In this document: piece by piece, positions 1 through 40,124 of the stretch
Layout: the number at the start of each line of letters is the position of its first letter
Numbering within the stretch: position 1 is the first letter of the stretch
Source: a virus
Length of the DNA stretch: 40,124 nucleotides
Strand: one strand, 5' to 3'
IMG/VR virus record: IMGVR_UViG_3300032087_001047
Location: 1 to 40,124 of that record
Position numbers and translations under genes: made by a program
Notes under the pieces: model-generated
What the model saw: the letters and a program-made list of their open reading frames with translations, nothing else
Database searches by the model: none
Told to the model about the DNA's origin: nothing

Positions 1-1
1 A

Positions 2-88
2 AAAGAACTAGAAGAAGAGTACGGAAAGGTTAGTATTAATCTAGCTGATGGTACATACGAGAAGATCGAGGATAAAGAAGATGCATAA
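2..88 (+). CDS. C-terminal end of an unidentified upstream gene (partial)
   Basis: An open frame enters from the left edge and ends at TAA 86-88. It encodes about 28 acidic residues, including EEEYGKVSINLADGTYEKIE near the start. The stop lies inside the first codons of the next gene (ATGCATAA, 8-base overlap), the same tight coupling used through the rest of this strand, which supports a real gene end. Too little is present to name a function. Its position upstream of the terminase genes suggests another small early-packaging or accessory protein, but that is only context. Confidence 0.5.
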   Translation, partial: KELEEEYGKVSINLADGTYEKIEDKEDA

Positions 89-305
89 CATCAGAAAAAT
101 CAGTATTGGAACTGATTATAAAAATGATGCAATGCATTATGCGGTAGGCCAACAAGTTTATGGTGGTCATGAAATATCGCATATTTTATTTGAAGATTCT
201 GATAGTTCTTATAACATTTATATAAAGAAAAACGATGAAGTATTGCCATGGAAGAAGTTTAATTCTAACATGGCTATATCAATCGAATACGATTTAGAGT
301 ATTAA
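81..305 (+). CDS. Small conserved phage protein of unknown function (74 aa)
   Basis: The start chosen is the ATG at 81, which overlaps the stop of the preceding gene; an ATG at 48 in the same frame would overlap that gene much further and give an unusually basic leader. The protein begins MHNIRKISIGTDYKNDAMHY and has a central GQQVYGGHEI segment and an aromatic end (SIEYDLEY). The pattern looks like a small beta-rich phage protein that I have seen in marine flavophage-type genomes, but I cannot assign a role. It ends at TAA 303-305, whose last A is the first base of the next gene's ATG, so translation is coupled. Confidence 0.7.
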   Translation: MHNIRKISIGTDYKNDAMHYAVGQQVYGGHEISHILFEDSDSSYNIYIKKNDEVLPWKKFNSNMAISIEYDLEY

Positions 306-910
306 TGAGAAGTGTTTACGACTTTATAATTAAACCTGTTGGAGAAAGATATGACAACGAGATTAGTGTTGGTGATAAAAAACTAATATTAAATTCTAAA
401 ATTGAAAACCACAAGTTTATTAATAACGTAGCTGAAGTAATCGCTACACCATTAGCATATACTACTCCTATAAATAAAGGTGATAAAGTTTTAGTTCATC
501 ATAACATATTTAGAAGATATTATAATCAGCAGGGTAAAGAAGTAAACAGTAGTAAATACTTTAAAGATAATCAGTATTTTTGTCAAATAGATCAAATATA
601 TATGTATAGTAAAGAAGGCGATTGGATTCCTATAAATGATAGATGCTTTGTCGCTCCTATAATAAATGAAGATGATCTAGATTTACAGAAAGAAAAAAAG
701 CATATTGGTATATTAAAATACGGAAATAATTCATTAGAATCAAATAAAATTAGTGTAGGTGATTTAATAGGTTTTACACCTAATAGTGAGTTTGAGTTCA
801 TAGTAAACGATGAATTACTGTATTGTATGAGAACCAAAGACATTGTAATTAAATATGAATACAAAACAAGCGAAACTCAATATAATCCAAGCTGGGCAAA
901 AAGCGGTTAA
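305..910 (+). CDS. GroES-like co-chaperonin-fold protein (putative)
   Basis: This 201-residue protein appears to hold two GroES-like halves. The first has INKGDKVLVHHNIFR at about residues 58-72, followed by a strand and a closing FVAPI. The second (about residues 134-193) has the family rhythm of GILKYG, then ISVGDLIGFTPNSEFEF, then ELLYCMRTKDIVIKYE. GroES and T4 gp31 are heptameric lids of the GroEL folding chamber, and phage versions adapt the host chaperonin to fold the capsid protein. The mobile-loop region is not obvious, so chaperonin binding is inferred from fold resemblance only. The gene sits immediately before the terminase and capsid genes, where a capsid-folding helper makes sense. 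An alternative is a structural protein with a GroES-like beta barrel. Confidence 0.5.
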   Translation: MRSVYDFIIKPVGERYDNEISVGDKKLILNSKIENHKFINNVAEVIATPLAYTTPINKGDKVLVHHNIFRRYYNQQGKEVNSSKYFKDNQYFCQIDQIYMYSKEGDWIPINDRCFVAPIINEDDLDLQKEKKHIGILKYGNNSLESNKISVGDLIGFTPNSEFEFIVNDELLYCMRTKDIVIKYEYKTSETQYNPSWAKSG

Positions 911-1130
911 AGAATTAATTAAAGTTGCAGAAGAACAAATCATTACTAATACTGAAGATGATGTATCTGCTGATAGATTAAAGAACGCCGCTGCTACAAA
1001 AAAGCTAGCTATATTTGATGCATTTGAAATACTCAATAGAATAGAAGAAGAAAGATCTATGATTGAGTCTGCTGATAAAAAAACTAAAGAAAAAAGTTTT
1101 AAAGGTTTTGCTGAAGGAAGATCTAAATAA
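855..1130 (+). CDS. Candidate small terminase subunit (TerS-like, 91 aa)
   Basis: A short, mostly helical, charged protein beginning MNTKQAKLNIIQAGQKAVKE. Its middle (ADRLKNAAATKKLAIFDAFE) looks like an amphipathic oligomerisation helix, and the tail is basic. It starts 56 bases inside the upstream gene, and its TAA shares a base with the ATG of the large terminase (TAATG at 1128-1132). Size, helical content and position directly before terL fit a small terminase, which recognises phage DNA and starts packaging. No helix-turn-helix is convincing by eye, so the assignment rests mainly on context. I also recall similar proteins at this position in marine phage contigs. Confidence 0.5.
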   Translation: MNTKQAKLNIIQAGQKAVKELIKVAEEQIITNTEDDVSADRLKNAAATKKLAIFDAFEILNRIEEERSMIESADKKTKEKSFKGFAEGRSK

Positions 1131-3340
1131 TGTACGAGCAAAGTTTAGTAAAAATATTAAAAGATCACATCAAACCTTCTATAATAAAAAAAAATAATAG
1201 ATACAAGAAGTGGGAGTATGGTTATGATGTAGAACACGATGTAGTTGTAATAAGTAAAACAGGTGAGATAGGTGAGATATATGAAATACAAAATCTTAAA
1301 ATAGCTTTACCTAAACAAAAAAATATACATAAGTTTGAGGATAAAAAATGGAGTAGATTTGAATATCCTAAACAATTGCAAAAAATAAAAACAGTATTTG
1401 ATTGGGAGCAATATCCTAATAATTTTAAAGAAAGTTGGTATGATTACATCGATAATGAGTTCACCCGTAGGGAAGAAGGTTTTTGGTTTTATAACAAAGA
1501 CAATCCTACTTACATTACTGGCTCTCATTATATGTACTTGCAGTGGAGTAAAATTGACGTTGGGGCACCAAACTTTAGAGAATCAAATAGATTATTCTTT
1601 ATTTTCTGGGAAGCTTGTAAGGCAGATCCACGATCCTATGGCATGTGTTACCTTAAGAACAGGCGTTCCGGGTTTTCTTTCATGGCATCAGGAGAGGTGG
1701 TTAACTTGGCAACCATATCAAGTGACAGTAGGTATGGTATATTATCCAAGTCCGGTCCTGATGCAAAGACGATGTTCACAGATAAGGTGGTACCCATATC
1801 GGTTAATTACCCCTTCTTTTTCAAACCGATCCAGGACGGTATGGACCGTCCAAAGACCGAGCTTGCCTACCGTGTCCCAGCAAGTAAGCTCACAAGGCGG
1901 AAACTCATTGCCAACGAAACCGCTCCAGATTTACAAGGACTTGACACAACGATCGATTGGAAGAACACCGGTGATAACTCCTACGACGGTGAGAAACTCA
2001 AGCTCCTCGTTCATGATGAATCGGGCAAGTGGGAAAGGCCGAACAACATCCTCAACAACTGGAGGGTTACGAAGACCACGTTAAGATTAGGTAGTAGAAT
2101 AGTTGGTAAATGCATGATGGGGTCAACGAGCAATGCTCTTGACAAAGGAGGAGATAACTTTAAAAAATTATATTACGATTCAGATGTCACACAAAGAAAC
2201 GCCAACGGACAGACTCGTTCGGGATTATATAGTTTGTTCATACCTATGGAATGGAATTACGAAGGATACATTGATTCTTATGGAATACCTGTATTCGAAA
2301 CACCGAAAGAAATTACAAAAGGACCTCAGGGAGATGTTATAAATATAGGTGTGATTGATTATTGGCAAAATGAAGTTGATGGTTTAAAAGATGATCAAGA
2401 CGGTTTAAATGAATTTTATAGACAGTTTCCGCGTACTGAAAAACACGCGTTTAGAGATGAAGCAAAACAATCTTTATTTAATCTTACTAAAATATATCAA
2501 CAAATAGATTTTAATGAAGATGTTAAAAATAAATCTTTAATAACACGAGGTAGTTTCCAGTGGGAAGGAGATGTTAAAGACACGTTTGTTAGATTTGTTC
2601 CAAATAATAATGGAAGATTTTTAGTGTCATGGGTTCCGCCTACAATGCTACAGAACCGTGTAATTATAAAAAATGGAGTTAAATATCCAGGCAACGAACA
2701 TATAGGTGCTTTTGGTTGCGACTCTTACGATATATCTGGAACAGTAGATAATAGAGGTTCTAAAGGAGCTTTTCATGGATTAACAAAGTTTAGTATGGAA
2801 AATGCTCCAGCTAATATGTTTTTTTTAGAATATATAGCAAGACCTCAAACTGCTGAGATATTTTTTGAAGATGTATTAATGGCTTTACATTTTTATGGTA
2901 TGCCAATACTTGCAGAAAATAATAAACCTAGATTATTGTATTACTTAAAAAGAAGAGGATATAGAAAGTTTTCTATAAATAGACCTGATAAAGTTTATAA
3001 TAAATTATCAGTTGCAGAAAAAGAAATAGGTGGTATACCTAATTCAAGTGAAGATATTAAACAAGCTCACGCCGCCGCAATTGAAACTTATATAGAAAAT
3101 CACATTGGTTTATTAGAAAATGGTTATGGTCAAATGTATTTTCAAAGAACACTTGAAGATTGGTCACAATTTAATATTAATAATAGAACTAAGCATGATG
3201 CCAGTATTAGCTCTGGACTAGCTATAATGGCGTGTAATAAAAATAAATACACACCAGTTCACAAAACGCAAAAGCAACCTGTCGTATTATCTTTTAATAA
3301 ATATAATAACGATGGATATATTTCAAAAATAATAAAATAG
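1130..3340 (+). CDS. terL: Terminase large subunit (TerL), DNA-packaging ATPase-nuclease
   Basis: This 736-residue packaging motor pumps DNA into the procapsid and cuts it. The N-terminal ATPase shows a degenerate Walker A (NRRSGFSFMA, about residues 177-186) and a Walker B with catalytic carboxylates (LLVHDES, D296-E297). The C-terminal nuclease begins with GCDSYDISG near residue 530. Large-terminase Walker A loops often deviate from GxxxxGKS, so the missing GK is not alarming. The length matches the 700-plus-residue terminases of crAss-like and marine flavophages. Codons 164-318 are strikingly different in composition from the rest of the gene (separate entry), yet the frame is intact and the motifs lie inside that stretch. 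The gene ends TAG, then the portal ATG follows directly. Confidence 0.9.
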   Translation: MYEQSLVKILKDHIKPSIIKKNNRYKKWEYGYDVEHDVVVISKTGEIGEIYEIQNLKIALPKQKNIHKFEDKKWSRFEYPKQLQKIKTVFDWEQYPNNFKESWYDYIDNEFTRREEGFWFYNKDNPTYITGSHYMYLQWSKIDVGAPNFRESNRLFFIFWEACKADPRSYGMCYLKNRRSGFSFMASGEVVNLATISSDSRYGILSKSGPDAKTMFTDKVVPISVNYPFFFKPIQDGMDRPKTELAYRVPASKLTRRKLIANETAPDLQGLDTTIDWKNTGDNSYDGEKLKLLVHDESGKWERPNNILNNWRVTKTTLRLGSRIVGKCMMGSTSNALDKGGDNFKKLYYDSDVTQRNANGQTRSGLYSLFIPMEWNYEGYIDSYGIPVFETPKEITKGPQGDVINIGVIDYWQNEVDGLKDDQDGLNEFYRQFPRTEKHAFRDEAKQSLFNLTKIYQQIDFNEDVKNKSLITRGSFQWEGDVKDTFVRFVPNNNGRFLVSWVPPTMLQNRVIIKNGVKYPGNEHIGAFGCDSYDISGTVDNRGSKGAFHGLTKFSMENAPANMFFLEYIARPQTAEIFFEDVLMALHFYGMPILAENNKPRLLYYLKRRGYRKFSINRPDKVYNKLSVAEKEIGGIPNSSEDIKQAHAAAIETYIENHIGLLENGYGQMYFQRTLEDWSQFNINNRTKHDASISSGLAIMACNKNKYTPVHKTQKQPVVLSFNKYNNDGYISKIIK
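1620..2082 (+). other. Atypical-composition island inside terL
   Basis: Across this stretch G+C rises to about half (29 of 60 bases in 1621-1680; 32 of 60 in 1861-1920) against 17 of 60 in 2881-2940 of the same gene. Codon choice changes with it: Lys AAG, Leu CTC, Asn AAC, Thr ACC/ACG and Arg AGG/CGG/CGT replace the AAA, TTA, AAT, ACA/ACT and AGA used elsewhere. The right edge is abrupt near 2082, where TTA AGA TTA resumes. It encodes residues about 164-318, both Walker motifs included, without breaking the frame. This looks like a replacement of the ATPase core by recombination or gene conversion from a higher-G+C relative; an assembly chimera is the main alternative. Confidence 0.75.
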
Positions 3341-5761
3341 ATGATTTATACTAACACTAATAGTTCTTTCCCAAGTCAGGTAGTATCTGACGCAGAGAAA
3401 CAAAGCTATGAATATGGTTACGCCGTTGGAAGAGCTATTGAAAATGAATGGTTCCGAGGAGACAGAGGATTAGGCGTTGGAGGTAGATTCGGAAACAATT
3501 GGCAATACTTTCATCAATTAAGACTGTATGCTAGAGGTGAGCAGTCAGTACAAAAATATAAAGATGAATTATCAATTAATGGTGATTTATCATATCTTAA
3601 TTTAGACTGGAAACCAGTGGCTGTATTATCTAAGTTTGTAGATATTGTAGTTAACGGAATGACAGATAAAGGTTATCAAATAAAATCTTTTGCTTCAGAT
3701 CCTTATGCTGTAAGCCAAAGAACTGAGCATGCTAGTGCTATAGCTGAAGATGCTTTTGCGGGTAATTTAATAGCGCAAGCTAAAGAAAGATTAGGTATAG
3801 ATTTAAAAAGAACTGAAATACCAGCAGAACAATTACCGCAAACAAAAGAGGAATTAGAGTTGCACATGCAACTAAACTATAAGCAAGCTATTGAAATAGC
3901 TGAAGAAGAGTTAATACAAAACGTTTTAGATTATAATAAATATGATGAAATTAAAAAACGTATTGCTCAAGATTTAGTTATATTAGGTATTGGTGCTGTT
4001 AAAACAGATTTTAATTTAGCAAATGGTATTACAGTTGATTATGTTGATCCTACTAATTTAGTTTATTCTTATACAGAAGATCCTAATTTTGAAGATTTAT
4101 ATTATGTAGGTGAAGTTAAATCTATGAGTTTACAAGAAGTTAAAAAACAATTTCCACATTTAACTGATAGTGAACTAGAAGAAATACAAAAATATCCAGG
4201 TGATTCTAATTATACTAGAGGTTATTATGGTATAGATGATGACTATAATAATATACAAGTTTTGTATTTTGAATACAAGACTTATACAAATCAAGTATTT
4301 AAAATAAAACAAACAGATCAAGGATTAGAAAAAGCTATAGAAAAAGATGATAGCTTTAATCCACCTGACAACGAAAACTTTAATAAAGTACATAGAGCTA
4401 TTGAAGTATTATACAGCGGCGCTAAAGTATTAGGTTATAATAAGCTTTTAAAATGGGAGCTTTGTGAGAATATGACTAGACCTTTTAGTGATCAAACCAA
4501 AGTTCAAATGAACTATAATATTTCAGCACCAAGAATGTACAAAGGTCGTATTGAAAGTGTTGTAAGTAAATGTATTGGCTTTGCTGATATGATACAGCTT
4601 ACTCATTTAAAGATACAACAAGTATTAGCTCGTATGGTTCCAGACGGTGTATTTGTAGATGTTGATGGACTTGCTGAAGTTGACTTAGGTAATGGTACTA
4701 ACTATAATCCTCAAGAAGCTTTAAACATGTACTTCCAAACTGGTAGTATTGTAGGTAGAAGTTTAACGCAAGATGGTGATCCTAATAGAGGTAAAGTACC
4801 AATACAAGAATTACAAACATCTTCTGGTATAAGTAAAATACAAGCGCTTATACAAACGTATCAATATTATTTACAAATGATACGTGATGTGACCGGATTA
4901 AATGAAGCTAGAGACGGTAGTCAACCAAACAAAGATGCTTTAGTTGGTTTACAGAAATTAGCGGCAGCAGCTTCTAATACTGCTACTAAACATATCCTGC
5001 AATCATTAATGTATTTAACTGTTAGAACTTCAGAGAATATTAGTTTAAGAGCAGCTGATAGTTTAAACTTCCCATTAACTAAAAATGCTTTAATGAACTC
5101 TATAAGTTTATTTAATGTTAATACATTAGAACAAATAGAAAAATTAAACATGCATGAGTTTGGAATATTCTTAGAGCTTGAACCAGAAGAAGAAGAAAAA
5201 CAAATGCTTGAGCGTAACATACAAATAGCTTTACAATCAGGTGGTATTGATTTAGAAGATGTTATAGATATTAGAGAAATATCTAATATTAAATTAGCTA
5301 ATCAAATGCTTAAAATAAAACGTAAGCAAAAACAAGAAGCTGATAAACAAGCTCAGTTACAAAACATACAAGCACAAGCTGCAGCTAACGCGGATGCTTC
5401 TGAAAAAGCAGCGCTAGCAGAGGTTCAAAAACAACAAGCATTAACGGAAAGTAAATTGCAAATTGAACAAGGTAAATCTCAATTTGAAATACAGCGAATG
5501 CAAACAGAAGCTGAAATTAAAAAACAGTTAATGGCTGAAGAGTTTAATTACAACATACAGCTTGCAGAAGCTAGAGCAAAAGTTGAAAGACAAAAAGAAA
5601 AAGAAATAGAAGATCGTAAAGATGAGCGAGCTAGAATAATTGGCACGCAACAATCTCAAATGATTTCACAACGCCAGAATGATGAGCTGCCAAAGAATTT
5701 TGAGTCAGCTGGTTTTGATGCGTTAGGAGGATTTGGACTAGAACAGTTTGAACCTCGTTAA
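3341..5761 (+). CDS. Portal protein
   Basis: The 806-residue product lies directly between terL and the scaffold, the usual portal position, and has portal-like size and helix content. The portal is the dodecameric ring at one capsid vertex through which DNA passes and to which the tail ring proteins attach. The N-terminal half is mixed alpha/beta (LDWKPVAVLSKFVDIVVNGM near residue 90; later YNISAPRMYKGRIESVVSK). About residues 650-780 form a long Gln/Ala/Glu/Lys-rich coiled coil, like the barrel of podovirus portals that projects into the capsid. The stop is followed by a very A/T-rich leader to the next gene. No sequence search was possible; the call rests on order, length and architecture. 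Confidence 0.8.
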   Translation: MIYTNTNSSFPSQVVSDAEKQSYEYGYAVGRAIENEWFRGDRGLGVGGRFGNNWQYFHQLRLYARGEQSVQKYKDELSINGDLSYLNLDWKPVAVLSKFVDIVVNGMTDKGYQIKSFASDPYAVSQRTEHASAIAEDAFAGNLIAQAKERLGIDLKRTEIPAEQLPQTKEELELHMQLNYKQAIEIAEEELIQNVLDYNKYDEIKKRIAQDLVILGIGAVKTDFNLANGITVDYVDPTNLVYSYTEDPNFEDLYYVGEVKSMSLQEVKKQFPHLTDSELEEIQKYPGDSNYTRGYYGIDDDYNNIQVLYFEYKTYTNQVFKIKQTDQGLEKAIEKDDSFNPPDNENFNKVHRAIEVLYSGAKVLGYNKLLKWELCENMTRPFSDQTKVQMNYNISAPRMYKGRIESVVSKCIGFADMIQLTHLKIQQVLARMVPDGVFVDVDGLAEVDLGNGTNYNPQEALNMYFQTGSIVGRSLTQDGDPNRGKVPIQELQTSSGISKIQALIQTYQYYLQMIRDVTGLNEARDGSQPNKDALVGLQKLAAAASNTATKHILQSLMYLTVRTSENISLRAADSLNFPLTKNALMNSISLFNVNTLEQIEKLNMHEFGIFLELEPEEEEKQMLERNIQIALQSGGIDLEDVIDIREISNIKLANQMLKIKRKQKQEADKQAQLQNIQAQAAANADASEKAALAEVQKQQALTESKLQIEQGKSQFEIQRMQTEAEIKKQLMAEEFNYNIQLAEARAKVERQKEKEIEDRKDERARIIGTQQSQMISQRQNDELPKNFESAGFDALGGFGLEQFEPR

Positions 5762-5793
5762 AAAAATTTTTATTAATTTTATATTATTTTATT

Positions 5794-6987
5794 ATGGCTG
5801 AAGAAACAGTAAAACAAGAAGGTGAATTTACTTTGAAAAATAAAAAAGTAAAACCAAAACAATTAGGTAAATCTTCTGATCAACCTACTAAAGTTAATTT
5901 AAAAGAACCTTTAGTTGAATTACCAGAAGATGATATTAAAAAAGTAGTAATTAAAAAAGAAGACGATGCCGTTCAAGCACAAGAGACAAATGATAGCGAT
6001 GTTGTTGTCGAAGAACCCAAAGACAGTAGCGACAGCGAAGGAGTGGTTGAAGAAATACGGGCCACCGAAGAAGTAGAATCTCCTTTAACAGTGGTTGAAG
6101 AAGATGAAGAACCCAAGCAAGAAGTAAAAGAAACTAAAAAAGAAGTTAAAGAAGTTGTAAAGCAAAAGCCTTTACCAGAGAATGTTGAAAAATTAGTTTC
6201 GTTTATGGAAGAAACAGGTGGTAGCGTTGAAGATTACGTAAGATTAAACGCTGATTATTCAAATGTAGATAACAATATTTTAATCAGAGAATATTATAAA
6301 CAAACAAAACCTCATTTAGATTACGACGATGTAAATCTTTTATTAGAAGATTTTTCTTATGATGAAGAACTAGATGAGCCAAAAGAAGTACGCAAAAAGA
6401 AAATTGCGTTTAAAGAAGAGGTTGCAAAAGCCAAAACCTTTTTAGATGGACTTAAGAGTAAATATTACGACGAGATCAAGTTGAGACCGGGCGTTACTCA
6501 AGACCAGCAAAAAGCTATGGACTTTTTTAATCGATATAACAAGGATCAAGAAGTTGCTCAACAAAGACACAAAGAGTTTTTAACTAAAACAAATGAATTT
6601 TTAAACGATGATTTCAAAGGTTTTGATTTCAATGTCGGAGATAAAAAATTCAGATATAGTGTTAAAAATCCTAAACAAGTAGCTGAAAGTCAATCAGATA
6701 TTTCTAATTTTATTAAGACGTTCTTAAATAAAGAAGGAGAAGTGTCAGACTATTCTGGTTACCATAAAGCTTTGTATGCAGCTAAAAATGCAGATACTAT
6801 TGCTCAACATTTTTATGAGCAGGGTAAAGCAGATGCTACTAAAGATATAATAGCTAAATCTAAAAATATATCAAATGAGCCTAGAAAAACAGCTTCAGGC
6901 GATGTATTTATTGGTGGTTTAAAAGTTAAATCTATAAGTGGTATTGATTCTTCTAAGTTAAAAGTAAAAACAAGGAAATTTAAATAA
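5794..6987 (+). CDS. Capsid scaffolding/assembly protein
   Basis: A 397-residue hydrophilic protein between portal and major capsid protein. The first 130 residues are a low-complexity acidic/lysine region full of EE, ED and KEVKE runs, probably disordered. The remainder is helical with a basic end (KLKVKTRKFK). Scaffolds of tailed phages are acidic, helical and often end in a basic segment that binds the capsid protein, which fits. They act inside the procapsid and are later removed. The start at 5794 follows an A/T-only leader with no Shine-Dalgarno, as in Bacteroidota. Part of the acidic region (about 5965-6110) has slightly higher G+C than its surroundings, perhaps from repeat drift. The function is inferred from position and composition. 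Confidence 0.65.
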   Translation: MAEETVKQEGEFTLKNKKVKPKQLGKSSDQPTKVNLKEPLVELPEDDIKKVVIKKEDDAVQAQETNDSDVVVEEPKDSSDSEGVVEEIRATEEVESPLTVVEEDEEPKQEVKETKKEVKEVVKQKPLPENVEKLVSFMEETGGSVEDYVRLNADYSNVDNNILIREYYKQTKPHLDYDDVNLLLEDFSYDEELDEPKEVRKKKIAFKEEVAKAKTFLDGLKSKYYDEIKLRPGVTQDQQKAMDFFNRYNKDQEVAQQRHKEFLTKTNEFLNDDFKGFDFNVGDKKFRYSVKNPKQVAESQSDISNFIKTFLNKEGEVSDYSGYHKALYAAKNADTIAQHFYEQGKADATKDIIAKSKNISNEPRKTASGDVFIGGLKVKSISGIDSSKLKVKTRKFK

Positions 6988-7003
6988 TTAAAAATTAAAA
7001 AAA

Positions 7004-8464
7004 ATGAGTTTAACTCCACAATTTGGAAAAATAACTCCATCACAAAAGCAACAAATTCTCTCTGATAATTTCTTGTCTTTTAATGGTGGGTTGAATCCTG
7101 GTGACTCTGATACGTTCGCGCAGCAGTATTTACCAGAGATTTATGAGCAAGAAGTAGAGCGTTATGGAAATAGAACGTTATCTGGCTTCTTAAGAATGGT
7201 CGGTGCAGAAATGCCAATGACCTCTGACCAAGTAATCTGGTCTGAACAAAATAGATTACATGTAGCTTATACAGGTGTTGCAACAAGATCTGCTGCTGGA
7301 AGTACATTAACTATCCCAACGGGTGGTGCTGGTATCAATTTTAAAGAAAATGTTATTTCAGTAAACCAAACAATTGTTGTTATGGATCCTGGCACAGGAT
7401 TAGAAGCAAAATGTTTAGTTACTTCATCTAACGCTGGTACAGGTACTAGCGAAGGAGATATTACAGCAAAACCTTATGGCGCTGCTAACTTATCTGATTT
7501 AGGATTTTTAGATACTATGGACGATCTTAAAGTATTCGTTTATGGTTCTGAATATGCTAAAGGAGTAGCTGTAGCTAATCAATCAGGTACTAATGAAGGA
7601 TACGTAAGTATCACTCCTTCTTTCACTCAATTTTCTAACAAGCCGATTATTATTAGAAACAAATACGTTGTATCTGGTTCTGATACTGCACAGATTGGTT
7701 GGGTAGAAGTTGCGACTGAAGATGGAACTTCTGGTTATTTATGGTATCTTAAAGCTGAGTCTGAAACAAGACTAAGATTTGAAGATTACTTAGAAATGGC
7801 TATGGTAGAAGGTGAAGAAGCTGTTGCTGCATCTACAGTAGGTGTTGCTGGTACTCAAGGTTTATTCGCTGCTATCGAAGAAAGAGGTAACAAACAAGTA
7901 GGTTTCACTGCAGCTGCAGGAATCGATGCTTTTGATGAAATCCTTAAAAACTTAGATACTCAAGGAGCTATTGAAGAAAACATGCTTTTCTTACAAAGAC
8001 AAACTTCTTTAGATTTTGATGATATGCTAGCTAATATTTCTGGTGGTTACGCTGGAGGTGTTGCTTATGGTTTATTTGAAAACTCTGAGGAAATGGCATT
8101 GAATCTAGGATTTAGTGGTTTCAGAAGAGGTTCTTATGATTTCTATAAGACTGACTGGAAATATTTAAATGATGCTTCTACAAGAGGAGCTATCAACGGT
8201 GTTAACTCAATTGAAGGTGTACTAATCCCAGCTGGTACGTCAACTGTTTATGACCAAGTACTTGGTTCTAACATCAGAAGACCTTTCTTACATGTAAGAT
8301 ATAGAGCTTCACAAACTGATGATAGAAGAATGAAGCAGTGGCTAACTGGTTCTGTTGGTGGTGCGTTCACATCTGATCTTGATGCTATGGAAGTTAACTT
8401 CTTATCAGAAAGATGTTTATGTGTACAAGGTGCTAACAACTTTGTATTATTCAAAGGAGTGTAA
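7004..8464 (+). CDS. Major capsid protein
   Basis: The 486-residue product follows the scaffold and has the length and character of an HK97-fold shell protein: a non-basic N-terminal arm, a long glutamate-rich spine-helix candidate (ETRLRFEDYLEMAMVEGEEA, about residues 256-275) and a Gly/Ala-rich core. It starts MSLTPQFGKITPSQ after the leader AATTAAAAAAA. Codon use is the most regular of the window and avoids rare codons, as expected for the most highly expressed virion gene. A strong hairpin follows the stop. No prohead-protease gene is recognisable nearby, so any maturation cleavage would need another enzyme. The marker segment NRTLSGFLRMVGAEMPM near residues 56-72 resembles capsid proteins I recall from marine flavophage-like contigs. 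Confidence 0.85.
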   Translation: MSLTPQFGKITPSQKQQILSDNFLSFNGGLNPGDSDTFAQQYLPEIYEQEVERYGNRTLSGFLRMVGAEMPMTSDQVIWSEQNRLHVAYTGVATRSAAGSTLTIPTGGAGINFKENVISVNQTIVVMDPGTGLEAKCLVTSSNAGTGTSEGDITAKPYGAANLSDLGFLDTMDDLKVFVYGSEYAKGVAVANQSGTNEGYVSITPSFTQFSNKPIIIRNKYVVSGSDTAQIGWVEVATEDGTSGYLWYLKAESETRLRFEDYLEMAMVEGEEAVAASTVGVAGTQGLFAAIEERGNKQVGFTAAAGIDAFDEILKNLDTQGAIEENMLFLQRQTSLDFDDMLANISGGYAGGVAYGLFENSEEMALNLGFSGFRRGSYDFYKTDWKYLNDASTRGAINGVNSIEGVLIPAGTSTVYDQVLGSNIRRPFLHVRYRASQTDDRRMKQWLTGSVGGAFTSDLDAMEVNFLSERCLCVQGANNFVLFKGV

Positions 8465-8473
8465 TTACTTTAT

Positions 8474-8504
8474 AAGGTTAGGGCGCTTCGGCGCCCAATA
8501 CCTT
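8474..8504 (+). terminator. UUCG-capped hairpin after the major capsid gene
   Basis: GGGCGC (8481-8486) pairs perfectly with GCGCCC (8491-8496) around the stable tetraloop TTCG. An outer stem AAGGT (8474-8478)/ACCTT (8500-8504) extends it across a small internal loop. It begins ten bases after the capsid stop and is followed by a weak A/T-rich, not pure-T, tract. It is therefore either an attenuating terminator or a 3' stabilising/processing structure that sets capsid mRNA level. It is by far the most G+C-rich element between genes here. Confidence 0.75.
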
Positions 8505-8527
8505 TAATTATTTAATCTTATTATATT

Positions 8528-9334
8528 ATGGCAAAAAAACAAAAAGAAGAGGTAGTAACTCAAGAAGTAGTTGCTCCTAAAAAACAAAAACCAGTTGATA
8601 CCTGGGAAATAAAGGATCGTAGATATATTGTTATGGGTGATAAACATCCTTTAACATTAACTATACCAAGTAAGCACACTAGAAAACATGCGTTGCTATG
8701 GTTTGATCCTGATTTAAAAAAACAAAGAGAACTTAGATACGCTACTAATCAACCATCTCCATTTGTAGACGAGCAAAAAGGTGAATCAACTATGGGGCAT
8801 ATTGTTTTTAAAGATGGCGCTTTAATTGTAAATAAAGAAAACCAGTCTTTACAAAAACTTTTATCTTTATATCACCCTTTGAAAAACAGAGTGTATAAAG
8901 AATTTGATAGTGTTGAGATAGCTACTAATGAATTAGATATTTTAGAGCTTAGAATTGAAGCTTTAAACGCAGCTAAAAACATTGATATAGATCACGCTGA
9001 AGCTATATTAAGAGTAGAAGTTGGATCTAAGGTATCTAAGATGAGTTCTAAAGAGATTAAAAGAGACGTCTTATTGTTTGCTAATAACAACCCAGCTTTG
9101 TTTATAGATCTAGCAAATGATGAAAACGTACAATTAAGAAACTTTGCTATTAGAGCAGCTGAATCAAACATTATAGCGTTATCAAATGATCAACGTTATT
9201 TCAAATGGTCAAGCAATGATAGAAAACTAATGGAAGTACCTTTTGATCAAAACCCATATTCTGCGTTTGCAGCGTGGTTAAAAACTGACGAAGGTGTAGA
9301 AGTTTTTAAATCTATAGAGAAAAAACTCTCATAA
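8528..9334 (+). CDS. Conserved virion-region protein of unknown function (268 aa)
   Basis: This protein is encoded just after the major capsid gene and is bracketed by two hairpins. The first 20 residues are Lys/Glu/Gln-rich. A compact beta-type domain follows (WEIKDRRYIVMGDKHPLTLT, LLWFDPDLKKQRELRYAT), then a helical C-terminal half with KEIKRDVLLFANNNPALFID and LRNFAIRAAESNII. I do not recognise a named domain. The position suggests a head-completion, decoration or head-tail joining protein, expressed with the capsid genes. The hairpins on either side could give it its own transcript level. The N-terminal MAKKQK start follows an A/T-only leader (TAATCTTATTATATT). Confidence 0.7.
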   Translation: MAKKQKEEVVTQEVVAPKKQKPVDTWEIKDRRYIVMGDKHPLTLTIPSKHTRKHALLWFDPDLKKQRELRYATNQPSPFVDEQKGESTMGHIVFKDGALIVNKENQSLQKLLSLYHPLKNRVYKEFDSVEIATNELDILELRIEALNAAKNIDIDHAEAILRVEVGSKVSKMSSKEIKRDVLLFANNNPALFIDLANDENVQLRNFAIRAAESNIIALSNDQRYFKWSSNDRKLMEVPFDQNPYSAFAAWLKTDEGVEVFKSIEKKLS

Positions 9335-9346
9335 CATGTAATAATA

Positions 9347-9376
9347 ATATCGGGGCGGGTAATACCGCTCCAATAT
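9347..9376 (+). terminator. Second G+C-rich hairpin, downstream of the 268-aa gene
   Basis: GGGGCGG (9352-9358) pairs with CCGCTCC (9365-9371) using one G-U pair, with loop GTAATA. After one mismatch the stem extends through ATAT (9347-9350) with ATAT (9373-9376). It lies between the stop at 9334 and the next start at 9392 and is followed by TTAAATAAAAAATA. Like the hairpin at 8474 it is a partial terminator or RNA-stability element in the capsid part of the operon. Confidence 0.65.
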
Positions 9377-9391
9377 TTAAATAAAAAATAA

Positions 9392-10597
9392 ATGGCAATA
9401 AACGTAAATACTGTTTACACGACGGTTTTATCTATCTTAAATAAAGAACAAAGAGGATATATAACGCCAGATGAGTTTAATAAGTTGGCCACACAGGTTC
9501 AACTAGAAATGTTTGAAAATTATTTTGAAGATTTAAACCAACAGTTACGCGTGCCACAAACGGAAAGTGAATACGCAGACCGTAGAAAAAATATTGATAA
9601 TAATATATCTATATTTAAAACAATTGGTAATACAACAACTGTTCCAGCAGGTAGAGTAACTAGCTTATCTTTAACTAGCGGCGGTACTGGATACACAGCT
9701 GCAAACGGAGTGGCAACTACAGTAGCTCCTGTGGGTGGAACAGGTTTAACAGTCAACACATCAATAACAATACCAACATTTACTCTTACAAATGGAGGTA
9801 CTGGTTATTCAAATGCAAACAATGTAGCAACAACAGGTGGCGCCGGTACTGGATTAACCGTTAATATAACATCTGTAAATTCAGGGGTTATAACAGGTGT
9901 TAATATAAATACACCTGGTTTAAACTACGTAAGTGGTAACGTATTAACTATTTCAGGCGGTGGCGCTAATGCTCAAATAACTTTAACAGCAAATAGTAAC
10001 GGTGTTATATCTAATGTTACTATAAATAACGGTGGATCTGGTTATTCTGTTGGAGATGTAATTACTATATCAACAGGTGGTGCTAATGCTACAGCAACTG
10101 TTCAAGCTGTAAATTCTTCACTATATTTTTTACCACCATCAAACTTACACAGAATAGGTACTGTAATCTATAAAGATGAACAAGAACTACAAAGAGTAAA
10201 TAGAGACGAACTGCTTCATATCAATATGTCTCCGTTAACTAAACCTACAACTGATTTTCCAATATACATATACGAACAATCTACACAAGGTGTTTCTGGT
10301 GTTAATACTGGGCAACCTCATATTTATGTATATCCTAAAACTATAACTACTGCTTCAGATATTACTGTATCTTATATAAGAAAACCAGCTGATGTAGTAT
10401 GGGGCTTTACTGTAGGTGTTTTAAATCAATATGTATATAATCAATCAGCTTCAACTCAATTTGAGTTAGATTCTACAGAGCAAAATGAAGTAATAATTAG
10501 AATATTAGCTTACGCAGGAGTTGTAATAAGAGATCCACAAATTGTACAAGTAGCTGCTCAAGCTGTACAATCAGAAGAAATAAATTCAAAAAGTTAA
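9392..10597 (+). CDS. Head-tail connector/adaptor protein with inserted glycine-repeat beta domain
   Basis: The 401-residue product begins with a helical segment (NTVYTTVLSILNKEQRGYIT, LATQVQLEMFENYF) typical of proteins at this position in marine flavophages. The core resumes at about residue 245 with LYFLPPSNLHRIGTVIYKDE and ends with a helical tail. Between about residues 85 and 245 lies an insertion of GGTGY-type repeats (GGTGYTAANGV, GGTGYSNANNV, GGSGYSVGDVI), rich in Gly, Thr, Ala and Asn. This kind of beta module is common on exposed phage surfaces. The core probably docks on the portal as an adaptor while the inserted module projects outward. The adaptor role is inferred from order (after capsid, before ring protein); the insertion is directly visible. 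Confidence 0.6.
   Translation: MAINVNTVYTTVLSILNKEQRGYITPDEFNKLATQVQLEMFENYFEDLNQQLRVPQTESEYADRRKNIDNNISIFKTIGNTTTVPAGRVTSLSLTSGGTGYTAANGVATTVAPVGGTGLTVNTSITIPTFTLTNGGTGYSNANNVATTGGAGTGLTVNITSVNSGVITGVNINTPGLNYVSGNVLTISGGGANAQITLTANSNGVISNVTINNGGSGYSVGDVITISTGGANATATVQAVNSSLYFLPPSNLHRIGTVIYKDEQELQRVNRDELLHINMSPLTKPTTDFPIYIYEQSTQGVSGVNTGQPHIYVYPKTITTASDITVSYIRKPADVVWGFTVGVLNQYVYNQSASTQFELDSTEQNEVIIRILAYAGVVIRDPQIVQVAAQAVQSEEINSKS
9681..9870 (+). repeat. Two-copy degenerate tandem repeat (period about 113 bases)
   Basis: The segment 9681-9720 (GCGGTACTGGATACAC and onward) recurs with changes at about 9794-9833 (GGAGGTACTGGTTATTC). The following GGAACAGGTTTAACAGTCAA (about 9737) recurs as GGTACTGGATTAACCGTTAA (about 9847). 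Both copies are in frame and encode the GGTGY module. A more diverged third and fourth protein repeat follows. It is an intragenic duplication, not a CRISPR. Confidence 0.65.
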
Positions 10598-10600
10598 TAA

Positions 10601-11812
10601 ATGGCTTTACTAACAGAAAACAACAGACAATATTACGAAGGCGCGCAAGGCTTTAGAGGTGATGGTAGCAATAAAGTATTTACAGCAACTTTTGATACTG
10701 ATCTAATATGGTATGCAGCTAGTGTATCTGATATAAATTATGCTAGAAATAATTTTAAAATATATCAAAGCACTACTGGTTTTCCAGGAACATGGACAGA
10801 AATAACAAGTGGATATACTGTTTCTGATAATGTAATTACATTTACAGTAGCGCCTGTAAATAATCTATATATAGTTGTACAATTAAAAAGATTAGATGGT
10901 GGTAATTATGGAGCAACACAAGGTGATAAGGCTTTTGGCAATACTGTAGAGCAAAACTATGGATCATATTCTTATATAAAACTAAATGATGTTATAAATA
11001 ATTTTTTAGTTGCTTATGTTGGTGCTGACAAATTAGTTAGAGATGTAAAAAGAACTGATGTAATATTCCATGCTAAGAGAGGTTTGCAAGAATTTAGTTA
11101 TGATACATTGAAAAGTATTAGATCACAAGAGTTAACAATACCTCATAACTTAAGTATACCGTTACCACAAGATTATGTCAACTATGTAAATGTGTATTGG
11201 GTGGACGATCAAGGTGCTCAGCATATTATAATGCCGACAAATACAATAACCTCTAATCCATATGAGCTACCTATACAAGACGCCAAAGGTGTTGCTACTC
11301 AAGATAACTTTGATGAAAATATAGAATCTGGTAATTCACAAGTAGAAGATAAATGGAGGTCTAATAATTTAAAAAATAGATTAAATTTTATAGATGACAC
11401 TGAGTTGGGTTATTATTATAACTATGAATACCCAGGGTTTGGTTATGGTCAATTATACGGTATGGATCCACAAACAGCTAATATAAATGGATTCTGGAGT
11501 ATAAACGAAAGAGAAGGTAAAATGTCTTTTTCAAACGACTTAGTTGATAAGCTAATTGTTTTTCAATATATATCTGATGGATTATCTGTAGACTTAGAAA
11601 CTAGAATACCTAAGATGGCAGAAGAAGCAATGTACGCTCACATATTACATGCTATAATATCTACTAGAATAGGTCAACCTGAATACATAGTACAAAGGCT
11701 TAAAAAAGAAAGAAGTGCTAAATTAAGAAATGCTAAAATAAGATTATCTAATCTTAAACTTAATGAGTTTGTACAGCAAATGCGTGGTAAATCTAAATGG
11801 ATTAAACATTAA
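10601..11812 (+). CDS. Tail ring / head-tail joining protein (P22 gp4-like position)
   Basis: In this 403-residue protein, residues about 150-400 carry a segment I recognise from crAss-like and marine podovirus ring proteins: RTDVIFHAKRGLQEFSYDT, then ELTIPHNLSIPLPQDYVNYV, and a helical C-terminus rich in Arg/Lys (IVQRLKKERSAKLRNAKIRL). The first 110 residues form a separate beta-rich domain (FRGDGSNKVFTATF, WTEITSGYTV, NNLYIVVQLKRLDGG) that looks inserted or appended. Ring proteins stack beneath the portal and build the short-tail channel. The ATG follows the preceding stop by only three bases. The name is by resemblance and order, without a database search. Confidence 0.65.
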   Translation: MALLTENNRQYYEGAQGFRGDGSNKVFTATFDTDLIWYAASVSDINYARNNFKIYQSTTGFPGTWTEITSGYTVSDNVITFTVAPVNNLYIVVQLKRLDGGNYGATQGDKAFGNTVEQNYGSYSYIKLNDVINNFLVAYVGADKLVRDVKRTDVIFHAKRGLQEFSYDTLKSIRSQELTIPHNLSIPLPQDYVNYVNVYWVDDQGAQHIIMPTNTITSNPYELPIQDAKGVATQDNFDENIESGNSQVEDKWRSNNLKNRLNFIDDTELGYYYNYEYPGFGYGQLYGMDPQTANINGFWSINEREGKMSFSNDLVDKLIVFQYISDGLSVDLETRIPKMAEEAMYAHILHAIISTRIGQPEYIVQRLKKERSAKLRNAKIRLSNLKLNEFVQQMRGKSKWIKH

Positions 11813-11816
11813 TTAA

Positions 11817-14800
11817 ATGGCAGAAGTTAAAAATGCTTTTATAAAGTCTAAAATGAACAAAGACCTAGATGCTAGGTTAGTTCCACAAGGCGAATATAGA
11901 GATGCTCAAAATGCTCAGATAAGTAGATCTGAAGGTGATGACGTAGGTGCATTGACAAATGTACTTGGAAATAAACTTCTCGTAGAATTTGACATTACTC
12001 AAAACGGTATGACAAGTATTGGGTATTATGTTGATGAAATAAATAATGATATATACGTTTTTATAACTGATAATTTTACTGATGGCTGGATTAAAGAAGG
12101 TGCTGGTGGAGGTAATAACCACGCTATATATAGATACAATGTAAGATCTGAAGTATCAACTAAATTAGTTGAAGGTGCGTTTTTAAATTTTTCTACAAAA
12201 TCACCTATTATAGGCGTTAACTTATTAGAAGAGTTATTATTCTGGACTGATAATAGAAATCAACCTAGAAAAATAAATGTTAAAACAGCAGCTGCTGATA
12301 GCACTTATTATACTGCAGAAGATCAAATATCCGTGGCAAAATATAATCCATATGAAGCTATAACTTTATATGAAGCTAGCACGGCATCTTCTGGAGATTA
12401 TGAAACAACAATGAAAGATGTTGTTAGTAAATTTTTACCAGATGGTGGTACAGCGACTATTTCAGCAACTGCTACTGGAACTAGTTTTTCTATAACTGAT
12501 TTAAATATACCATTTTACCCAGCTTTACAAACAAGTGGTACAGATAATTTACCTCAAAATGGTATGACATTAGGTAAAATAACTTCAGCTGGTGGGCCAA
12601 TAGTTGACACAGGTGTAACAGTAGGAGCAGGATCTTCAACATCGACATTAGTTACTAGCGGGTCAATAACATTAAATGCTAATGATGTTGTAGTTTTTAA
12701 TTATAATCCATATTATGATAATGGTTTTGCGGGTGATGAAGATTATTTAGAAGATAAATTTGTTAGATTTAGTTACAGGTTTAAATTTGATGACGGTGAA
12801 TATTCTCTTATAGCTCCATTTACTCAACCGTGTTTTATACCAAAACAAGACGGGTATTTTTTAAACACATCGACAAGCGAAGGCGATCAACAATTAGCTT
12901 TTAATTCTACAATTGTTAGCTTTATGGAAAATAAAGTTAATGAAATAAAGCTTATAATACCATTACCAGAAGGTCGAAACACTGTTGTTGATAGTTTTAA
13001 AATAGATTCTTTAGAAATACTTTATAAAGAATCAGATCAAACAGCATTAAGAGTCGTTGAATCTATTACTGATATAACAAGTGCTAGTACAAATGCTTTT
13101 TATGAATATACTTATTCAGGTAAGCAACCTTTTAAAACATTACCTGAAAACGAAATAATAAGAGTATATGATAAAATACCTGTAAAAGCTTTTTCACAAG
13201 AGATAATAAATAACAGAGTAGTGTATGGCAACTTTCAAAACAAACACACTCCGCCTTCTTCATTAGATTACAATATAATAGCTACTTCTAAATCTGATTT
13301 TAATTTAAAAACAGGTAGCGCTGTATTTGTAGGTCCATCTGGAACTGTAACAGCTGGAACTACTATAAATATAAGCGGCGCAACAGGAACTATACAACAA
13401 GGTAGTATTGCTACTGCAACTGGAATACCAGCTAATACTATAGTCACAAGTACAAATGGAAGCTCAACTATAGTTTTAGATAAAAATATTACATTAGTAC
13501 CAGGTAGAGGAGTAAATTTTTCACCTGCTAATGATATTGAAAACACTACGAGTAAAATAGAATATCCAAGCCATTCGCTAAAAACAAATAGAAACTATCA
13601 AGTTGGAGTTGTATTATCTGATAAATACGGTAGATCTTCTAGCGTTATATTAAGTGATAACAACAATATAGTAACAGTAGGTATTGATGATTTTAAAGGA
13701 GATAGTATATATTCTCCATATGAAGATGGTACTACTACTCCTTCTTCTTGGCCAGGTAATTCATTAAAAATGTCTTTTAATAGCGTGATAGGTCCTTCAC
13801 AGCCAAACAATGCTACTGGTTGGCCAGGGTTATATAATAATGATATTACAAGTGATGATTATAATCCACTTGGTTGGTATTCTTTTAAAATAGTTGTTAA
13901 ACAACAAGAACAAGAGTACTACAATGTGTACACGGCGGGAGCAATGCAAGGTTTACCATATAATTATGACAACGAATCATCTATTCCAACATTAAATTCT
14001 AACACCTCTTATACCACATTAATAAATGATAATATAAATAAAGTACCAAGAGATTTAAGTGAGGTTGGACCTCAAGACAGAACGTTTAGAAGTTCTGTAA
14101 AGTTGTTTGGTAGAGTAAACAACACCTCAAGTAGTTTTATTAATAATGGTAATGAGCAGTATTATCCAGGTCAAAAAAATTTTACGACAAATGTAGTAGA
14201 AGATTTGTTTGACATATTTGATGTTAAAGGTTTTGAAAACACCGTTGGAGAATCACAACCTATTACAAGTAATAAAAATCCTTTTCACCCATTTTTTAAA
14301 TCTGATTCAAATCCATTTATAGCAGAGTTTGTAACTAGTAATGTTACAAGTAATCAATTTGGTGTTATAAACACCGAAGTAAATACTACAGCTGGCACAG
14401 CTAATGTCAATGAGCCAAGTGGTGTTTCAGGCGAAACTATTATAACTATAGATTTTATTTCTGCAGGTTTTGCTCCTGAACCAGATGATATTATAACTGG
14501 AACTGCTGTTGCAGCTGGAACAAAAGTAATTTCTTTTGATGGAGCAGCTAGTGAAATAACGGTTAACTTAGCACAAACATTATCAGATAATACAGTTTTA
14601 ACTTTTACAAGAAGAACATATGAAGATATAGAAAATCTAGCTATACTAGAAACAGAGCCTACATTGTCAAGATTAGATATATATTATGAAACAAGTACAA
14701 GTGGTTTAATATCAGAATTAAATACAGCTGTACTAAATGATTCAGCTGCTGGTAGCGACTTTGATGGGTTTAACACGGGTAATTTTACTGAAGGTTTAAA

Positions 14801-15842
14801 TTCTGGTCAAAATATTTTACAAGCTAATTTCTTTTTAGTTAATAATTTTGGAACTAATATAGCTCCAGGTGATGTAACTAGTTTTACATTAGACTCTGTG
14901 TTTACAATACCAGATGAGCCAGGTGAAACAGCTGTTGATGCTACATCTTATTTTGCTTTAACAGGTGATCAAACAGCAGGATTTAATATTCAAACAACTA
15001 CTGAATTTTTAAATCATGTTTATTTTCAAAGTGAAAGTGATTTAAATAATTTTGTATTTAATTTTACTAGTGTTATAAACTCATCAACAACTCCATATGT
15101 AAGAGAAGCACTTTTAAATAATGAAGACCCAGTAATGACAGCTCCTGTCACTACGGTTAGTAATAAAACTATAGAAGATGTTTTAATGACTCAAGCAACT
15201 GCAGTTAATGGAGCGAATACTAATAATATAAATCAAGGATTAGATATTGTGTGGAGTATTACTTCTCAAACAAATTCAGCAGGTGAAGCTGTAAATTATT
15301 TTGGTATTGATTTTCAAGTAACTAACAATGGCGATAGATCAGATTGCAACGTTAATAATTTATTACCTGGAACTATAATTCCAGATATATATACTATAGT
15401 TTTACAATGTATCGACGCTGGGCAATCAGCTGATGACGTTACAATAACAATTGATTTAGGTGTAACACCTACACAAGTTACAGAATATAGAGCTTTAGTT
15501 ACAGAACAAGGAGAACAACAAGCAGAACAAGATGTGTATATAACACAAATACATATAGAAGACGCTAACGATACTAATCAAAATGGTTATTATATATATA
15601 ATAGCGGTTGGAATAATGCACCTGGTAATAACTTATCTGATAGTACAAGTGTTATAATAGATTATACAAATGCTAAAAAACAAATTAGTGATCCGTGTGA
15701 AACTTGGTATTTTAGCTCTACAGAACAAGGCGTTAAAGATCTTTGGGAATATTGTCAAAATTTAAATTCTAATTATGAAGAAATAAACTACACAGAACCA
15801 AACAATCCAGATATATCAGGTTATTTCTTTGGTATAGTGTAA
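11817..15842 (+). CDS. Large tail/virion stabilisation protein, N-terminal part (1341 aa)
   Basis: The protein opens with VKNAFIKSKMNKDLDARLVP and GEYRDAQNAQISRSEGDDVG, a start I recall from long marine and crAss-like stabilisation proteins (P22 gp10-like beta-propeller type). It contains propeller-like strands (NLLEELLFWTDNRNQPRKIN) and Gly/Thr-rich modules at about residues 206-295, 500-570 and 855-930; the last two share a pattern of GT.T/AAGT..I or IPANTIV followed by a strand. A C-terminal part has unusual Asn/Thr/Asp-rich extensions. The stop TAA at 15840 is followed at once by a second TAA, and the next gene continues in the same frame eight codons later, so the two probably derive from one gene. 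It forms part of the tail hub or needle-proximal ring. Confidence 0.6.
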   Translation: MAEVKNAFIKSKMNKDLDARLVPQGEYRDAQNAQISRSEGDDVGALTNVLGNKLLVEFDITQNGMTSIGYYVDEINNDIYVFITDNFTDGWIKEGAGGGNNHAIYRYNVRSEVSTKLVEGAFLNFSTKSPIIGVNLLEELLFWTDNRNQPRKINVKTAAADSTYYTAEDQISVAKYNPYEAITLYEASTASSGDYETTMKDVVSKFLPDGGTATISATATGTSFSITDLNIPFYPALQTSGTDNLPQNGMTLGKITSAGGPIVDTGVTVGAGSSTSTLVTSGSITLNANDVVVFNYNPYYDNGFAGDEDYLEDKFVRFSYRFKFDDGEYSLIAPFTQPCFIPKQDGYFLNTSTSEGDQQLAFNSTIVSFMENKVNEIKLIIPLPEGRNTVVDSFKIDSLEILYKESDQTALRVVESITDITSASTNAFYEYTYSGKQPFKTLPENEIIRVYDKIPVKAFSQEIINNRVVYGNFQNKHTPPSSLDYNIIATSKSDFNLKTGSAVFVGPSGTVTAGTTINISGATGTIQQGSIATATGIPANTIVTSTNGSSTIVLDKNITLVPGRGVNFSPANDIENTTSKIEYPSHSLKTNRNYQVGVVLSDKYGRSSSVILSDNNNIVTVGIDDFKGDSIYSPYEDGTTTPSSWPGNSLKMSFNSVIGPSQPNNATGWPGLYNNDITSDDYNPLGWYSFKIVVKQQEQEYYNVYTAGAMQGLPYNYDNESSIPTLNSNTSYTTLINDNINKVPRDLSEVGPQDRTFRSSVKLFGRVNNTSSSFINNGNEQYYPGQKNFTTNVVEDLFDIFDVKGFENTVGESQPITSNKNPFHPFFKSDSNPFIAEFVTSNVTSNQFGVINTEVNTTAGTANVNEPSGVSGETIITIDFISAGFAPEPDDIITGTAVAAGTKVISFDGAASEITVNLAQTLSDNTVLTFTRRTYEDIENLAILETEPTLSRLDIYYETSTSGLISELNTAVLNDSAAGSDFDGFNTGNFTEGLNSGQNILQANFFLVNNFGTNIAPGDVTSFTLDSVFTIPDEPGETAVDATSYFALTGDQTAGFNIQTTTEFLNHVYFQSESDLNNFVFNFTSVINSSTTPYVREALLNNEDPVMTAPVTTVSNKTIEDVLMTQATAVNGANTNNINQGLDIVWSITSQTNSAGEAVNYFGIDFQVTNNGDRSDCNVNNLLPGTIIPDIYTIVLQCIDAGQSADDVTITIDLGVTPTQVTEYRALVTEQGEQQAEQDVYITQIHIEDANDTNQNGYYIYNSGWNNAPGNNLSDSTSVIIDYTNAKKQISDPCETWYFSSTEQGVKDLWEYCQNLNSNYEEINYTEPNNPDISGYFFGIV

Positions 15843-15869
15843 TAATATAAATATATAAGTGATAATTAT

Positions 15870-17342
15870 ATGGGGGCAGTTTTAGAAATAAAGTATTTTA
15901 ATTCTTTCTTACTTAAAAAAATTAGTAAAGATACTGGAAATGAAGAACCTGTATATCTAGGATCTTTCGGTATACCTCAAGCTATTGGTGGTTATCCAGC
16001 TACTGGAGTAGCGCTAGATACAAGCCAATGGGCTATTGAAGAAGCAAGGATAAGAGGAGGTTTTAATAATACTAATGTTGATTATGGAGTAAGAGCTTAT
16101 TTAGTAGAAGACGAACCAAATGCTTCACAACTATTTAATACGCTTATATATTCAGGTATATTTAATTCAAGAACAGGTATAAATGATACTAATGTTTTTT
16201 CTGTTGGAGAAGATATTACTAGAAGTGTTGATCCATCAAGAGGCTCTATACAAAGATTATATGCTGAAGATACAAACTTAATAATATTCCAAGAAGATAA
16301 AGTTAACAGAGCTTTAATAGATAAAGACGCTATATACACTGCTGCTGGTACTAGTTCAGCTGTTAGTCAAATAGGTTTAGTAATAGGCCAAATAGTTCCT
16401 TATGCTGGTGAATACGGTATAAGTAAAGATCCACAAAGTTTTGCAGTACACGGTTATAGAAAATATTTTACAGACAGAAATCGAAATGCTGTACTAAGAT
16501 TATCAAGAGATGGTATTACAGAAATATCTGAATACGGTATGTATGATTATTTTAGAGATGAATTTAATTCTGTTAATACTAACATCGAAGGTAGGGTTAT
16601 AGGAGGTTGGGATGCTCACAATAAGCAATATGTAGTATCTACACAAACAAATAACCTATCATTTTTAGATAAATATAAGACTTTATCTTTTGATGAAAAC
16701 GTAAGAGGTTGGGTTAGCTTCTTTGATTTTAAACCTGACCATGTATTTAGTTTGAAAAATAATATGTATACTCTTAAAAGAGATCAACTATGGTTACACT
16801 ATTCTAGTGCAGTTAACCGTGGTAATTTTTATGGAGTAAATAATAAATCAAGTATAACTTTTGTATTTAATCCAAACGTTAGTTTGTCTAAGAATTTTAA
16901 AACAATAAGTTATGAAGGTAGTAACGGTTGGGAAGTTACAAGTTTTATATCAGATCCTACAGGATTAGATGATGTAAACAATGTATATGTAAACTCTAAC
17001 GATACTACAAATAAAGTATATAGTTACCAAGAAGGTGAATATATAATTAATCCAGCTAATAATCAAATTGTTTTACCTGCAGATTATACTTCTGTATTTG
17101 GAGTAGCTAATCCAGGTTATACAAGACAAAGAGCTGGGTTTAATAGAAAAGAAAATAAATATGTAGCAAATTTAGTTAATAATTCTACAGCGTCTACAGC
17201 TGAGGTTAATTATGGATCTCAAATGACAGGTATAAAAGGATATTTTGCTACAGTTAAAGTATCTACAGATGATGCAACTGATCCAGGTGGATTAAAAGAA
17301 TTATTTGCTGTATCATCTAATTATGTTGAATCATCATATTAA
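15870..17342 (+). CDS. Tail/virion stabilisation protein, C-terminal part (490 aa)
   Basis: Markers are WAIEEARIRGGFNNTNVDYG, LIYSGIFNSRTGINDTN, RGSIQRLYAEDTNLIIFQED, KVNRALIDKDAIY and DGITEISEYGMYDYFRDEF. These form the beta-propeller-like core I associate with the conserved end of phage stabilisation proteins in marine and crAss-like podoviruses. Its start ATG (15870) is in the same reading frame as the upstream 1341-residue gene, 24 bases after two tandem TAA codons, with a weak leader (AGTGATAATTAT). It either assembles with the upstream product or is a natural split of one ancestral chain. The last 60 residues become Thr/Ala/Asp-rich, like an exposed tail. The function as a tail-hub component is inferred from these motifs and gene order. 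Confidence 0.65.
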   Translation: MGAVLEIKYFNSFLLKKISKDTGNEEPVYLGSFGIPQAIGGYPATGVALDTSQWAIEEARIRGGFNNTNVDYGVRAYLVEDEPNASQLFNTLIYSGIFNSRTGINDTNVFSVGEDITRSVDPSRGSIQRLYAEDTNLIIFQEDKVNRALIDKDAIYTAAGTSSAVSQIGLVIGQIVPYAGEYGISKDPQSFAVHGYRKYFTDRNRNAVLRLSRDGITEISEYGMYDYFRDEFNSVNTNIEGRVIGGWDAHNKQYVVSTQTNNLSFLDKYKTLSFDENVRGWVSFFDFKPDHVFSLKNNMYTLKRDQLWLHYSSAVNRGNFYGVNNKSSITFVFNPNVSLSKNFKTISYEGSNGWEVTSFISDPTGLDDVNNVYVNSNDTTNKVYSYQEGEYIINPANNQIVLPADYTSVFGVANPGYTRQRAGFNRKENKYVANLVNNSTASTAEVNYGSQMTGIKGYFATVKVSTDDATDPGGLKELFAVSSNYVESSY

Positions 17343-17354
17343 AATTTAAAAATT

Positions 17355-18149
17355 ATGGCAGGACCATTAATGGCTTTAGGAATAGCAACATCTGTAATAG
17401 GTGGTATTTTTGGAGCATCTAAAGCAAGTAAAGCTGCTAGACAAGCAAGGCATGATAGAATGAGAGCTGAGGCTAAGCTTAACTCTATTCTTGCTAATAG
17501 ACAAGAAGTTATAAATCCTTATGAAGGTGTAACTGATTTAAGTGGTATGCTAGAAAATCCATTTGAAAAAATGGGTGTTGCTACTCAAGCAGCAGAAATA
17601 CAAATGGAGCAAACTGATATAGCGTTAGCAAATACATTAGATACATTAAGAGCAACCGGTGCTAGCGCTGGTGGTGCCACAGCTTTAGCTCAAGCAGCAT
17701 TGTCAAGTAAAAAACAAGTAGCAGCTAGTATTGAGCAACAAGAAGCTAACAATGAAAAACTAAGAGCTCAAGGAGAGCAAACACTTATACAACAAAAAAT
17801 TGCTGAAGCACAAAGACTACAAACAGTTGAAGCAGCTGGTAAACAATTTGTATTCCAAGCTCAAGAAGCTAGAACAAACGCTGAATTAGATAGAGCATCG
17901 GGTATGTTAGACCAAGCTAGAGCATCTGAAGCAGCTGCAAATCAAGCTAGCGCATCAGCAATAACAGGAGCAATAGGTAATATAGCTAGTATAGCTGCTA
18001 CAGGTATAACAGCTCAAGCCACTGTTGATGCCGCTGCTATAACCGCAGCTGCTATGGGAAATAACGCAGCAAGTGCAAGTAGTGGAGGTGGTAGTAGTTA
18101 CAACCCTTTTTCTAGTTATCAAGTACCATCATTTGGAATAGGAGGTTAA
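17355..18149 (+). CDS. Internal virion / DNA-ejection protein, small (264 aa)
   Basis: The N-terminus is a Gly-rich hydrophobic helix (residues about 4-22, GIATSVIGGIFGAS). A long Ala/Gln/Glu-rich helical region follows, with many heptads (about residues 25-190), then an Ala/Ile-rich second hydrophobic stretch (about 195-232) and a Gly/Ser tail. This plan resembles T7 gp14 and equivalent ejection proteins of podoviruses, which leave the capsid with the DNA and form a channel in the outer membrane. It is the first of three adjacent genes of increasing size, matching the gp14-gp15-gp16 order of T7-like phages. Sequence identity to T7 gp14 is not evident, so the call is by architecture and order. 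Confidence 0.6.
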   Translation: MAGPLMALGIATSVIGGIFGASKASKAARQARHDRMRAEAKLNSILANRQEVINPYEGVTDLSGMLENPFEKMGVATQAAEIQMEQTDIALANTLDTLRATGASAGGATALAQAALSSKKQVAASIEQQEANNEKLRAQGEQTLIQQKIAEAQRLQTVEAAGKQFVFQAQEARTNAELDRASGMLDQARASEAAANQASASAITGAIGNIASIAATGITAQATVDAAAITAAAMGNNAASASSGGGSSYNPFSSYQVPSFGIGG

Positions 18150-18159
18150 AAAAAATATC

Positions 18160-19704
18160 ATGAGTTACAGAAATCCAAGAATAATAATAGATAGATCAGC
18201 TCAAATATGGGCAGAAGGATTAAATAAAGTAGGAGCTATAATAGGTGATGCTTATAAAGATTACACTAAAATAAAAGCTCAGGCTATGGCTGATGCTGCA
18301 AAGAAAAAAGCTGCATATCAAAAGCTATTAAACATGACTGCTTTACAATATGAAAAGAATTTAGACTCACAAATAGCTAAAAGAAATTTACCTAAAGAAG
18401 TTGCTGATTTATTAAAACAAAACGCTACAAACAAATTACAAGAAATAATACCACAGCAAGCTGCATTAGCTATGGGTGGTATATCTTTTGAACAAGGCAA
18501 ACAATATAGAAAAAATATATCTGATTATAATGCATGGGAAAACAATGCGTTAAATAAATTTGGTAACTTAGAAGTAAACTTAGAACCAGCGTCAGAGATT
18601 ACATCTACTAATTTAGGTAGTAAATATAATTTTAAAGGACAGGGTGTAGAGCAATATAAAAACTTTTTAGCAGCACAAGTTCTTGATGGTAAATCTTTAC
18701 CTGGTGTAGAAGTAACACCGTCATACGAAGGTGATGATCTTTCTTTAACAATGAAAATGAATAGGTTTAGTGATTTTTATAAAATAGGTAAAGAAGCTGG
18801 CTTGTTTAATGATGATGATTTTAAAGTAGATGGAAACGGTATGATTACTTTTAAATGGGAAAGAAACATGAATAACTGGAATGGTGATTTAATAGAAGAA
18901 ACATTGCCAGATTTTGATGGAATAAAAGCTATGGAGACTGCTGGTATAATGGAAAAAGGTAACATACTTCCTAACATGATAACAGAAACTAAGTACTCTA
19001 GTAAAACAGAGGGCAAAAGTGATATTGTTACTACAAAAAAATATTTTGATCCTGATGTTATAGCTGAAAATTCTGTATTTAAAAATGAAGTAAAAGGATA
19101 TATACAAGATGTTTTAACTGGTACAGTGGATCAACAAATAGAATATGTAAATGATACGCTGCAATGGGGAGACACTATAACCAAAGACAACTGGGCTAAG
19201 TCGAGCATGGATTCTAAAGTTGCGTTTTTAGAAAAACAACTTGTAGATAGAGAGATAACTAGAGTAATGAAAGGACAGTTTCCAGGATCGGAAGTTAAAT
19301 CTGAAACAGTAGATGGTGAAACTAAATATTACGTAGAAGAAACAAAAACATATAAAGCTAGTAAAGGCGACAGCAAAGACACTACAACTGATCTTTCAAA
19401 AGAAATATATGATGGTATAACTAAAAATACAATTAATTACTTAGCTGGTAGATCATATGATGGAAATAGAATTGTTAATGTCACTCCAATTGAAGGCACT
19501 GGTGAAAGAAAGTTTCTTGTTGATTTTGAAATTGGTGTAGGTAAATTAGATGATATAACAATAGATATTGATAATCCAGTTGACATCGAAAAATTAATAG
19601 ACGGTATCTCTGGTACTTATAACGCAAATGATAGGAAAAAAGCTAGAGAATATATTGTTCAAAAAGAAGAAGATGAATACGGACAATACGTAATACAACA
19701 ATAA
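18160..19704 (+). CDS. Internal virion protein, middle (514 aa)
   Basis: This protein is encoded ten bases after the small ejection protein and ten before the giant one. Residues about 10-110 are strongly helical and Lys/Ala/Gln-rich (KIKAQAMADAAKKKAAYQKL). The remainder is mixed, with charged beta segments (KSETVDGETKYYVEETKTY). No catalytic motif is visible. By analogy with T7 gp15 it would sit in the internal core and help form the periplasmic tunnel at ejection. The analogy is positional. It ends EDEYGQYVIQQ. Confidence 0.55.
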   Translation: MSYRNPRIIIDRSAQIWAEGLNKVGAIIGDAYKDYTKIKAQAMADAAKKKAAYQKLLNMTALQYEKNLDSQIAKRNLPKEVADLLKQNATNKLQEIIPQQAALAMGGISFEQGKQYRKNISDYNAWENNALNKFGNLEVNLEPASEITSTNLGSKYNFKGQGVEQYKNFLAAQVLDGKSLPGVEVTPSYEGDDLSLTMKMNRFSDFYKIGKEAGLFNDDDFKVDGNGMITFKWERNMNNWNGDLIEETLPDFDGIKAMETAGIMEKGNILPNMITETKYSSKTEGKSDIVTTKKYFDPDVIAENSVFKNEVKGYIQDVLTGTVDQQIEYVNDTLQWGDTITKDNWAKSSMDSKVAFLEKQLVDREITRVMKGQFPGSEVKSETVDGETKYYVEETKTYKASKGDSKDTTTDLSKEIYDGITKNTINYLAGRSYDGNRIVNVTPIEGTGERKFLVDFEIGVGKLDDITIDIDNPVDIEKLIDGISGTYNANDRKKAREYIVQKEEDEYGQYVIQQ

Positions 19705-19713
19705 AATATAATT

Positions 19714-22700
19714 ATGCCAAAATACAAAGCTAATAATAAGGTTTATAATATACCTGATGATAAAGTAGACTTATTTATTCAAACAAATCCAGAAGCGATT
19801 TTATTAGAAGAAGAAGAAGTAAAGATAGAGGGTGCTCCAAACAAGGATGCAAATGTAGTACCCACACCGGTAATAGCATCCGAGAGTTTGGCTTCAGGTT
19901 TGGAAGGTATTTCTTTGGAATCACCAGAAGAAACTGATGAAACTAAATATGAAAACGCTGTTCGTATTACAGATCAAGAAAAATTAAACATACAAGATCA
20001 AGTTGAAGATATTAGTTTTAAACCTGTTAAAGAATATTTAGGTAGATCAAGAGATATTGGCGCGAAACCTATAATAAAACAGCCTTATGAAACAGAATTA
20101 AAACAAGCTAGAGTTGAGTTAAAAGCACAAGGCAATACAGACCCTGCTATGCAAGATGTATATGCGGAAGCTAAAAAAATTATAACAAAGGAAAAACTTC
20201 AAGCTTTAGCTGAGCAAAAACGAAATAATTACATCAAGACTTTACCTGAAGAAACTAGAATAAAACTTGGTGATACTGTTAACAAAAGATTTGTCGATGG
20301 TACATATAAATTAAATGAATTAAAATCTGATTTAAATATTGCTTTAGATCAATTACCTAAATCTTTAGCATATAAAAACGTATTAGACTTTAATGAATAT
20401 ATATCTACTACAAATCCAGATGGTAGTCCTAGAATACCCAAAGCTAGTCTTGAAGTTCAAGAGTTTTTAAAATTAAAAAACAAATTAGAAAAAGATATTA
20501 AAGAAATAAACAGAAGAAGAGCTGATGGTATAGAATCTCCTGTAGCTGTTCAACAAGTGCAGCAACTCCAAAAACAAGTTGAAGAAAAAGCAAAAAATAT
20601 AGTTACATTAGAAAATGGTGTAATGATTACTAAAGATGTTTTTAATTCTTATAATAAAAACCTTAATGAATTAAAAGAAAAATATAATTTTATAGAAAAT
20701 ACTTCAAAAAAATTAACTGATTTAGTTGATAAACAAGAAGGATTTAAATTAGATATTAGTTGGTTAAGAAAAAATTATAATTTTTTAGATCAACTAGGCG
20801 CTATAGTTACTAAAACTGGAGCTGCTCAAGCTGCTGGATTAATAAGAGCAGGAGCTGATATTCTTGGAGATGTTGGTCCTGGTTTAGGTAAATATGGTCC
20901 TGAGTATATAAAAATTGTTGAAGCCACTAGAAAGGTTCAAAACAAAGCTATGAAAGATCTTGAAGAAGATTACGCTCCTCAAGTAGCTTTTGAAGATGCG
21001 TTTAATAGTCCTTCTGATTTTGGAAAATTTTACATGCAGTCTATGGCTGGTCAAATACCTGTATTAGCTCAATTAACATTAGGTTATGGTGGTATTGGAT
21101 TAATTGGTGCAGGTAGCTATGGTCAAAAGATAAACGATATAGAAACTCTTGATGAGCAAAGAGGTAGTAAAACAAGTAATTTAGAAAAAAGATTAACAGC
21201 TTTAGGTTTTGGAGCTGCAGACGCAGGGCTTGGTAGTTTAAATACATTGAGAATATTTAATACTGCTTTTTCTAATCTTGATGATATAGGTTCTAAAGCT
21301 TTTTTTGACGGTGCTAAAAGTTATTTAAAAGCAAAAGGACCGCAGTTATTAAATCAAACTTTAGCTGAATTTACATTAGAAGGATCAACTGTGTTTGCTC
21401 AAAACGGTATTGAAGTTTTAAGAGGAGAGATGAATCTTCAAAATATTTTTGATAATGTACCTGAAGGAGCTGTGACAGGAGGTTTATTAGCTGTTAGTTT
21501 AGGTGGTGTTCCAATATTAAAAGGTGCAGCGCTAGCTTCTATGACAGATTATAATACAATGTCTGAGTTTAGAGAAAATGAATCTGCTATATCTATACTT
21601 AATAATGAAATAGAAGGTATGGATAAGCGAACTAAAGCTTATAAAACTAGAGTTGATTTAATAAATAATTTAACTGAAAGTAATTCAGATATACTAAATA
21701 AAATTGAAAATGATTTAGCTACTAAACTTATACCAGAAGGTTTTGAGTTATATAAGTTTATTACATCTGCTCAAGAAAATATAAGATTAGAAGTTAAATC
21801 AATATTAGAAAGAACTGATTTAAATAATTCTGAAAAAGCAAAACTATTAAGTATATATGAAAATAGATTTTCAGAACTAGCTAATCAAAGAAAAGAATTT
21901 AAAAATGATTTTCAAAATGTTTTTTCTGTAGAATCTAAAAAAGTTAAAAACAAATATAGAGAACTAGCTAAAAATAAGTTAACAACTAAAGGAGTTACAG
22001 ATCAAAAGCAAATAGATAAAGAAGCTCAGAAGTTATACAACATAGATAAACTTCAAGAGAGTAATGAGCAAGCTTCTAAAGCAGCAAAGAAACTAGCTAA
22101 AAGATATGGGGCTAAAATTAATTACAAGTTTAGCGAAAACAATGCTGAGCTATTAGCTATAGCTAGACAAGATATAGATACTGCTATAGAAAACGGTAAT
22201 GTATCTCAAGCTAAAGGAGATAAAATATTTAATGATTTAAAAGATAATGTTAATAGTGGTAGATCTAATGGTGCGTTTATAAATTTAGGAAATAAAAATT
22301 ATACTGTATTAGTTTCACAAACAAATGCTTTAAACAACGGTAAAACTAGAACACCTATACATGAGCTTGGCCATGTTATATTTATGGAAAGTTTAGGTAT
22401 TGACGAAGCTGGTTATAATAATTTAGCTACAACAATATTAGATTATTTAAAGAAAAATAATGAGTCAGCTGCTAGAAGATTATCTGCTCAAACAGCTGGT
22501 CAAAGCTCAGAAGAAGTATTAACTAATTATTTAGAAGAAGTTGCTAGATTAGATATAGAAAATCAAAACAATAAAAACTTTTTATCTGCTGTAGGTGCTA
22601 ATATAAACAGCATCGTATCTAAACTAACTGGTAAGAAAAATTCTTTATTTTTTCAAGGACCACCTGATGTAGTAAGCTTTATACAAAGCCTTAGTAAGTC

Positions 22701-25700
22701 TATAAAAGATGGAAACTTTGCTGATCTAGATATTCAAGCTGAAGCTGTAACAACAGAAGCTAAAGCTGAAACAGATGAAGCTATTATAAAAGAATCTAGA
22801 ACTGAAGCTGCTTCAACTAGAGTACAAGAAATATATGAATCACAAGGTGTTGCTGGTGCTTTTGATATTATACAGCAATTTAAACCTATTGTAAGTAAAC
22901 TTGTAGAAAGAAGAAAAGATGCTCCTAACTTTGATAGACAATTACTTACTGATGAAATAGAAACAGGTGAGCGTGGTATATTAGATTTAATACAGTCTTA
23001 TAAACCAGGATCAAATGTTCCTCTTGCGGCATACATAAATAAATTTCTACCAGCAAGAACAATTGAAGCATCCAGAAGAGTACTTGGCGAAGAGTTTACA
23101 GCAGATGTTACAGAAGCTAGAGGCGTTGTCGCTGAAGAAGTTGTAGTTGAAACACCTATAAAACCAGAGAAAAAAGCTATTGATCCATTTAGAATAATGG
23201 ATGTTAAGCAAGACGCTGTGACAGAGGTTCAAGAAAGCATTGCAGATAAAGACGTAGACGTTACTACGGTTACATATAAAGAACTTAAAGATATAGCACC
23301 ATACAAAACAGTGGCTGCATTTTTTGATATCCCTACAAGTCGTATTTCAAATCCAAAAGATAACCTACGTAAAGGTGATAATATCTCTGATATACAACGT
23401 TGGATACTTAAAAACGAACCAACACTTAAAAATTTATTTACAGAAGCTAATAGAGAAGTTGTAGAAGTTGAAGGACCAGGCGGTAGAGTTATACGTAAAG
23501 GTGGTGAACCAACTGGTATACCAAGAAATTTATTAAAAACATTTTATACTAAAGGTAAAAGAGTTGGTAATAACTTTCAATGGACTTTAAAACCTTACAA
23601 TCGTAATACATTTTTAGAAGCTGTTGGTATTAAAGAAGGTAAAGTAGATCCTGATTTTGTACCAAGATCTGCAGAAGCTCAAACAATGAAAGGCTTGTTA
23701 GAGATGTATGCTAGAAACTTAGGTAATGTAGTTGCTAGAGAAGTAGTCGATGCTGATATAGATATTAAACCAGAAGTTAAAGCAAGAGCTAAAGTTGAAA
23801 TAGCTAAAGGTAAACCTAGGTTAATGTTTAGTAAATCTTTAACGACTTTGTTTGATTTGCAATTACCAGGTAGATTAAAAGTCGATAGCTTATTAGAAAG
23901 ATTAAGATTAGATAAAACATTAAACTTAAAACAATTAGTTTTGACTCCAGAAGGTAGAAAACAAATTGTAGATACATTTAGAGATGAAGTATTTATTTTA
24001 CTACCTAGATCTGCTTGGCAACAACGTAATTCATTTACCAGTAGTAATGATAATTATAATATCAGCATGTCACAAGGTACTAAAGCTGAAAAAGATGCTT
24101 TTAACCAATTAAAAAAAGATATTGATGCTGAAATAGATAATGCTCCTGACTCTTTTTTTGGAGCAGAAATAAAAGACGTTGATGGTAACGTTGTTAATTT
24201 TAAAATATCAGGATATGGAACTATATTTAAAGGTACTACTTCTGAAATAAAAAATAAAGCAGAAAAATTTAACAAACAAGTAACAGCTATACACAAGGCT
24301 ATGTGGAGCCGTATTGCTGAAAGAATAAATGAAGATAAAAATAGAGCCCCAGCTATAGCAACATATTTAAAATTAACAGCTAATGACAAGTCTTCATTTC
24401 ACAGAAGAGGAGCTGCTGTATTTGGTTATTCACCTGATCCAAAAACTAAAGGAAAAACTAAATATGAATATGAACATGCTATGCCGGCAACAGCTGCTTA
24501 TTTATATTTATTAGATTCTGCTATACAAAATTCCGGTAGAACTGATAGCAATTTTAATGAAGCTTATAGATTAGTTATGAATAACTATAAACTTATAGCT
24601 TTAGATAAAATTGAAAACGCTAAACTAGGTGAAGCAAAATTAGCTAGATCAATGCCTAAAGGGTGGGATGTTTTAAATAATTTTTGGTGGCAAAGATATT
24701 TTAATGAAGCTGTTGGTGCTATAGACGGTGGTATTGATCCAGGTCAAATAGTAGATTTAAATGGTAAAAACTTTATAGAAGTTTTTGGTATAAATGCTAA
24801 AGGCGAACCAATGACTGTAGAAGTTTATAAATCAAAAATAAAAGCTTCTAAATCTAATAATAAGTTACAGCCAAAAGGTTTAAAATATAGCGAAACAGTT
24901 TCTAATGATGTACAGATAAACAATTTAAGTACATTAGATGAGGCATTTGATATAGCTAGAAACGCTGATGCTCCTGTTAAAGGTATTAGTGTTTGGGATT
25001 TTGATGATACATTAGCTACTACAAAATCAAATGTTTTATATACTTTACCAGATGGAACTGAAGGAACTTTAAATGCTGCGCAGTTTGCTACAAGAAGTGA
25101 AGAGTTAATAGAACAAGGTGCTGAATTTGATTTTAGTGAATTTGATGTTGTTACTAAAGGAGCTAAAGGTCCTATGTTTGAAAAAGCTATAGCTCGTAAT
25201 AAAAAGTTTGGTAATGAAAATGTGTTTGTATTAACAGCTAGAACAATGACCGCGGCAGAACCAATACACGATTTTTTAAAGAGTGTTGGACTTGATATAC
25301 CTATTAAAAACATAGTTGGGTTAGGAGATGGTGCTCCTGAAGCTAAAGCAAGATGGATTGTAGATAAAGCCGCTGAAGGTTATAATGATTTTTATTTTGC
25401 AGATGACGCTTATAAAAATGTTAAAGCAGTACAAGACGCATTAAGTGTATTAGATGTTAAATCAAAAGTTAGACAAGCATATGTTAAGTTTAGTAAGTCT
25501 GTTGATTTAGATAAAGACTTTAACGATATTATAGAGGCTAAAACAGGTATTGCTTCAGAAAAAGAATACAAAAGAGTTAAAGCTCAAGTAGCAGGTGCTG
25601 GTAAAGGTAGATTAAATTTCTTTATTCCACCATCAGCAGAAGACTTTACAGGTTTATTATATGCAACACTTGCTAAAGGTAAACTTGGTGATGATCAAAT

Positions 25701-27531
25701 GGCTTGGTATAAATTACACTTGTTAGATCCTTACGCAAGAGCAATGCAAAATATATCAAAGTCAAGACTTGCTTTAATGAATGACTACAAAGCTCTTAAA
25801 AAAGAATTAAACCTTGTACCTAAAAATCTACGTAAGAAAGTTCCAGGTGAACCATATACTAGAGAACAAGCTGTAAGAGTTTACATATGGAATAAACAGA
25901 ACATGGAAGTTCCTGGTATTAGCAAGGCAGATTTAAAAGATCTAACTGATTATGTAAATGATAATGCTGAGTTACAAGTATTTGCAGATCAACTTATAGA
26001 AATAAATAAAGGTGATGGTTATGCTAAACCTAAATTTGGTTGGCCGGCAGGTAGTATCACTACAGATTTATTACAAGGATTAAATACAACTAAAAGATCT
26101 AAGTATTTAGAGTTGTGGCAACAAAATGTAGATGTAATATTCTCTGAAAAGAATTTAAATAAATTAGAAGCTGCATATGGTAAACCATACAGAGAAGCAT
26201 TAGAAAACATGCTTCAACGTATGAAAACAGGTAGAAACCGTAACTTTGCAGGTGATACTATAACTGGTAAGTTTACTGATTGGTTAACTGGTAGTATTGG
26301 TACGATTATGTTCTTTAATACTAGATCTGCATTACTACAAACAATATCATCTATAAACTTTATAAACTTTAGTGATAATAATCCACTAGCTGCAGCAAGA
26401 GCTTTTGCAAACCAAAAACAATATTGGTCAGACTTTATGAAATTAATGAACTCTGACTTCTTGAAAGAACGTAGAGCTGGTTTACGAATCAATGTTAACG
26501 AGGCTGACATTGCTGATATGGCTAAAAAAGGTGGTGTACAAGGTGTTATAAATAGATTATTAGAACTTGGTTTTATACCAACACAAATAGCAGATAGTTT
26601 TGCTATTGCATCTGGTGGTGCTACGTTTTATAGAAACAGAGTTAAGACGTATGAAAAAGATGGTATGGACAAAGCTGCTGCTGAGAAACAAGCGCTTAAT
26701 GATTGGAGAGAACTAGCTGAAGAAAATCAGCAGTCAAGTAGACCTGATAGAATATCAATGCAACAAGCTGGACCACTTGGTAGAATTATATTAGCGTTTG
26801 CTAATACACCAGCTCAGTATGCTAGATTAATTAAGAAAGCTGCTTCAGATTTAAGAGCAGGTAGAGGTGATGCTAGAACTAATATATCTAAAATATTATA
26901 CTACGGTTTTGTTCAAAACTTAATATTCAACGCTTTACAACAAGCATTGTTTGCATTTGCATTTGGTGATGAAGAACCTGAAGATCAAGAAAAACAAGAG
27001 AAATATGTTAGTATAGCAAACGGTATGGCTGACTCGTTATTAAGAGGAGCTGGTATTGGTGGCGCTTTAGTTTCTGTTGGTAAAAACGCAATCATGCGTA
27101 TACAAAGAGAACTAGAAAAAGATCAACCTAAATTAGATAAAGTAGCTTATGAATTATCTAGATTGTCACCTCCAATATCATCTAAGCTTTCAAGAATAAA
27201 TCAAGCGGCTAGATCATATCAGTGGGATAAAGAAGAAATGATAAATGGTGGTTGGAGTTTAGACAACCCAGCGTTTTTAGCAGGTGCTAATGTTATATCT
27301 GCTTTAACAAATATACCACTTGACAGAGCTGTTAAAAAAGCTACTAACGTTTCAAAAGCTACAACACAAGATATAGAGTTGTGGGAGAGATTAGCTTTAC
27401 TTGGTGGTTGGCAAGACTGGGAGATAGGTTTAGATAAAGAAAATAAATCAAATAAACCTAGCGCTAGAAAAACAACTAAACCTGTAAAAATTGTAAGAGG
27501 TAAAAAAGTATTTACAAAAAAGAAATTATGA
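19714..27531 (+). CDS. Giant internal virion protein with HExxH metallopeptidase motif and HAD domain (2605 aa)
   Basis: The largest gene. It opens with a short module also seen at the start of other phage giants (NNKVYNIPDDKVDLFIQTNP). A helical region and hydrophobic stretches (about residues 370-470) follow. A zinc-peptidase motif TPIHELGHVIF places HExxH at H883-H887. A HAD-phosphatase-like domain carries motif I VWDFDDT (D1762, D1764), FVLTART near 1838 and ADDAYKNV near 1895. The motif YEYEHAMPATAAYLYLLD lies before it. The last 500 residues hold a conserved helical module (TIMFFNTRSALLQTISSINF, FIPTQIADSFAIASGGATFY, ILAFANTPAQYARLIKKAAS) and a Lys-rich tail. Size, position and mosaic enzymatic domains fit a polyvalent ejected protein (T7 gp16-like in role), injected with DNA. 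Whether the peptidase and phosphatase modules are active is unknown. Confidence 0.7.
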   Translation: MPKYKANNKVYNIPDDKVDLFIQTNPEAILLEEEEVKIEGAPNKDANVVPTPVIASESLASGLEGISLESPEETDETKYENAVRITDQEKLNIQDQVEDISFKPVKEYLGRSRDIGAKPIIKQPYETELKQARVELKAQGNTDPAMQDVYAEAKKIITKEKLQALAEQKRNNYIKTLPEETRIKLGDTVNKRFVDGTYKLNELKSDLNIALDQLPKSLAYKNVLDFNEYISTTNPDGSPRIPKASLEVQEFLKLKNKLEKDIKEINRRRADGIESPVAVQQVQQLQKQVEEKAKNIVTLENGVMITKDVFNSYNKNLNELKEKYNFIENTSKKLTDLVDKQEGFKLDISWLRKNYNFLDQLGAIVTKTGAAQAAGLIRAGADILGDVGPGLGKYGPEYIKIVEATRKVQNKAMKDLEEDYAPQVAFEDAFNSPSDFGKFYMQSMAGQIPVLAQLTLGYGGIGLIGAGSYGQKINDIETLDEQRGSKTSNLEKRLTALGFGAADAGLGSLNTLRIFNTAFSNLDDIGSKAFFDGAKSYLKAKGPQLLNQTLAEFTLEGSTVFAQNGIEVLRGEMNLQNIFDNVPEGAVTGGLLAVSLGGVPILKGAALASMTDYNTMSEFRENESAISILNNEIEGMDKRTKAYKTRVDLINNLTESNSDILNKIENDLATKLIPEGFELYKFITSAQENIRLEVKSILERTDLNNSEKAKLLSIYENRFSELANQRKEFKNDFQNVFSVESKKVKNKYRELAKNKLTTKGVTDQKQIDKEAQKLYNIDKLQESNEQASKAAKKLAKRYGAKINYKFSENNAELLAIARQDIDTAIENGNVSQAKGDKIFNDLKDNVNSGRSNGAFINLGNKNYTVLVSQTNALNNGKTRTPIHELGHVIFMESLGIDEAGYNNLATTILDYLKKNNESAARRLSAQTAGQSSEEVLTNYLEEVARLDIENQNNKNFLSAVGANINSIVSKLTGKKNSLFFQGPPDVVSFIQSLSKSIKDGNFADLDIQAEAVTTEAKAETDEAIIKESRTEAASTRVQEIYESQGVAGAFDIIQQFKPIVSKLVERRKDAPNFDRQLLTDEIETGERGILDLIQSYKPGSNVPLAAYINKFLPARTIEASRRVLGEEFTADVTEARGVVAEEVVVETPIKPEKKAIDPFRIMDVKQDAVTEVQESIADKDVDVTTVTYKELKDIAPYKTVAAFFDIPTSRISNPKDNLRKGDNISDIQRWILKNEPTLKNLFTEANREVVEVEGPGGRVIRKGGEPTGIPRNLLKTFYTKGKRVGNNFQWTLKPYNRNTFLEAVGIKEGKVDPDFVPRSAEAQTMKGLLEMYARNLGNVVAREVVDADIDIKPEVKARAKVEIAKGKPRLMFSKSLTTLFDLQLPGRLKVDSLLERLRLDKTLNLKQLVLTPEGRKQIVDTFRDEVFILLPRSAWQQRNSFTSSNDNYNISMSQGTKAEKDAFNQLKKDIDAEIDNAPDSFFGAEIKDVDGNVVNFKISGYGTIFKGTTSEIKNKAEKFNKQVTAIHKAMWSRIAERINEDKNRAPAIATYLKLTANDKSSFHRRGAAVFGYSPDPKTKGKTKYEYEHAMPATAAYLYLLDSAIQNSGRTDSNFNEAYRLVMNNYKLIALDKIENAKLGEAKLARSMPKGWDVLNNFWWQRYFNEAVGAIDGGIDPGQIVDLNGKNFIEVFGINAKGEPMTVEVYKSKIKASKSNNKLQPKGLKYSETVSNDVQINNLSTLDEAFDIARNADAPVKGISVWDFDDTLATTKSNVLYTLPDGTEGTLNAAQFATRSEELIEQGAEFDFSEFDVVTKGAKGPMFEKAIARNKKFGNENVFVLTARTMTAAEPIHDFLKSVGLDIPIKNIVGLGDGAPEAKARWIVDKAAEGYNDFYFADDAYKNVKAVQDALSVLDVKSKVRQAYVKFSKSVDLDKDFNDIIEAKTGIASEKEYKRVKAQVAGAGKGRLNFFIPPSAEDFTGLLYATLAKGKLGDDQMAWYKLHLLDPYARAMQNISKSRLALMNDYKALKKELNLVPKNLRKKVPGEPYTREQAVRVYIWNKQNMEVPGISKADLKDLTDYVNDNAELQVFADQLIEINKGDGYAKPKFGWPAGSITTDLLQGLNTTKRSKYLELWQQNVDVIFSEKNLNKLEAAYGKPYREALENMLQRMKTGRNRNFAGDTITGKFTDWLTGSIGTIMFFNTRSALLQTISSINFINFSDNNPLAAARAFANQKQYWSDFMKLMNSDFLKERRAGLRINVNEADIADMAKKGGVQGVINRLLELGFIPTQIADSFAIASGGATFYRNRVKTYEKDGMDKAAAEKQALNDWRELAEENQQSSRPDRISMQQAGPLGRIILAFANTPAQYARLIKKAASDLRAGRGDARTNISKILYYGFVQNLIFNALQQALFAFAFGDEEPEDQEKQEKYVSIANGMADSLLRGAGIGGALVSVGKNAIMRIQRELEKDQPKLDKVAYELSRLSPPISSKLSRINQAARSYQWDKEEMINGGWSLDNPAFLAGANVISALTNIPLDRAVKKATNVSKATTQDIELWERLALLGGWQDWEIGLDKENKSNKPSARKTTKPVKIVRGKKVFTKKKL

Positions 27532-27617
27532 AACAAAAGCTTATAAAAGCAATAGATAAAATCCAAGAGGCTTGGAATAAATTACTATATAAATTAATGT
27601 TTAAAAATTATAAATAA
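27528..27617 (+). CDS. 29-residue amphipathic peptide gene, coupled on both sides
   Basis: A 29-codon frame starts at ATG 27528, overlapping the stop of the giant gene (ATGA), and ends at TAA 27615-27617, overlapping the start of the next gene (TAATG). It fills the only space between two large genes exactly. The peptide begins MKQKLIKAIDKIQEAWNK and ends LYKLMFKNYK. It is cationic, with hydrophobic residues (L, I, I, I, W, L, L, L, M, F) spaced like one face of a helix. Double coupling is the signature of a translated gene and not chance. Possible roles are a membrane-active lysis accessory or a virion-associated helix; none can be shown. Confidence 0.6.
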   Translation: MKQKLIKAIDKIQEAWNKLLYKLMFKNYK

Positions 27618-28801
27618 TGAAACAATTACTTACGTTACTTATTATTTTAATTTCATCTAATTCAATCTCACAAAACTTATTTAAAGATATATACAAAGAC
27701 TTTTTAAAATATGGAACCATATATGTAGCTGGTGACATAGACAACCCTAAAGAAGAACCAAAAGATTATTTTGTAAGAACAAATCCTGATGGTAATTTAT
27801 ACACACCACCTGTTGTAGTTGATGGTACTGACTATTATGACTACGATTATAGATATGGTTTTGGTATAAGAAAAATAGCTAGGTTTGATTACGAGATTAA
27901 AGGTAAACAATACTATGATGGAACAGAAAGTAATGTAGGTTTATCAGCTACAAACTCTGCTGTTAAAGGTTTAGAATATGTATTTCATACTGAAAAAGAA
28001 AGATCAAGAGATGAGATATATAAAAACCATAGATATTTTGTAAAGCATAGTGGTAAATACCACATGGTTAAATTAGAAAGTAGAGCACAAGGTAAAGTTG
28101 ATTTTAAATATAATTCAGCAGATCTTAGAGCTAAACTACCTATTGGTAAAAAATTTAGTTTATCTGCAGGTGCTATATATCGTACACATGAAAGACCTTA
28201 TGGTTATAACCCTGTAGAAATATGGTTAAATGAAACAAATGACGCAGGACAAGTTGTAAACCCTTGGTATACACTTGGTTTTTATTACGGGTACGATGAT
28301 ATATATTACACACAGCAAGATCAACTTGGAAACCAAGTATCTGATTGGTATTGGATAGATCCAGATGGAAATATCGTGGCTAATACAGATCTTGAATTTA
28401 GAGATACAGTGTTTGCTGAACTAATGAATCAATATAACGAAGAGATATGGTCAGAGCTTGATAGTTTTGGTTTAATATCACCTGTTGTCGGTTTCGACTG
28501 GTATCATTATAAAAATAATTTTTGGCTACATGCTTATGGTTCTTACTTATTACCATACCACAAGTATGTAAAAGGTGACGAACAATATAGTTATTTACAT
28601 AGAAACGGTTGGCATATGGCAGGTCATAATGAAATGCATGCTATGAGTGATGGAGATCAGTGGGAGGATTATCAAGCTGGTGTAGTATTTGGTTGGAAAT
28701 TAAGCAGATCAATTGGTGTGTTTGCAGAAGCTGAATATACTAAATTCTGGGATAGTAAAATATATAACGGATCTGTAGGATTAAATATAACATTAAAATA
28801 A
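27617..28801 (+). CDS. Phage-encoded outer-membrane beta-barrel-like protein with signal peptide
   Basis: Residues 1-19 (MKQLLTLLIILISSNSISQ) form a classic Bacteroidota signal peptide. The mature 375-residue chain is rich in Tyr, Trp, Gly and Asp. It alternates polar and aromatic residues in strand-like stretches (DYYDYDYRYGFGIRKIARFD, KFSLSAGAIYRTHERPYGYN, NNFWLHAYGSYLLPYHKYV). It ends with strands like a barrel closure: WKLSRSIGVFAEAEYTKFWD and then GSVGLNITLK. This fits an outer-membrane barrel of about 10-14 strands. Phages rarely carry such genes; one made in the infected cell could block secondary infection by altering receptors, or change uptake. It could instead be a periplasmic or surface protein. 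It leads the envelope/lysis cassette and is coupled to the 29-residue gene. Confidence 0.65.
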   Translation: MKQLLTLLIILISSNSISQNLFKDIYKDFLKYGTIYVAGDIDNPKEEPKDYFVRTNPDGNLYTPPVVVDGTDYYDYDYRYGFGIRKIARFDYEIKGKQYYDGTESNVGLSATNSAVKGLEYVFHTEKERSRDEIYKNHRYFVKHSGKYHMVKLESRAQGKVDFKYNSADLRAKLPIGKKFSLSAGAIYRTHERPYGYNPVEIWLNETNDAGQVVNPWYTLGFYYGYDDIYYTQQDQLGNQVSDWYWIDPDGNIVANTDLEFRDTVFAELMNQYNEEIWSELDSFGLISPVVGFDWYHYKNNFWLHAYGSYLLPYHKYVKGDEQYSYLHRNGWHMAGHNEMHAMSDGDQWEDYQAGVVFGWKLSRSIGVFAEAEYTKFWDSKIYNGSVGLNITLK

Positions 28802-28802
28802 A

Positions 28803-29090
28803 ATGGCAAAGCAAATAAGTGAAGATACTAAAGTTACACTTGATCTTAAAACAATAGGATTAATAATTGGAGGAGTTGTTTCATTGACAACAATGTGGTT
28901 TGCTTTACAAGCAGATATAGCTCTTGCTATGGAAAAACCTGAACCTGTTATTGATAGAGTAGAATATGATTTAAAAGACGAGTTAATTCGTCAAACAATT
29001 ATGGATACTCAAGAAGATGTACAAGAAATAAAAGAGACTATAGAAAAAATCGACGAACGTTTGTACGAGTTACAACAAAGAGGTAGATAA
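28803..29090 (+). CDS. Single-pass membrane protein with C-terminal coiled coil (holin or inner-membrane spanin candidate)
   Basis: This 95-residue protein has a short charged N-terminus, one membrane helix at about residues 17-38 (TIGLIIGGVVSLTTMWFALQ) and a highly charged C-terminal half with heptads (DTQEDVQEIKETIEKIDERL). A type II topology with a periplasmic coiled coil is the plan of inner-membrane spanins; small size and proximity to the endolysin would also allow a holin. It starts one base after the outer-membrane-protein stop (TAA A ATG), so it is translated with it. A choice between holin and spanin cannot be made from sequence alone. Confidence 0.6.
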   Translation: MAKQISEDTKVTLDLKTIGLIIGGVVSLTTMWFALQADIALAMEKPEPVIDRVEYDLKDELIRQTIMDTQEDVQEIKETIEKIDERLYELQQRGR

Positions 29091-29091
29091 T

Positions 29092-29490
29092 ATGAAATAC
29101 TTAAATATAATTTTATTATTAATATCATTTAATATATCAGCTCAAGAGTGGATAACAGACGATAATTTTGATAGTAAAATAAATGAGAGACAAGCTTTTG
29201 GTGATAATCAATCAAAACCTGTAGTTGTAGAGTTTTATGCTAAGTTTAACGATGCAAACAAATTTGAACAATGGTCAGAATTAAAAGATGTTATATATTA
29301 CAGAGCGGATATAGCTACGTGCCCAGCCGCTAAAAAGAAATATAAGGTACGTATGGCACCGACATTAATTATATTTAAAGATGGTATTAAAGAAACTATT
29401 TTTAAAGCAGGATTAGATTTAATGTTGCCAGCAGATTTAAATGATATTCAAGAATCTATAAACGAAATTAATAACGCAAGTAAATTTTAA
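29092..29490 (+). CDS. Exported thioredoxin-fold protein lacking the CxxC motif
   Basis: Residues 1-18 form a signal peptide ending ISAQ, placing the protein in the periplasm or beyond. The mature part shows thioredoxin landmarks: the strand PVVVEFYAKF (about 43-52), then at the active-site loop NDANKF where WCGPC is expected, a second strand and the cis-proline loop VRMAPTLIIFKDG (P90). Only one cysteine (C77) exists, so ordinary dithiol chemistry is excluded; it might act as a binding or chaperone version of the fold. It starts one base after the preceding stop. A non-catalytic exported thioredoxin fold among lysis genes is unusual. Confidence 0.65.
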   Translation: MKYLNIILLLISFNISAQEWITDDNFDSKINERQAFGDNQSKPVVVEFYAKFNDANKFEQWSELKDVIYYRADIATCPAAKKKYKVRMAPTLIIFKDGIKETIFKAGLDLMLPADLNDIQESINEINNASKF

Positions 29491-29493
29491 ATT

Positions 29494-29532
29494 ATGTGTC
29501 CTATTTGTAACGGAGATTGTGGGCTTTGCTAA
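29494..29532 (+). CDS. 12-residue tetracysteine peptide MCPICNGDCGLC (putative)
   Basis: ATG at 29494 follows the preceding TAA after three bases (TAA ATT ATG), the spacing used by neighbouring genes. The frame encodes MCPICNGDCGLC and stops at TAA 29530-29532. Four of 12 residues are cysteine, arranged as CxxC-x3-CxxC, a pattern able to bind zinc or an iron-sulfur centre or to form disulfides. A 40-base A/T-rich gap follows before the next gene, so there is no coding conflict. Such a short frame can arise by chance, but four cysteines in an AT-rich genome in exactly this place is striking. Confidence 0.4.
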   Translation: MCPICNGDCGLC

Positions 29533-29572
29533 AGCTCAAATCTAAAAATATAAAAAACTATTAATTCATTTA

Positions 29573-29782
29573 ATGAAAAAGAAAATAAAAATAATATTAT
29601 TAATATTATTATTAAGTAGTTGTGCATCAGTGCCTTCTTGGGAAAGAGGACCTTTAAATAATGATAGGGAAATTAAAATATTAAACCCACATAAAGGTGT
29701 ATATGCTGATAAAGATTTATTCTCGCTAATAGCAGGATTAGCTTTAGGTACTGCTTTAATATTATTTGTTGGACCAAAGTAA
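29573..29782 (+). CDS. Small lipoprotein with C-terminal membrane segment (spanin candidate)
   Basis: The 69-residue product has a lysine-rich N-terminus, a hydrophobic core and a lipobox LLLSSC-A, so it should be lipidated at Cys17 and anchored in the outer membrane. About 30 polar residues follow, then a second hydrophobic stretch at about residues 50-67 (LFSLIAGLALGTALILFVG). A lipid anchor at one end and a membrane helix at the other is the plan of unimolecular spanins such as T1 gp11, which fuse inner and outer membranes at lysis, though this one is very short. Alternatively it is the outer-membrane partner of the coiled-coil protein at 28803. It is followed by the endolysin. Confidence 0.6.
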   Translation: MKKKIKIILLILLLSSCASVPSWERGPLNNDREIKILNPHKGVYADKDLFSLIAGLALGTALILFVGPK

Positions 29783-29784
29783 TT

Positions 29785-30246
29785 ATGAAAATAAGTAAAC
29801 ATATAACATATGCTGAAGCTATACACTCTAATACTGCTAAGCGTAAAGGAATAGATAATACACCTAATCCAAATCAAATTGAAGCTATGAAATTATTAGC
29901 TGAAAAAATATTTGAACCATTACGCGAGTGGGTTGGTGGACCAATAAAAGTTAATTCATTTTTTAGATCACCAGAACTTAACGTAGCTATTGGTGGAGTA
30001 GCATCTAGTCAACATTGTAAAGGTCAAGCAATTGATATTGACGATGTTTATGGCTATAAAACTAATGCAGAAATGTATCATTGGATAAAAGAAAATTTAA
30101 ATTTTGATCAAATTATATGGGAGTTTGGAACAGACACTCAACCTAATTGGGTACATGTATCATATGTATCAGAAGAAGATAACAGAAACAGATGTCTAAA
30201 GGCTTATAAAGACGAGAATAACAAGACAAAATATAAAACAATTTAA
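29785..30246 (+). CDS. Endolysin, peptidase M15 family (D-Ala-D-Ala carboxypeptidase-like)
   Basis: This 153-residue murein peptidase cuts peptide cross-links of peptidoglycan to lyse the cell. Family landmarks are NSFFRSPELN, then SSQHCKGQAIDI with zinc ligands H77 and D84, IIWEFG with the catalytic-type Glu113, and NWVHVSY with the third ligand H124. No signal peptide is present, so release depends on a holin or membrane damage from the preceding small membrane proteins. The length is typical for M15-type phage lysins without a separate cell-wall-binding domain. It starts two bases after the lipoprotein stop (TAATTATG), and the basic-protein cassette follows immediately. Confidence 0.9.
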   Translation: MKISKHITYAEAIHSNTAKRKGIDNTPNPNQIEAMKLLAEKIFEPLREWVGGPIKVNSFFRSPELNVAIGGVASSQHCKGQAIDIDDVYGYKTNAEMYHWIKENLNFDQIIWEFGTDTQPNWVHVSYVSEEDNRNRCLKAYKDENNKTKYKTI

Positions 30247-30247
30247 C

Positions 30248-30397
30248 ATGGCTATCAAAAGAACTAAAATAAGTCCAGCTTGTAAAGCTGCAGCTAAAAA
30301 GAAATTTAAAGTATGGCCTAGCGCTTATGCTTCTGGTTGGGGTGTAAGATGTACCAAAGCTGGTGGACCAGGTAAAATGGGTAAAAAGAAAAAGTAA
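30248..30397 (+). CDS. Basic small protein 1 (49 aa), PSAYA motif
   Basis: The protein has 15 Lys/Arg among 49 residues and no classical DNA-binding fold. It carries KKKFKVWPSAYASGWGVRC, matching the 'kF.vyPSAYAn.w' motif that I associate with DUF5872-related proteins of marine phages and giant viruses, and ends GKMGKKKK. It starts one base after the endolysin stop, and its TAA shares a base with the next ATG (TAATG at 30395-30399). It is the first of five overlapping basic genes. A role in binding nucleic acid or packaging is inferred from charge only. Confidence 0.7.
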   Translation: MAIKRTKISPACKAAAKKKFKVWPSAYASGWGVRCTKAGGPGKMGKKKK

Positions 30398-30582
30398 TGG
30401 CTAAAGCGTATAGAGGAGTTTTAAAAGCTCGTATAAATAAACTATACGGAGGTGATGTTACTTGTAGTAAAGTTAACAAATTAAAAGCTAGACCAAAAGC
30501 TACAAAGCGAGATGTGCAGTTGGCTAATTGGTTTATTAATATGCAAGATTGTAATGGCAGATCCAAAAAAAGGAACAGGTAA
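30397..30582 (+). CDS. Basic small protein 2 (61 aa)
   Basis: A lysine/arginine-rich helical protein (MAKAYRGVLKARINKLYGG, later KLKARPKATKRDVQLANW and an RSKKRNR tail). It contains two cysteines (VTCSKVNKL and MQDCNG). Its start overlaps the stop of basic protein 1, and its end overlaps the start of basic protein 3 by 29 bases. Function unknown. The TCSKV segment recurs as ATCSKV in the next protein, hinting at shared ancestry within the cassette. Confidence 0.65.
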   Translation: MAKAYRGVLKARINKLYGGDVTCSKVNKLKARPKATKRDVQLANWFINMQDCNGRSKKRNR

Positions 30583-30841
30583 AAAACCTAAAGGTTCAGG
30601 TCGTAGATTGTATACAGATGAAAATCCTAAGGATACTGTTAGAATTAAATATGCTACAGAAGCAGATGCTAAAGCTACATGTAGTAAAGTTTTAAATATA
30701 AACAAACCGTTTGCTAGAAAAATACAGATACTAACTGTGATGGAACAGCGATCAAGGTTTGGTAAAAAACCAAAGCAAGCTGCTATAGCAAAAGCTTGTA
30801 AAAATAAAGTACGTAGAAAACATGGCAGAAAAAAGACCTGA
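30554..30841 (+). CDS. Basic small protein 3 (95 aa)
   Basis: I chose the ATG at 30554 and not one 42 bases upstream, because the upstream leader would be hydrophobic and fully inside the previous gene, whereas MADPKKGTGKKPKGSGRRLY is a typical start of this family as I recall it from marine phages. Of 95 residues, 29 are Lys or Arg (20 K, 9 R). A structured middle (DTVRIKYATEADAKATCSKV, KPFARKIQILTVMEQRSRFG) is flanked by disordered basic ends, the tail being RRKHGRKKT. It may bind DNA or RNA; no catalytic residues are evident. It ends 20 bases inside the next gene. Confidence 0.7.
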   Translation: MADPKKGTGKKPKGSGRRLYTDENPKDTVRIKYATEADAKATCSKVLNINKPFARKIQILTVMEQRSRFGKKPKQAAIAKACKNKVRRKHGRKKT

Positions 30842-31067
30842 GTGGAAAGACTCAAAGTATGCGGATGCTAAAGGTAAGTTTAAAGAATTATCTTGTGGCG
30901 ACCTAGCTGATTGGTTAATCAAAAGTAGAAAAGGAAATAAGAAAGCTATTGTCGGTAGTCTTAATCAACAAATAGTTTTTAATAGAAAAAAGAATCCTAG
31001 CTATGCTAAGAAAATGAAGTGTGCTCGTAATGCTGCTATGAAAAAATTAGGTAAAGATGAAAAATAA
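30822..31067 (+). CDS. Basic small protein 4 (81 aa)
   Basis: The product starts MAEKRPEWKDSKYADAKGKF and is Lys-rich to its end (KKMKCARNAAMKKLGKDEK). A middle segment, CGDLADWLIKSRKGNKKAIV, resembles a short helical domain. It has two cysteines. It overlaps both neighbours, by 20 bases upstream and 11 downstream, so the cassette is translated as a unit. I recognise it as a partner of the DUF5872-like genes in marine phages but know no function. Confidence 0.65.
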   Translation: MAEKRPEWKDSKYADAKGKFKELSCGDLADWLIKSRKGNKKAIVGSLNQQIVFNRKKNPSYAKKMKCARNAAMKKLGKDEK

Positions 31068-31461
31068 ATTTAGTCCACTCGCTCATTGCTGGGCAGGGGT
31101 TTTACATAATCCAGAAACAAATAAGATGCGTAATAGAGTTGCTAACTATGGTAAAGGAACAGGTAATAAACAAGCTCTTGCTAAAGCTGAAAGCACGCGT
31201 ACTCCATTACAAAAGAAAAGTAAAATAAAAGGTGGTGGTACTACTAAGGTTTGTTTACCTGCTTCAAAGGTAAGATCTATGAGTGCTGCTGAAAAGAAAA
31301 AAGTAATTGCAGCTAAGAAATCTGCTGCTGCTCAAGGTAAATATAAAAGATCTAAAAAGTCTTTTGTAAAAGGTGCTCGTAAAAAAGGTGCTACATTAAG
31401 AGACTGGTTTGAAAAAGAAAACTGGATAAATGTAGCTACGGGTAAACCGTGCGGAGAATAA
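31057..31461 (+). CDS. Basic small protein 5, DUF5872-like (134 aa)
   Basis: The last gene of the rightward block. The N-terminal part has HCWAGVLHNPETNKMRNRVA and VCLPASKVRSMSAAEKKKVI. A low-complexity basic linker (KKSAAAQGKYKRSKKSFVKG) follows, and then the DUF5872-type ending GATLRDWFEKENWINVATG with KPCG. That Trp-Phe/Trp box plus a terminal Cys is the family signature as I recall it. Homologues occur in marine phages and giant viruses with no established role. Eleven bases overlap the preceding gene. The block then ends at the terminator 52 bases downstream. Confidence 0.7.
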   Translation: MKNKFSPLAHCWAGVLHNPETNKMRNRVANYGKGTGNKQALAKAESTRTPLQKKSKIKGGGTTKVCLPASKVRSMSAAEKKKVIAAKKSAAAQGKYKRSKKSFVKGARKKGATLRDWFEKENWINVATGKPCGE

Positions 31462-31479
31462 AATAGGAACAATATTAAA

Positions 31480-31551
31480 ATGGGCGTACCATACCCAAAA
31501 GTTCCTGTAACCAAAAAGGGGAAGTCATTTGACCTCCCCTTTTTTTATTAA
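31480..31551 (+). CDS. Possible 23-residue peptide reading through the terminator (doubtful)
   Basis: ATG 31480 opens a frame encoding MGVPYPKVPVTKKGKSFDLP and then FFY. Its last third is the terminator hairpin itself, and its stop overlaps the nrdA stop on the other strand. The leader AACAATATTAAA resembles other leaders here. A terminator that is also coding is unusual, and a ribosome would disrupt the hairpin. It could be chance; no partner or homologue can be named. Confidence 0.2.
   Translation: MGVPYPKVPVTKKGKSFDLPFFY
31513..31547. terminator. Bidirectional rho-independent terminator between converging operons
   Basis: The arm AAAAAGGGGAAGTC (31513-31526) pairs with GACCTCCCCTTTTT (31531-31544) around loop ATTT, with a single A-C mismatch. 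The A-tract on the left and T-tract on the right make it work for both strands: the plus block ending at 31461 and the minus block ending with nrdA at 31548. Confidence 0.9.
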
Positions 31552-33242
31552 CCATCACAAGCTACACAGTCTTCCATAGCTCTAGAAGCAATGTCTCCAC
31601 GTAACACTGACTCTGTCCGCATATAGTATAAAGTTTTAATACCTTTCTTCCAAGCATCTAAATGAACTTGATTAATCCATTTAGGTGATGCTTCACTAGG
31701 AAAAGCTAAATTTAAACTTACACTTTGATCTATATATTGTTGACGTATACCAGCTTGCCTAACTAATTCTAGTTGGTTTATTTCCTTAAACGTTTTAAAT
31801 ACTTCTTTAGTATCATCGTCTAATTCTTTAATATCTTGTACAGATCCTCCGTCTGCTAAGATTTTATCCCATGTTTCTTTATTATTAATACCTATCTTTT
31901 CCAGAACCTTAACAAGCGTAGGATTCTTCCTAATAAATGTACCCTTAGCCGATTGTTCGGTGAATACATTAGCTGCCCAGGGTTCAATCCCTGGACTAAC
32001 ATTTCCAGAAAGTTTACTATTACTAACAGTGGGAGCAATAGCGCGTAAATGGGTATTACGAAACCCAGTACCAACACACCAAAGAGGTTCTCCGAAAACA
32101 TCAGCAAGAGCCATACTAGCTCGTTCAGATTCGATTTTGATTTGGCTAAAGATTCTTCTAGTTTCATATTGTGCTAATAAACCCTCAAATGGTAAACCTT
32201 TTTCTTGTAAGTATGTATGCCAGCCGAGTACACCAAGACCTAATGCTCTACCTTTTTCAGCAGATCTTACAGAGTTTTCAAAACCTTTTCTGTATTTAGC
32301 TCTTTGTATAAACTCTTCAAGCACTCCATCAAGAAACCATATTGAGTCATAAATGATATTTGTATTTTTCCATTCGTCATACTTAGCTAGGTTTAAGCTA
32401 GATAGACAACAAACGAATGAATGATTTTCATCTGTATGTAAAACTATTTCACTACAGATATTTGTCATGTGTACTTTTAATGCGTTGTCTTTGTAGGCTG
32501 CTGGATTTTGCTTATTTGTATTTCCTTTAAATAAGATATAAGGTTCACCAGTAGCTTTACGCTTTTGAAGTAGTTTTCCCCATTTTTGCCTTGCCTCAAC
32601 ATCTCCGCTAGTAAGTCTTCGCATGAATTTATCGCCGACCACGCAGCATTGATGTAGATTAAGCGATTGACGGTTGACGTCTCCTTTAGGTTCTCTAATT
32701 TCGAGCCATTCTTCAAAGTCTTTGTGCTCAATGTTAATATTAACTGATGCAGCGCCTCGTCTGACTGATCCTTGGTTTGTTGCAAGTATTGTTGAATCAT
32801 AGATTTTACAAAACGGCACAACTCCGTCGCTTGTTCCATTTCCTGTTATTTTAGCACCGGCGGGTCTTATTTGATTTACACCGATACCTACTCCACCGCC
32901 GTGTTTAGCGAGTAACATCATCTCCAAATTCTTTTGACCAATGTCAATAATACTGTCAGCAACGTCAATACCAAAACAAGATATAGGAAGCCCACGATCA
33001 GTACCAGTGTTTGAAAGAACTGGCGAAGCTAGACATAACCAACCTTTCCATATATACTCAAAGAAAAAATCAGCCATTTCAGGTTTAGCCAACCTTTTTG
33101 CCACGGTCTTCGCAACTCTTTCGTAAGCTTCTTTAGGTGTTTCTCCATTGTATAAATATCCTCCACCTATTGTTTTTTTATATACTTCGTTGTCACCCCA
33201 CTCTGGGTAATCAACTCCTTTTTTCCATTCATTATTCCACAT
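31548..33242 (-). CDS. nrdA: Ribonucleotide reductase large subunit, class I (NrdA)
   Basis: The enzyme reduces ribonucleoside diphosphates to deoxy forms for phage DNA synthesis, working with NrdB. All catalytic landmarks are present: redox Cys in PISCFG (C89), the NICSE box with thiyl-radical C263 and E265, the partner cysteine in SFVCCLSSLN (C278/C279), the radical-relay pair in LYYMRTES (Y539-Y540), and the C-terminal cysteine pair CVACDG (C559, C562). At 564 residues it is much shorter than E. coli NrdA (about 760) because the N-terminal ATP cone is missing, so overall activity control by dATP is probably lost. The G+C content is locally higher than in neighbouring genes. The start overlaps the 75-residue gene upstream by 11 bases. 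Confidence 0.95.
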   Translation of the reverse strand: MWNNEWKKGVDYPEWGDNEVYKKTIGGGYLYNGETPKEAYERVAKTVAKRLAKPEMADFFFEYIWKGWLCLASPVLSNTGTDRGLPISCFGIDVADSIIDIGQKNLEMMLLAKHGGGVGIGVNQIRPAGAKITGNGTSDGVVPFCKIYDSTILATNQGSVRRGAASVNINIEHKDFEEWLEIREPKGDVNRQSLNLHQCCVVGDKFMRRLTSGDVEARQKWGKLLQKRKATGEPYILFKGNTNKQNPAAYKDNALKVHMTNICSEIVLHTDENHSFVCCLSSLNLAKYDEWKNTNIIYDSIWFLDGVLEEFIQRAKYRKGFENSVRSAEKGRALGLGVLGWHTYLQEKGLPFEGLLAQYETRRIFSQIKIESERASMALADVFGEPLWCVGTGFRNTHLRAIAPTVSNSKLSGNVSPGIEPWAANVFTEQSAKGTFIRKNPTLVKVLEKIGINNKETWDKILADGGSVQDIKELDDDTKEVFKTFKEINQLELVRQAGIRQQYIDQSVSLNLAFPSEASPKWINQVHLDAWKKGIKTLYYMRTESVLRGDIASRAMEDCVACDG

Positions 33243-33459
33243 CTTTAGGTATCTCTAATTTTTTATCTTCTTGTACTCTTCTTTCTTCTACGTTTTTAAG
33301 TTCTTCAACTAACTTATTCCATTCATCTTTACCAATGTGTAATTGAAAAGCTGTTAAAGTTCCTTGTGCTAAACTAGCATTTGTTTGTACTTCTTTAATT
33401 AATTCTCTAACAACATTAGTTAAAGCTTCTACTTTTCTTTTTAATTTATTCTGTGCCAT
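33232..33459 (-). CDS. Small helical protein between nrdB and nrdA (75 aa)
   Basis: A charged, helical protein. Its first half is a probable coiled coil (KRKVEALTNVVRELIKEVQT), its middle is TLTAFQLHIGKDEWNKLVEE, and its end is acidic. It starts ten bases after nrdB and overlaps the nrdA start, so it is co-expressed with the reductase. A glutaredoxin or thioredoxin is often found here, but there is no cysteine at all, so it is not the reductant. A small regulator or assembly partner of the reductase is possible; function unknown. Confidence 0.7.
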   Translation of the reverse strand: MAQNKLKRKVEALTNVVRELIKEVQTNASLAQGTLTAFQLHIGKDEWNKLVEELKNVEERRVQEDKKLEIPKDVE

Positions 33460-33469
33460 TTTATTTTAT

Positions 33470-34438
33470 TTACCAAATATCTTCAAAATCTTCGTTTTCA
33501 TTTGCCTTGCTATAGTCCGTAGGTCGAATAGCAAAAAAGTCTGTATGAGTATGTCCGCCAGTAAGATGATAAAACCAATCAAGGTTAGATGCAGAATCAG
33601 CATCATAGCTAAAAAACCTTCTTTTATCATTGTACCCAAGTTCAACAAGTTTTTCATTTGTTCTTTTTCTTATAAATTGTTTTAGATCATTTGCTTTTAA
33701 GTTTTCAATATCACCCATCTCAAACATCTTGTCAATATATTTTTCTTCAAGTTCAACCATGATCTTAGCTGCTTTGTATATATCTTCTTTACAGTCTTCT
33801 TTTAGTGTAGGTATTTCCTCACACATGTGTCTATATAATTGACAACCCATACGACTATGTAGTGACTCGTCTCTTACAGACCATTTCATTTGTTGACCTA
33901 TTCCTTTGAGCAGGTTGCGTAATTGAAAAGAATATAAAACAGCAAAAGCACTATATAAACTAACGCCCTCTGCGAAAGCGGAAAAGATTGCCAAGCTACG
34001 ACCGATGCCCACAGGATCATTCCCGTCATAAGCAACCAAGTTGTCAAAACGTTCCGACGTCGCAGGCTCGTGAAGAAACGCTTCAAAGTCTTCAAGTCCC
34101 AGTGTTTCATTTAAATAACTATATGCAACAGCGTGTATTGTTTCTTGTGAGCCGAACATCATAGCCATCTGTTGCACTTCGTGTTTTGGAAACCATGATA
34201 CGACTTTCTGTGTCCAGTAATCTGATACTGCACATTCTGTTTGAGCAAAGCCTAGTAGTATATTACCTACTAAATTCTTCTCTGCTTCTGTTAATTTTTC
34301 GTTCCAGTCTTTAACATCACCTGACATAGGTATTTCTGTATGTAACCAAAACGCTTGAGCTTGTTTCAACCAACCCTCATTATAATATATAGGGTACTCA
34401 AAAGGTTTATAAGGTATTCTTTCTTTAAATAAACTCAT
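33470..34438 (-). CDS. nrdB: Ribonucleotide reductase small subunit, class I (NrdB)
   Basis: This 322-residue radical-generating partner of NrdA has carboxylate and histidine metal ligands at E68 (AQTECAVSDYW), E99 and H102 (SQETIHAVAYSY), E157 (FAEGVSLYS), and E191 and H194 (RDESLHSR). The radical tyrosine candidate is Y106, four residues after H102, as in class Ia. I start at 34438 (MSLFKERIPY), since the seven-residue upstream extension lies inside the previous gene. The stretch encoding residues about 117-162 has much higher G+C than its flanks (separate entry). It pairs with the truncated-type NrdA downstream through the 75-residue gene. Confidence 0.95.
   Translation of the reverse strand: MSLFKERIPYKPFEYPIYYNEGWLKQAQAFWLHTEIPMSGDVKDWNEKLTEAEKNLVGNILLGFAQTECAVSDYWTQKVVSWFPKHEVQQMAMMFGSQETIHAVAYSYLNETLGLEDFEAFLHEPATSERFDNLVAYDGNDPVGIGRSLAIFSAFAEGVSLYSAFAVLYSFQLRNLLKGIGQQMKWSVRDESLHSRMGCQLYRHMCEEIPTLKEDCKEDIYKAAKIMVELEEKYIDKMFEMGDIENLKANDLKQFIRKRTNEKLVELGYNDKRRFFSYDADSASNLDWFYHLTGGHTHTDFFAIRPTDYSKANENEDFEDIW
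33955..34090 (-). other. Atypical-composition patch inside nrdB
   Basis: G+C is 32 of 60 in 33961-34020 and 31 of 60 in 34021-34080, against 14 of 60 in 33661-33720 of the same gene. Codons shift towards CGT, TTG, GTG, ATC and GGC. The patch encodes residues about 117-162, which include metal ligand E157. It resembles the larger patch in terL and may be a short conversion tract, though strong protein conservation alone would not force such codon changes. Confidence 0.55.
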
Positions 34439-34439
34439 T

Positions 34440-34592
34440 TTAATTGTAAGGCATTTCAAATGCTATATCTACAAATGGTAGATAAAACACATATGTTAAT
34501 TGATTTTCTTCTTCATAAGCTCTACACCCAAACAATATGCCTGGATAAAAACCCACTGACAAAGACCAGTTCCATTTCTCTTTATTTTCCAT
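34440..34592 (-). CDS. Small conserved phage protein upstream of nrdB (50 aa)
   Basis: I use the internal ATG at 34592 (MENKEKWNWSLSVGFYPGIL), because the longer frame would run into the preceding 49-residue gene. The protein is Trp/Tyr/Phe-rich, with FGCRAYEEENQLTYVFYLPF and a final VDIAFEMPYN, suggesting a small beta sheet. I recall similar proteins next to reductase genes in Bacteroidota phages. Function unknown. Its stop is one base from the nrdB start. Confidence 0.65.
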   Translation of the reverse strand: MENKEKWNWSLSVGFYPGILFGCRAYEEENQLTYVFYLPFVDIAFEMPYN

Positions 34593-34593
34593 A

Positions 34594-34743
34594 TTAATCT
34601 TCTTTAAATACCGCGTAAACATTTGCTTTTCGTTTCTTACTAAGGTTTATTGTAGTAATTAACTCTTTGCGTTCTCTTACTTCATCTTCTTTTACAGGGT
34701 AATATTTAGGATTTGTACTATTTAATTTTCTTTTTTTAGCCAT
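34594..34743 (-). CDS. 49-residue basic protein
   Basis: The frame begins MAKKRKLNSTNPKYYPVKED and ends ANVYAVFKED. Its start overlaps the stop of the upstream 57-residue frame (ATGGCTAA), and its stop lies one base before the next gene, so it fills its slot exactly. It is charged, with a Lys/Arg-rich N-terminus and a short hydrophobic strand near the end. No family is recognised. Confidence 0.55.
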   Translation of the reverse strand: MAKKRKLNSTNPKYYPVKEDEVRERKELITTINLSKKRKANVYAVFKED

Positions 34744-34909
34744 AAGCTTTTATATTATATTTTTCATGCTGCCAAACTATATCTTTATATTTTAAATAAC
34801 CTCTTTTTTCAATAGTCCATTTAATATACTTTTCAATTTGTCTTTCAGCATATTTTATCCTAGCTAATTGTTTTGCTCGCTGAGGATTAATCTTACCGTC
34901 TCGTCGCAT
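34736..34909 (-). CDS. 57-residue basic helical protein
   Basis: Starts MRRDGKINPQRAKQLARIKY at 34909 and ends at TAA 34736-34738, overlapping the following ATG. It overlaps the end of the upstream endonuclease by 46 bases, which is more than usual here, but it covers the otherwise empty 34744-34863. It is Lys/Arg/Tyr-rich and largely helical (AERQIEKYIKWTIEKRGYL). A nucleic-acid-binding role is possible from charge alone. Confidence 0.5.
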   Translation of the reverse strand: MRRDGKINPQRAKQLARIKYAERQIEKYIKWTIEKRGYLKYKDIVWQHEKYNIKAYG

Positions 34910-35325
34910 TCTTTTTGATTTTGTGGTTTGTATAATGTAAATGGTCCTATCCTTCTTTCAGCCATAAGTTTTTTAAACATCTTCCAACGTAGTGGAAAAC
35001 TCTCGTTAGCTCTACCTTTACATTCAATTATAAATCCTTTACCAACAAAGTCAGGTGTATACTTAATATTTAAAATCTTTTTATTACCTCGATCTTTATA
35101 TTCACCTTTACCATTACCACATCTTTCATAAGATTTAAATTGAAAATCAAAACCTTCAACTAACTCAAACGTTTGGCCTTCATACAAGGCTGGTATTTTA
35201 GCTTTTTTCAAAGCCATATACATATAGCGTTCAAGACCTGAAGCAAACTTAATACCATCGTAAGATATTTTATTTGCTTGTACAGGTCCTCTTTTCTTTT
35301 TTCTTTTATAATTCTTGTTCCTCAT
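34864..35325 (-). CDS. PD-(D/E)XK endonuclease, T7 endonuclease I / DUF1064-like
   Basis: A 153-residue nuclease with a basic N-terminus (RNKNYKRKKKRG) and the core landmarks FASGLERYMYMALKKAKI (E32), IKYTPDFVGKGF (D92) and IIECKGR (E101, K103). The E, D, ExK spacing marks the PD-(D/E)XK fold; phage proteins of this plan are branched-DNA resolvases or single-strand endonucleases that debranch replicating DNA before packaging. It lies in the replication/nucleotide operon, just upstream of small genes. It overlaps the MazG-like gene by 20 bases. Exact substrate is not predictable. Confidence 0.75.
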   Translation of the reverse strand: MRNKNYKRKKKRGPVQANKISYDGIKFASGLERYMYMALKKAKIPALYEGQTFELVEGFDFQFKSYERCGNGKGEYKDRGNKKILNIKYTPDFVGKGFIIECKGRANESFPLRWKMFKKLMAERRIGPFTLYKPQNQKECDETVRLILSEQNN

Positions 35326-35611
35326 AATGTAAACCGTCGTTACCGTTTTGCCCTATTACATTCATTCTGTTTAACATTACTTCTTCAAGTTCATCTTGTA
35401 AACAAACTCTTGCAGCTTGTATATATAATAATGCATCCATTATTTCCTCTTGTACATCAACTAAAAATCTGTCAAGATCTTTGACTTCGTTTTTAATTTC
35501 ACCCATCATTGTTGCACCGTACTTTTTCTGACCAACCAGACTACGTTGATCTATTTTTTCAATAACTTTTTGTACGATTTCGTCTTTAGTCTTTACTGTG
35601 TAATTACTCAT
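35306..35611 (-). CDS. MazG-like all-alpha nucleotide pyrophosphatase domain protein (101 aa)
   Basis: The middle reads RSLVGQKKYGATM and later VDVQEEIMDALLYIQAARVC, a pattern of short phage MazG/dUTPase-like helical proteins in which the EE and D residues bind magnesium and nucleotide. These hydrolyse (d)NTPs to monophosphates and pyrophosphate. It follows a longer MazG fusion on the same transcript (8-base overlap), so the phage has two related domains. The C-terminus is acidic. Confidence 0.6.
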   Translation of the reverse strand: MSNYTVKTKDEIVQKVIEKIDQRSLVGQKKYGATMMGEIKNEVKDLDRFLVDVQEEIMDALLYIQAARVCLQDELEEVMLNRMNVIGQNGNDGLHYEEQEL

Positions 35612-36398
35612 CTTTTACAAATGTTCCGTTAATCATTTTACCTGTTCGCTTACTAATAACTTTATAAGCACTATCAATACAATCTTCTATAGTAACTCCT
35701 TGTAAATGAGCTAAGTTTGTTAATACTACAACCATGTCACCTATAGCATCTATAACTTCTGGCTTATCATCTTTTAATAATGCTTTAGCTAACTCACCAG
35801 CTTCTTCTTGAAGCTTAACATATTGTGTATGGCTATTGCCTTTACTATATAAACCTCTTTGCTCTGCCCAGTCTCTTATTTTACCAAACATATCACTATC
35901 AGTTATTTTTGATGTCTCATCTATTTGGTCTTCACTCCATAGCTCAGGAGCTTTAAACCACTCAGCAAAAGCTTTGTTATATACATAACACCTATCATTG
36001 TTATACATAGAAGTTTTAACGTTCTTCATTATCCAACGAACTGAATCTATGTTTAACTTAAATGAACCGTGTTCTGAGTCCCACTCCATACCTAAGTTAT
36101 CCATTAAATTACCTTTTAATTTATTAACTGGATATGGAAACGTAGTGGTTTGTTCTGTTACGTTTATATTCATTTTAAATTTATTTAATTTTATTAATTC
36201 ATTATATTTTTTACGATCAATCCTATAGCCATAAGACTGTTGAAGTTCTATCTCTTTCTCTGATATATAATCTATATCATCGGACTGATCAAGAACTTCA
36301 TATTCGTCTGGGCTATAACCCTGTGTTAACGTAACTCTGTTATTAAGATCACGTGTAACACCTATTTTTTTACCCGGTATATGATAAATATAATACAT
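35604..36398 (-). CDS. Fusion of GIY-YIG-like domain and MazG nucleotide pyrophosphohydrolase
   Basis: The first 65 residues resemble a GIY-YIG nuclease (MYYIYHIPGKKIGVTRDLNN, then a helix with SEKEIELQQSYGY containing a candidate metal-binding Glu). A linker region of about 100 residues follows (WDSEHGSFKLNIDSVRWIMK). The last 100 residues are MazG-like: YVKLQEEAGELAKALLKDD and EVIDAIGDMVVVLTNLAHLQ, with the EExxE and ExxxxxxGD metal sites, then TIEDCIDSAYKVISKRTGKM. MazG clears non-canonical nucleotides or (p)ppGpp in phages. It starts two bases after the thymidylate-synthase-like gene. Confidence 0.75.
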   Translation of the reverse strand: MYYIYHIPGKKIGVTRDLNNRVTLTQGYSPDEYEVLDQSDDIDYISEKEIELQQSYGYRIDRKKYNELIKLNKFKMNINVTEQTTTFPYPVNKLKGNLMDNLGMEWDSEHGSFKLNIDSVRWIMKNVKTSMYNNDRCYVYNKAFAEWFKAPELWSEDQIDETSKITDSDMFGKIRDWAEQRGLYSKGNSHTQYVKLQEEAGELAKALLKDDKPEVIDAIGDMVVVLTNLAHLQGVTIEDCIDSAYKVISKRTGKMINGTFVKDE

Positions 36399-36400
36399 GT

Positions 36401-37042
36401 TTATAATTTGTTATTATATAAGTGTAAGTTGTGTGCATAATGGTAATATTCACCAACTTCAATATTTAATCTCTCTGCAACTAATTTTTGTAACATACTA
36501 AAACAGTACTGATCATTGCAGAAACCATACCAGAGATCATTAGAACGCATCAGAGCAGCCATATCAAGCCTATTATTTACAATAGTAAACTGAACAGCAT
36601 ACGTACAAGGCGTATCTTTAGCATAAGTAGCATGCTCTTTACAGTCATAAATACTGATCGCTGCATGTCTAGTATCTTTGCAATTTTTTAACTTAGCAAC
36701 TACATAATCTAGCTGATCATTACGTTGCCATTGCCAACCATAATTAGATCTTACTTCGTTATTACTATCTGCCATACGTTCCCATATTGGTGGTATCTTA
36801 CCGTATATTTTACCTAACTCATAAATATTAGGATCACCAGATAAATACCATTGCCATTCAGCATGAGCATAATCATATTTCCAATTACGTTCTTTATTAA
36901 ATATAACGTTTTCTAAAGGTTTTTCTAACGTAAACCCAACGTTAAATAAAGCTTTGGTATCACCAAAAGGTATACCGTCTGTAATTATTTTATCAAGAAA
37001 ATAATTATAAGCTTCGTCTGCATTTCTAAATTTTCTGCGCAT
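36401..37042 (-). CDS. Thymidylate-synthase-family pyrimidine methyl/hydroxymethyltransferase (possible dCMP-specific)
   Basis: Landmarks align without gaps to E. coli ThyA numbering: C146 nucleophile in TPCTYAVQF, R166-S167-x-D169 in MRSNDLWYG, G173, and H207/Y209 in NLHLY. Upstream, AEWQWYLSGDPNI and IWERMADSNNEVRSNYGWQW match the conserved folate-site helix region. Position 177, Asn in thymidylate synthases and the residue that recognises uracil, is Asp here, as in T4 dCMP hydroxymethylase; this predicts dCMP as substrate. The chain stops at residue 213, about 50 residues short, lacking the C-terminal closing segment, and no continuation exists in another frame. It lies amid MazG and primase genes. 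It could supply modified cytosine or ordinary pyrimidine; activity is unproven. Confidence 0.75.
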   Translation of the reverse strand: MRRKFRNADEAYNYFLDKIITDGIPFGDTKALFNVGFTLEKPLENVIFNKERNWKYDYAHAEWQWYLSGDPNIYELGKIYGKIPPIWERMADSNNEVRSNYGWQWQRNDQLDYVVAKLKNCKDTRHAAISIYDCKEHATYAKDTPCTYAVQFTIVNNRLDMAALMRSNDLWYGFCNDQYCFSMLQKLVAERLNIEVGEYYHYAHNLHLYNNKL

Positions 37043-37277
37043 ATTTTTTATAATAATATTTATAGAACTCGTACATCTGAACCCATATTGCTACTGGTCC
37101 ATAGACTAACGGAGATCTATTATTTTTATTGTTTATCTTAATATCAATGTACCAAGCTCCTTCTCCATTCGCAAATGGGGATATATATATTCCATTGTTT
37201 ATACACCATCTGTATGCTTCCAGTTCCTGCATAGTAGGCGTATATTGTCCCATTACATCTTTCTTTTTTCGTGGCAT
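37026..37277 (-). CDS. Small conserved protein (83 aa) between primase and TS-like gene
   Basis: The product begins MPRKKKDVMGQYTPTMQELE, then has YRWCINNGIYISPFANGEGA and an aromatic helix end (YEFYKYYYKKYAQKI). The pattern looks like a compact alpha/beta phage protein. It starts directly after the primase-helicase stop (TAA then ATG) and overlaps the next gene by 17 bases, so it belongs to the same transcript. No family or catalytic motif is recognised. Confidence 0.65.
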   Translation of the reverse strand: MPRKKKDVMGQYTPTMQELEAYRWCINNGIYISPFANGEGAWYIDIKINNKNNRSPLVYGPVAIWVQMYEFYKYYYKKYAQKI

Positions 37278-38999
37278 TTATTCCCAAGGCATTGGTTCAT
37301 TTTCTTTAACTGCATTTATTTGAGGTACAAAACAACCTGATCTTGGCTCCCATTTAAAATGAGCTTCAGCACCGTTTTCACCTAAGTTTTGAAACTTAAC
37401 TTTAAGTACTTTAGCTTTTACAGTTTTATCTTCATAATTTCTATGTACTAATATACCGTGATAACTAGCATCATACCATTCACCACCACCTTTAATGTTA
37501 TACATATTAGGTTCTTCAATCTGACCATTTTGGTTCTTCTGCATTTTAGTTGGGTGAGCTACAATGAAAACTAAAGCATCATATTTTTTAGCGAACACTT
37601 CTATTTTAGTTAGATAATCCATGGTGTAACGATTAACATCGTCAGACTTAGCATTAACATCTCTAACTTTATTATAAGGATCGATCACTAAACATTTAAT
37701 ACCTTTACGTTTAACAAGCTCAGCACCTTTACGTAATACAGAATCAAGATCATATCGTTCCATGTCAATGAAAAAGAAATTATCATTAACGTGTTGTGAT
37801 ACTTCTTTCCATTTACCTCCACCAATATCATTTGTGCTTGGCATATCACCCCATACTTTACGCATTAATTTATGTGCATGTAAATATGTAGGTGCATTTT
37901 CAGGAGATGCGAACGCAGTTTTCCAACCATAATTTTGATTGTAACCTACAACCATCTGATCAACAAAATCAGATTTACCAGAACTAGGTATACCAGTTAC
38001 AGTAATAAACTGTCCAGTATAAGTTGAAAATATTTCATCAAAGTTTGATAAGCCAACTTGATAACCAGGTTTAAAACCATGTTTAACAAAGTCTGAAACT
38101 TCTGCTTCAACATCTTTAAACGTTGTAACATTTTCCAATGGATATGGTCTTGCTTTAGCAATACACTCTGCTAATTTTTGTTTACCATATTTTACTAGAT
38201 ATTCATTAGCATCTTTACACTCATCAAAGTCTGCTAAGAAACAAACTTCAGCACCAAGTCTACGAACTAACTCTGACTGTAATGCTTGACCAGCTTCATC
38301 TGAATCAACTGCTAATATTATTTTTTCTTTATCATCAAAATAATCTATACAATTATCTAGATAATCAAGATTATTACTAGTTAATGTTGCACCGTTTGGA
38401 ACTGATATAACATTACGTACACCAGCTTCATGTAGTGATAATACATCTATTTCACCTTCAGTTATAACACAACTGTCATAACCAACTATGCTGTTGATAT
38501 TATAAAATATCTTTTCAGCACCTTTATATAGTTTAAAATTTTTGCGACCATCTCTGTATTTAACATTGATAAGTTGGTCACCCATATAATAATTAAACTT
38601 TATAGTATTCTCGGTCTTACCGGTTTGTGGCATCCACTCAGGACCCTCACTGATCTGTAAATCAATAAGAGTCCGAGTTGATATACCCCTTGTCTCGAAC
38701 CATTCAGCTACTTTACTACGTGGTATATTAAACTCTTCTACAGGTGGTTCTACTGGTCTTATATACTCACGTTCACTAGCGCCTTTACGCTGATATGTAT
38801 GTAGCTGAAATGAAGTGTTACAATTGTGACAAGTACCGAGACCCCGTTCCCAATCATATGAAGCACATTTTGCTTTTTGATTTTTGGGTTGCCTATCGTG
38901 TGAACACAAAGGACAAATCCCTTGTTTCTTACCTTGTTCTAGGCCATACTGATTGAACTTGTCAATCAAAAATCCATTGATCTCTATTGTCTCTATCAT
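37278..38999 (-). CDS. Primase-helicase (T7 gp4-like, DnaG-TOPRIM fused to DnaB-type helicase)
   Basis: The 573-residue enzyme primes and unwinds DNA at the phage fork. An N-terminal zinc ribbon has CPLC (C29, C32) and CHNC (C57, C60). The TOPRIM domain shows VITEGEIDVLSLHEAG (E181) and ILAVDSDEAG (D232, D234). The RecA-like helicase starts after residue 300 with Walker A TGIPSSGKSDF (336-343) and Walker B KCLVIDPYNKV (D440), and has VAHPTKMQ and a C-terminal PMPWE end. The order and length match bifunctional phage primase-helicases. It sits downstream of the SSB-like gene and upstream of nucleotide genes. No polymerase gene lies in the window. Confidence 0.95.
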   Translation of the reverse strand: MIETIEINGFLIDKFNQYGLEQGKKQGICPLCSHDRQPKNQKAKCASYDWERGLGTCHNCNTSFQLHTYQRKGASEREYIRPVEPPVEEFNIPRSKVAEWFETRGISTRTLIDLQISEGPEWMPQTGKTENTIKFNYYMGDQLINVKYRDGRKNFKLYKGAEKIFYNINSIVGYDSCVITEGEIDVLSLHEAGVRNVISVPNGATLTSNNLDYLDNCIDYFDDKEKIILAVDSDEAGQALQSELVRRLGAEVCFLADFDECKDANEYLVKYGKQKLAECIAKARPYPLENVTTFKDVEAEVSDFVKHGFKPGYQVGLSNFDEIFSTYTGQFITVTGIPSSGKSDFVDQMVVGYNQNYGWKTAFASPENAPTYLHAHKLMRKVWGDMPSTNDIGGGKWKEVSQHVNDNFFFIDMERYDLDSVLRKGAELVKRKGIKCLVIDPYNKVRDVNAKSDDVNRYTMDYLTKIEVFAKKYDALVFIVAHPTKMQKNQNGQIEEPNMYNIKGGGEWYDASYHGILVHRNYEDKTVKAKVLKVKFQNLGENGAEAHFKWEPRSGCFVPQINAVKENEPMPWE

Positions 39000-39002
39000 T
39001 TA

Positions 39003-39317
39003 TTAAAATGGTAAATCGTCTTCTACTACTGGTTCATTAACTACTTTGTTTGCAACGGGTGCTTCACCTCTTGGTGTTACATCTACATTGCTTCCGTTTG
39101 TCCATACAACTTTTACATTGCCAAGATAAACCTTTTCAACTTTAGCATCACGCTCGTCTTTAGTTTGTTGAACACAAACCGGACCGTTGTTACCGAAGTT
39201 ATCAAGATCATCGTTTAATGTAATAGTTATAGGTAAGTATTTACCTTTTTTACCGTTGATAATTTTATCTTTAGGTATTTTAGTAAGGTCAATACTAGTT
39301 GCTATAATACTTGCCAT
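39003..39317 (-). CDS. Single-stranded-DNA-binding protein (SSB-like)
   Basis: A 104-residue beta-rich protein (ITITLNDDLDNFGNNGPVCV, KVEKVYLGNVKVVW) with a flexible linker and an acidic tail ending VEDDLPF, close to the DDIPF tip by which SSBs dock partner proteins. It lies directly before the primase-helicase (three bases apart) and after recombination genes, the expected neighbourhood. It would coat single strands and recruit the primase-helicase or exonuclease. The OB fold itself cannot be verified by eye. Confidence 0.7.
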   Translation of the reverse strand: MASIIATSIDLTKIPKDKIINGKKGKYLPITITLNDDLDNFGNNGPVCVQQTKDERDAKVEKVYLGNVKVVWTNGSNVDVTPRGEAPVANKVVNEPVVEDDLPF

Positions 39318-39496
39318 TATGCGTATTGATTTATTTGGTTAAACATTCTCTGCAATTGCTCTTTTGTAGCATTTGTAGTTCTTCTTAAATTATCCACAGC
39401 TTTAACATGTGTTTGATTCTTGTAAAAGTTATCAACACTTGTTTCTAATCCTGTTACTGAGCAAACTTTTGTTTGCATTTTTCTAGTTCTTGCCAT
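39317..39496 (-). CDS. Small basic protein (59 aa) coupled to the SSB-like gene
   Basis: The frame starts at 39496 (MARTRKMQTKVCSVTGLETS) and ends HNN-free at the TAA that overlaps the SSB ATG (TAATG). The middle, VDNFYKNQTHVKAVDNLRRT, and the tail, TKEQLQRMFNQINQYA, are helical and basic. One cysteine. A start shortly after the exonuclease stop and a coupled end make a real gene likely. Function unknown; perhaps a DNA-binding accessory of the replication genes. Confidence 0.65.
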   Translation of the reverse strand: MARTRKMQTKVCSVTGLETSVDNFYKNQTHVKAVDNLRRTTNATKEQLQRMFNQINQYA

Positions 39497-39501
39497 AATA
39501 A

Positions 39502-40124
39502 TTAAAGGGTTTTATTAATAAAATATTGCTTAGGATCAAAGTCTTTATTCTTATAAAATAATCTATAAGCGTCCACTGCTCGTTGGACTTTGTCTTTGCC
39601 CTTAGCATAAAATTCTGTTGAGCAGTCAAATATACCAAGCTGTCCAGTGTTTTTATCTATTACAATAAAAATCATTTCATAACCGAACAACTCACTGTAA
39701 ATATAAGCTTGAGAGTCGTAGTTAAATTTTGAAGCAGACCATTTAAACTTTTGAATATCATTAGTTGTTTTTAAATCAATAACTAATTTTTCATTATGGT
39801 TTATAATATCTGCTTTACCTTTCCACATCTCACCCTCAATCTCTTTAATACCTGGTGTTTCATACTCTGTGTTACTATCACGTATCATTGCCTTACACAC
39901 ATCGTTATCTAACATAATATCAGATAACTTTTCTATTTCATCTACTTCATGTTGTAACAAACATAATTCACCACCAGACATCTCTTTGTAAACTTTAGTA
40001 TTCCTAGTTGACGAAGGTATAACCTTGTACTTCTTCAGTTTATCTGGTTCTAGTATAGCGGTATGAAAGTATCCGCCAACTAAGAAAGCAGGCCTAGGCT
40101 CGCTAGGCTTTCCTAAAGCTAAAG
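39502..40124 (-). CDS. PD-(D/E)XK exonuclease (exonuclease VIII / DUF3799-like), N-terminus beyond the window
   Basis: The frame stays open to the right edge, upstream of an internal Met at 39981, and that upstream part carries family landmarks: FLVGGYFHTAILEPDKLKKY and RNTKVYKEM, typical of the RecE/DUF3799 lineage. Further on come GEMWKGKADIINHN (Asp ligand), KLVIDLKTT (D-x-K of the catalytic strand) and SQAYIYSELFGYE (the RecB-type QxxxY helix). Such enzymes resect double-strand ends and act with SSB and recombinases or in genome end processing. At least 206 residues are present; a few tens are probably missing. It is the first visible gene of the leftward block. Confidence 0.8.
   Translation of the reverse strand, partial: LALGKPSEPRPAFLVGGYFHTAILEPDKLKKYKVIPSSTRNTKVYKEMSGGELCLLQHEVDEIEKLSDIMLDNDVCKAMIRDSNTEYETPGIKEIEGEMWKGKADIINHNEKLVIDLKTTNDIQKFKWSASKFNYDSQAYIYSELFGYEMIFIVIDKNTGQLGIFDCSTEFYAKGKDKVQRAVDAYRLFYKNKDFDPKQYFINKTL

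Follow-up and report, generated by a model that had tools for sequence, protein, structure and literature searches.

A short gene in the stretch of viral DNA analysed here (IMG/VR record IMGVR_UViG_3300032087_001047, positions 1 to 40,124; 40,124 nucleotides, hereafter the window) in all likelihood encodes a folate-dependent dCMP 5-hydroxymethylase, judging by its sequence. The 213-aa product has a thymidylate synthase (TS) fold and is, on the best reading of its residues, very likely a hydroxymethylase and not a methylase. Together with its 71 distinct relatives, it represents a well-conserved, short and widespread branch of an already known kind of enzyme. The virus is widespread, its hosts are probably marine Bacteroidota bacteria, and its DNA is probably built with modified cytosine. 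Residues, predicted fold, conservation and synteny were computed in this work.

This reading assigns a specific predicted chemistry to hundreds of contigs from uncultured viruses, in which the gene would otherwise be labelled 'thymidylate synthase' on its family match, and modified cytosine is predicted in an abundant virus group. If true, this would bear on the evasion of restriction and CRISPR, on sensitivity to type IV restriction and on deamination-based sequencing. The analysis also yielded a residue test separating three chemistries that have Asp177 (hydroxymethylase, hydroxylase and methylase), and the family offers a compact natural model of a hydroxymethylase lacking the C-terminal tail.

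The gene product and its viral relatives

The ORF matches Pfam Thymidylat_synt (PF00303) at 6.6e-25 (88.2 bits against a curated cut-off of 24.3), and its best PHROG match stands at 3.5e-40. The profile score above the cut-off, together with the catalytic Cys, Arg166, Ser167, Asp169, His207 and Tyr209, places the protein within the TS fold. A preliminary description had reported a gapless alignment to E. coli ThyA from C146 to Y209 (C146, Q151, R166, S167, D169, G173, H207 and Y209 coinciding), an Asp at the position of E. coli Asn177 and a chain about 50 residues short; all three points were borne out, the protein having 51 residues fewer than ThyA (264 aa). Its numbering equals that of ThyA from C146 to Y209; further upstream, E62 corresponds to ThyA E58 and T4 E60, W87 to ThyA W80 and Y101 to ThyA Y94.

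Scanning of viral contigs gave 431 stretches encoding relatives, the best 80 loci being 67–96% identical to the protein. The relatives are 209–222 aa long, the full-length ones share a terminal HLYNxK motif, and their chains stop just past Y209, leaving the TS-type C-terminal lid absent. Since the relatives end at the same motif, lacking the ThyA tail is characteristic of the whole family. Frames beyond the stop of the ORF hold no remnant of that tail, the next gene beginning 2 nt downstream; a frameshift or truncation was ruled out by this result and by the common end of the relatives.

Asp177 was found in all 71 distinct relatives aligned and is therefore neither chance nor a sequencing error. 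The same 71 also keep C146, T147, M165, S167, N168, E62, W87, Y101, H207 and Y209; one relative deviates at R166 and one at N176. The position of T4 Arg124, the second phosphate-binding Arg, is occupied by His or Gln in the family.

Active-site signature

In T4 gp42, D145, S94, Y96 and D179 are needed for hydroxymethylation and have been proposed as a signature: the D145N, Y96F and S94N variants are dead, D179N has negligible activity, and D179 is a proven cytosine determinant (PMC6400193). The signature was scored here as an Asp three residues before the catalytic Cys (Cys-3), Ser-x-Tyr, Asp179 and the lack of a C-tail. The equivalent of T4 Asp145 is present as D143-T-P-C146 and that of T4 Ser94 and Tyr96 as S99-N-Y101, each in the protein and in 70 of 70 scored relatives; D177, invariant as described above, is the equivalent of T4 D179, in agreement with the earlier remark that T4 dCMP hydroxymethylase has Asp here, and the lid is missing throughout the family. 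More broadly, Asp at Cys-3, T147, S-N-Y-G, M165, N168 and N176 are common to all 70 scored relatives and T4 gp42. Where ThyA has Asn177, His147, Leu at Cys-3 and a C-terminal tail, the protein has Asp, Thr, Asp and no tail. In MetaGPA, the two positions with the strongest association to phage contigs carrying modified cytosine are 177 and 147 (PMC8670742).

At the level of sequence, Asp177 marks a dCMP enzyme without telling its product, as three dCMP chemistries have it; its use as sole proof of hydroxymethylation was dropped, the residue being common to Xp12 relatives and the AfhB-type enzyme. The preliminary description had stated that Asn-to-Asp changes in TS shift preference towards dCMP, which accords with the conversion of TS into a dCMP methylase by this change (cited in PMC8670742). 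Its proposal, based on Asp177 and chain length, of 5-methyl- or 5-hydroxymethyl-dCMP as the product stands as regards dCMP and is narrowed to the 5-hydroxymethyl compound by the invariant Cys-3 Asp and Ser-x-Tyr, the Xp12-relative proteins being without that Asp. As for the sugar, MilA, which prefers CMP, has Ala and Lys where dCMP-preferring enzymes have Ser and Arg (PMC5175136). Unlike MilA, the protein carries the dCMP-preferring pair, S167 and R125, so that, by the MilA work, deoxyribose (dCMP) would be favoured over CMP (PMC5175136).

Structure and phylogeny

An AlphaFold2 model of the protein built with 40 family members reached a pLDDT of 91 and a pTM of 0.89, and was weakest, apart from the last residues, at residues 131–150, which include the D143–C146 loop. 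VIA comparison of solved structures gave Z scores of 22.9 for 9iqc (AfhB), 22.7 for MilA, 19.6 for T4 dCH and about 19 for ThyA. By sequence profile, the solved relatives were led by MilA (1.5e-23) and then T4 dCH (3.4e-21), both ahead of thymidylate synthases. In a tree of D177 enzymes the protein was joined to the T4-type enzymes at a weakly supported fork (83/53).

Alternative readings

An unlikely alternative is a dCMP 5-methylase whose product is 5-methyl-dCMP, the activity put forward for Xp12, a fully methylated phage, and seen in N-to-D TS mutants. Asp177 would be common to both, the N-to-D change alone makes TS a dCMP methylase (cited in PMC8670742), and W87 and E62 are kept. The comparison was made with the Xp12 relatives AXL1 and PaMx28, the methylation of AXL1 itself having been inferred from restriction patterns; their proteins have Asn at Cys-3, Pro147, Ser168 and some 85–100 extra residues, in phages that carry DHFR, whereas the window's protein has Asp at Cys-3, Thr147 and no C-terminal lid, with DHFR in 0 of 30 related contigs. 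The residue pattern drawn from these relatives (Asn at Cys-3, Pro147, long C-terminus) is thus not that of the protein. Another alternative is a FAD-dependent dCMP 5-hydroxylase of the AfhB type, whose 5-hydroxy-dCMP would then be arabinosylated as in RB69-like phages. In its favour, the highest VIA score, tied with that of MilA, belongs to 9iqc, which contains dCMP and FAD and also lacks the C-tail. A TS-superfamily enzyme is used by Mosigvirus to make 5-hydroxy-dCMP (PMC13390438). RB69 ORF048c, nearly identical to 9iqc (9iqc and 9iqu are AfhB structures from 2025), is, however, only 23% identical to the protein and no longer has counterparts of W87, D169 and G173, whereas the protein keeps all three and, with its relatives, retains the folate-site residues. 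It further has Thr at the S99, Glu at the D143 and Phe at the Y209 position, the placement of its catalytic Glu depending on the alignment, and a hydroxylase is considered very unlikely. At every position that discriminates the hydroxylase and Xp12-relative types, the protein agrees with the hydroxymethylase pattern.

The shared fold and Pfam family, and the many phage homologues annotated as thymidylate synthase, would suit a dUMP enzyme (thymidylate synthase or dUMP hydroxymethylase) in which Asp177 is a tolerated substitution. Yet the dUMP-type members of the panel have Asn177 and His or Asn at 147, and the cytosine-determining role of T4 D179 is proven (PMC6400193), making this reading extremely improbable. 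Equally little credence is given to a catalytically dead or regulatory TS-fold protein, which the unusually short chain and the replacement of one phosphate Arg by His or Gln might suggest: across about 70 distinct relatives at 67–96% identity, little or nothing has changed at the catalytic residues, which argues for selection on catalysis.

Gene neighbourhood

The features around the hydroxymethylase-like gene are given in Table 1. Within the reach of the contigs, nearly all 80 loci keep the order helicase-primase, 83-aa gene, hydroxymethylase, MazG-like gene, 101-aa gene, DUF1064, a small gene, NrdB and NrdA.

Table 1. Features of the hydroxymethylase-like locus in the window.
Feature	Position	Strand	Remarks
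Helicase-primase, 573 aa, upstream	37278..38999	(-)	tblastn to annotated phage DNA primase/helicase; 74 loci
83-aa protein, end overlaps TS-like start	37026..37277	(-)	No Pfam/PHROG match; present in 78 loci
dCMP 5-hydroxymethylase-like protein, thymidylate synthase fold	36401..37042	(-)	213 aa, ATG start; predicted key residues: nucleophile C146, specificity D177, water-activating D143, S99-x-Y101, folate-activating E62
MazG/PRA-PH-type nucleotide pyrophosphohydrolase, 264 aa	35604..36398	(-)	Pfam PF01503 6.6e-8; starts 2 nt after TS-like stop
101-aa conserved protein	35306..35611	(-)	phrog_11184
DUF1064 / Holliday-junction-resolvase-like protein	34864..35325	(-)	Family matches and conserved position
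NrdB, ribonucleotide reductase small subunit (putative)	33470..34459	(-)	Position, 70 loci; name from reading the sequence
NrdA, ribonucleotide reductase large subunit, 564 aa	31548..33242	(-)	Pfam PF02867 1.4e-97

The MazG-like neighbour adjoins the TS-like gene in 78 loci and has a conserved EExGE...D motif. It is a plausible candidate for a dCTP/NTP pyrophosphohydrolase feeding dCMP; profile comparison found no resemblance to T4 gp56 dCTPase and the solved structures nearest to it are those of small MazG-like proteins, so the dCTP specificity is a guess. Its N-terminal half, conserved as YYIYHIPGKKIGVTxDLNNRV... and without a Pfam match there, is reminiscent of a GIY-YIG-like stretch. In MetaGPA, PF01503 is found together with TS, in many cases specifically in contigs with modified cytosine (PMC8670742), and a PF01503 gene likewise lies just upstream in two further D177 phages, both from Manatee Spring.

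For NrdB, the ATG at 34438 is the likelier start; NrdA is shorter than usual large subunits and carries a C-terminal CVACDG motif. Contig IMGVR_UViG_3300030380_004057 (76,964 bases) holds two different copies of the cassette (L008 and L012; 84% and 81% identical to the protein) near its two ends, the result either of an assembly that merged two phages or of a genuine duplication.

Proposed mechanism and fate of the product

By analogy with T4 biochemistry in the cited papers, C146 would attack C6 of dCMP, and D177 would pick cytosine over uracil and protonate N3. Methylene-tetrahydrofolate, activated by E62, would hand its carbon to C5 and, without the ThyA C-terminal lid, a water held by D143, S99 and Y101 would add to the methylene, yielding 5-hydroxymethyl-dCMP with release of free THF, not a methyl group with DHF. 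The lack of DHFR in the 30 related contigs agrees with a release of THF rather than DHF. The same biochemistry, together with genomic context, underlies the roles suggested for the other steps: dCMP would probably be supplied by the phage ribonucleotide reductase and the adjoining MazG-like pyrophosphohydrolase, 5hm-dCMP would probably be phosphorylated by host kinases, and the phage DNA would receive 5-hydroxymethylcytosine, which may protect it against restriction. Modified cytosine in the virions is a reasonable prediction.

Among the 30 related contigs, some of them possibly fragments, no T4 gp1-family hm-dCMP kinase (PF21448), thymidylate kinase (PF02223), DHFR (PF00186), DNA carbamoyltransferase (PF02543), ThyX (PF02511) or dCMP deaminase (PF00383) was found; T4, by contrast, encodes its own hm-dCMP kinase. 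The missing kinases count against the hydroxymethylase reading, as do the His or Gln in place of T4 Arg124 and a chain 33 aa shorter than T4 gp42. With the VPE25 protein as query, no credible VPE25-type beta-glucosyltransferase was detected in related contigs, the single match (9e-4, one contig) being a 328-aa frame whose position suggests NrdB and which was taken as spurious. A more far-reaching and rather doubtful possibility is that a very common, probably marine lineage replaces cytosine with undecorated 5-hydroxymethylcytosine by means of a minimal hydroxymethylase and the kinases and DNA polymerase of the host, itself encoding neither a dNMP kinase nor a DNA polymerase or DNA glycosyltransferase.

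The virus and its likely host

The terminase is related to those of phages of Flavobacterium, Cellulophaga, Tenacibaculum and Maribacter. A Shine-Dalgarno-like motif lies ahead of 3 of 35 genes, a frequency not above random, and a scarcity of such motifs is usual for Bacteroidota. No annotated thymidylate synthase was present in the elemovirus region read or in the part read of MW202828, the closest terminase relative. Four long related contigs (52–71 kb) encode an ERF recombinase, an exonuclease, an ATP-dependent DNA ligase, a sigma-like protein and GroEL, and no DNA polymerase was seen in their ORF lists. Positions 19714–27531 of the window are taken up by one ORF of 2605 aa, which is also conserved in four related genomes, the closest of them having a 2907-aa version.

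Assigning the host by homology was abandoned, as matches to bacterial genome contigs were scattered over MAGs of different phyla and are probably mis-binned virus. Three different contigs (L115–L117) of the MAG Aliivibrio sp. Ust_30 encode relatives of the viral enzyme, a sign that contigs of viral origin may have been placed in a bacterial bin.

Comparison with known enzymes

Gp42 of the Bacteroides phage BF503P2, annotated as deoxycytidylate 5-hydroxymethyltransferase, is 44% identical to the protein over 197 residues, similar in length (226 aa) and the same in its signature residues; we know of no published assay of it. BF503P2, which is a gut phage, also encodes a dUTPase and a further TS paralogue, and its neighbourhood differs from that in the window. 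Its two TS-like paralogues (L082; 7121–7927 and 10001–10681) both have D177, and gp36 is strongly diverged, apparently without the catalytic Glu.

MilA, the CMP 5-hydroxymethylase of mildiomycin biosynthesis (5jnh, 5b6d), is the closest solved sequence and the top Foldseek match to the model. In a HMMER alignment it shares D177, T147, M165, N168 and the Asp at Cys-3, but differs in the Ala and Lys that set its ribose preference and in a large helical C-terminal region (PMC5175136). The dCMP 5-hydroxylase AfhB/RB69 ORF048c (9iqc, 9iqu) has in common the fold, D177, T147, M165 and the lack of a TS-type C-tail. The TSs of the Xp12 relatives (AXL1_63 and PaMx28 gp52) likewise have D177 and an adjoining pyrophosphohydrolase or hydrolase gene, but differ in the Asn and Pro147 noted above, in their length of about 300 aa and in having DHFR and dCMP deaminase alongside.

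T4 gp42 (246 aa; PDB 1b49, 1b5d, 6a9a) is about 25% identical to the protein, which is 33 aa shorter, has His/Gln for T4 Arg124 and Met for the gate residue Val85; unlike T4, the family is without a gp1-type kinase in the related contigs searched. The two nevertheless have in common the fold, the specificity Asp (D177/D179), the Cys-3 Asp, S-N-Y-G, T147, M165, N168, N176 and a lidless C-terminus.
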